From contig JAGVAH010000138.1 of assembly GCA_020060385.1 (NCBI GenBank), forward strand, positions 1-36,865: a stretch of DNA of 36,865 nt, given 5' to 3'. Under the pieces are notes generated by a model. The model was not told the DNA's origin, did no database searches, and saw nothing but the letters and a program-made list of their open reading frames with translations. Each line of letters opens with the position of its first letter. Position 1 is the stretch's first letter. Positions 1 to 36,865 of this stretch are shown in pieces. The translations under genes were made by a program, and so were the position numbers. This DNA comes from Syntrophobacterales bacterium. GTDB lineage: Bacteria > Desulfobacterota > Desulfobaccia > Desulfobaccales > 0-14-0-80-60-11.

Positions 1-99
1 TGGCGGCCGGTGGGCGCGGACAACGTCAAGTTCTACCACGAGCTGCTGGGCTATCCCATCTCCAAGGTCAAAGAGTGGTACGACAAGGCCTGGATCTAA
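1..99 (+). CDS. CaiB/BaiF (type III) CoA-transferase, C-terminal end only
   Basis: The open frame enters from the left edge and ends at the TAA at 97-99, leaving 32 residues. They run from a Gly-Ala-Asp-Asn stretch through [20 protein letters not shown] to a terminal Trp-Ile. Type III CoA-transferases typically end with a Gly-Glu/Asp-His/Asn motif, an E-L-L-G-Y/L segment, a short helix and a terminal Val-Ile. The match in order and spacing is good but rests only on this tail. These enzymes move CoA between carboxylic acids in the cytoplasm. The next gene starts 15 nt downstream behind a strong ribosome site, so the two are probably co-transcribed. The catalytic Asp and the rest of the protein lie outside the window, so the substrate cannot be guessed. 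Confidence 0.55.
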
Positions 100-114
100 A
101 AGGAGGAGACCGCT

Positions 115-603
115 GTGTGTGATATCATCTGGTGCAAAAAAGACGTGGGCGGCAAGCCCTGCGATACCGTAAATTACCTGGATCCCTACTGCTTCTGGAA
201 CTGGAAGGGCACGGTCAACTGCGCCGAGTGCGGCACGGTCTATGCGATCCACATGATCCAGGGGCACATGTATATGGGGCCCGATGAACAGCCGGCGGGG
301 ACTAAGCCGGACACGAGCCCTCTCTACGCCGACAAACCCTTGGACGGCTATAGCTTCATCACCATGGGCACCGAAGGCCGGACCCGGCCCTTCCAATGCC
401 TGCCCCGGCACATCTACCTGGGGGTGCCGGACATGGTGAAGTTCAGCATCCGGGGGAAGCCGCTGCGGGGCTGGCGCCCCCAGCCGCCTTCCGCGGGCAT
501 CGCCGGACAGTTCGGGTTCAACTGGGATTTAAAGAACCTGTCTCCGGAAGTCTATGCGGAATACAAGGAGAAGCTCGCCAAGGGCGAAGTGAAAGACTGG
601 TAA
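115..603 (+). CDS. Cysteine-rich small protein of unknown function (162 aa)
   Basis: Start is GTG at 115, set by AGGAGGAG about 7 nt upstream. The protein is soluble, with no signal peptide or membrane segment. Cysteines fall at residues 2, 7, 16, 26, 36 and 39, including a CAEC pair at 36-39, with one more near residue 94. The N-terminal half therefore looks like a zinc or iron-sulfur binding module. The C-terminal half is rich in Gly, Pro and aromatic residues. I do not recognise the family. It sits between the CoA-transferase end and another small Cys protein, all on one strand with good ribosome sites, which suggests accessory subunits of one enzyme or pathway. That role is inference from context only. 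Confidence 0.75.
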   Translation: MCDIIWCKKDVGGKPCDTVNYLDPYCFWNWKGTVNCAECGTVYAIHMIQGHMYMGPDEQPAGTKPDTSPLYADKPLDGYSFITMGTEGRTRPFQCLPRHIYLGVPDMVKFSIRGKPLRGWRPQPPSAGIAGQFGFNWDLKNLSPEVYAEYKEKLAKGEVKDW

Positions 604-637
604 CCGGGACCCGGTGAATAAAGAGAAGGAGTGACTC

Positions 638-874
638 ATGATTGAAGCGAAAGGGTTAACCCCGCGTCAATTCCTGGACAAGGTCCTGGAGCCGGAGAAA
701 GAATCGGACCATATCTGCTGGCAGTGTGAGTTCCTCAAACCGGTGATCAAAGGCTCCAGTTTTCCTCCGGCGGATATCATCGGCTGGTGCATGAAGATTC
801 ACTGGCCCTACTACTGGTGCGTGGCGGACTTCAACGTTGTGACCAAGTGCTACGCCTTTAAGCAGAAAGCCTAG
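638..874 (+). CDS. Cysteine-rich small protein of unknown function (78 aa)
   Basis: ATG at 638 lies 6 nt after AAGGAG. The 78 residues contain five cysteines: a CWQC pair near residues 27-30, then single Cys at about 51, 61 and 70. Several Trp/Tyr residues sit among the later ones (WPYYWC). The size and Cys spacing recall small Fe-S or zinc subunits that accompany larger catalytic proteins, such as the small subunits of some glycyl-radical enzymes. However, I could not match it to a named family. It follows the 162-residue Cys protein after 34 nt, and the next gene begins 1 nt past its stop, so it is very likely translated as part of the same operon. Confidence 0.75.
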   Translation: MIEAKGLTPRQFLDKVLEPEKESDHICWQCEFLKPVIKGSSFPPADIIGWCMKIHWPYYWCVADFNVVTKCYAFKQKA

Positions 875-875
875 C

Positions 876-1208
876 ATGGAAGAAAACGTCCGCCGGGAAC
901 TCAACGCCCTGGAAGAGATGTTGCTCAACTGGAAGCGCAATTACCTGGAGTATGCCACCCCGGATGGCAACAACGACTTCCTGGTGGAAGAGTTCCAAGA
1001 GGAGATCACCAAATACGTCACCCCCTACCTCCGCCGGCTGTTTGAATGCGAATACCTCACCGAGATGGAGGTCGCGGAGTTCCGGGATAGTTGCTATAGC
1101 CAGGTGGATGATCTGCGGCGCTTGATCCAGGAAGTGGAGACGCCGCCGGCGAAGCCGGGGGTATGGCAAAAAATGATCCTCAAAACCAAAGTGATTTGGC
1201 AAGAGTAG
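876..1208 (+). CDS. Small acidic helical protein of unknown function (110 aa)
   Basis: ATG at 876 is 1 nt past the TAG of the preceding gene, implying translational coupling. The protein is Glu/Leu-rich and probably almost entirely alpha-helical, with heptad-like stretches from about residue 3 to 95 and only two Cys. There is no signal peptide or membrane segment. I recognise no family. The position inside the Cys-protein cluster suggests a structural or assembly partner, but nothing in the sequence proves it. The tail (about 95-110) is basic and Pro/Gly-containing. Confidence 0.65.
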   Translation: MEENVRRELNALEEMLLNWKRNYLEYATPDGNNDFLVEEFQEEITKYVTPYLRRLFECEYLTEMEVAEFRDSCYSQVDDLRRLIQEVETPPAKPGVWQKMILKTKVIWQE

Positions 1209-1308
1209 GGGCGCTTTTTCCACCTGGGTCTGCCTCCCTTAACCAGGCCGGGGTATGGCTCAGGTGGGAAACCACCCTCATGCGATTTCAGCGAAAAGGA
1301 GAGCACGT

Positions 1309-1734
1309 ATGCCAGCAAGAGCCCGCGTTGGTGTCTGCGGATTCGACCCCATGCTCGTCAGGGGCTATGTCAAAACCGGGTTCCGCGCCCTGTGGTGGCA
1401 CATCCCTGATGAGTTATTTGAACAATTCCAAGTGAAACCCAATGATCATATCTCCGGCAAGCTTCTCAAAGTATATGCCGGCAAGACCGGACAGATGACC
1501 CAGGAGCCCAATGAGGCGTTCCACTGGAACTTCTCCAAGGAATCGGGGTTGGCGGTCCTGCTGCCGGCTGAAACCATCATGAAATACGAACTCACGGAGT
1601 TCCATTTCATCGAGGTGCTCATCGACAAGATCAACGATCAGCCGGTCTTGCCCGGTGAAGAGAAGGAGAGCACCAAGATGTGGCCCATGGACAAAATGAA
1701 ACTGGGCTACACCGCGGATTATATCGCGCCGTAA
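1309..1734 (+). CDS. Conserved-looking hypothetical protein (141 aa), last of the left cluster
   Basis: The frame is open from 1255, but ATG at 1309 is chosen because AAAAGGAGAG lies about 7 nt upstream. The N-terminus contains a Gly-Val-Cys-Gly segment. A central region resembles a short beta-barrel or swapped-hairpin pattern (WWHIPDELFEQF, then VKPNDHISGKLLKVY), loosely like AbrB-type folds, followed by a second beta-rich part (GLAVLLPAE...). I cannot assign a function. About 100 nt separates it from the preceding gene, so it may be a separate transcript or the operon's last member. Downstream lie several GC-rich hairpins before the converging gene. Confidence 0.7.
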   Translation: MPARARVGVCGFDPMLVRGYVKTGFRALWWHIPDELFEQFQVKPNDHISGKLLKVYAGKTGQMTQEPNEAFHWNFSKESGLAVLLPAETIMKYELTEFHFIEVLIDKINDQPVLPGEEKESTKMWPMDKMKLGYTADYIAP

Positions 1735-1757
1735 GATATGACCCTGCCCCCCGGTCA

Positions 1758-1942
1758 GGCCAGGGGATTCTCCCTGGCCCGGCCGGGACGACTCAGGCCC
1801 CGGCTGTGCCCGGGGCCGCACTGCCAAGATTGATCCCCCTCCCACCATCCTCTCGTTACCCCGGGAGGGGGATCTACCCTTATTCGGACCGGAGTGCGGT
1901 CTGGGGCCATGGGTGCCGGCCCCCCGAGGGACCGGGGTCCCT
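1758..1942. repeat. Cluster of five GC-rich hairpins between converging genes
   Basis: Five inverted repeats follow one another: 1758-1765/1772-1779 (8 bp), 1796-1803/1810-1817 (8 bp), 1832-1843/1863-1874 (12 bp perfect, 19-nt loop), 1903-1908/1918-1923 (6 bp) and 1927-1933/1936-1942 (7 bp with a 2-nt loop). None carries a clear T-run. Because the genes on either side end here, transcription stopping or mRNA 3'-end protection is the simplest role. No gene is seen between 1735 and 2015. Confidence 0.5.
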
Positions 1943-2015
1943 GGCCGCAGCGTTGCTGGGGTGGCCGCCGGGATGGGGCCGGGCGATCACCATGATCAAT
2001 CGCCGCCAAAGTCCC

Positions 2016-2432
2016 TTAGAGCCGGGCTTTGACCCAGGCGATCAGGGCCGCACAGGCCCGGGCCCAATTTTCGGTATGGTCCTGGCCCGTGAAGAGATGG
2101 GCCAGTTCATGGCAGAGAGTCGTGAGACGGTGGCCCGGAGGATGAAGCATGATCCCCCGGGAGCCATGGCAGGCCTCGGCCAAGAGAAAAGTGGCGCCGT
2201 GCCAATATTTGGCGGGATCGGGGAGGAAGGCCTCATCATGTAGGAGCCGGACCGGCTCCTGGCCGAAGGCCCCGCAGATCAATTGCGCCCAGTTCTCCAG
2301 CTCCGGGAAGGGACGCAACTCCAACAGCCGTTCATCATAGTGATGGCAACCCTGGCACCAGACCTGGCCGTCAAAGACCAGGTCCCCATGTTGCACGGGA
2401 TCGATCAGGTTGCCGCACCGGGGGCAGTTCAT
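2016..2432 (-). CDS. Zinc-ribbon protein with HELAH metallopeptidase motif
   Basis: 138 residues. The N-terminus has CxxC pairs at 3-6 and 26-29 that can form a zinc ribbon. A Leu-Cys-HELAH-Leu segment at about 106-113 is a gluzincin-type HExxH active site (His108, Glu109, His112), with His119 or the following acidic residues available as a further ligand. The start at 2432 follows GAGGAGGG at somewhat long spacing. The protein lacks a signal peptide, so it is cytoplasmic. The architecture resembles SprT/ImmA-like minimal metalloproteases, but I cannot name a specific family. It is transcribed alone, converging on the gene cluster to its left and diverging from the MBL-TPR gene. Confidence 0.75.
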   Translation of the reverse strand: MNCPRCGNLIDPVQHGDLVFDGQVWCQGCHHYDERLLELRPFPELENWAQLICGAFGQEPVRLLHDEAFLPDPAKYWHGATFLLAEACHGSRGIMLHPPGHRLTTLCHELAHLFTGQDHTENWARACAALIAWVKARL

Positions 2433-2617
2433 GGGCTTTAAGAGTTTCCCTCCTCTGTCACCGGTTTACCACAAGAGGTCCCCACGGGGCAAGGGGACCC
2501 CAACCAAAGTCCGAAAATGGCCTAGCCCCAACCCTCCCCAAATCCCTTGAGTAAGTATCGGGAGGAGGAGACTTTTGGCCTGAAAAATAAGGAAATAAAG
2601 CAATACTGCGAGGAACC

Positions 2618-3877
2618 ATGACCAGAGACGCTCACGATGAAGACAGGCGGGAAGCCCGGGAAGAATGGGAACCATCCCCGGATGGGGCGGAGCAGCCCCA
2701 AGAAGAGCCCAAACACCCGGGTTGGCTGACCCTGGCCCAGGTCTTCAAGACTGCGGACCCCTTTTTCGAGAAAATCCTCTTCCTGTTGGCCTATGACTAC
2801 TCTTCCAATATCTACGTAATCAAGGGAGATTATCTGACCATTGTGGACCCGGGCAATGATTACACCGGGTTTATGGACCTGTTCCGGTTGGGCTACAAGC
2901 CGGAAGATATCAAGAAAATCGTCCTCACCCACGGCCACCGGGACCACTGCATGGGCGCGTTCGAACTGTTGCGGGCCTATCCGGCCCTGGTGGAGAGCGG
3001 CGGCTTTGAGCTGATCCTCCATCCAGAGAGTCCCGGGGAGCTCAAGGAAGTGGTGCGGAAGTTCGGCAGCCAGGTGACCGAGGTTCAGGGTGGCGAAACC
3101 CTGGAATTGAGCGGCCAGCAATGGGAAGTGCTGTACACCCCTGGACACACCGTCGACGGCCTCTCTTTCTATCACGCACCCAGCAAAACCGCGTTTACCG
3201 GAGACCTAGCTCTCCCCCACGCCATGGCCGAAATCGACCACAATGCCGGCGGCCGCCTGGACCACTATCTCTTCGGGATCAAGGTCTTGCTCCAGAAAGA
3301 TATTGCCCACTTGCTCCCGGGACATGGGGTACCCGTGGCCTCCTTGGGCAACCGGGTGGTGGAGCAGACCTACGAGAGCCTGATGCTGAAGATCATCGGT
3401 GTGGAGAAGGAGATCCCCTGGATTGAGGGGGCCCAAGCCCTGGTTACCAAGGGACTGTTGGAAGAGGCGGTCTTCTGCTGCGACCGGGAACTGGCCCGGC
3501 AGGCGGATAACCTGAGGGCCATCCAACTGAAAGCCTACTGCCTGACGGATATGGGGCGCTGTGAAGAGTCCCTCATCCTCCTGGATCAAGTTTTGGCCCG
3601 GGATCATGCCAATATCCATGCCCTGACGGCCAAGGGTCATGCCTTATTGGGGTTGGGCCGCTACCTGGAAAGCGTGCCTTTTTTTGACCAGGCCCTGGCC
3701 CTCAATCCCGAGTTCCAGGAGCCCCAGATTTACAAGGGCATGGCGCTGTATCTGGGCGGTAAGGTGGATGAGGCCATGGATATTGAAATCTTTCAAAAGG
3801 AGTTTGCCCACCGGGTAAAACAGCAATTTGCCAACAAGCCGGGGGCCCAGGCCCCAACCCGCCCGGACCAGGCCTAA
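2618..3877 (+). CDS. Metallo-beta-lactamase fold hydrolase fused to TPR repeats
   Basis: ATG at 2618 is preceded by GAGGA. Residues ~55-245 form an MBL-fold domain with the metal motif THGHRDH at 104-110, PGHT at 175-178, the bridging Asp in TGD at 194-196 and PGHG at 235-238, so all usual metal ligands are present. Residues ~275-385 are about three tetratricopeptide repeats, recognisable by the Ala/Gly/Leu and Pro spacing (for example ALALNPEFQEPQIYKGMALY). The first ~35 residues are acidic and probably disordered. MBL enzymes with this motif hydrolyse thioesters, glyoxalase-type substrates or nucleic acids. The TPRs suggest docking to a partner. The substrate is unknown. Two small genes follow on the same strand after 63 nt. 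Confidence 0.85.
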   Translation: MTRDAHDEDRREAREEWEPSPDGAEQPQEEPKHPGWLTLAQVFKTADPFFEKILFLLAYDYSSNIYVIKGDYLTIVDPGNDYTGFMDLFRLGYKPEDIKKIVLTHGHRDHCMGAFELLRAYPALVESGGFELILHPESPGELKEVVRKFGSQVTEVQGGETLELSGQQWEVLYTPGHTVDGLSFYHAPSKTAFTGDLALPHAMAEIDHNAGGRLDHYLFGIKVLLQKDIAHLLPGHGVPVASLGNRVVEQTYESLMLKIIGVEKEIPWIEGAQALVTKGLLEEAVFCCDRELARQADNLRAIQLKAYCLTDMGRCEESLILLDQVLARDHANIHALTAKGHALLGLGRYLESVPFFDQALALNPEFQEPQIYKGMALYLGGKVDEAMDIEIFQKEFAHRVKQQFANKPGAQAPTRPDQA

Positions 3878-3940
3878 CCGGGAATTCAGCAGGAAAGACC
3901 AGATGCGGGCTCCTAGCCGGAAGGGGGGAGGAACGCAAAC

Positions 3941-4189
3941 ATGGGAAAGATACTGCGGCTGGACCGGGAAAAAGAAGCCATCGAAAAGGCGCTACATTAC
4001 CTGAAATCGCTACCGGTGGACCAAATGGTGGTGGTCACCAAATTCGCAGACCGCTCGGAGGAAGTCTTTTTTTATGGTAACCCCAAGGAAATTATCCAGT
4101 TACTGGCCCTGGCGCAATTCCAGATCGGCTTTCGCTTTCCTTTGGGAACATGGGGTCAGGGGCTGGAGAAGGACGGTGATCAAGAATGA
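3941..4189 (+). CDS. Small hypothetical protein (82 aa)
   Basis: ATG at 3941 has GGGGGAGGAA about 7 nt upstream. The protein has an N-terminal amphipathic helix, then a short beta-like stretch (MVVVTKFAD), and no Cys, signal peptide or membrane segment. I do not recognise the family. Its stop TGA overlaps the start of the next gene (ATGA at 4186-4189), so the two are translationally coupled and probably act together. Confidence 0.7.
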   Translation: MGKILRLDREKEAIEKALHYLKSLPVDQMVVVTKFADRSEEVFFYGNPKEIIQLLALAQFQIGFRFPLGTWGQGLEKDGDQE

Positions 4190-4407
4190 CTATGTTCGCA
4201 ACCTTCCAATGCCTGGAATGCGAGCACTTCTGGAGAGAGCCGGCCCCGGAGGATTCCTGGGAGATGGCCATCAAGGTGGCCGCGGCGGCTGTCTGCCCGT
4301 TGTGCGGGGCCCGGATGCGGGAGGGAAATGTGGAGTTGTTGAGCCACCAGGAGGGGAATTTGGCGGTCCTCGGTTCCACTCCCCATCTCTTCGCCTATCC
4401 CAAATAA
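4186..4407 (+). CDS. Small zinc-ribbon protein (73 aa)
   Basis: The start ATG overlaps the stop of the preceding gene. Two cysteine pairs, CLEC at about 9-12 and CPLC at about 37-40, are spaced as in rubredoxin-like or zinc-ribbon knuckles. The rest is short and polar. Function is unknown. Coupling to the 82-residue protein suggests a small complex, and the MBL-TPR gene upstream may belong to the same transcript. Confidence 0.7.
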   Translation: MTMFATFQCLECEHFWREPAPEDSWEMAIKVAAAAVCPLCGARMREGNVELLSHQEGNLAVLGSTPHLFAYPK

Positions 4408-4886
4408 TCACTTAGCCCATCCTGCTCCTTCCCACGGGGAGGCAGGCGGGTGTTTAACCGAGTCCCCATTTATCCACTTCTAGTCTCGTTTCCCACAAGT
4501 GCAGCGTCCGATGACTTTTCCTGAAAACTAGAGCCCATTTACCCCCCCGCCTTTGCCGGGAGAGACACTGGAGGGAGGGAGTCCTGCGCCCTGGGGCGGA
4601 CATCTGGGCCCCGGCCATGGATGGCTGGCGGGATGGAGTGCAATCCGGCGCCAGGTGAGGGGAAATTCGGGGACCAATAATTTTCCAATCTTCCCGGGTC
4701 GCAATCTATCTCGTCTATTTTCCTCCATTATCAGGAGTAAAGGCAACCTAGCGAAAGTTCCGGAAATGCTTGATTGTTCCATTCCCAGGGGGAAAATATG
4801 GGTCGATTATTGAACATAATATTGCTAATTAAGAGTCGATATTCATACAATAATGAAACTTCCCTTTTAATCCTCAAATAATTTTA
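4408..4886. other. Non-coding gap, GC-rich then AT-rich
   Basis: No convincing gene was found. Short frames on both strands around 4528-4813 lack ribosome sites and recognisable sequence. The base composition shifts sharply to AT-rich from about 4690 onward. A promoter-like pair is visible at 4822-4827 (TTGCTA) and 4846-4851 (TACAAT), with 18 bp between. Confidence 0.5.
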
Positions 4887-5045
4887 TTGATAAATATTAG
4901 ATAGTTATGTTATTTGGCAATTGGCTCAGTCTTTGCATATAAAAACAGGCGTAAGAGAAAAAGTCATCGGACGCTTTTTCCTCCTTACGTGCAACACTTT
5001 CACGTTTTGGCCCCACGGACGGTTCCCCGTGGGGCCTTTTGTTTT
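4887..5045 (+). ncRNA. Candidate small RNA or structured leader ending in a terminator
   Basis: A weak promoter (TTGATA at 4887-4892, TATTTG-like box at 4911-4916) precedes a region that folds into a hairpin with arms 4950-4955 plus 4958-4963 against 4974-4979 plus 4984-4989. A short hairpin (4987-4991/5001-5005) overlaps its 3' arm, and a strong terminator lies at 5009-5045. No open frame of note is present. It could be an independent sRNA of about 120 nt or an attenuating leader of the receiver-domain gene that starts at 5165. No known riboswitch consensus was matched. Confidence 0.35.
5009..5045 (+). terminator. Rho-independent terminator
   Basis: A perfect 10-bp stem GGCCCCACGG (5009-5018) pairs with 5027-5036 around an 8-nt loop and is followed directly by TTTTGTTTT. 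It faces rightward and lies 120 nt before the next gene, so it ends either the candidate small RNA or an attenuated leader. Confidence 0.85.
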
Positions 5046-5164
5046 GCACCGAAGAAAATTTTTGGGTTTGCTCCCATCCCAAGGCATTTTCGAACCTATC
5101 CCTTAATAACCAGAAAACCACCGGGCGGAGTACCCTCGTAAGGCCGGTTCATCAAGGAAAAAAA

Positions 5165-5575
5165 TTGATCCACGAAGATAAATCCACGCCCATTTTATTG
5201 CTCATTTCTGATCAGCAAACGCGCAATTCCTTATGTAACCTGCTGTCGGAAAACGATCTCTCGCCCATATTAATTGCTGACCAAAAAGAGCTATTGAAAG
5301 TGCTTAAAAATAAACCATTCTCCACTGTACTGATCGATTGCCGGGCCATAAATATTAATGGCGTCGGTATAATATCTAAAATGAAAGTAGTTTGCCGTCA
5401 TAGCCATATTATAGTTTTCTGTGATAAATCGCACCTGGCAGATAAGCAGCATAGAGAATTGATCAAGGAAATTTTGGGAATTGGAGTATATGCTTGTATC
5501 ATGGCTCCTTTTAAGGGATGGGAAGTAATAAGTCTGGTTAGTTATTATTCCAAGATGAAAAAAAAAAGCCATTAG
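5165..5575 (+). CDS. Degenerate CheY-like receiver domain protein
   Basis: The frame is open from 5039, but the terminator overlaps that point. The TTG at 5165 has AAGGA about 6 nt upstream and begins right before the domain, giving 136 residues. The fold pattern is a response-regulator receiver: beta-1 ILLLISD (Asp16), beta-3 TVLIDCR with the candidate phospho-acceptor Asp58, beta-4 HIIVFCDK and beta-5 YACIMAPF. The conserved Lys before Pro-Phe is replaced by Ala, and only one Asp of the usual acidic pair is present, so phosphorylation may be impaired. There is no output domain. The gene is AT-rich and Ile/Lys-rich compared with its neighbours, a possible sign of transfer. Confidence 0.6.
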   Translation: MIHEDKSTPILLLISDQQTRNSLCNLLSENDLSPILIADQKELLKVLKNKPFSTVLIDCRAININGVGIISKMKVVCRHSHIIVFCDKSHLADKQHRELIKEILGIGVYACIMAPFKGWEVISLVSYYSKMKKKSH

Positions 5576-5663
5576 GGTTAGGGATCTAAATTTAATCCGA
5601 GGTTTTGGCGGCAGTTAGGCCCTTAATTATGACGTTCCTTTATTAAAACTTAAAGGTGGTCGG

Positions 5664-6026
5664 ATGAAAACCATCGCCGTCAGCGCCGCCAAAAAAAGCC
5701 TGGATGTCCCGGTGGCAGGGCTATTCGGCCGGGCCCGGTTTTTTATCCTGGTGGACCCCGATTCCGGTGAATGGGAAGCCCTGGACAACCTCTCCAGTCT
5801 GGACGCCAACCACCTGGTGGGGGTCACCACGGCCCGGAATCTGGTGCGGAAGAACATCAAGACCGTCATGACGGGAAAATGTGGCTCCAGAGCCTTCGCA
5901 GTCCTGCAAGCGGCAGGGGTGGAAGTGATCCTGGATACCCGGGGCACGGTGCGCCAGGCCTTGAAGAGGCTGGGCCGCGGCGAAGTCATACCGGCCACCG
6001 CTCCCAATGTCTATGAAGCCCGCTAG
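5664..6026 (+). CDS. NifX/NifB-like dinitrogenase iron-molybdenum cofactor family protein
   Basis: 120 residues. The protein opens with MKTIAVSAAKK, followed by a VAGLFGRARFFILVD segment and a central DANHLVGVTTARNLV, then KCGSRAFAVLQAAGVEVI. This is the standard layout of the Nitro_FeMo-Co domain (NifX, NifY, C-terminal NifB and stand-alone relatives), which binds Fe-S or FeMo-cofactor precursors. Stand-alone members are common in anaerobes without a link to nitrogenase, and no nif gene is visible nearby, so the cargo is unknown. The start at 5664 has AAAGGTGG upstream. It converges with trmO. Confidence 0.85.
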   Translation: MKTIAVSAAKKSLDVPVAGLFGRARFFILVDPDSGEWEALDNLSSLDANHLVGVTTARNLVRKNIKTVMTGKCGSRAFAVLQAAGVEVILDTRGTVRQALKRLGRGEVIPATAPNVYEAR

Positions 6027-6099
6027 GCCAAAATCGTTACCGGAGCAGGAAAGGGACTGTGGATCTGACCGCAGGGTCAGGGTGACGAAAAGCCGCAGG

Positions 6100-6585
6100 T
6101 CATCTTAAAAATCTGCCGTCATCCCGGGCCCGATCCAGCTTATCCAGGTTCTTTTCTATCCAGCCGCTCCGGGCCTGGGCCCGGCAATCGAACCGGGGGA
6201 CATAGGGCTTGATGTCCAGCAGCGGGGTCCCATCCACGATATCCACCTCCCGGATATAAACCCGCCTTTCTTCCACCCGTTCCAGGCGGACAATGGACAG
6301 GCCGATGGGGTTGGGCCGGGCCGGAGCCCGGGTGGCAAAGACTCCCCGGGGCTGCTCATCCAGGAAGGGCGTCACTTTCAGGGAAAAACCCGGGGACAGG
6401 TGGAAGAAGTACAGCAAGATCAGATGGGAAAAACCCTCCAGGTCTTGCAACCCTTCCTGAAATTCGGGCAATAAGTCGATAATCCCCTGGGCCTCAAGGG
6501 ACGCGGCCCCTTGGATCGGCGTGCCCTGGGGTTCTTTAAAAGGAGTATAAACCGTGCCAATGGGATGAAAGATGATTCCGGTCAT
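6100..6585 (-). CDS. trmO: tRNA (N6-threonylcarbamoyladenosine-37)-methyltransferase TrmO
   Basis: 161 residues of the UPF0066/TsaA (YaeB) beta-barrel family, which transfers methyl from SAM to the t6A37 modification of some threonine tRNAs. Visible landmarks are the N-terminal HPIGTVYTPFKEPQGTP, the central LEGFSHLILLYFFH, and the family-specific RGVFATRAPARPNPIGLS near residues 80-97. A late LLDIKPYVPRFD follows. The length matches the single-domain form without the extra C-terminal part of the E. coli enzyme. It is transcribed alone and converges with the NifX-like gene. Confidence 0.9.
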   Translation of the reverse strand: MTGIIFHPIGTVYTPFKEPQGTPIQGAASLEAQGIIDLLPEFQEGLQDLEGFSHLILLYFFHLSPGFSLKVTPFLDEQPRGVFATRAPARPNPIGLSIVRLERVEERRVYIREVDIVDGTPLLDIKPYVPRFDCRAQARSGWIEKNLDKLDRARDDGRFLR

Positions 6586-7185
6586 TGTCAGACTCCAAAC
6601 AAGGGATAAGGGGCGATCTTTCTGAATCTTATGGATAATTCACCCTGCCAGGTCTTGGGGGCTGCCGCCGGATTCTGCCAGTATCCGGACGCTTAGAGTC
6701 TATCTCAGGGAGCCCCTCTCCGCCATCTCTTCCCCTAATGATTCCCTCCGGGGGCAGGTTGCGGCCCCTAGCCGGTCGCCGGGCATTTCCTGCCAGTGCA
6801 ACACCGGCGCCGCTCGGGAATGAGTACCGCTACGCTCAGACTAACCCCCCGGGGCGGCCCCGGGACCGGAGGAGCCGAATAAATTGGAGAAGCTGGATTC
6901 CTGCCCCCTGACCTTGCTGGTAGATGGCAGCAGAAATTATGCCAAGGGGAGTATTTTGAATTTATAGGAATCTATTTACCTTTCTACCTCGGGACCAGAA
7001 GGAGGATGGAAAAAGGGTGCATCCCCAGGGAAGTTTATGTTATCTAAACCTGCAGCCAGACAGCGGGGTCCCAAGAAGGGGAATTTCTGGGGAAAACACC
7101 CCCGGACGGCAGGCGCTCCCAATTCCCCCGGAGGGGCCCAGGCCGCCGCGGCCCCTCAGGAAACCATGGAAACAGGAGAATCAGC
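6586..7185. other. 600-base gap without a recognisable gene
   Basis: Only very short frames are present. Several GC-rich self-complementary stretches occur, for example around 6846-6865 and 7136-7160, but none has a T-run or a conserved RNA motif I can name. The last 20 bases hold the ribosome site (AGGAGAA) of the next gene. Confidence 0.5.
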
Positions 7186-7647
7186 ATGAAATATGAGGAA
7201 GTCCCTGAAACTATCCAGATATCGTTTGAGAAAATCAAAAAAGAATATTTCCCTTATTTAGCCAATGCCAAAATATTATTCCTTATTAGTAAAAAGAAAA
7301 TGATGAGTAAGGGCAGGATCGTCCTGGGCAAGATCGTCAAACCTTCCGCCCTGGTGAAGTATTTGAGTAGAAATGAAGCCCCTGACGATGGTTATGATTA
7401 TATTATGTATTTGGATACTAAACTGGTGCACCATTGCGATGAAAGCGACATTGAGCGGGTGTTAAGACACGAGCTGAGACATATTTTCTATGATTCGGAC
7501 AGTAAAAATCCCTACAAATTGATCGACCACGATTTTAGCGATTTCTACGATGAGGTGGATTTGAACAAAGATGATCCCAACTGGGCTAATCGGGTAGCCA
7601 GAACCATCTCTTTGATTTATGAGCAGGAGAAGGATCAAATGTCCTAA
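7186..7647 (+). CDS. Putative phage-type metallopeptidase (HELRH)
   Basis: 153 residues, with ATG preceded by AGGAGAA. The LRHELRHIFYD segment near residues 101-111 carries HExxH (His103, Glu104, His107). A downstream acidic/His segment (DHDFSDFYDEVDLN) may hold the third ligand. Together with the N-terminal helical part and short length this fits the 'putative phage metallopeptidase' family found in prophages and next to accessory genes. The coding sequence is Lys/Ile/Tyr-rich and lower in GC than its neighbours, which hints at acquisition. No phage structural genes are nearby. The gene downstream starts 71 nt past its stop. Confidence 0.7.
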   Translation: MKYEEVPETIQISFEKIKKEYFPYLANAKILFLISKKKMMSKGRIVLGKIVKPSALVKYLSRNEAPDDGYDYIMYLDTKLVHHCDESDIERVLRHELRHIFYDSDSKNPYKLIDHDFSDFYDEVDLNKDDPNWANRVARTISLIYEQEKDQMS

Positions 7648-7718
7648 TCCCCCCCGGGCCAGGGGGGCCTGGCGAGGCCGCGGGTATGAACTCCTGGCCG
7701 CGGGCGGACGGAGTGGCC

Positions 7719-8252
7719 ATGAAAGACTGGGAGCCGAAAAAGTTCAACCGCCGGGAGTTGGGTGATTATCTCATCACCCTGGGGGAGCAAATCCGGAAGG
7801 GGTCGTTCCAGGCTGAGGGTCGAACCTGGCCGGTGCCCGAGGCAGTGGAGGCGGAAATCCACCTCAAGGAAAAAAAGGGGCGGATCACCGCCAAACTGAA
7901 GTGGCAGTGGCCCACCCTGGCAGAGTACGACCAGACCGCCCTTAAGGAAATCCAGAAATGGCAGACTTCCTTCAAGACGGTCAAAGGTCATCTGACCGCA
8001 GCTTTTAAGGAACTCCAGCGGCAGGCGGCCCAGGGACAGTTGCCTGGGGAAGCCGCACTCCGTGATTTCGTGGAGAGTTCCCAAACCATGGCCAGGTTGG
8101 GGGAACCGGAATGGCAGGGGGCCATGGAGGAGTACCTGGACCATGTGCACAATCTGCAACTGGCTGTGGAAAACGGCCAGCCGGAGCTGGTGCGGCACGA
8201 GCTCCGGGACCTGGCAGCCCGCATGGCTGCCTGCCATCGGGAATTCAAGTGA
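7719..8252 (+). CDS. Amphi-Trp / XXXCH-type domain protein
   Basis: Start ATG 7719 is preferred over the in-frame 7686 because GGAGTGGCC precedes it. The first ~60 residues match the amphi-Trp pattern: an RRELGDYLITLGEQIRKG helix, an invariant-looking VP, alternating hydrophobic strands and a closing KLKWQW. After a helical middle, the C-terminus ends with a Met-x-x-Cys-His motif (AARMAACHREF), as in XXXCH-domain proteins. From what I remember, both domains are described in deltaproteobacterial 'GAK' systems alongside an ATP-grasp enzyme and a CofD-like protein. Neither partner is in this window. The molecular function is unknown, and the Cys-His pair could bind metal or heme. Confidence 0.6.
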   Translation: MKDWEPKKFNRRELGDYLITLGEQIRKGSFQAEGRTWPVPEAVEAEIHLKEKKGRITAKLKWQWPTLAEYDQTALKEIQKWQTSFKTVKGHLTAAFKELQRQAAQGQLPGEAALRDFVESSQTMARLGEPEWQGAMEEYLDHVHNLQLAVENGQPELVRHELRDLAARMAACHREFK

Positions 8253-8429
8253 GGTGCGAAGACACGGATACGCTAAGACTTACCATGTCCCCAGACAGGA
8301 ATCCGGGCAAGCCCCGCGGCGGCAGCCCGCCGGAACCATTCTCAAATCATTCCCTCTTATTGCCGATATATAAATCATAAAGTGCACCTTACTCCCTTGA
8401 AGTGGAGGCCGTCAGCCCAAAGAGGGTTT

Positions 8430-9848
8430 ATGAACCGGAAATTTTTATTTCTTTGGCTTTTCCTCTGCTGCCTCCCTCTAAAGGCCTGGGCCGCGGTTTA
8501 TGAGGTGGGGCCGGACAAACCCTACCTCAATATCGGCGATGTCCCCTGGGAAAGTATGGCCGCGGGCGATCAGGTGTTGATCTCCTGGCGGCCGGAACCT
8601 TACCGGGAAAAATGGGTCATCGCCGTGCAAGGGACGCAGCAGCAGCCTTTCACGGTGCGGGGAGTGGCCAACGCCAACGGCCAACTTCCCATCATCGACG
8701 GCAACGGCGCCACCACCCGGGATAATCTCAACTTCTGGAACGAGGCCCGGGGGGTCATCAAGATCGGCGGGGCCAATAAACCTGCGGTGGCTATACCCGC
8801 CTGGATCGTGGTGGAAAACCTGGAGATCCGCAGCGGCAGGACGCCATACCAGTTTACCGGACGCAACGGGCTCACCAACTACACAAAGAACGCGGCCGCG
8901 GTGTATGTGGAAAACGGCCAGCAGGTGACCATCAGCAACTGCATCCTCCATGATTCGGGGAATGGCCTCTTTGTGTCCGCGGCCTCCCGGGAGGTCCTCA
9001 TCCAGGGCTGCTGGATCTACGATAACGGCATCGAGTCCAGCATTTATGAGCACAACACCTATACCGCGGCCCTGGGCTTGGTCTATCAGTTCAACTACTT
9101 CGGCCCCCTGCGGGCCGGTTGTTTGGGCAATAACCTGAAAGACCGGTCGGCCGGCTTGGTGGTGCGGTACAACTGGATCGAGGGCGGCAACCGGCAGCTG
9201 GACCTGGTGGATGCCGAGGATAGCGCCACCCTGGTCAATGACCCCAGCTACCGCCAGACCTTCGTGTACGGCAATATCCTTATTGAACCCGCTGGCGCCG
9301 GCAACAGTCAGATGGTCCACTACGGGGGCGACAGCGGCGACACCAGCATCTACCGCAAAGGAACTCTCTACTTCTACAACAACACCATTATTTCCACCCG
9401 CACGGACCATACCACGCTCTTCCGCTTCTCCACCAATGACGAAACGTGTGACTGCCGCAATAACATCATCTGGACGGCTGCTTCCGGGGATAATCTCGCC
9501 CTGGTCAACAGCGCCGGGATGCTGCGCCTCAAGAACAACTGGCTGAAAGCGGGCTGGGTCGCCAGCCATAGCGGCCTCACCGGGACTATTGACAACGGCG
9601 GCGGGAACCTCACCGGGGAGGGCCCGGGATTTGTGGATGCCGCTAATCAGGACTTCCACCTGGGGCGCCAGTCTCCCTGCGTCGACGCCGGGGCCGCCCT
9701 CGATCCCGGGGCCTCTGCCCTGGCCCGCCAGTACGTCAAACACCGCCTCTCTGAACCCCGGCCCGCAGCTGGCCAGCTCGACCTGGGAGCCTTTGAACTG
9801 CGCCAAACCTCCGGGGGAATGCCCTGCCTTTGGCTCCTCTTGGAGTAA
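8430..9848 (+). CDS. Secreted right-handed beta-helix protein
   Basis: The frame is open from 8382, but ATG 8430 is chosen because AGAGGG precedes it and it begins a clean signal peptide (MNRKFLFLWLFLCC..., cleavage after about AWA, residue 21). The mature ~450 residues are rich in Asn, Gly and short beta-strands with repeats of the type VENLEIRSG, VTISNCILHDSG, VLIQGCWIYDNG and LYFYNNTIIS. This is a parallel beta-helix as in pectate lyase-like and NosD-like carbohydrate-binding or lyase proteins. The C-terminal DLGAFEL is common at the end of such proteins. The substrate is not predictable. It is a single gene and is probably exported. Confidence 0.8.
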   Translation: MNRKFLFLWLFLCCLPLKAWAAVYEVGPDKPYLNIGDVPWESMAAGDQVLISWRPEPYREKWVIAVQGTQQQPFTVRGVANANGQLPIIDGNGATTRDNLNFWNEARGVIKIGGANKPAVAIPAWIVVENLEIRSGRTPYQFTGRNGLTNYTKNAAAVYVENGQQVTISNCILHDSGNGLFVSAASREVLIQGCWIYDNGIESSIYEHNTYTAALGLVYQFNYFGPLRAGCLGNNLKDRSAGLVVRYNWIEGGNRQLDLVDAEDSATLVNDPSYRQTFVYGNILIEPAGAGNSQMVHYGGDSGDTSIYRKGTLYFYNNTIISTRTDHTTLFRFSTNDETCDCRNNIIWTAASGDNLALVNSAGMLRLKNNWLKAGWVASHSGLTGTIDNGGGNLTGEGPGFVDAANQDFHLGRQSPCVDAGAALDPGASALARQYVKHRLSEPRPAAGQLDLGAFELRQTSGGMPCLWLLLE

Positions 9849-10343
9849 TGGGGCATTATTAAAATTTCGGATCATATCTTAAGTTGTTACCGCGCCTGCG
9901 ATAATTGCGGGCCATGGCAGTTTTTCCCGTGGGTGGCCTGCGTTTGGCCGCTGCTTCACCCCTCTGGGCCAGTGTCTGGGGGCCGCAGGGACTTTAATAC
10001 CATGTTCGCATTGGAGGGGCGGGTTTTAAACGCGCCTCTACAAGTGATATCAATTTGTTAGCCTGCTGATTTGTTTCATTTCCAAGGGAACATGGTATAA
10101 CTTAAGTTCCGGAAAAAGTTGGCGTCTCCGGAAATTTTGCGATATCTTGTCTTCCACGCGCGAGATCGCCTTGGCAGAGAGGTGGGGTTTGGGATTAAGA
10201 AAAGGCGGGAAAAAGTCTTAACTGATGATTTTGGATGAAAAGGGGTGGAAATGCGGCCTAATCTCGGTCCAGGCCTGAAATCTGCCCGAGAGACTTTTTG
10301 ACTGCACCTTGGTGGTAGATAATTCGGAGTTCCGAGGGAGACG
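9849..10343. other. Non-coding gap holding a MITE-like element
   Basis: Apart from the inverted-repeat element at 9997-10098 and the ribosome site (GAGGGAGA) of the following UspA gene, no gene or clear promoter was found. A minus-strand frame covering 10076-10468 lacks a ribosome site and overlaps the UspA start, so it is not accepted. Confidence 0.5.
9997..10098. mobile_element. MITE-like miniature inverted-repeat element
   Basis: ATACCATGTTC at 9997-10007 is repeated perfectly in inverted form at 10088-10098, and the similarity continues imperfectly beyond and inside the arms (TTGG after the left arm, CCAA before the right). The roughly 100-bp interior is non-coding and includes a GC-rich palindrome near 10015-10042. 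Size and terminal inverted repeats fit a non-autonomous element. No matching transposase is in the window. Confidence 0.45.
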
Positions 10344-11219
10344 ATGGAGCTGCAAAATCTGGCCTGTCCTGCGGCGTTGCAAAAACTGCTGGTCTGTGTC
10401 GATGATTCACCGGACAGCACTGCGGCCATTACCGCCGGCCTGACCCTGGCCCGAGCCTGTAGAAGCAAGCTTTTCCTGCTGCAGGTGGTGGAGGTGATCC
10501 CGGCCTATGAAATTCTCGGCCCCGACCTGATGCCGCCACCGCCCCAACCGGACCTGGAGCTTCTCAAATTGCGGGAAAAGTCGGTGCGCAGCCGCTTGGA
10601 GAAATGGCAGACCGAGGCGGCCAACCAGGGCATCGACCTGGAAATCCGGGTGCACGTGGATACGGCCGCAGCCAGCGGCATCTTGGCAGAGGCGGAAGAG
10701 ATTCAGCCACAGCTGATCATCGTCGGGCGCCACGGCCGCACCGGCCTGGACCGGATGGTGATGGGCAGCGTCACTGCCAAGATCATCGGCCACAGCCATT
10801 TTAACGTCCTGGTGGTGCCGGGGCAAACCACCCTGAATTTTCGCCGCCTGCTCATCGCCAGTGATGGTTCCCCTTTCAGCGACGCGGCCTGGGAAGAGGC
10901 CTTGAGCATCACCCGCATCGCCGGCAGCAGTCTCCTGGGGGTCTCGGTGGCCCGGGATGATGGCGCCATCCCCCGGACGGAAGAGACGCTGCAGCGCCTG
11001 CAGGCAGCCGCGGCCCAGGCCGGCATCTCCCTGGAGACCCAGCTGCTGCGGGGGCGGCCTTTTGAGGCTATCCTCAATGCCGCGGCCATGAAAGAGGTGG
11101 ACCTCATCATCCTGGGGAGCCACGGCCGCACCGGCCTTAAACGCCTGCTCCTGGGCAGCGTGGCCGAACGGGTCATCGGCTTGACTGCCTGCCCGGTGCT
11201 GGTGGTCAAAAAGAAATAG
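10344..11219 (+). CDS. Tandem universal stress protein (two UspA domains)
   Basis: 291 residues with two UspA folds, about 12-158 and 166-290. Each starts with a beta-strand and Asp (LLVCVDDSPDS; LLIASDGSPFS) and ends with the ATP-binding signature G-2x-G-9x-G-S/T (GRHGRTGLDRMVMGSV; GSHGRTGLKRLLLGSV), so both halves should bind ATP. The start is ATG 10344 after GAGGGAGA. UspA proteins accumulate under stress and starvation. The following cupin, thiol peroxidase and flavoprotein suggest a redox-stress neighbourhood, although the gaps between them mean they need not share a transcript. Confidence 0.92.
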   Translation: MELQNLACPAALQKLLVCVDDSPDSTAAITAGLTLARACRSKLFLLQVVEVIPAYEILGPDLMPPPPQPDLELLKLREKSVRSRLEKWQTEAANQGIDLEIRVHVDTAAASGILAEAEEIQPQLIIVGRHGRTGLDRMVMGSVTAKIIGHSHFNVLVVPGQTTLNFRRLLIASDGSPFSDAAWEEALSITRIAGSSLLGVSVARDDGAIPRTEETLQRLQAAAAQAGISLETQLLRGRPFEAILNAAAMKEVDLIILGSHGRTGLKRLLLGSVAERVIGLTACPVLVVKKK

Positions 11220-11302
11220 TGGGCAACGGCAAGTGGCCAGGAGGCCAAGATGTTGAGCGAGTCGAGGTTTTGGGAAGGGATTAACTTGGCAGGATATGAT
11301 CC

Positions 11303-11686
11303 ATGGCCGTGGACCAGCCCATATTAGTCGAACACGAACAGGTCAAGAAATTCCAGGTCATGGGCTTGGAGCACCAAACCCTGGCCGGAGAAAAGCAAGG
11401 TCTCAAAACCTTGGAAATCTGGCGCATCTTCATGCCTCCCGGGTCTGAAACCCCTGCCAACAGCCACTATGGGGAAGTGGTGGTTATGACGCTTCAAGGA
11501 ACCGGACGCGTGCAGGTGGAAGGGGACAGCCTGGACCTGGTCCCCCATACCTCCTTGATCCTGCCCCCCAACGTCACCCGGCAGTTTTTCAATACCGGCT
11601 CGGAAGACTTGGAAGTCCTGGTCATCAGAAGTTTGACGCGGCTCCCGGAGAAGACTCTCATGGAAGTAATGGAAGGCAGGCGGTAG
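11303..11686 (+). CDS. Small cupin-domain protein
   Basis: 127 residues that fold as a single beta-barrel cupin. The first motif is degenerate (PANSHYGEVVVMTLQGTGRV; one His and one Glu), and the second, LILPPNVTRQFFNTG, has lost the usual His. Metal binding may therefore be weak or use other ligands. There is no signal peptide. It lies 83 nt after the Usp gene. The substrate is unknown; such proteins range from sensor domains to small isomerases. Confidence 0.8.
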   Translation: MAVDQPILVEHEQVKKFQVMGLEHQTLAGEKQGLKTLEIWRIFMPPGSETPANSHYGEVVVMTLQGTGRVQVEGDSLDLVPHTSLILPPNVTRQFFNTGSEDLEVLVIRSLTRLPEKTLMEVMEGRR

Positions 11687-11868
11687 GTCCAGGAAGCCCA
11701 GCCCCAGAACCCCGGCCTCCGGGCGCAAGACCAATACCCCCCAAGATCATCAGTACCTTATTTATCCCCCCATCTCTCCCCGGAAAACCAAAAAACCGCC
11801 AACCGTCTTTAGGCCCCGCCGCCTGGCGCCTGCCCCTGATCGCTGGTCCGCCGGAGCTGGGGGATTGA

Positions 11869-11897
11869 TTGACAAGGCTGGGGCCAGTGCTTATCAA
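11869..11897 (+). promoter_or_regulatory. Sigma-70-type promoter of tpx
   Basis: TTGACA at 11869-11874 and TATCAA at 11892-11897 are separated by 17 bp, about 75 nt before the thiol peroxidase start. The intergenic stretch upstream (11687-11868) shows no gene. Confidence 0.55.
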
Positions 11898-11970
11898 AAA
11901 TATTGACCCCTGATCTCCGGGGCAACCCAAAATATTTCCTGGCCAGCAGGATCGCTGAGGAGGAGCACAG

Positions 11971-12483
11971 ATGCCAGAGCGAATCATCACTCTCCATGGA
12001 AACCCCCTGACCCTCATGGGTCAGGAAGTCAAGGTGGGGGATAAAGCCCCGGATTTTGAGGTGCTGGACAACGATCTCAAACCCGTGAAATTCTCTTCAC
12101 TGCCGAAAAAGGTCTATGTGCTGGCCTCGGTCCCCTCCCTGGATACCCCCACCTGCGACCTGGAAACCAGCCGCTTTAACCAGGAAGCTGCCAACTTCGG
12201 CCCTGATATTGCCCTGCTGACCATCAGCATGGATCTGCCTTTTGCCCAGAAGCGCTGGTGCGGCGCCGCGGGGGTGGACCGGCTGCAGACTCTCTCCGAC
12301 CATCGAGAGGCTTCTTTTGGCCTGGCTTACGGGGTCCTGATCAAAGAGTTGCGCCTCCTGGCCCGGGCGGTGTTCGTGGTGGACGCAGCCGGCCTGGTGC
12401 AATACGTGCAGCTGGTAAAGGAACTCTCCCAGGAGCCGGATTACGAGGAAGTCTTGCGGGCCTTAAATTCAATCAAGCAGTGA
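11971..12483 (+). CDS. tpx: Thiol peroxidase Tpx
   Basis: 170 residues of the atypical 2-Cys peroxiredoxin family, which reduces hydrogen and organic peroxides using thioredoxin. The peroxidatic Cys62 lies in VPSLDTPTCDLET and the resolving Cys97 in KRWCGAAG, both in the expected places. The N-terminal ITLHGNPLTLMG and VGDKAPDF segments are also typical. The start ATG is preceded by GAGGAGGA. A sigma-70-like promoter lies upstream and a terminator-like hairpin downstream, so it may be transcribed alone. In an anaerobe it would protect against oxygen exposure. Confidence 0.95.
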   Translation: MPERIITLHGNPLTLMGQEVKVGDKAPDFEVLDNDLKPVKFSSLPKKVYVLASVPSLDTPTCDLETSRFNQEAANFGPDIALLTISMDLPFAQKRWCGAAGVDRLQTLSDHREASFGLAYGVLIKELRLLARAVFVVDAAGLVQYVQLVKELSQEPDYEEVLRALNSIKQ

Positions 12484-12549
12484 AGAAACTGGCCGGAGAC
12501 CAGCCCTGGAGACCGGCAATTCCTATTGATCGCCTTCTTGCTGCCGGCC

Positions 12550-12588
12550 CCGGAGAAACTGGCAAATCTCCGGCAAAAATCCTTTTTT
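12550..12588 (+). terminator. Possible terminator after tpx
   Basis: A CCGGAGA arm (12550-12556) pairs with 12567-12573 around a 10-nt loop. A run of six T begins about 10 nt beyond the stem, so the spacing is longer than ideal. It sits between tpx and the flavoprotein gene. Confidence 0.5.
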
Positions 12589-12601
12589 AACCCCAGGGGA
12601 A

Positions 12602-13813
12602 ATGATGATGACCACCTATCTGATTGTGGGCAATGGCGTGGCGGGCAACACCGCCGCGGAAACCATCCGTAAGTACGATGCAGCCGGGGAGATCCTGATC
12701 TTCACCAAGGAAAAATATCCCTTTTATTATATCCCGGGCCTGCCGGAATACCTCTCCGGAGAGCGCCCCTTGCCGCGCCTGATCATCCATGATGAAAAGT
12801 GGTATGGGGATAATCGGATCAAGCTTAATCTGGAAACGGAAATCACCCGGATTGATGCCCCCCGGAAGCAGGCCTTCACCTCTGGAGGCGAGACTTGCAG
12901 CTACAACAAGCTGCTGCTGGCCACCGGCGGCAACTCCTTCGTCCCCCCCATCAAGGGCGCGGACCTCCCGGGGGTCTTCACCCTTAGGACCATTGGCGAT
13001 GCCGACGCCCTCCGGGAGAAAGCGGCCCAATCCAAAAGATTGGCCCTTATCGGCGGCGGACTTTTGGGCCTGGAAGCCGGCAACGGCTTGCGCAAGCTGG
13101 GCCTGGAGGTGGAGGTCATCGAGTTTTTCCCCCGGCTGCTGCCCCGGCAAATGGATATTCCCGGCGCGGCCCTGCTGCAGCAGCAAATGGAGGAGATGGG
13201 CTTCCACTTTCACTTGGGCGCCACCACCCGGGAAATCGGGCGGCAAAATGACGGCCTCAGGGTCCACCTGGAGAGCGGCGCGGCCATTGACGCGGATCTG
13301 GTCCTGATCTCTGCCGGCACCCGTCCAGACTTGACCCTGGCCAGGTCCCTGGGTCTGGAAATCGACAAAGGGGTCAAGGTGGACGATACCCTGAAAACCG
13401 GGCTGGACGATATTTATGCCGCGGGGGACCTCATCGAGCACCAGGGCCGCTATTATGGACTTTGGACTGCGGCTGCCGAACAGGGCCGGGTGGCCGGCCT
13501 TGCCATGGCGGGCCAGCCCGCCAGGTACGCAGGCACGGTGCCCTCCAACATCTTGAAAGTGGTGGGTATCGACCTTATGGCCGCGGGAGAGATCGACCCG
13601 GAAGGCCGGCTGGAAGCTCTGGTCAGTAAGGATGAGGTCCAAAAGACCTATCGAAAGCTGGTGGTGCAAGATAATGTCATTATCGGCGTCATCCTCCTGG
13701 GGGACCTCAGGGGCAGCACCGAAATCCTCAATGCCATCAAAAAGAAGACCGATATCAGCCCCTTCAAATCGGAGCTGGCGTCTGGCACCTTCGATTTTGC
13801 CAGATTGCGATAG
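12602..13813 (+). CDS. FAD/NAD(P)-dependent oxidoreductase (NADH:rubredoxin/nitrite reductase-like)
   Basis: 403 residues of the pyridine nucleotide-disulfide oxidoreductase superfamily. The FAD-binding GxGxxG is at about residues 8-14 (IVGNGVAGNTAAE), the NAD(P)-binding loop is IGGGLLGLEAG near 157-167, and the late FAD motif is DDIYAAGDLIE near 273-283. YYIPGLPEYLSG near 43-54 resembles NirB-type and rubredoxin reductase N-termini. There is no redox-active CxxxxC, so it is not a disulfide reductase but likely an NADH:acceptor enzyme, for example for rubredoxin. Three consecutive in-frame Met-like codons blur the exact start. It follows tpx by 118 nt and converges with the hydrolase gene. 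Confidence 0.85.
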   Translation: MMMTTYLIVGNGVAGNTAAETIRKYDAAGEILIFTKEKYPFYYIPGLPEYLSGERPLPRLIIHDEKWYGDNRIKLNLETEITRIDAPRKQAFTSGGETCSYNKLLLATGGNSFVPPIKGADLPGVFTLRTIGDADALREKAAQSKRLALIGGGLLGLEAGNGLRKLGLEVEVIEFFPRLLPRQMDIPGAALLQQQMEEMGFHFHLGATTREIGRQNDGLRVHLESGAAIDADLVLISAGTRPDLTLARSLGLEIDKGVKVDDTLKTGLDDIYAAGDLIEHQGRYYGLWTAAAEQGRVAGLAMAGQPARYAGTVPSNILKVVGIDLMAAGEIDPEGRLEALVSKDEVQKTYRKLVVQDNVIIGVILLGDLRGSTEILNAIKKKTDISPFKSELASGTFDFARLR

Positions 13814-13921
13814 TGTCGTGTCCCCGAAATACCTTGCAAAAACTGCCCAGCCTTTTCTCCTCCCTCAAGGGGGAGGGGAAGACGCCCTGAAACCGGTTTT
13901 AGTTATGTCAGCGCACCAGTA

Positions 13922-14830
13922 TTAGAGGTACTTTTGCAAAAAGGCATCGATCTTGGCCCATACCGCCTGGCTGGTCACAAAGATAAAGTGCCCGCCGATC
14001 TGGCCGGTGGGGACCTCCAGATACTCGAAGACTTTTTGCCGCTGCTCCAGGGCCTCTTTCAATTTGCGGGCCTGGCTGATCGGCACCAGGTGGTCTTTAG
14101 TCCCATGAATCACCAGGACCGGGGCCTGGAAATTGTCCACGTAGGTGAGCACGGAGACGCGGGCGTAATTTCCTTGGGTCTTGGCGTCCTTCTCCGGGGG
14201 CCAGCCCAGGGCCCGGACCGCAGGGCTGGCGGCCAGTTCCGGGGGGTTCCCCCCTTTCGCAAACTTGCCCCAGAGGCTGGGCCGGTGGCGATGCTGTAAG
14301 AAGGCGGCCACATCCACCACCCCGGAGACGCTCACCGCGGCCTTGATCTGCACCGGCATCCGGGTATGCCCGGCGCACATCAGGGCCAGATATCCCCCGT
14401 GGCTCACTCCCAGGGCCGCGAGGCGCGTCCGGTCCACCTGGGGCAGCCCGGCCAGGGTCTTCAGGGCCGCGGCCAGGCTGTCGATCTCCTGGGGGCTGCC
14501 GAGGTACTGGGACTGATAGGCCGCAGAAAAGACCACATAGCGCCGGCATAAGTGCTTCTTAACCGGTCCGGCCTTAAGAAGACCGGCCGTGCGGTTCCGC
14601 AGTTCCTTAACGTCATCACCCCGGCCCCCGTGCAGCAGCAGGATGGCAGGATATTTTTGCCCCTGCTGATAATCCGGGGGCAGGGACAGGTAACCGGTAA
14701 GTTTGGCGCCAGTGGCCAAGGCATAGTCCACGGGCCTGGCCGCCCCCGGACTTTGGGCCCGGGCAAGGGGGGCTAAGAGCAGCAGCAAAAGCGCCGCCAG
14801 CAGGATAACCCCGGGAACCTTATTTTTCAT
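13922..14830 (-). CDS. Secreted alpha/beta hydrolase (prolyl-oligopeptidase-like, S9 type)
   Basis: ATG at 14830 is chosen because GAGG precedes it and a signal peptide begins there (cleavage about after residue 26, ARA). The 302 residues show LLLHGGRG (66-71) for the oxyanion hole, the nucleophile elbow GVSHGGY with Ser143, Asp246 in HGTKDHLVP and a His near 281 (GGHF), a complete catalytic triad. It resembles dienelactone hydrolase/S9 peptidase proteins acting on esters or peptides outside the cytoplasm. The substrate is unknown. It diverges from the small gene at 14949, and a palindromic repeat (near 13856-13880) lies beyond its stop. Confidence 0.85.
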   Translation of the reverse strand: MKNKVPGVILLAALLLLLLAPLARAQSPGAARPVDYALATGAKLTGYLSLPPDYQQGQKYPAILLLHGGRGDDVKELRNRTAGLLKAGPVKKHLCRRYVVFSAAYQSQYLGSPQEIDSLAAALKTLAGLPQVDRTRLAALGVSHGGYLALMCAGHTRMPVQIKAAVSVSGVVDVAAFLQHRHRPSLWGKFAKGGNPPELAASPAVRALGWPPEKDAKTQGNYARVSVLTYVDNFQAPVLVIHGTKDHLVPISQARKLKEALEQRQKVFEYLEVPTGQIGGHFIFVTSQAVWAKIDAFLQKYL

Positions 14831-14948
14831 GACCGCCTCACCGCCTGGCCTAAGAAAATTATGGAGTTGGGGGGTCACCTTGTATTATGATCAGCATGGA
14901 TTGGGGGATTATTTTCCATCACTGCTGCCCGGGGTTTTGATCATCATC

Positions 14949-15248
14949 ATGGCCACCATCAATGACCTGGTGCTGGTCTACATGGACCAGAAACCTGCGT
15001 TTTATGCCCGCATCAATGACATCAACCCCGATGTCAAACGGGGCTGGTATCAGGTGGAACTGCTGGTTCTCACCCTGCCGCCCCAGACCCTGGTCTGGAT
15101 TTTGGAAGGGGCCCACCTGCAAGGTGAAGAATTCACCATGGGGGGCCGGCCCATGAAACTGGTGGAAATTCCTGCCAAATCCCCTTCCCAGCCCGACACC
15201 CCCCGTCCTGAAGGCAAAGGCAAGATCATCCCCCTGGTGCGGAAGTGA
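14949..15248 (+). CDS. Small conserved-looking hypothetical protein (99 aa)
   Basis: The frame is open from 14829, but that would overlap the start of the divergent hydrolase. ATG 14949 begins a sensible protein (MATINDLVLVYMDQKP...), although its ribosome site is weak. Beta-rich segments (ARINDINPDVKRGWYQVELL; TLPPQTLVWILEGAHLQG) precede a Pro-rich, basic tail. No family is recognised, and there is no signal peptide or membrane segment. Confidence 0.6.
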   Translation: MATINDLVLVYMDQKPAFYARINDINPDVKRGWYQVELLVLTLPPQTLVWILEGAHLQGEEFTMGGRPMKLVEIPAKSPSQPDTPRPEGKGKIIPLVRK

Positions 15249-15258
15249 GGGGGTAGAC

Positions 15259-15350
15259 AGTGGTCAGTGGCCAGTTGTCAATCCTGCAGGAAAAACCTAA
15301 AGCCCCAAAAGCCCTGAGTAACTGCCTGTTGCCTGCTATTCACTGATCAA
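15259..15350. repeat. Intergenic repeat of the AGTGGTCAGT family
   Basis: AGTGGTCAGTGGCCAGT at 15259-15275 is shared with a copy at 36605-36629 and a shortened one at 23659. A diverged partner arm (ACTGCCTG... to about 15345) gives a weak overall inverted repeat. It fills the gap between converging genes. Confidence 0.5.
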
Positions 15351-15360
15351 TTCTCCACCC

Positions 15361-16254
15361 CTATCGCCCGTAACGGGGATCCGGGGTGTACATCCAGTAT
15401 TTTTGCCACCAGGGAATCTTGCGCCAGATAAAGAGCATCTTCAGGTAGTAGTGGTATTGGTGGCGGGCGATGGCCCGCACCACTTCCTGGGCGGCCCCGG
15501 GGGGGATGGCCGGGGTCTGGGGCTCGCAAGGCCGGGCCAGGATCTGGAAGGCGTCCCGGCGCCACACCTGGAGGTTATCCGTCTGCCAGCCGGCCTTGAG
15601 GAGCAGCCACTTGAGGGTCTGGGGCGAAAAATAAAAGTTGTGGGCCAGGGAAAAAAGCCGCCGGGGGCTGACCTTGGGGGCCAGGATATTGGGGGTTTCC
15701 AGAAAGAGGCGGGTTTCCGGGCGGGCCATCTCCCGGGCGCTCCGCAGAAACTCCAGGGGCTGGGGAAAGTGTTCGATGACGTGGGAGGCCAGGATCAGGT
15801 CGAACTTCTCCCCGGGGAGGTCCACTTCCTCAAAGCGGGCCTGGATGATGGGCAGGCCTCCCTGCCTCTGGGCGTGGGCGGCCTGTTCCGGGTCGGGCTC
15901 CACCCCCAGCACCTCCGCTCCCCGATCCTGGAGCTGGCCCAGGGCCAGGCCCCAACTGCACCCTATTTCCAAGACCCGCAAGCCCGGCCGGAAGAAGGGG
16001 CGGATTAAGGGCCACTGGCCGGCCCAGCGTCGCTCCAGCTTGCGGCGTTGCCTGGGGGTGATGCCCGCGCCGGTATGCCACTGGCTGGGGCTGATCTCCA
16101 ATTTCTGCCGGTGCTGGTCGACTACCGGGGGATAGTGATAAACCAGGCCGCAGTCCACACAGACCACGGTATTGAGCTGCAGGCCCCGCTCCCGGCGTTG
16201 CTTCAGGAGGCGGGTATGGTCCGTCTCGCAGATGGGACAGGTAATGGTGAGCAT
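15361..16254 (-). CDS. Zinc-ribbon class I SAM-dependent methyltransferase
   Basis: 297 residues. An N-terminal zinc ribbon (CPIC at 6-9, CVDC at 32-35) is followed by a Rossmann methyltransferase: motif I VLEIGCSWG at 94-102, an acidic GVEPD near 116-120 and a post-II segment LILASHVIEHF near 153-163. The pattern is that of Methyltransf_23/UbiG-like enzymes found in polysaccharide and secondary-metabolite clusters. The C-terminal ~60 residues are basic and aromatic. It is divergent from the radical SAM gene, and the 131-bp gap between them probably holds both promoters. The substrate is unknown. Confidence 0.85.
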   Translation of the reverse strand: MLTITCPICETDHTRLLKQRRERGLQLNTVVCVDCGLVYHYPPVVDQHRQKLEISPSQWHTGAGITPRQRRKLERRWAGQWPLIRPFFRPGLRVLEIGCSWGLALGQLQDRGAEVLGVEPDPEQAAHAQRQGGLPIIQARFEEVDLPGEKFDLILASHVIEHFPQPLEFLRSAREMARPETRLFLETPNILAPKVSPRRLFSLAHNFYFSPQTLKWLLLKAGWQTDNLQVWRRDAFQILARPCEPQTPAIPPGAAQEVVRAIARHQYHYYLKMLFIWRKIPWWQKYWMYTPDPRYGR

Positions 16255-16385
16255 GGACGCGGTCTTGGGAGCTATCTCCAGCAGGGCCTGGGGCCGGGGC
16301 TGTTCTTTTAGCTTGGCATCAGGCCGGTGATTGCATTAAATTAAAGATATACCGCCAAGCTTATCCGGATGGATTAAGGTTTTCA

Positions 16386-17699
16386 ATGAGAATATTACTG
16401 GTACAGCCCACGACCTGTTATCCTGACAAACGCCCCCTGCGCAGCCGCAGACGCTGGCTCCTGGGGATCACCCTCCCTTATTTGGCGGGCCTCACCCCCA
16501 GGGGCATCCACGTGGACCTGGTGGACGACCGCCTCTCCCCCATTCCCTTTCACCGCCATTACGACCTGGTGGGTATTACCGCCACCTGCGCCACGGCCAA
16601 GCGGGCCTTTGAAATCGCCGGCGAATTCCGGCGACTGGGCGTGCAGGTGGTGATGGGCGGATTTCACGTCACCCTCCATCCGGAAGAGGCCTTGGAGCAC
16701 TGCGACGCGGTGGTGGTGGGGGAGGCGGAAGCGGTGTGGGGCCAGGTCCTGGAGGATGCCCGGGTGCGGCGGCTTCAGCCCCGCTACCAGGCCCCGGAAT
16801 TTCACAATCTGGCCGGCCTGCCCCGGCCCCGCCTGGAGCTGGTGGATCTGCGGCGCTACCAGGTGAAGATCATCCCCACCCAGACCTCCCGGGGTTGCCC
16901 CTATCACTGCGCCTTCTGCGAGGTGCCCATAGTCTACGGCCATACCTACCGGCGCCGCCCCCTGGGAGAAGTGATCGAGGAAATCAAGGCCAACGTGAAG
17001 ATCACCGGCCGGAAAAAGATCTATTTCATTGATGACAATCTCACCGGCCACCGGGAATACGCCCGGGAGCTGTTCCAGGCCCTCATCCCCATGAACCTGC
17101 GCTGGAGCTGCCTGTGGACCATCAACACCTCCCGGGATGAAGAACTGCTGGACCTGGCCCAAAAATCCGGCTGCTACCACGTGAACATCGGCATCGAGAA
17201 CGTTTGCCAGGAGTCCATCGCCTCCATTGAGAAGGTGCAAAACCCGGTGAAGGAATATGAATGGCTCCTGGGCCGCCTCCGGGACCGGGGCATCTTTTAT
17301 TCCCTGAACTTCATGTTCGGACTGGATGGCGATCAGCGGCAACTCTTTGACGAAACCCTGGACTTTTTGCAGCGCATCAAGGCCCCCATGGCCTTTTTCA
17401 ACGTGGCCACCCCCCGGCGGGGCACCCCCATGTGGGAGCAGCTCCACCAGGAAGGCCGGGTGCACAACCCGGATGCGGAAAAATATCTGGGCATGATCTG
17501 CAATTTCATCCCCAAACAGATGACCCCGGAGGAATGCGAAGCCGGGGTCTGGCGCTGCTTCCAAAAATTCTATTCCTTTTCCTCCATCTGCCGCCGCCTG
17601 CTGATGCCCCCCAACCGCTATCTCTTCCAGGGATTGCCCAGCAATCTCTTCTTCCATTGGTCGGCATCCCGCAAGATCGACCCGGTGGATTTTTATTAG
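16386..17699 (+). CDS. B12-binding-type radical SAM protein
   Basis: 437 residues. Residues 1-130 resemble a cobalamin-binding Rossmann domain (ILLVQPTT..., LVGITATCATAKRA, VVMGGFHVTLHPEEAL), but a DxHxxG motif is not evident, as in many members. The radical SAM core starts at SRGCPYHCAFCE, with Cys171, Cys175 and Cys178 ligating the 4Fe-4S cluster, followed by IYFIDDNLTG and HVNIGIENV segments of the TIM barrel. The closest general class is the B12-binding radical SAM group that includes hopanoid and lipid methyltransferase-like enzymes. The exact reaction is unknown. The neighbouring methyltransferase may be functionally linked. Confidence 0.85.
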   Translation: MRILLVQPTTCYPDKRPLRSRRRWLLGITLPYLAGLTPRGIHVDLVDDRLSPIPFHRHYDLVGITATCATAKRAFEIAGEFRRLGVQVVMGGFHVTLHPEEALEHCDAVVVGEAEAVWGQVLEDARVRRLQPRYQAPEFHNLAGLPRPRLELVDLRRYQVKIIPTQTSRGCPYHCAFCEVPIVYGHTYRRRPLGEVIEEIKANVKITGRKKIYFIDDNLTGHREYARELFQALIPMNLRWSCLWTINTSRDEELLDLAQKSGCYHVNIGIENVCQESIASIEKVQNPVKEYEWLLGRLRDRGIFYSLNFMFGLDGDQRQLFDETLDFLQRIKAPMAFFNVATPRRGTPMWEQLHQEGRVHNPDAEKYLGMICNFIPKQMTPEECEAGVWRCFQKFYSFSSICRRLLMPPNRYLFQGLPSNLFFHWSASRKIDPVDFY

Positions 17700-17765
17700 T
17701 GAGCAGCAAGCAGTAAGCAGCAAAAATCCTCTCGGGCCCCTTTTTCACTGCTTATTGCTCACTGT
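17697..17765. repeat. Imperfect palindrome between converging genes
   Basis: GTGAGCAGCAAGCAGTAAGCAG near 17701 pairs partly with CTGCTTATTGCTCACTG near 17748-17764, enclosing a C/T-rich loop. It sits just past the radical SAM stop and may serve as a transcript end for both sides. It resembles the other A/G-CAG type intergenic repeats of this window. Confidence 0.45.
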
Positions 17766-17828
17766 TTACAGCTCATCACGTTTATTATAGTTGCTAATCG
17801 GTGTTGGGAAGAGCAAGTGCCGAATTTT

Positions 17829-20800
17829 TTAAAATCCAACGATCCTCTTTTTCCCGTGGGTTTCGATTGTCAACTCTTCAAAAAAAGTTACCGAATCGGC
17901 CTTAGTCCAGAGACCTAAGTAGCCGGTTAACGGCCTCTCGGCGGTGTATTCCAGGAGCAGTTGGTCATCCAGATAACCTTTCAGGGTAATGCCCTTGATC
18001 TCCACGGAGATGAGGTACCACTGATCCTTTTTGATTTCATGCTGCACGGTGGCCCGGGTCAACCGTTTGTTATTGACGTATTCGAAGAGAATGACGTTGT
18101 CTTCCAGGGCATTTATCCGGAGAACGAAGTAGTTGTTGATGTTGCGGATGCCGAAGGCCAGGCCCCCGGCCTGGTCCACGCTGCCGGCTGCGGGCTTGGC
18201 TCGCACCTTGAGAACCGCGTCTCCGACTTCGCTGTCCTTGGCGATGGCCAGGGGGAAATAATAATAGGCCTCGATATTATCCAGGAGTTCCTGATACCTG
18301 GCTCCCATCATCTTGCCCATAAAATTGGCCATTCCCGAGGTGAGGCTGTTGCCATAATCGGAGCCGTCTTGCAAGAGGAGAACGCGCCCCACCTCCTGGA
18401 CTCGCTTCCAGTTGCCGGTGTGGGTGTAAAACCCGGGTATCCTGATCTCCTGGGCCCGATTAAGAAAATCATAGTCGCCGGCAAAAAACGCCTCGATTAT
18501 CCGGGTCATTTCGGCTTCGTTGCCGATGGCCATATCCAGCAGGCGGCTGGAGGCCAGCAACCGCCCCACCTGGTCCAAGGTATTCTCCATGGAGCTGCGG
18601 TCGAGGCCGGTCAGGGAGGCTTCCAGGAGATCCCCCGTAAGGTTGATTTTGAAGTTGAGCATGAACAGGACATTGCCTAAGAAGGTGAGGCGCAGGGACT
18701 TCCCATAGTAGGTGCCCGCGCCCCCTGCAAATTGCAGGGAGATGTAGTTCTGGTCGGGAATGTCGCTTAAAAAGGCATCCAGGTTGGCAAAGTGGTAGCC
18801 GAACTTGGCGCTCAGGTTCACGTACTCTCTGGAAAGAATGGCGTAACTGTCTCCTCCCGGCAGATTCTCAGGTCCCGTCATGACCCCCCGGGCCATGAGT
18901 TGCATAAAATTTCCGGCATCCACGGCTACACTGCCCTTCCAGGTGATGCCGGGATGACAGAAGCCCTTCCACAAGGAGCGCATGGGGATAGACTCCAGGT
19001 GATCCCGGGTGACTTCGTCACAGGTGGTAAGCCCTGGCCTCAGCCCTCCCCCCAGGTCAACGAGGTGCAATACCAGGGGAATGTCGGTGGTCAGTTTAAC
19101 GGAGATAACACCCTCAACTCCCTCTCCGGAAAGCCCGAACATCTCTCTGACCACCTTCTCATGTGCGAACCGGATGACGTCGTGGACGGTTTGGCACCCT
19201 GAAGGCGCGAAAGATGGGTCCTGCGGGTCAGTGAGGTTCAGGGGCGCCACCTTATCCAAGAAGGCCCGCATCCGCCGGTGCAGGGGGCTGTCGAACAGGT
19301 GCCTTTTTATCGGCTTGGCCGCAGCCGCGAGTTCCGGGACGATCTCCTGATAAACGGTAGCCCGGTCTGCCACTAAGGTGATGGGCTCCCCCTCGGACAA
19401 CCGGGTCGTGGCCAGTCCGGTATCGAACAGGGCCGGCACGCCGAACTCCCGGGCCACGGATGCCAGATGGCTGGTGACGCTGCCGATGTCGGTGATGATT
19501 CCCTTAATTTTTCCCATGAGGCGGGCGTGATCGGGGGAGGCGGTGCGGGCCACCAGAATGGCGTCCTCCGGCAGGGGACGGGATGGGTCACCCCCGGCCA
19601 GATGGACCCGGCCCACCGCGATGCCGGGGGAAGCGGCCTGACCTCCGGAGACCAGGAGGGGGTGATCTGGGAAGTCCTGGGGCAGCGCCTCCGCTTCGGG
19701 TTTGCCCTGGATCAGCCCCAGGGGCCGGGATTGGAGAAAATAGAGCTTCCCCTGTTGGTCTACGGCCCACTCCACATCCTGGGGGCCCTGGTAGTATTCC
19801 TCCAGCCGCAGGCCATACCGGGCCAGGGCCAGTACCGTGTCGTCGTCCAGGGATGGGAGTTCCTGCTCCCCGGCCAGCACTGCTTCCAGACGGGTGCCGC
19901 CTTCCTTCAGATTAACCAGGCGTTCCGTTTTCTTGCCGATGACCCGTTGCCCAATGGTCACGGTGGCCTTGTCCACGTAAAATTCATCAGCCGCGGCTTC
20001 GCCGCTCACTAGGAGCTCCCCAAGGCCCCAGACGGAGTTGATCTTCAGGAGGTTGGAGTCCGGACGGGATGGGTCCACGGTATAGAGGACACCGCTGGCC
20101 CGGGAGTCAACCATGACGATCCCGGCCACGCACATCTGCGTGTCCCGGTCCTCTAAACCATAGCGCAACCGGTAGGAAATGGCTCGGGGAGCATACTTGC
20201 TGGCCACCACCAACTTATAGGCTTCCAGGAGGTTGTCTTGGGTAACGTTCAACTCGGTGGCATATTGCCCGGCGAAGGAGGCCTCCGTGTCTTCCCCTAC
20301 CGCGCTGCTGCGCATGGCCAGGCGCACGCCGGGGTGCGTTTTCGCTTCCAGTTCCCGGTAGGCCTGGGAGATTTCCGCGGCCAAGCCGGTGGGGACCTGG
20401 GCCTGAATGATCAGGTCCCGAATGGCCTGGCTCTTTTCTTCCAGGTCTTCCAGGTTGTCGGGGGAAAGCCCCGCCAATAGCTCTGCTATGGTTTTGGCCA
20501 GACCGGTTTCCTGGAGAAAAAGCTCTAGGGCCCCCGCAGTAACCACGAACCCCGGGGGGATGGGCGCATCCAGATATTTATGGATGAGGGCCAGATTGGT
20601 GGCCTTGCTGCCGGCGACGGTCACCTGGTCGGGGCCCAGGGTCTCCAGGGGCAGCACCAGTTCCCCCCCCGGCGGGGGAGGCGCGGCAGCAAATATCGGC
20701 TCAATTTCCCGGTCGATGCGGTCCGATACCCGGGAAAGTTCTTCGTACTTCCCCGGAGCCAATCCGTTCAATGCCTTTACCAGGTTGTCCGTAGCCGCCG

Positions 20801-21008
20801 CGAGCTGGCGGTATTGCTTCTCCACCCCGGCCATGGTGAAGGGGCCGCTCCCGTAATAGAGCTGCTCCAACTCCGAGATGATCCCCAGTGCGGCCCGGTT
20901 GTTGGCGAGAAAGTCCATGAAATGGTTGTATTTCTTCGCAATCACCCCTTCATCGGTGATCAGAAAGTGGCAGACTTGCTTTCTCGAAAACAGATCCCGG
21001 ATGCCCAT
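17829..21008 (-). CDS. PEP-synthase/PPDK-like phosphotransferase with novel C-terminus and lectin-like domain
   Basis: 1059 residues. After a helical N-terminus (1-110), residues ~125-430 are the ATP-grasp-like PEP/pyruvate-binding domain (GSKATNLALI at 133-142, RSSAVGED at 233-240, a DVEWAVD...LYFLQSRP end at 411-429). Residues ~450-560 are the swivelling phosphohistidine domain, with His514 in GSVTSHLASVAREFGVPA. The usual PEP/pyruvate TIM barrel is absent. Residues ~575-905 are an unassigned region (VKLTTDIPLVLHLVDLGGGL near 638-656), and ~915-1050 are beta-rich and read as a concanavalin/LamG- or DUF1080-like sandwich (YFVLRINALEDNVILFEYVN; WYLISVEIKG; GYLGLWTKA). It can probably autophosphorylate from ATP, but the acceptor is unknown. 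It follows marC by 25 nt on the same strand. Confidence 0.85.
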   Translation of the reverse strand: MGIRDLFSRKQVCHFLITDEGVIAKKYNHFMDFLANNRAALGIISELEQLYYGSGPFTMAGVEKQYRQLAAATDNLVKALNGLAPGKYEELSRVSDRIDREIEPIFAAAPPPPGGELVLPLETLGPDQVTVAGSKATNLALIHKYLDAPIPPGFVVTAGALELFLQETGLAKTIAELLAGLSPDNLEDLEEKSQAIRDLIIQAQVPTGLAAEISQAYRELEAKTHPGVRLAMRSSAVGEDTEASFAGQYATELNVTQDNLLEAYKLVVASKYAPRAISYRLRYGLEDRDTQMCVAGIVMVDSRASGVLYTVDPSRPDSNLLKINSVWGLGELLVSGEAAADEFYVDKATVTIGQRVIGKKTERLVNLKEGGTRLEAVLAGEQELPSLDDDTVLALARYGLRLEEYYQGPQDVEWAVDQQGKLYFLQSRPLGLIQGKPEAEALPQDFPDHPLLVSGGQAASPGIAVGRVHLAGGDPSRPLPEDAILVARTASPDHARLMGKIKGIITDIGSVTSHLASVAREFGVPALFDTGLATTRLSEGEPITLVADRATVYQEIVPELAAAAKPIKRHLFDSPLHRRMRAFLDKVAPLNLTDPQDPSFAPSGCQTVHDVIRFAHEKVVREMFGLSGEGVEGVISVKLTTDIPLVLHLVDLGGGLRPGLTTCDEVTRDHLESIPMRSLWKGFCHPGITWKGSVAVDAGNFMQLMARGVMTGPENLPGGDSYAILSREYVNLSAKFGYHFANLDAFLSDIPDQNYISLQFAGGAGTYYGKSLRLTFLGNVLFMLNFKINLTGDLLEASLTGLDRSSMENTLDQVGRLLASSRLLDMAIGNEAEMTRIIEAFFAGDYDFLNRAQEIRIPGFYTHTGNWKRVQEVGRVLLLQDGSDYGNSLTSGMANFMGKMMGARYQELLDNIEAYYYFPLAIAKDSEVGDAVLKVRAKPAAGSVDQAGGLAFGIRNINNYFVLRINALEDNVILFEYVNNKRLTRATVQHEIKKDQWYLISVEIKGITLKGYLDDQLLLEYTAERPLTGYLGLWTKADSVTFFEELTIETHGKKRIVGF

Positions 21009-21033
21009 AGCGTTCCTTTCTTAAAGTTACTTA

Positions 21034-21684
21034 TTAATTCCAGCCCGGGAAGGCCGTGCGCAGCCCCTGGATGACGAATTCCACCGCCAAAGCCGCCAGG
21101 ATCAGGCCCATGATGCGGGTCAGCAGCCGCAGGCCACTTTCCTTCAGATGGCTGAGAAGCTGCTCGGCAAACCTGAAGACCACATAGGTCAAGAACATGA
21201 TGAGACCCAGGGCCAGCACCAGGAGCCCGTCTTCCAGGGGGGAGTGGGAGCGGCTGGTGAGCACCAGGATGGTGGAGATGGCTCCGGGACCGGCCAGCAA
21301 GGGCATGGTCATGGGCACCAGGGCGATATCCCGGTAGTCGGTAGCTACCAGGCTGGAGGAGGTGTCCAGGCGGTTGAAATGTCCCCGGCCTTCCAGCATG
21401 TCAAAGGCGATGCGGAAGAGGATGAGGCCCCCGGCGATTTGAAAGGCCGGCAGGCTGATGCCGAAAAAGTTGAGGAAGACCCGGCCGACGAAAATGAAGA
21501 GGCTCAGGATCAAAAAGGCATAGAGGCAGGCATGCCGGGCCAGTTTGCGCCGCTCCGGGGGCGCCGCGGCCTGGGACAGGGCCAGGTATGGAAAGACATT
21601 GCCCGAGGGATCGATGATGACGAAGAGGGAGATCAGGGCAGTGATCAAAAAGGAGATGGCAGACCCGGAAAATCCCGTGAACAT
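21034..21684 (-). CDS. MarC-family integral membrane protein
   Basis: The frame is open from 21870, but ATG 21684 starts directly at the first membrane helix and has GGAGG upstream, with long spacing. The 216-residue protein has about six hydrophobic segments (ISFLITALISLFVIIDP, ACLYAFLILSLFIFVG, LPAFQIAGGLILFRIAF, and others) and the family-typical sequence ALVPMTMPLLAGPGAIST. MarC/UPF0056 proteins sit in the inner membrane; a role in amino acid or small-molecule export was proposed but is not settled. A TATAAT box on the minus strand (21754-21759) lies in the divergent gap. The PEP-synthase-like gene is next in the same direction. Confidence 0.88.
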   Translation of the reverse strand: MFTGFSGSAISFLITALISLFVIIDPSGNVFPYLALSQAAAPPERRKLARHACLYAFLILSLFIFVGRVFLNFFGISLPAFQIAGGLILFRIAFDMLEGRGHFNRLDTSSSLVATDYRDIALVPMTMPLLAGPGAISTILVLTSRSHSPLEDGLLVLALGLIMFLTYVVFRFAEQLLSHLKESGLRLLTRIMGLILAALAVEFVIQGLRTAFPGWN

Positions 21685-21781
21685 AATGGCAAAATAAGGA
21701 CCTCCAGGGAAAAGGTCAAGGGCGTTGCCGTCAGGGAGCAGATAGGAGCATATATTATATACAATTTTAGTAGGATATAGC

Positions 21782-21811
21782 TTGACAGGCGCCGCATCTT
21801 TCTGAGATAAT
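21782..21811 (+). promoter_or_regulatory. Near-consensus sigma-70 promoter of the homocysteine operon
   Basis: A perfect TTGACA (21782-21787) and GATAAT (21806-21811) with 18 bp between them point toward the NIL-ferredoxin gene. The transcript would start near 21818, leaving a leader of about 115 nt. It is the best-matched promoter in the window. Confidence 0.7.
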
Positions 21812-21828
21812 TGCCGTAAGATGGGGGG

Positions 21829-21906
21829 CCGGAGGGAGGACTCTCCGGCCGCGGCGCCGGGAGAAAACAAGAGCGACCTGACGGGCCGCTCTTATTTGGT
21901 TTCTCC
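21829..21906 (+). promoter_or_regulatory. Two-hairpin mRNA leader before the homocysteine operon
   Basis: Hairpin 1: CCGGAG 21829-21834 with 21843-21848. Hairpin 2: a composite stem with outer arms 21860-21868/21899-21906 and inner arms AAGAGCG 21869-21875/21887-21893, tetraloop-like TGAC, and an unpaired ATTTG on the 3' side. The inner hairpin followed by ATTTGGTTT looks like a weak terminator, so attenuation is possible. It does not match the SAM-I, SAM-II or SAH riboswitch patterns that I know. Confidence 0.45.
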
Positions 21907-21933
21907 TCTGGGCAAAGGATTGAGGATAGGGCC

Positions 21934-22356
21934 ATGCACGCGGAAATGCTGGTGTTACAATTTCCCCGGGAAGTGGTGGACCAGCCCATCATCTACCGGC
22001 TGGTCAAGGATTTCTCCCTGGAGTTCAATCTCCTCAGAGCCGCCATCAACCCCCAGCAAGAAGGGTTGATCGTCATGGAACTCAGGGGCCATCCCCAGGA
22101 TTTCCGCCGGGGCCTCAAGTACTTGCGGAAAGCCGGCGTCAAGGTGCGCCAGGTGGCCCGGGAGGTGGGCCGCAACGAGGAAAGCTGTTATCAATGCGGC
22201 ACCTGCACCGCAGTCTGCCCCACCAGGGCCCTGTATATCGAGCGACCCGCAATGGCCGTGGCCTTCGACGCCGCCAGATGCAGCGCCTGCGAGCTTTGCT
22301 GCCAGGTCTGTCCGGCCCACGCCATGGAGGTGCGGCTCAACCGGGAGGCGGTGTGA
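21934..22356 (+). CDS. NIL-domain ferredoxin (homocysteine synthesis partner)
   Basis: 140 residues. An N-terminal NIL domain (residues ~4-78) precedes a two-cluster ferredoxin: Cys85, 88, 91, 95 (CYQCGTCTAVCP) and Cys116, 119, 122, 126 with an extra Cys123 (CSACELCCQVCP). Its relative in methanogens (MA1822) works with a DUF39 protein (MA1821) to make homocysteine from aspartate semialdehyde and sulfide, the ferredoxin part supplying electrons. The DUF39 gene is immediately downstream here, which strengthens the assignment. The start is ATG 21934 behind GAGGATAGG. Confidence 0.88.
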   Translation: MHAEMLVLQFPREVVDQPIIYRLVKDFSLEFNLLRAAINPQQEGLIVMELRGHPQDFRRGLKYLRKAGVKVRQVAREVGRNEESCYQCGTCTAVCPTRALYIERPAMAVAFDAARCSACELCCQVCPAHAMEVRLNREAV

Positions 22357-22443
22357 AGTGGAGAAGCAGCCGATAAGAACTGAAAAAGATCAATATTTGG
22401 GGAGACGTTTTCACAGGGGCGCCCAGGCCCGGGGGGATAAGGC

Positions 22444-23652
22444 ATGGCCAACTACCAGGTAAATAAAACTTACCAGGAAATTAATGAAAAGATCAAAAAA
22501 GGCCAGGCAGTGGTGGTCACCGCCGAAGAGATCATCGACATCGTGCGCCGCAAAGGGGAAGCGGAGGCGGCCCGCACGGTGGACGTGGTCACCACCGGCA
22601 CCTTTTCCCCCATGTGCTCCTCGGGCGCGATCCTCAATTTCGGCCATACCAAGCCGCCCATCAAGGCCTCCCGGGTGTGGCTCAACAACGTTCCGGCGTA
22701 CGCCGGCCTGGCCGCGGTGGACGTCTATCTGGGGGCCACCGAACCGGCTGGGGACGATCCCCTGAACAAGGTGTACCCGGGGGAGTTTAAATACGGCGGC
22801 GGCCATGTGATTCAGGACCTGGTGGCCGGGAAGGCCGTCCACCTGGTGGCGGAGGCCTATGGCACCGACTGCTACCCCAACAAACGGGTGGAGAAAGACG
22901 TCACCTTAGGGCAGTTGCCCAACGCGGTGCTCTTCAACCCCCGCAACTGCTACCAGAACTATAACTGTGCGGTCAACCTCTCCAACCGCACCATTTATAC
23001 CTATATGGGGCCTCTCAGGCCCCGGGCCGGGAACGCCAATTTTTGTACCGCCGGCCAGCTCAGCCCCCTGTTCAATGATCCCTATTACCGCACCATCGGC
23101 ATCGGCACCCGCATCTTCCTGGGGGGCGGGGTGGGATACGTCTGCTTTCCCGGCACCCAGCACAATCCCGGCAAACCCCGGGGGGAAAACGGCATCCCTT
23201 TAGGCCCCGCGGGCACCCTGATGGTCATGGGGGATCTGCAAAAGATGAGCGCCCGTTACCTGGTGGGCGTCAGCCTCTTGGGCTATGGCTGCTCCCTGAC
23301 CGTGGGCCTGGGCATCCCCATTCCTCTGCTCAACGAAGAAATCGCCCACTTTTGCGCGGTGACGGACGATCAGCTCCTGGCCCCGGTGGTGGACTACGGC
23401 CACGACTACCCGGAGGCCACCGGCCGCATCCTGGGCCACGTCACTTACACCCAGCTAAAAAGCGGCAAGATGGACCTGGACGGCCAGGAAGTCCTTACCG
23501 TCCCCCTCTCCAGCCTGGTCAGGGCCCGGGAAGTGGCCCAACTTCTGAAGGAATGGATACAGAAAGGCCAGTTCCTCCTGGGAGAACCCGTGGAACTGCT
23601 CCCCGGCAGCGACGCAATCCACTGCGTGCCCACGGCCAGCCGGGATAGTTGA
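22444..23652 (+). CDS. Aspartate-semialdehyde sulfurtransferase (HcyBio/DUF39)
   Basis: 402 residues of the homocysteine biosynthesis (DUF39) family. It condenses L-aspartate semialdehyde with sulfide to give homocysteine, bypassing O-acyl-homoserine. Cys58 in TFSPMCSSGAILNFGH corresponds to the essential Cys near residue 54 of the methanogen enzyme. Other family segments are IKASRVWLNNVPAYAGLAAVD, PRNCYQNYNCAVNLSNRTIYT and LGGGVGYVCFPGTQHNPG. It follows the NIL-ferredoxin gene by 87 nt and would share its promoter and leader. This route suits an anaerobe living at high sulfide. Confidence 0.9.
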   Translation: MANYQVNKTYQEINEKIKKGQAVVVTAEEIIDIVRRKGEAEAARTVDVVTTGTFSPMCSSGAILNFGHTKPPIKASRVWLNNVPAYAGLAAVDVYLGATEPAGDDPLNKVYPGEFKYGGGHVIQDLVAGKAVHLVAEAYGTDCYPNKRVEKDVTLGQLPNAVLFNPRNCYQNYNCAVNLSNRTIYTYMGPLRPRAGNANFCTAGQLSPLFNDPYYRTIGIGTRIFLGGGVGYVCFPGTQHNPGKPRGENGIPLGPAGTLMVMGDLQKMSARYLVGVSLLGYGCSLTVGLGIPIPLLNEEIAHFCAVTDDQLLAPVVDYGHDYPEATGRILGHVTYTQLKSGKMDLDGQEVLTVPLSSLVRAREVAQLLKEWIQKGQFLLGEPVELLPGSDAIHCVPTASRDS

Positions 23653-23658
23653 AGGGAC

Positions 23659-23711
23659 AGTGGTCAGTTTTTGGTTTTTGGTAAAAATTCTCTTTTCCAA
23701 TACTGACTACT
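23659..23711. repeat. Short inverted repeat, AGTGGTCAGT family
   Basis: AGTGGTCAGT at 23659-23668 pairs with ACTGACTACT at 23702-23711 with one mismatch. It lies between the homocysteine gene and the LarE-like gene and resembles the repeats at 15259 and 36605. Confidence 0.5.
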
Positions 23712-23756
23712 GATTACTTGCGAATATGTCTGACTGTCTGGGATCATCCCCACTAC

Positions 23757-24530
23757 ATGGAAGATACCCTCATCACTGACCTAACCACCCTCCTCCGGGG
23801 CCGCTCCCGGGCCTTGCTGCTCTTCTCCGGGGGGCTCGACTCCAGCCTGCTGTTGGCGGCCGCGGCCCCGGTCCTGGGGCCGGGCCTGGTGGCTCTCACC
23901 TTTACCGGGCCCCAGACCGTGCCCGGGGAATTGGCCGGGGCCTTCGCCCTGGCCCGGCACCTCCGGGTGCGGCACCTAATCAGGGAGACAAATCCTTTCT
24001 CCCTCCCCGATTTTCGGCACAACACCCGATTACGGTGCTATGCCTGCAAAAAGGCCCTCATCGAACAGGCCTGGGAGATAGCCGCGGACTTGGGGATTGA
24101 GGAAGTCTGGGACGGCACCAATGTGGACGACCTGGCGGACTTCCGCCCCGGCCTCCAGGCCGCCCGGGAGTTGGGGGTACAAAGTCCCCTGTTGGAGGCG
24201 GGTATGGGGAAAGCGGCCATCCGGCACTTAAGCCGGCAACTGGGCCTGCCCGGGGATAAGTCCCCCCAAAGCTGCCTGGCCACTCGCTTTCCATATGATA
24301 CCCTTTTAACAATAGAAGCCCTGGCCCGGGTGGGCCGGGCCGAGTCCTGGCTGCGCCGCTGGGGCTTCACTTATGTGCGTCTGCGGATCCGGGGGGACCA
24401 GGCCCGCCTGGAACTGGCCCCCGGGGAATGGCCCGCATTTCTGGCCCCGGAGGCGCGCGGGCCGTTTACCGCGCTGGTGGCCGGGCTGGGATGGGAGTTG
24501 GATTTGGATGTTTCTGGGGGAGGGGGCTAA
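23757..24530 (+). CDS. larE: LarE-type ATP-dependent sulfur transferase
   Basis: Start uncertain: TTG at 23718 keeps the frame open, but ATG 23757 (MEDTLITDLTTLL) is more likely; neither has a strong ribosome site. Counting from 23757, the PP-loop is LLFSGGLDSSLL with the SGGLDSS at about 24-30, a RCYACKK pair follows near 93-99, and SCLATRFPY near 172-180 holds the Cys that in LarE is sacrificed to donate sulfur to the nickel-pincer cofactor precursor. No larB or larC is in this window, so the acceptor may differ. It ends 5 nt before the arsenate-reductase gene, implying co-translation. Confidence 0.8.
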   Translation: MEDTLITDLTTLLRGRSRALLLFSGGLDSSLLLAAAAPVLGPGLVALTFTGPQTVPGELAGAFALARHLRVRHLIRETNPFSLPDFRHNTRLRCYACKKALIEQAWEIAADLGIEEVWDGTNVDDLADFRPGLQAARELGVQSPLLEAGMGKAAIRHLSRQLGLPGDKSPQSCLATRFPYDTLLTIEALARVGRAESWLRRWGFTYVRLRIRGDQARLELAPGEWPAFLAPEARGPFTALVAGLGWELDLDVSGGGG

Positions 24531-24535
24531 CCAGG

Positions 24536-24967
24536 ATGCTCAAGGTCTTATTTCTCTGCACTGAAAACGCCTGCCGCAGCCAGATGGCGGAAGGCCTGGT
24601 CAACCATTACCTGGCCGGGAAGGTCAGGGCTCATTCCGCGGGCGTCAGGCCCAGCCTGGTCAACCCCCGGGCCATCCAGGTGATGGCCGAACTGGGGATA
24701 GACATCAGTAAGCATCGCTCCAAGTCCCTGGAGGACCTGCCGGACCAAAAATTTGACCTGGTGATCACCGTCTGCGACCAGGCCAGGGAGCAATGCCCCT
24801 TTTTCCCCGGCCCCACGGAAAAGATCCACCTGGGCTTTCCGGACCCGGGCCGGGCCACCGGCACGGAAGAGGAAATCCTCACGGTTTTTCGCCAGGTGCG
24901 GGACGCCATGGGGGAGGAAATCCTGCCCCTGCTGCAGCAAAAAATCGCCCAGTCCCCCAATTCCTGA
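24536..24967 (+). CDS. arsC: Thioredoxin-coupled arsenate reductase (ArsC, low-MW phosphatase fold)
   Basis: ATG 24536 follows GGGGGAGGGG, and the frame upstream is just shadow. The 143 residues begin with the CX5R phosphatase loop (LFLCTENACRSQ, Cys8-Arg14) and carry Cys80 and Cys87 (ITVCDQAREQCP), matching the three catalytic cysteines (10, 82, 89) of the Staphylococcus plasmid enzyme. The aspartate of FPDP (about 101-104) is the general acid. It reduces arsenate to arsenite with thioredoxin. No arsenic regulator or pump is adjacent; it is coupled to the LarE-like gene. Confidence 0.88.
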   Translation: MLKVLFLCTENACRSQMAEGLVNHYLAGKVRAHSAGVRPSLVNPRAIQVMAELGIDISKHRSKSLEDLPDQKFDLVITVCDQAREQCPFFPGPTEKIHLGFPDPGRATGTEEEILTVFRQVRDAMGEEILPLLQQKIAQSPNS

Positions 24968-24983
24968 ATTGCATTCATCGCGA

Positions 24984-25069
24984 TTGCCAAAAGTATTTTC
25001 CTTATACTCCCTCTCCCCCCAGCGGGGTAGAGGGGTAGGGTGAGGGGGGAAAGTAAAAACTTTGGGCAA
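24984..25069. mobile_element. Miniature inverted-repeat element, copy 1
   Basis: An 86-bp element bounded by TTGCCAAAAGT (left) and ACTTTGGGCAA (right), with a core of CCCTCTCCCCCCAGCGGGG and a TAGGGTGAGGGGGG arm. The whole unit recurs at 36779-36865 with perfect 12-bp ends. It lies directly after arsC. Confidence 0.65.
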
Positions 25070-25104
25070 CAAGTATCTGGTCGAACCCCGACATCTGGGA
25101 AATT

Positions 25105-25193
25105 ATCTCCCTCCCCCTTGAGGGGGGAGGGCTGGGGTGGGGGTGATTTTTTGGCGAGTGTCCCCAATTATCCCCTCCCACCAGGGAGGGGGA
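25105..25193. repeat. Two CCCTCCC/GGGAGGG palindromes
   Basis: The first has CCCTCCCCC-TTGA-GGGGGGAGGG from about 25112. The second has CCCCTCCC-ACCAG-GGAGGGGG from about 25171. Related single palindromes sit near 13856-13880 and 30458-30491. They are REP-like, typical intergenic repeats. Confidence 0.55.
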
Positions 25194-25204
25194 GTAAAAC
25201 CAAA

Positions 25205-25277
25205 TTGTCATTCTGAGCGAAGCGAAGAATCTAGTAATTTCAAAGACTAGACCCTTCGCCTGCGGCTCAGGGTGACA
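25205..25277. repeat. Palindromic repeat of the GTCATTCTGAGCGAAGCG type
   Basis: The left arm from 25205 (GTCATTCTGAGCGAAGCG, then AAGAATCTAG) and the right arm 25247-25277 (CTAGACCCTTCGCCTGCGGC and on to CAGGGTGAC) form a ~30-bp imperfect stem with a short loop. This sequence type recurs between genes in many bacteria. Confidence 0.6.
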
Positions 25278-25326
25278 GGGGAAATAGGTTTTGCAATAGC
25301 TTTTAGGTATACCTGGGATTAGGCGA

Positions 25327-26037
25327 TTAACTGAGAGCCGCGGCTATTTCCGCCACCACCTTCCGGGCGGCTGCTGCCGGGTCAGGGGCCTTGCGGATGG
25401 GGCGGCCCACCACCAGATAATCGGCCCCGGCTTGGATGGCCTGGGTGGGGGTGGTGATGCGGGTCTGGTCGTCTCCGGGCACCGCGGCCCACGCGGGCCG
25501 GATGGCCGGGCAGACCACCAGGAAATCCGCGCCGAAGGCCTCTTTCACGGCCCGGGCTTCACTCCCTGCGCAGACCACACCGTCGCACCCCGCTTCCCTT
25601 GCCAGCCCGGCCCGCAGCAGGACCAGTTTGGTGGGATTATGGGCGTACTCCGGGGCAACGCCCATGGCCAGCAGGTCATCGGGGCCTAAGTGGGTGAGAA
25701 CCGTGACCCCCAGTATCTTGCACCCGTCTTTGGAAGCCTCGATGGCCCGGCGCATTTTGATCCCCTGATCGATATGCACCGTGGCCAGCCTGGCCCCTTT
25801 CATGACTTTCGCCTGGGCGGCTATCATGGTGGCGGGAATGTCGTGGAACTTGAGATCCAGGAAATAATCGACCTGGCGATCAGCCAAGAATTGCAAAAAG
25901 GCCGGGCCTTCCGCCATGAACAGCTCCAGGCCCACCTTGAACAGCCCCACTTCCCCCCTTAACAAGTCAATAAACTTTTGCGCTTCTGCCTGGTTGGGCA
26001 CATCCAAGGGGAAGATGAGACGCTCTCGGGGCTGCAT
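25327..26037 (-). CDS. pyrF: Orotidine-5'-phosphate decarboxylase PyrF
   Basis: 236 residues with the family signature DLKFHDIPAT at 61-70 (Asp61, Lys63, Asp66 catalytic), an opening LIFPLDVP (Asp12, Lys34 region GLFKVGLELF) and the phosphate-gripper end QAGADYLVVGRPI. It converts OMP to UMP in the last step of pyrimidine synthesis. The start is ATG 26037 after GAGAGAG. It is transcribed alone toward the repeat cluster, and divergent from the winged-helix gene. Confidence 0.95.
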   Translation of the reverse strand: MQPRERLIFPLDVPNQAEAQKFIDLLRGEVGLFKVGLELFMAEGPAFLQFLADRQVDYFLDLKFHDIPATMIAAQAKVMKGARLATVHIDQGIKMRRAIEASKDGCKILGVTVLTHLGPDDLLAMGVAPEYAHNPTKLVLLRAGLAREAGCDGVVCAGSEARAVKEAFGADFLVVCPAIRPAWAAVPGDDQTRITTPTQAIQAGADYLVVGRPIRKAPDPAAAARKVVAEIAAALS

Positions 26038-26198
26038 AGGCTCTCTCTAAGATAAAGATTTCCCGAACTTTAGCATCTTCCTTGACTCTAGGCAAAACTT
26101 TTGCGGGACAGGGGAAAGCCCCCAATCAACATCATCCATTCCCAACTAATTTTTTTCAAAGAATCGCTGCATTTTATCCTTGCATTTTACGAAAAATA

Positions 26199-26257
26199 GA
26201 CCTAAAAAATAGGTTAAATAATATAATAAATAGGTCATATGACCTATATAAGAGGTC
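26199..26257 (+). promoter_or_regulatory. Promoter and operator array for the winged-helix/nucleotidyltransferase pair
   Basis: A consensus TATAAT lies at 26222-26227, with no good -35 box. Around it are five TAGGTC/GACCTA-type half-sites: GACCTA 26199-26204, TAGGTT 26210-26215, TAGGTC 26231-26236, GACCTA 26241-26246 and GAGGTC 26252-26257. ATAGGTCATATGACCTAT at 26230-26247 is a perfect 18-bp palindrome. A repressor bound there would cover the transcription start, which suggests autoregulation by the first gene. Confidence 0.6.
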
Positions 26258-26263
26258 TTCCAA

Positions 26264-26593
26264 GTGCTGGCTCCTTTGCTGGGATCAATAAGTGGCGAGC
26301 GGATTTTAATTTATCTCTTTGCGAGGAAAGAGGGATACGCCCGGGGAATTGCCCGCTTTTTCAAGACAGATTTGAGTCCTATCCAGAAGAAGCTGGAAAG
26401 GCTGGAAGCCGGGGGAATTTTAGCCAGCCGCCTGGCTGGCAGGACCCGCCTATATTCAATTAATCCCAGATACCCCTTTAAGGCGGAGCTCGAAAACCTC
26501 CTGGACAAGGCTTTGACTTTTTATCCCGCCAATGAACGTGAGGCGCTGTTAATGAATCGACGGAGACCGAGAAGAAGTGGAAAACCACTATGA
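26264..26593 (+). CDS. Winged-helix DNA-binding protein, likely antitoxin/regulator
   Basis: GTG start at 26264 with AGAGG 8 nt upstream; 109 residues. Residues ~10-75 fit a winged helix of the ArsR/MarR type (ISGERILIYLFARKEGYARG, then FKTDLSPIQKKLERLEAGGI as the recognition helix, and RTRLYSINP as the wing). The basic C-terminus (NRRRPRRSGK) may also touch DNA. Its stop overlaps the start of the nucleotidyltransferase gene (ATGA at 26590). Order and coupling are those of an AbiE-like antitoxin-toxin pair, and the operator array upstream supports autorepression. Sequence identity to AbiEi itself is not evident. Confidence 0.7.
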   Translation: MLAPLLGSISGERILIYLFARKEGYARGIARFFKTDLSPIQKKLERLEAGGILASRLAGRTRLYSINPRYPFKAELENLLDKALTFYPANEREALLMNRRRPRRSGKPL

Positions 26594-27126
26594 AATCAAT
26601 TAAGGATATGTCCATTGGTGAATTGGCGGCATTTATAGACGGCCATCTCCGACGGAATGGTATTGATGTGGTATTATCTGGGGGAAGTTGTGTCTCGATT
26701 TATACTGGCAACAAGTATACTTCTCTGGACTTAGATTTTGTTGAATTTGGTTCGGTAAGTAGAAGGAAATTAAAAAAGGTGCTCCAGGAAATAGGATTTC
26801 ATGAAAAAAACAGGTATTTCATCAGTTCAGAAACAGATATTTTCTTGGAATTTCCTTCAGGCCCGCCCTCTGTGGGGCAAGAGCCGATAAAAGAAGTTCT
26901 AGTGTTAAATTTTTCAACAGGTGCATTAAGAATTATCTCTCCCACTGATTGTGTGAAAGACCGTCTGGCTGCGTATTATCATTGGGGGGACCGACAGAGC
27001 CTGGAGCAAGCAGTGTCAGTGGCGCAAGATAATAAAATAGACTTGGATGAGATAGAACGGTGGTCTCAGGTTGAAGGCAAGCTGGGGGAATTTCATCAAA
27101 TAAAGCAACGATTTGAAGATCATTAA
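26590..27126 (+). CDS. Nucleotidyltransferase-fold protein, possible toxin (AbiEii-like)
   Basis: 178 residues. The GGS motif at 31-33 (VVLSGGSCVSIYTG) and Asp47/Asp49 in TSLDLDFV are the metal and nucleotide site of DNA polymerase-beta-type nucleotidyltransferases. A third acidic residue may be Glu87 in IFLEF. A later ISPTDCVKDRLAAYYHW segment (~115-131), with a helical tail, is typical of the AbiEii/MNT-like group. The gene is AT-rich compared with flanking pyrF and glyQ, suggesting acquisition. It could add nucleotides to tRNA or protein as a toxin, but an enzyme role outside toxin-antitoxin cannot be excluded. Confidence 0.7.
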   Translation: MKSIKDMSIGELAAFIDGHLRRNGIDVVLSGGSCVSIYTGNKYTSLDLDFVEFGSVSRRKLKKVLQEIGFHEKNRYFISSETDIFLEFPSGPPSVGQEPIKEVLVLNFSTGALRIISPTDCVKDRLAAYYHWGDRQSLEQAVSVAQDNKIDLDEIERWSQVEGKLGEFHQIKQRFEDH

Positions 27127-27288
27127 GTGGCCTGATTCAGGTTGGTTTTTGATTAATCCGGCTCCCTCCAGGCCCCTTTTTTGATTCTTCAGGAATTATA
27201 TGACATTGTCATACAATTCATTGGCCAGGCGAACCAATTTCCCTCCTCCAAATTTTCAAACTGATCCACTACCAACCGCCAGGAAAAC

Positions 27289-27317
27289 TTGACAACCTTG
27301 GGGTTAACTGTTAGTTT
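27289..27317 (+). promoter_or_regulatory. Sigma-70-type promoter of glyQS
   Basis: TTGACA at 27289-27294 and TAGTTT at 27312-27317 with 17 bp spacing lie 37 nt before the glyQ start. A 6-bp inverted repeat TATGAC-ATT-GTCATA sits further upstream at 27199-27213. Nothing else is seen in 27127-27288. Confidence 0.55.
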
Positions 27318-27353
27318 ACTCAGATATTTTTTAGCCTTAAAGGAGAGGCTTCC

Positions 27354-28223
<870 letters not shown>

Positions 28224-28224
28224 C

Positions 28225-28336
28225 TGTCAGCTTTCGGCTTAAAAGATAGGTTTTGGCTATTCGCTTTTAGCTTTTAGCTTTTAGCCAAAAGCCAAAAGCC
28301 AAAAGCGGACGGCTGATAGGTGATAGAAAGCTGACA
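28225..28336. repeat. Nested palindromic element inserted between glyQ and glyS
   Basis: TGTCAGCTTTC at 28225-28235 is perfectly inverted at 28326-28336. Inside, three copies of GCTTTTA run into three of GCCAAAA (about 28263-28306), so the entire 112 bp can fold into one long hairpin. It interrupts an otherwise tight operon pair. Confidence 0.65.
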
Positions 28337-28357
28337 TTTTCTTCAAAGAGGAAAGAT

Positions 28358-30424
28358 ATGGGAAGCGAACTGTTACTGGAGATCGGCACTGAGGAGATCC
28401 CGGCCCGGTTTATCCCGCCGGTGTTGGAGGAGTTGGCCGCTTCTTTCCAGAAGCTGCTGGGGCAAGAAAGGATTGCCGTGGGGCAGGTCACCACCTGGGG
28501 CACACCCCGGCGTCTGGCCTTGGTGGCCCAGGGGGTGGCTCCGGTCCAATCCGAAGCCAGCACCGAGATCATCGGCCCTCCCAAGGCGGTGGCCTATGAC
28601 TCCTACGGCAACCCCACGCCCGCGGCCCAGGGTTTTGCCAAGAACCAGGGGGTGGCGGTGGGCGATCTCATTGAAGTGGACACTCCCCGGGGCATCTATC
28701 TGGCGGTGAGCAAGCGCACGGCCGGGCGGCCCACCAAAGAAAGGCTCCCGGAGATTCTGCCGTCTTTTATCCTGGGCCTCAGCTTCCCCAAGTCCATGCG
28801 CTGGGGCGCAGAAACCGTCACCTTTGCCCGGCCCATTCACTGGATCCTGGCCCGGTTGGGGGGTGAGGTGCTCCATCTCACCGTGGGCGACGTGACCAGC
28901 GGCGGCATGACTTACGGCCACCGCTTTCTGGCCCCCCAGCCCGTGGAAGTGGAGGATGCCGAGGATTATGCGGCGGCCCTGGAAAAGGCCCGGGTGATTG
29001 TCGATCCCCAGACCCGGCGGGTGCAGCTGGAAAAGGAATTGGCCCAGGCCGCGGCCCAGGTGGGGGGCGAAGTGGTCCCCAACCCCGGCCTCCTGGAGGA
29101 GAACTCTTTCCTGGTGGAATACCCCTCCGTGGTCTGCGGCAATTTTGAGGATAAGTTCCTGGCCCTGCCCGATGAGGTGCTCATCACCTCCATGCGGGAG
29201 CACCAGCGCTATTTTTCCCTGCGGGGCAAGGATGGCAAGCTGCTGCCCCATTTCATCGCGGTGAACAACACCTTGACCCGGAACCCGGAGGTGGTAAAGA
29301 AAGGCCACGAACGGGTGCTCCGGGCCCGCCTCAGCGACGCCATGTACTTTTATGAAGTGGACTCCAAGGTGCCCCTGGAAGACCGGGGGGAGGCCCTCAA
29401 AGGGGTGGTCTTCCATTCCCTCCTGGGCACCTCCTATGAAAAGATGGAGCGTTTCCGGGAGCTGGCCGTGTTTCTGGCCCAGCGCCTGGCCCCGGACCTG
29501 ACGGCAGGGGTGCGCCGGGCCGCGTATCTGTGCAAGGCGGACATCGTCACGGAAATGGTGGGGGAATTCCCCAGCCTCCAGGGGGTGATGGGCCGCCAGT
29601 ACGCCCGGCTCTCCGGGGAAGCCCCGGAGGTGGCGGAGGCCATCTTCACCCATTATCTGCCCCGCCATGCCGGGGACCTGCTGCCCGGGGACCTGACCGG
29701 CGCCCTGGTGGGCATGGCCGACCGGCTGGACACCATCTGCGGCTGCTTCGGGGTGGGCCTGATCCCCACCGGGGCCGCGGACCCTTACGGCCTGAGGCGC
29801 CACGCCCTGGCCATCATCCATATCCTCCGGGATCAGGGCCTGCATCTCAATCTGCCGGAGGCCGTGGGCGCGGCCCTGGACCTGCTCAAAGGCAAAATCT
29901 CCCGCACTCCGGAAGAGACCGGCCTGGAAGTGCTGGACTTCTTCCAGACCCGGCTGCAGCACCTCCTTATTTCGGAGGGTTATAATAACGAAACCGTGGC
30001 CGCGGTCCTGGCCACAGGAGGCGAGGACGTGGTGGACGCCGCGGACAAGGCCCGGGCCCTGGAAGAGGTGCGCCAGAGCCCCGATTTTCCAGCCTTGGCG
30101 GTGGCCTTCAAAAGGGTGATCAACATCGCCCGGGGCGCGGAGGCGGGAGAGGTTTCGCCCATGCTCTTTGAGCACCCGGAGGAAAAGCTGCTCTTCGAGG
30201 CCGCGGCCCTGATGGAGGAGGAAGTGGGCCAGGCCCTGGAGGAGCGGGATTATCCGAGGGCCTGCCGGGCCCTGGCCAAACTCAAGGGGCCGGTGGACGC
30301 CTTTTTTGAAAAGGTGCTGGTAATGGCCGAAGACGAGAACCTGCGGCGCAACCGCCTGGCCTTGCTGGTGAGCATCAGCAACACTTTCTTGCAGATGGCT
30401 GATTTTTCGCGCATTTCCACCTGA
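28358..30424 (+). CDS. glyS: Glycyl-tRNA synthetase beta subunit
   Basis: 688 residues, standard for the bacterial beta subunit that binds tRNA. The N-terminus MGSELLLEIGTEEIPARF, TWGTPRRLAL, FPKSMRW, EEIL-type helices and the late HD-like and anticodon-binding parts (FFEKVLVMAEDENLRRNRLALL) match the family. The start ATG follows AAAGAGGAAAG. Together with glyQ it forms the heterotetramer. A hairpin after the stop (30458-30491) may end the transcript. Confidence 0.97.
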   Translation: MGSELLLEIGTEEIPARFIPPVLEELAASFQKLLGQERIAVGQVTTWGTPRRLALVAQGVAPVQSEASTEIIGPPKAVAYDSYGNPTPAAQGFAKNQGVAVGDLIEVDTPRGIYLAVSKRTAGRPTKERLPEILPSFILGLSFPKSMRWGAETVTFARPIHWILARLGGEVLHLTVGDVTSGGMTYGHRFLAPQPVEVEDAEDYAAALEKARVIVDPQTRRVQLEKELAQAAAQVGGEVVPNPGLLEENSFLVEYPSVVCGNFEDKFLALPDEVLITSMREHQRYFSLRGKDGKLLPHFIAVNNTLTRNPEVVKKGHERVLRARLSDAMYFYEVDSKVPLEDRGEALKGVVFHSLLGTSYEKMERFRELAVFLAQRLAPDLTAGVRRAAYLCKADIVTEMVGEFPSLQGVMGRQYARLSGEAPEVAEAIFTHYLPRHAGDLLPGDLTGALVGMADRLDTICGCFGVGLIPTGAADPYGLRRHALAIIHILRDQGLHLNLPEAVGAALDLLKGKISRTPEETGLEVLDFFQTRLQHLLISEGYNNETVAAVLATGGEDVVDAADKARALEEVRQSPDFPALAVAFKRVINIARGAEAGEVSPMLFEHPEEKLLFEAAALMEEEVGQALEERDYPRACRALAKLKGPVDAFFEKVLVMAEDENLRRNRLALLVSISNTFLQMADFSRIST

Positions 30425-30457
30425 GCATCTCCTTGTCGATGGTGATTCAGACTGCCA

Positions 30458-30491
30458 CCCCCTCTCACCCCGCCTGCGGGGGGAGAGGGGG
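30458..30491 (+). terminator. GC hairpin after glyS, possible terminator or REP-like repeat
   Basis: CCCCCTCTC at 30458-30466 pairs with GAGAGGGGG at 30483-30491, with an inner CCCCGC/GCGGGG stem, followed by TTATAAATTT. The core resembles the palindromes near 25105 and 36800, so it may be a repeat that also stops transcription. Confidence 0.45.
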
Positions 30492-30567
30492 TTATAAATT
30501 TCTTTGCTGCTCCCCTTAATGAATTTGCCGGAAATATATATCTAATAGGATTAGAGTACTGAATCAT

Positions 30568-31695
30568 ATGCGCCGCTGGTTTCGCCGCCGTAAAGAAGAG
30601 GAGCCCCAGCCCGAGCCTGCAACCCCGCCCCCCGACGCGGCTGCAGCCGGGGCCGAGATGGAGCCCCAAGCTGCCGCTCCCGAGGAAGTCCCTCCCACAG
30701 AAGTTGCGGATGCCGCCTCAGAATCCGGGGTGGAAGCCCCGGACACGGCCTCCCCTGCAGAAGAGGAGCCCCGGAAGGGCCTCTTCCGCCGCTTCCGGGA
30801 GCGTTTGAGCCGCAGCCGGGAGGCCCTGGCCGGGGGTCTGGACCGGGTTTTCCTGGGCCGCCGGGAAGTGGACGCCGAGGCGCTGGAGGACTTGGAAGAA
30901 ATTCTGATCACCGCAGACCTGGGGATGGACACCACCCTGCATCTGGTCCACGCCCTGGAAGAGCGCCTCAAACGCCGGGAACTGGCGGACGTGGAGCGTC
31001 TCAAAGCAGCATTGGGGGAGGAGATGTTGAACCTGCTCCAGGGTCCGCCCCCACTTAAAAGAACCGCCCGCCCCTGGGTGGTGCTCCTGGTGGGGGTCAA
31101 CGGCGTGGGCAAGACCACCACCATTGCCAAGCTGGCCCACTTGGAAAGGCTCCAGGGCCGGGTCCCCCTGCTCATCGCCGGGGACACCTTCCGGGCCGCG
31201 GCCGTGGAGCAACTGGAGATTTGGGGGGAACGGGTGGGGGCCCCGGTCATTAAACAGAAAACCGGGGCCGACCCCGCGGCCGTGGTCTTTGACGGCCTGG
31301 CCGCGGCCCAGGCTCGGGGCGTGGATACGGTCTTCATCGACACCGCGGGGCGGCTCCATACCAAAGTCAACCTCATGGAGGAACTGAAGAAGATCTTCCG
31401 CACCGCGGCCAAGAAACTCCCGGGCGCTCCCCACGAAGTGCTCCTGGTCCTGGACGCCACCACCGGCCAGAACGCTTTGAGCCAGGCCCGCATCTTCCAT
31501 GAAGCCGTGGGCCTTAGCGGCATTGTGCTCACGAAAATGGACGGCACCGCCAAGGGGGGCGTGGCTCTGGCCGTGGCCCACGAAACCGGCCTCCCTTTGC
31601 GCTATATGGGCCTGGGGGAGGGCCTGGAAGACCTGCGCCCCTTCGACGCCCATGCCTTCGTGGCCGCGATTTTGGGGGGAGATGAGGTGGGGTGA
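30568..31695 (+). CDS. ftsY: Signal recognition particle receptor FtsY
   Basis: 375 residues. A basic start (MRRWFRRRKEEE) is followed by an acidic, Pro/Ala-rich linker (to about 65) of the kind that varies among FtsY proteins. Then comes the SRP54-type NG domain: helical N domain (~70-150), P-loop GVNGVGKTTTIAKLAH near 176-191, DTAGRLHTK near 258-266 and TKMDGTAKGG near 321-330. It is the GTPase docking site at the inner membrane for SRP-ribosome complexes. The ribosome site is weak, as the leader is AT-rich. Confidence 0.96.
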   Translation: MRRWFRRRKEEEPQPEPATPPPDAAAAGAEMEPQAAAPEEVPPTEVADAASESGVEAPDTASPAEEEPRKGLFRRFRERLSRSREALAGGLDRVFLGRREVDAEALEDLEEILITADLGMDTTLHLVHALEERLKRRELADVERLKAALGEEMLNLLQGPPPLKRTARPWVVLLVGVNGVGKTTTIAKLAHLERLQGRVPLLIAGDTFRAAAVEQLEIWGERVGAPVIKQKTGADPAAVVFDGLAAAQARGVDTVFIDTAGRLHTKVNLMEELKKIFRTAAKKLPGAPHEVLLVLDATTGQNALSQARIFHEAVGLSGIVLTKMDGTAKGGVALAVAHETGLPLRYMGLGEGLEDLRPFDAHAFVAAILGGDEVG

Positions 31696-31699
31696 GCAT

Positions 31700-31786
31700 G
31701 TAGTGGCGGGAAAGAGAAACGCATCCCGCCTGCGGCAACTAGTGGAACTAACTAAAGGCGGGATGCGCTCCGCTTTCCCGCCCTAC
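31700..31786. repeat. Large palindromic repeat between ftsY and the vanZ-like gene
   Basis: Arms 31700-31731 and 31756-31786 share GTAG, GCGGGAAAG and CGCATCCCGCC in inverted order, about 27 of 31 positions pairing. The type (GGCGGGATGCG ... CCCGCCCTAC) is frequent between genes in several phyla. It could separate ftsY from the downstream genes. Confidence 0.6.
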
Positions 31787-31812
31787 GCTAATCAGTCCCT
31801 TAGAGGACAGGC

Positions 31813-32247
31813 TTGAAGGCATTATCACTGCGGCAATTATCCTTATATTGGCTGCCACCCCTGGCCCTCACTGCCGGGATTCTCATCTTTTCCGGGGACC
31901 TGGGATCATCTGCCAACACCCAGAAATTGGTGCAGTGGTTGCTTACCTGGTTTCCCGGTTTGGGGGAATACCAGTTCCCAGCAGGACAGGGCTATCTCCG
32001 GAAGGCCGGGCATATGCTGGCCTATGGGAGTTTATATCTTCTCTGGTTCCGGGCCATGTTCTGGCGTTTTTCCACTCGCCGGGGGGCGGCGGTCCTCTGG
32101 TCTTTGGCTTTTTGCCTGTTGGTGGCCTTAGCGGATGAGGGCCACCAATCTTTTTTTTCGTCCCGGACCGGGAGCCTCAGTGATGTGGCCCTGGATTTCG
32201 GCGCGGCCCTGCTGGCAGCCCTTGCATTCTCTCTGAAGAGAATATAG
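31813..32247 (+). CDS. VanZ-like small membrane protein
   Basis: 144 residues with TTG start behind AGAGGACAGG. Four hydrophobic segments (~10-27, ~67-84, ~92-108, ~124-141), a GHMLAYGSLYLLW segment and the family-typical ADEGHQSF...GSLSDVALDFGAALL identify a VanZ-like domain, whose role is poorly known and mostly unrelated to teicoplanin resistance. The M16 gene begins 6 nt after its stop, so it is co-translated with the peptidase group. Confidence 0.85.
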   Translation: MKALSLRQLSLYWLPPLALTAGILIFSGDLGSSANTQKLVQWLLTWFPGLGEYQFPAGQGYLRKAGHMLAYGSLYLLWFRAMFWRFSTRRGAAVLWSLAFCLLVALADEGHQSFFSSRTGSLSDVALDFGAALLAALAFSLKRI

Positions 32248-32253
32248 TTTTAA

Positions 32254-33753
32254 ATGATGGTCCGGAATTTTAAGAATATTGGAGTGACCCTAATCACTAA
32301 GATGATAAAAGCCAGGTTTCTCAACCCCCCGAAGAAGGAGGCCCGCTCCCGGCGCCGGCCCGGAAGATTTCCATGGCCGCTACTGCCCGTTATGGCTTTG
32401 GCCTGCCTCCTACTCTTGGCCATTCTCTCCGCTCCCGGCGGGGCGGCAGGTCCGAATCTCTTCGACCTGGTGGTGGAGCATCAATTAAAAAACGGCCTGA
32501 AGGTGCTGCTGCTAAAGGAACCCCGGGCCCCCATCATCAGCCTCCAGGTGTGGTACCGGGTGGGTTCCCGGAATGAAGAATTGGGCAAGACCGGGATCTC
32601 CCATCTCACGGAGCATCTGATGTTCAAGGGCACGGAGAAGTATGGGCCCAAGGATTTCTCCCGCCTGGTGCAAAAGGCCGGGGGCAATGACAATGCCTTT
32701 ACCAGCCGTAACTACACGGCGTATTTCGAAAACGGCCCCAAGACGGAACTGCCCCGCTGGCTGGAAATGGAAGCCGACCGCATGCGGAATCTGAAGGTGA
32801 GCCAGGAGGACTTCGACACCGAAAAGAAGGTGGTGTTGGAAGAGAGGCGCCTGCGCACGGAAGACGACCCGGTGAACTTCCTCATGGAAGAGGTGATGGC
32901 CACCACCTTCAAGGCCCATCCTTACCAGTGGCCGGTCATCGGCTGGTTCCATGACATCGAGACCATCAGCCGGGATGAGTTCCTCCAGTACTACCGGCGC
33001 TATTATTCGCCCAACAACTGCACGGTGGTGGTGGTGGGCGATATCGACCCCCAGGAGACCCTGAAACAGATAGAGGCCACCTTCGGGGCTTTGCCTGCGG
33101 GGCCCCCGCCTCCGCCAGTCACGGCCCTGGAGCCCCGCCAATGGGGGGAACGCCGGGTGGTGGTGCACCGGGAGGCGCAGCTGCCCTTTCTCATCATGGC
33201 TTACCATACCCCCAATTGGCGGGACCCGGACGCCTATCCCCTGGAGATGCTCGCCCGGGTCCTCTCCCAGGGGCGCAGCTCCCGGCTCTACCATAACCTG
33301 GTCTACAAAGAGAAATTGGCCCTGGATGCGGGCGCGGACTACAATTTCGACAGTACCGACCCCTCGGTCTTCACCCTTTACGGCCAGCCTTTGCCGGGAA
33401 AGACCGTGCCCCAACTGGAGGCCGCCCTGGAAGGGGAAGTGAAACGCCTGCAGACCGAGCTGGTGGGCGAAAAAGAACTGCAGAAGGCCAAAAATCAGAC
33501 GGTGGCCAGTTTTTATATGAGACTGGACTCCCTCTTTTACCGGGGGATGCTCCTGGGCCGGCTGGAAACCGTGGCCAAGTGGACTCTGATCAAGGAGTTT
33601 GTCCCCAAGATATTGCAGGTGACCCGGGAGGACGTGCGGCGGGTGGCCCGGAAGTACCTGGTGGCCAATAACCGCAATGTGGGCATTCTCTCCCCCATTA
33701 AAACCGATAAACCCAAAATGGAGCGTTTTAGTCCCGGTGGACAGATTAATTAA
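32254..33753 (+). CDS. M16-family zinc peptidase, catalytic type, membrane-anchored or secreted
   Basis: 499 residues if ATG 32254 is used; ATG 32302 is another option, with GGAGTG upstream. After a basic N-terminus, a hydrophobic helix (~44-62, LPVMALACLLLLAILSA) acts as signal or anchor. The inverted zinc motif HLTEH (His117, Glu120, His121) and the later VVLEERRLR (Glu197) give the full M16 active site. The second half is the non-catalytic M16 repeat. These insulinase-type enzymes usually pair with an inactive homologue, encoded next. The catalytic site is likely periplasmic. Confidence 0.92.
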   Translation: MMVRNFKNIGVTLITKMIKARFLNPPKKEARSRRRPGRFPWPLLPVMALACLLLLAILSAPGGAAGPNLFDLVVEHQLKNGLKVLLLKEPRAPIISLQVWYRVGSRNEELGKTGISHLTEHLMFKGTEKYGPKDFSRLVQKAGGNDNAFTSRNYTAYFENGPKTELPRWLEMEADRMRNLKVSQEDFDTEKKVVLEERRLRTEDDPVNFLMEEVMATTFKAHPYQWPVIGWFHDIETISRDEFLQYYRRYYSPNNCTVVVVGDIDPQETLKQIEATFGALPAGPPPPPVTALEPRQWGERRVVVHREAQLPFLIMAYHTPNWRDPDAYPLEMLARVLSQGRSSRLYHNLVYKEKLALDAGADYNFDSTDPSVFTLYGQPLPGKTVPQLEAALEGEVKRLQTELVGEKELQKAKNQTVASFYMRLDSLFYRGMLLGRLETVAKWTLIKEFVPKILQVTREDVRRVARKYLVANNRNVGILSPIKTDKPKMERFSPGGQIN

Positions 33754-35140
33754 GACTTTTTCCTGTTGGCTGCTGATCATCCTGGTCTGGAGCGGCGCGG
33801 CCCTGGCCGCTGCCTCCCCCCGGGTCCTGGGAGTGCGGGAGAAACTCCCCAACGGCCTGGTCTGGCTCTTCTCGGAGCAGTCCGGCCTGCCCCTGGTGAC
33901 CCTCAAGCTCCTGGTTAAGGCCGGCACCCTCCAAGACCCGAAAGGGAAGGAAGGGTTGGCCAACCTCACCGCCTCCCTGCTCTTAAGCGGCACCCAAAGG
34001 CGGAGCGCCACCCAGATCGCCCAGGAACTGGATTTTCTGGGGGCCAGGCTGGGGGCGGCCGGGGGGGATGATTTCGCGGAGGTGAGCCTCACGATCCTGA
34101 AAAAGGACCTGGCCGCGGGGTTGGACCTTTTCCAGGACATCCTCCTGCATCCGGCCTTCGCCCCCCCGGAGGTGCGCCGCAAGGTGGCGGAAATCAAGGC
34201 GTCTTTGAAGAGCGATGAAGATGAACCCATGGTGGTGGCCTCCCGCGCCTTCAACAAGGATCTCTTCGGCGCCTTTCCCTACGGCCATCCCATCCGGGGC
34301 ACCCAGGCAGGCCTGACAGCCATCACCCCCAAGACCCTGAAGGAGTTCCACCGTCGTTATTACCGGCCCAACAACGCCATCCTCAGTGTGTCGGGCGACC
34401 TGACCCTGGATGAAGCCCGGAAATGGGTGACCCAGATTTTCGGGTCCTGGCCGGCCGGGGAAATTCCCCCGCCCCAACTCCCCCCCATCCCCCGTCTCCA
34501 GGAAGACCGGGTGGTGGTGATCGATAAGGATATCAGCCAGGCCAACATCATCTTGGGGAATTTGGGGATTTCCCGGGCCAACCCGGATTTTTACGCCCTC
34601 CAGGTGATGAATTACATCCTGGGAGGGGGCGGCTTCGCCTCCCGTCTGATGGATAATATCCGGGTGAACCGGGGGCTGGCTTACAGCGTCAGCAGCGGTT
34701 TCAGCCCGGGACTGGAACCGGGGCCCATAGCCGTGTCCCTGGAAACCAAAAATGCCAGCAGCGCCGAAGCAGTGGCCCAGGTGTTGGCGGAGATGCGGCG
34801 CATCCGCCAGGAGCCGGTCACGGCCGCAGAACTGAGTGACGCCAAGTCCTACCTGATTGGCAGCTTTCCCCGGAAGATGGATTCCCTGGCCAAGCGGGCC
34901 TGGCTCATGGCTTATGCCGAATTTTATGGGTTGGGGCTGGATTACCCCTGGCGTTATCCGGACCTGATCCGCAACCTGACCCCCGGGGATATTCAGAGAG
35001 TAGCGGCAAAGTATTTACATCCGGACAAATATCTCCTGGTAGTGGTGGGAAAAAAGTCAGCAATGCCTCCGCCGTTCGGGGTTGCTCCCCGGGCGGGGGG
35101 AGAGGAGAAGAAAGATGTTAAGAAGCAGACTCATCCTTAG
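33737..35140 (+). CDS. M16-family peptidase-like subunit, inactive partner
   Basis: GTG start at 33737 overlaps the end of the preceding gene by 17 nt and opens a signal peptide (MDRLIKTFSCWLLIILVWSG..., cleavage about ALAA). The 467 residues have the M16 fold, but the HxxEH motif is missing: the matching segment reads GLANLTASLLLSGT. The second domain keeps the RYYRPNNAILSVSGD and GRLY-like RNRGLAYSVSSGF (NRGLAYSVSSGF) substrate segments. It therefore probably completes the chamber of the catalytic subunit. Its 3' end overlaps the HtrA start by 26 nt. Confidence 0.92.
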   Translation: MDRLIKTFSCWLLIILVWSGAALAAASPRVLGVREKLPNGLVWLFSEQSGLPLVTLKLLVKAGTLQDPKGKEGLANLTASLLLSGTQRRSATQIAQELDFLGARLGAAGGDDFAEVSLTILKKDLAAGLDLFQDILLHPAFAPPEVRRKVAEIKASLKSDEDEPMVVASRAFNKDLFGAFPYGHPIRGTQAGLTAITPKTLKEFHRRYYRPNNAILSVSGDLTLDEARKWVTQIFGSWPAGEIPPPQLPPIPRLQEDRVVVIDKDISQANIILGNLGISRANPDFYALQVMNYILGGGGFASRLMDNIRVNRGLAYSVSSGFSPGLEPGPIAVSLETKNASSAEAVAQVLAEMRRIRQEPVTAAELSDAKSYLIGSFPRKMDSLAKRAWLMAYAEFYGLGLDYPWRYPDLIRNLTPGDIQRVAAKYLHPDKYLLVVVGKKSAMPPPFGVAPRAGGEEKKDVKKQTHP

Positions 35141-36566
35141 CTTAGTAATTGGCGCCCTGTTCACTTTGGGAGCCATGACCACCGGCGTGGTGCTGGGTTC
35201 TCCGGCCCAGGCCGCTTTGGCGCCGGAGACTTTCGCGGATCTGGCCCAGAAAGCCTCCCCCGCGGTGGTCAATATCAGTACGGAAAAGAAGGTGAAGAAT
35301 GACCGGGGTGCGGGCCGGATGCGGGAATTCTTCGGCAGGGGGCCTTCCCCCTTTGGCCCGGATGACCCGTTTAAGGATTTCTTTGAGAAATTTTTCGGGG
35401 AGATACCCAAGAGCTTCAAGCATCGCAGCCTGGGGTCGGGCTTCATCATTGACCCGGAAGGCCATATCATCACCAACAACCACGTGGTGGAAGGCTCGGA
35501 CAAGATCAAGGTCAAACTGGTGGGAGGCAAAGAATACCAGGCCACCATCAAAGGCCGGGACCCCAAAACCGACCTGGCCTTGATCCAGATCACCAACCCC
35601 CCTAAAGACCTGCCCTTCCTGGTCTTGGGAGACTCCGAGGCCACTCGGGTGGGAGACTGGGTGCTGGCCGTGGGCAATCCCTTCGGTCTCAGCCATACCG
35701 TCACCCAGGGCATTATCAGCGCCAAGGGCCGGGTCATCGGCGCCGGTCCCTATGATAATTTTCTGCAAACCGACGCCTCCATCAACCCGGGAAACAGCGG
35801 CGGGCCTCTCCTCAATCTCAAAGGGGAGGTGGTGGGCATCAATACCGCCATCCTGGCCAGCGGCCAGGGGATCGGCTTTGCCACTCCCAGTAACCTGGCC
35901 AAAGGCATCATCCCCCAACTGATGAGCAAGGGCAAAGTGGTGCGGGGCATGATCGGCGTCCAGGTGCAGGTGGTGACCCCGGAACTGGCCAAGTCCTTCG
36001 GCCTTCCGGAACCCAAGGGGGCCCTGGTGGCGGAGGTCAATCCCGGCACGCCCGCGGAAAAGGCCGGCTTGCACCGGGAGGACATCATCATCGAATATAA
36101 CGGGCACCCCATCCACGAGATGAATGAGTTGCCCCGCCTGGTGGCCGAGACTGCCCCCGGCACCCCGGTGACCCTGAAGGTGCTGCGCCAGGGCAAGGAA
36201 AAGACCTTCAACCTGACCATCACCGAATTGAAGGAAGAACGCCAGGCCAAAGCTGCCGGGGGTGAGGAGGAGGAGAGCAGTCCCCTGGGGTTGGTGGTGA
36301 AAAACCTGGACCAGACCCTGGCCCAGCGCCTGCGGATCAAGGGAAGCAAGGGCGTGGTGGTGATGCAAGTGGAATCAGGCAGCCCGGCCGCGGACGCGGG
36401 CTTCCGCCCCGGAGACCTGATCGAGGAGATCAACGGCCAGGCCGTGGGCAATTTGAAAGATTACCAGAAGATCATTAAGCAACTGAAAAAAGGCACCGTG
36501 GCCCGCTTCTACCTCAAACGGGCGGGACACAACCTCTACCTGACCGTGGAGATTCCCAAGGGGTAG
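35115..36566 (+). CDS. degQ: Periplasmic serine protease HtrA/DegQ
   Basis: ATG 35115 is chosen over 35082 because GGAGAGGAGAAG precedes it and a signal peptide follows (MLRSRLILSLVIGAL..., cleavage about PAQA). Counting from this Met, the trypsin-like domain has His123 (TNNHVV), Asp153 (PKTDLALIQ) and Ser228 (NPGNSGGPLL), a complete triad. Two PDZ domains follow (about 260-350 and 385-480). It is a chaperone-protease for misfolded periplasmic proteins. The overlap with the M16 pair indicates a single envelope-quality operon. Confidence 0.95.
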   Translation: MLRSRLILSLVIGALFTLGAMTTGVVLGSPAQAALAPETFADLAQKASPAVVNISTEKKVKNDRGAGRMREFFGRGPSPFGPDDPFKDFFEKFFGEIPKSFKHRSLGSGFIIDPEGHIITNNHVVEGSDKIKVKLVGGKEYQATIKGRDPKTDLALIQITNPPKDLPFLVLGDSEATRVGDWVLAVGNPFGLSHTVTQGIISAKGRVIGAGPYDNFLQTDASINPGNSGGPLLNLKGEVVGINTAILASGQGIGFATPSNLAKGIIPQLMSKGKVVRGMIGVQVQVVTPELAKSFGLPEPKGALVAEVNPGTPAEKAGLHREDIIIEYNGHPIHEMNELPRLVAETAPGTPVTLKVLRQGKEKTFNLTITELKEERQAKAAGGEEEESSPLGLVVKNLDQTLAQRLRIKGSKGVVVMQVESGSPAADAGFRPGDLIEEINGQAVGNLKDYQKIIKQLKKGTVARFYLKRAGHNLYLTVEIPKG

Positions 36567-36604
36567 ATGGAGGGGAAAACTTACGGAGAGAGGGCCGGGG
36601 GAGA

Positions 36605-36629
36605 TAGTGGTCAGTGGTCAGTGGCCAGT
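36605..36629. repeat. AGTGGTCAGT-family repeat after degQ
   Basis: Tandem 9-mer units (AGTGGTC repeated, ending GGCCAGT). The same sequence occurs at 15259-15275 and partly at 23659-23668. No gene lies between 36567 and the window end. Confidence 0.5.
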
Positions 36630-36725
36630 TAAAGAAGGGCGATTGATAACCAGATACTGGTTGCTGCCTTAGCCGCCTTGTTCCCAACTCCCATCAGACC
36701 CCGGTAATTTTCAGGAAATTGAAGA

Positions 36726-36757
36726 GGGGGCCAGTAAATCCGGTCCCCTTTCTCTTT
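36726..36757 (+). terminator. Rho-independent terminator for the degQ operon
   Basis: GGGGGCC (36726-36732) pairs with GGTCCCC (36742-36748), one G-T pair included, around a 9-nt loop, followed by TTTCTCTTTT. Confidence 0.75.
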
Positions 36758-36778
36758 TAAAACTCTTTTTTATAGCAT

Positions 36779-36865
36779 TTGCCAAAAGTTCTTTCCTCTT
36801 ATCCCCTCTCCCCCCAGCGGGGGGAGAGGGTTAGGGTGAGGGGGGGCGGAAAAAACTTTTGGCAA
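36779..36865. mobile_element. Miniature inverted-repeat element, copy 2
   Basis: An 87-bp copy of the element at 24984-25069. The ends TTGCCAAAAGTT and AACTTTTGGCAA are perfectly complementary over 12 bp, and the core has CCCTCTCCCCCCAGCGGGG. The right end coincides with the window edge, so it could extend further. Confidence 0.65.

Follow-up and report, generated by a model that had tools for sequence, protein, structure and literature searches.

A PEP-synthase-like protein with a new C-terminal domain in place of the PEP barrel, a CBM66-like tail and a possible link to oxyanion transport

What is the function of a protein that shares the ATP-driven engine of PEP synthase but lacks the part that makes PEP? 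The question is raised by an open reading frame at positions 17829..21008 (minus strand, as are all parts of the gene given below) of the window, a 36,865-nucleotide stretch that forms one entire contig of a 175-contig, 4.15 Mb draft genome. From its ATG start the frame encodes 1059 residues, comprising a helical N-domain, an ATP-grasp domain (PPDK_N), a phospho-His domain, a new C-domain and a CBM66-like tail. Because orthologues (57–90% identity, several of them full-length) occur in other genomes, including records named Deltaproteobacteria or Desulfobacca, the frame is neither a chimera nor a chance ORF. The protein lacks both a signal segment and a membrane segment (top 19-residue hydropathy 1.4), and a Pfam scan of its full length finds nothing above the curated cut-off beyond residue 548. 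PADLOC defence models gave no match, plasmids yielded none, and no relatives were found among viral contigs.

A dikinase engine joined to a new C-domain

The first half of the protein contains the same ATP-grasp and phospho-His domains as PEP synthase (pyruvate, water dikinase), in the same order. The PPDK_N domain spans residues 131-434 (19707..20618; Pfam E 2.4e-85) and is followed by the swivelling PEP-utilizers domain (residues 480-548, 19365..19571; Pfam E 2.9e-18, with matches in the PDB), which carries the predicted phosphate carrier His514 (codon 19467..19469), a position occupied by His in 75 of the 77 kinase-type relatives. The ATP-site residues K135, R233, E239, E413, Q426 and R428, together with His514, are each kept in at least 74 of these 77 relatives, and the RSSAVGED motif is present, in agreement with the first-pass annotation, which had noted that both domains look functional. 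Conservation in sequence thus strongly indicates that the protein binds ATP, and phosphorylation of His514 is predicted from conservation together with the chemistry of the family (PMC12167813, PMC4844700). The domains are preceded by a probably helical N-terminal domain (residues 1-116, 20661..21008) that was delimited from family-wide alignments and is common to the whole family. This domain found no convincing match in the PDB; the hits returned were mostly designed helical bundles and spectrin-like helices, which we put down to composition.

Beyond the phospho-His domain the likeness to PEP synthase ends. The PEP-synthase model TIGR01418 aligns to residues 117-556 only (E 6e-100) and scores 335.7 bits, less than half of its cut-off of 739.75, and the NCBIfam PEP-synthase models in general are confined to the same residues with scores far under cut-off. 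The PEP-utilizers_C barrel (PF02896) has no Pfam match in the protein, so that the PEP/pyruvate TIM barrel is missing, as had been proposed from the first reading. In its place lies a new domain of ~280 residues (residues 572-850, 18459..19295), here called the C-domain. The first-pass annotation had seen in this part of the protein a middle region of ~330 residues that could not be assigned; an uncharacterised domain is indeed there, with the corrections that its length is ~280 residues and that it is family-wide. Six shorter paralogues of the same genome align from ~21 to ~848 of the window protein, and the region after the His domain therefore belongs to a family. A search suggested earlier for this domain across genomes, carried out here on 247 genomes, all Desulfobacterota, finds it in 89, and since the best E value is below 1e-68 in every one of the 89 the family is sharply bounded.

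The C-domain resembles nothing in the libraries searched. Twenty-eight members compared with Pfam gave no family and scattered weak matches only, and a profile of the domain gave nothing credible against the PDB; its best match there (E 0.05) consisted of short, unrelated alignments and was discarded. A model of residues 560-1059 built from six sequences was uninterpretable (pLDDT 43). The possibility that the middle region is a diverged TIM barrel, which the first reading had named as the case that would overturn it, was examined by profile-profile comparison (hhalign) with PEP-utilizers_C barrels from the same and related genomes, which returned probabilities of 0.1–0.5% and leaves the barrel reading unsupported. 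That the protein is a PEP synthase or PPDK with a barrel diverged beyond recognition, as its PEP-synthase-like N-terminal half might suggest, is accordingly highly improbable, the more so as a complete PPDK (957 aa) is encoded in the same genome. Besides this PPDK the genome has just one other PF02896 barrel, in a protein of 619 aa, a length that would suit PTS enzyme I.

Within the C-domain the most conserved segment is the motif C-x-T-x-H-D-[IV]-x-R-F-A-H-E (residues 605-617, 19158..19196), in which D610 and H616 are present in 77 of 77 kinase-type relatives and H609, R613 and E617 in 76 of 77. These five residues and H739, G762, G763 and R773 are near-invariant in the domain. From conservation alone, the motif is a candidate acceptor or substrate site.

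Exchange of the acceptor domain on a dikinase engine is already known from rifampin phosphotransferase (RPH), phenylphosphate synthase and HpeHI. In RPH, HpeHI and PpsAB the chemistry of ATP and swivelling His is the same and the acceptor domain has been exchanged (PMC12167813, PMC4844700). The comparison with rifampin phosphotransferase drawn in the first-pass annotation holds in principle, but not in the order of the domains: RPH runs ATP, rifampin-binding, His, whereas the window protein runs ATP, His, new domain. The rifampin phosphotransferase model NF041857 scores 233 bits against a cut-off of 999. A metabolic small-molecule dikinase of this kind, in which ATP would phosphorylate His514 and the phosphate would pass to a metabolite held in the C-domain, is possible but on the doubtful side. 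The engine and His chemistry are shared with the characterised acceptor-swapped dikinases (PMC12167813), and the near-invariant polar motif resembles an active site; however, the C-domain shows no detectable similarity to the acceptor domains of RPH and the small-molecule dikinases, and two further lines of evidence, from the composition of the family and from its gene neighbourhoods, speak against this reading below. In the papers and libraries searched, and leaving the genetics of a Desulfovibrio cluster aside, there seems to be no description of this acceptor-side domain, of its spread among paralogues that have defective and kinase-less partners, or of the neighbourhoods with transport genes.

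Paralogues, pseudokinases and a kinase-less member

The family is defined by the N-helical domain, PPDK_N, PEP-utilizers and a C-domain with the HDxxRxxHE motif, all of which the window protein has. Its own genome encodes six shorter relatives (~810-880 aa) with the ATP, His and new domains and one kinase-less copy, and in these bacteria as many as a dozen or so genes in one genome have the PEP-synthase-like first half with the PEP-making part missing; recognition of the shared C-domain corrects the reading of such genes as PEP synthases. The large number of paralogues per genome would be in keeping with a set of small-molecule dikinases.

Members that have lost the kinase point in another direction. 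The kinase-less paralogue of the window's genome (404 aa; L033:15601-16815, plus strand) runs straight from the N-terminal helical domain into the C-domain and has R in place of H609; its gene is followed by one for a universal stress protein. Two related members (L196:5963-13395 and L195:5890-8637) have lost K135, E413, Q426 and the phospho-His together while retaining the C-domain motif, and at the first of these loci the gene order is defective copy, histidine kinase, receiver protein, intact paralogue. The existence of a protein made of N-domain and C-domain without a kinase indicates a separate role for the C-domain, and its retention where no kinase is present in cis is most easily read as that of an acceptor, sensor or interaction domain. 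Retention in kinase-dead and kinase-less members argues against a small-molecule dikinase. In a further member the family sequence lies within an 1833-aa frame (L202:7757-13258) whose ~960 N-terminal residues have no Pfam match, and which may be a fusion or an over-extended frame.

A CBM66-like tail confined to one clade

The window protein differs from most of its relatives by a C-terminal tail (residues 852-1059, 17832..18455) found in one clade of the family only. In a tree of 66 sequences the tailed members form one side of a branch with SH-aLRT 100 (18 of 66 rows), from an alignment in which columns filled in fewer than 30% of rows were dropped, so that the tail itself (18/66 rows) was excluded. 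The concanavalin-like sandwich anticipated in the first reading was recovered by two routes. The CBM66 of Bacillus subtilis levanase (4azz, 4b1m) is the best match of the tail both by profile (E 8e-4) and by structure: when the tail was modelled alone (pLDDT 61, pTM 0.64), CBM66 occupied Foldseek ranks 1-5 (E 1.2e-6) and aligned by VIA with Z 12.3 over 133 residues at 3.3 Å. The model, of modest confidence, thus has a CBM66 beta-sandwich fold. The match to the levanase module is one of fold, at 22% identity and with incomplete coverage, and the tail is fused to a protein that lacks a signal peptide.

The tail domain also occurs in separate proteins of 269-285 aa that begin with a hydrophobic segment and are probably exported. 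Their genes adjoin an ABC-2 permease gene on two contigs (L113 and L116). On the second of these a single run (L116:133-6957) comprises ChrB, MFS, a GldF-like ABC-2 permease, the separate CBM66-like protein and the start of a dikinase-family gene, so that the separate tail gene immediately precedes the beginning of a family member, inside the ChrB/MFS group. Because separate proteins with the same domain exist, one of them encoded directly upstream of a family member, the tail has the appearance of a later addition, a module acquired through fusion with a neighbouring gene, and it is therefore no proof of a glycan acceptor. Its most likely role is that of a binding module for a partner rather than a phosphate acceptor.

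These observations bear on whether the substrate is a carbohydrate. Glucan, water dikinase combines the dikinase engine with carbohydrate-binding-type modules and phosphorylates starch, and by analogy the CBM66-like tail could dock on a polysaccharide that would then be phosphorylated from pHis514. The window protein differs from that enzyme in having no starch context and in the family and order of its modules. A dual-specificity phosphatase gene (356-363 aa) that is convergent with the tailed dikinase gene and overlaps its end (L103:9563-10633 and L104:2140-3231) would also suit a glycan dikinase; it was rejected as a general partner because it was found beside the gene in no more than two genomes, both of the same family. 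With the tail confined to one clade, most C-domain relatives without it, no conserved glycan genes nearby, and separate tail proteins that look exported while the window protein has neither signal nor membrane segment, we regard a glycan dikinase as quite unlikely. The carbohydrate acceptor floated in the first-pass annotation finds no specific support on the same grounds, and the neighbourhoods of the relatives point instead to two-component signalling and oxyanion permeases.

Gene neighbourhoods and a possible role in oxyanion transport

The short and the tailed members have different neighbours. Within 8 kb of 49 short members a single receiver protein is encoded at 41, a TauE permease at 34 and a histidine kinase at 33, against 1, 0 and 2 respectively for 19 tailed members (Fisher p 2e-9 for the receiver, 1e-7 for TauE and 3e-5 for the histidine kinase); no tailed member stands beside TauE, and receivers or kinases rarely adjoin them. 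Several of the histidine kinases near short members carry Cache sensors, and genes for Alph_Pro_TM, CBS, DASS and universal stress proteins recur there. The TauE, histidine kinase and receiver neighbours are also found at short copies in the window's own genome, and one C-domain member (on L201) lies near a 312-aa TauE and itself adjoins a 124-aa receiver. At several loci the genes for the TauE permease and the short dikinase are separated by one for a ~230-aa protein without a Pfam or NCBIfam match (L132:11946-12632 and like genes). That the neighbours serve signalling and transport, and not catabolism, again argues against a small-molecule dikinase.

A similar arrangement has been studied genetically in Desulfovibrio. 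The cluster DVU0251-0245 encodes TauE, a periplasmic PtxB-like protein, a histidine kinase, a receiver, a PPDK_N/PEP-utilizers protein (DVU0246) and a phosphatase (PMC4001038); the last, DVU0245, lies beside DVU0246 and is likewise annotated as a dual-specificity phosphatase. Transposon mutants in DVU0246, DVU0247 (receiver), DVU0250 and DVU0251 (TauE) grew equally with and without 100 mM nitrate, and the authors proposed that nitrate enters via a leaky thiosulfate transporter (PMC4001038). DVU0246 and Dde_0604 resemble the short relatives in having PPDK_N and PEP-utilizers domains and TauE, histidine kinase and single receiver neighbours (PMC4001038). DVU0246, with 744 aa against ~860 in the short relatives, is a probable relative of these, the likeness being one of annotated domains and neighbours; the window protein differs from it by its tail and its other neighbours. 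Literature searches on DVU0246 gave nothing further of use beyond this one genetic paper.

In the tailed clade the recurrent transport genes are of the chromate type. In 4 of 20 genomes (three families) a tailed member has ChrA (PF02417) at a distance of no more than about 2.1 kb, where random placement would give 0.024 (Poisson P about 1e-8, a figure that ignores shared ancestry). ChrA adjoins the tailed member in G073, G165 and G027, and a ChrA fragment is present in G187. A frame-broken orthologue 90% identical to the window protein (on L013) is preceded by ChrB, ChrA, DUF2148 and MFS genes, the MFS gene ~20 bp away, and two of the chr-linked tailed loci also have multihaem cytochrome-like genes. 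The chromate link concerns a minority of tailed loci and is missing at the window locus. Because several early-branching tailed members are linked, it may be ancestral in the clade and have been lost at the window locus. A literature search on the chromate link found nothing of use.

The neighbours of the relatives, among them sulfate-, nitrate- and chromate-type transporters, together with the Desulfovibrio genetics of a probable relative, suggest that the window protein probably uses ATP to control or assist oxyanion transport rather than to make PEP. ATP would phosphorylate His514, leaving AMP and Pi or PPi, and the swivelling domain would carry the phosphate to the C-domain around H609-D610-R613-H616-E617, or to something bound there, a transfer suggested by the position and conservation of the domain and by the kinase-less members. 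The resulting phosphorylation state would set the activity of an oxyanion permease, of the TauE/DASS type and under histidine kinase/receiver control for the short relatives and of the chromate transporter type for the tailed clade. Taken whole, this account of a PEP-synthase-derived, dikinase-like phosphotransfer protein serving oxyanion transport is tentative, and we place it somewhat short of an even chance; a point against it is that the characterised acceptor-swapped dikinases of this kind are small-molecule enzymes and not regulators.

The ChrA, ChrB and MFS genes adjoining tailed members, and the multihaem cytochrome-like genes at two loci, would also suit an accessory enzyme of chromate or metal stress, which might for example phosphorylate a damaged or complexed product and exert no control over a permease. 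This is unlikely, given that the link is found in a minority of tailed loci, the window's excluded, and that tail-less relatives are linked to other oxyanion permeases, for which reason a common transport theme is favoured.

A role in oxyanion transport would give the dikinase engine a new use, one connected with transport of the sulfate, thiosulfate and chromate types, and the C-domain family offers a testable reason for the control of nitrate sensitivity by the cryptic Desulfovibrio cluster, with relevance to the control of oil-field souring. Whether the family extends to a hitherto undescribed class of phosphotransfer regulators in sulfate-reducing bacteria, namely PEP-synthase-derived, ATP-driven phospho-His proteins that switch oxyanion permeases under two-component control and share the C-domain with kinase-dead and kinase-less partners, is doubtful on present evidence; if it did, the class would amount to a branch of control comparable to the PTS but driven by ATP in place of PEP.

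The window copy itself has no TauE/DASS/chromate-type permease, receiver or histidine kinase beside it. A gene for a MarC-family membrane protein (21034..21870, minus strand; Pfam MarC E 1.1e-55) ends 25 bases upstream of the dikinase gene; it was rejected as an operon partner because the adjacency is not conserved in ten orthologous loci, and MarC is probably not part of the system. Since none of the window's neighbours was found in these ten loci, the local context gives no safe clue. Elsewhere in the window two long opposite-strand frames (488 and 465 aa) overlap almost completely at 8382-9875, of which only the plus frame has a weak DUF5123 match, under cut-off. At 22444-24530 a gene of the homocysteine-biosynthesis enzyme family (HcyBio, PF01837) is followed by a gene for a LarE-type sacrificial sulfur transferase.
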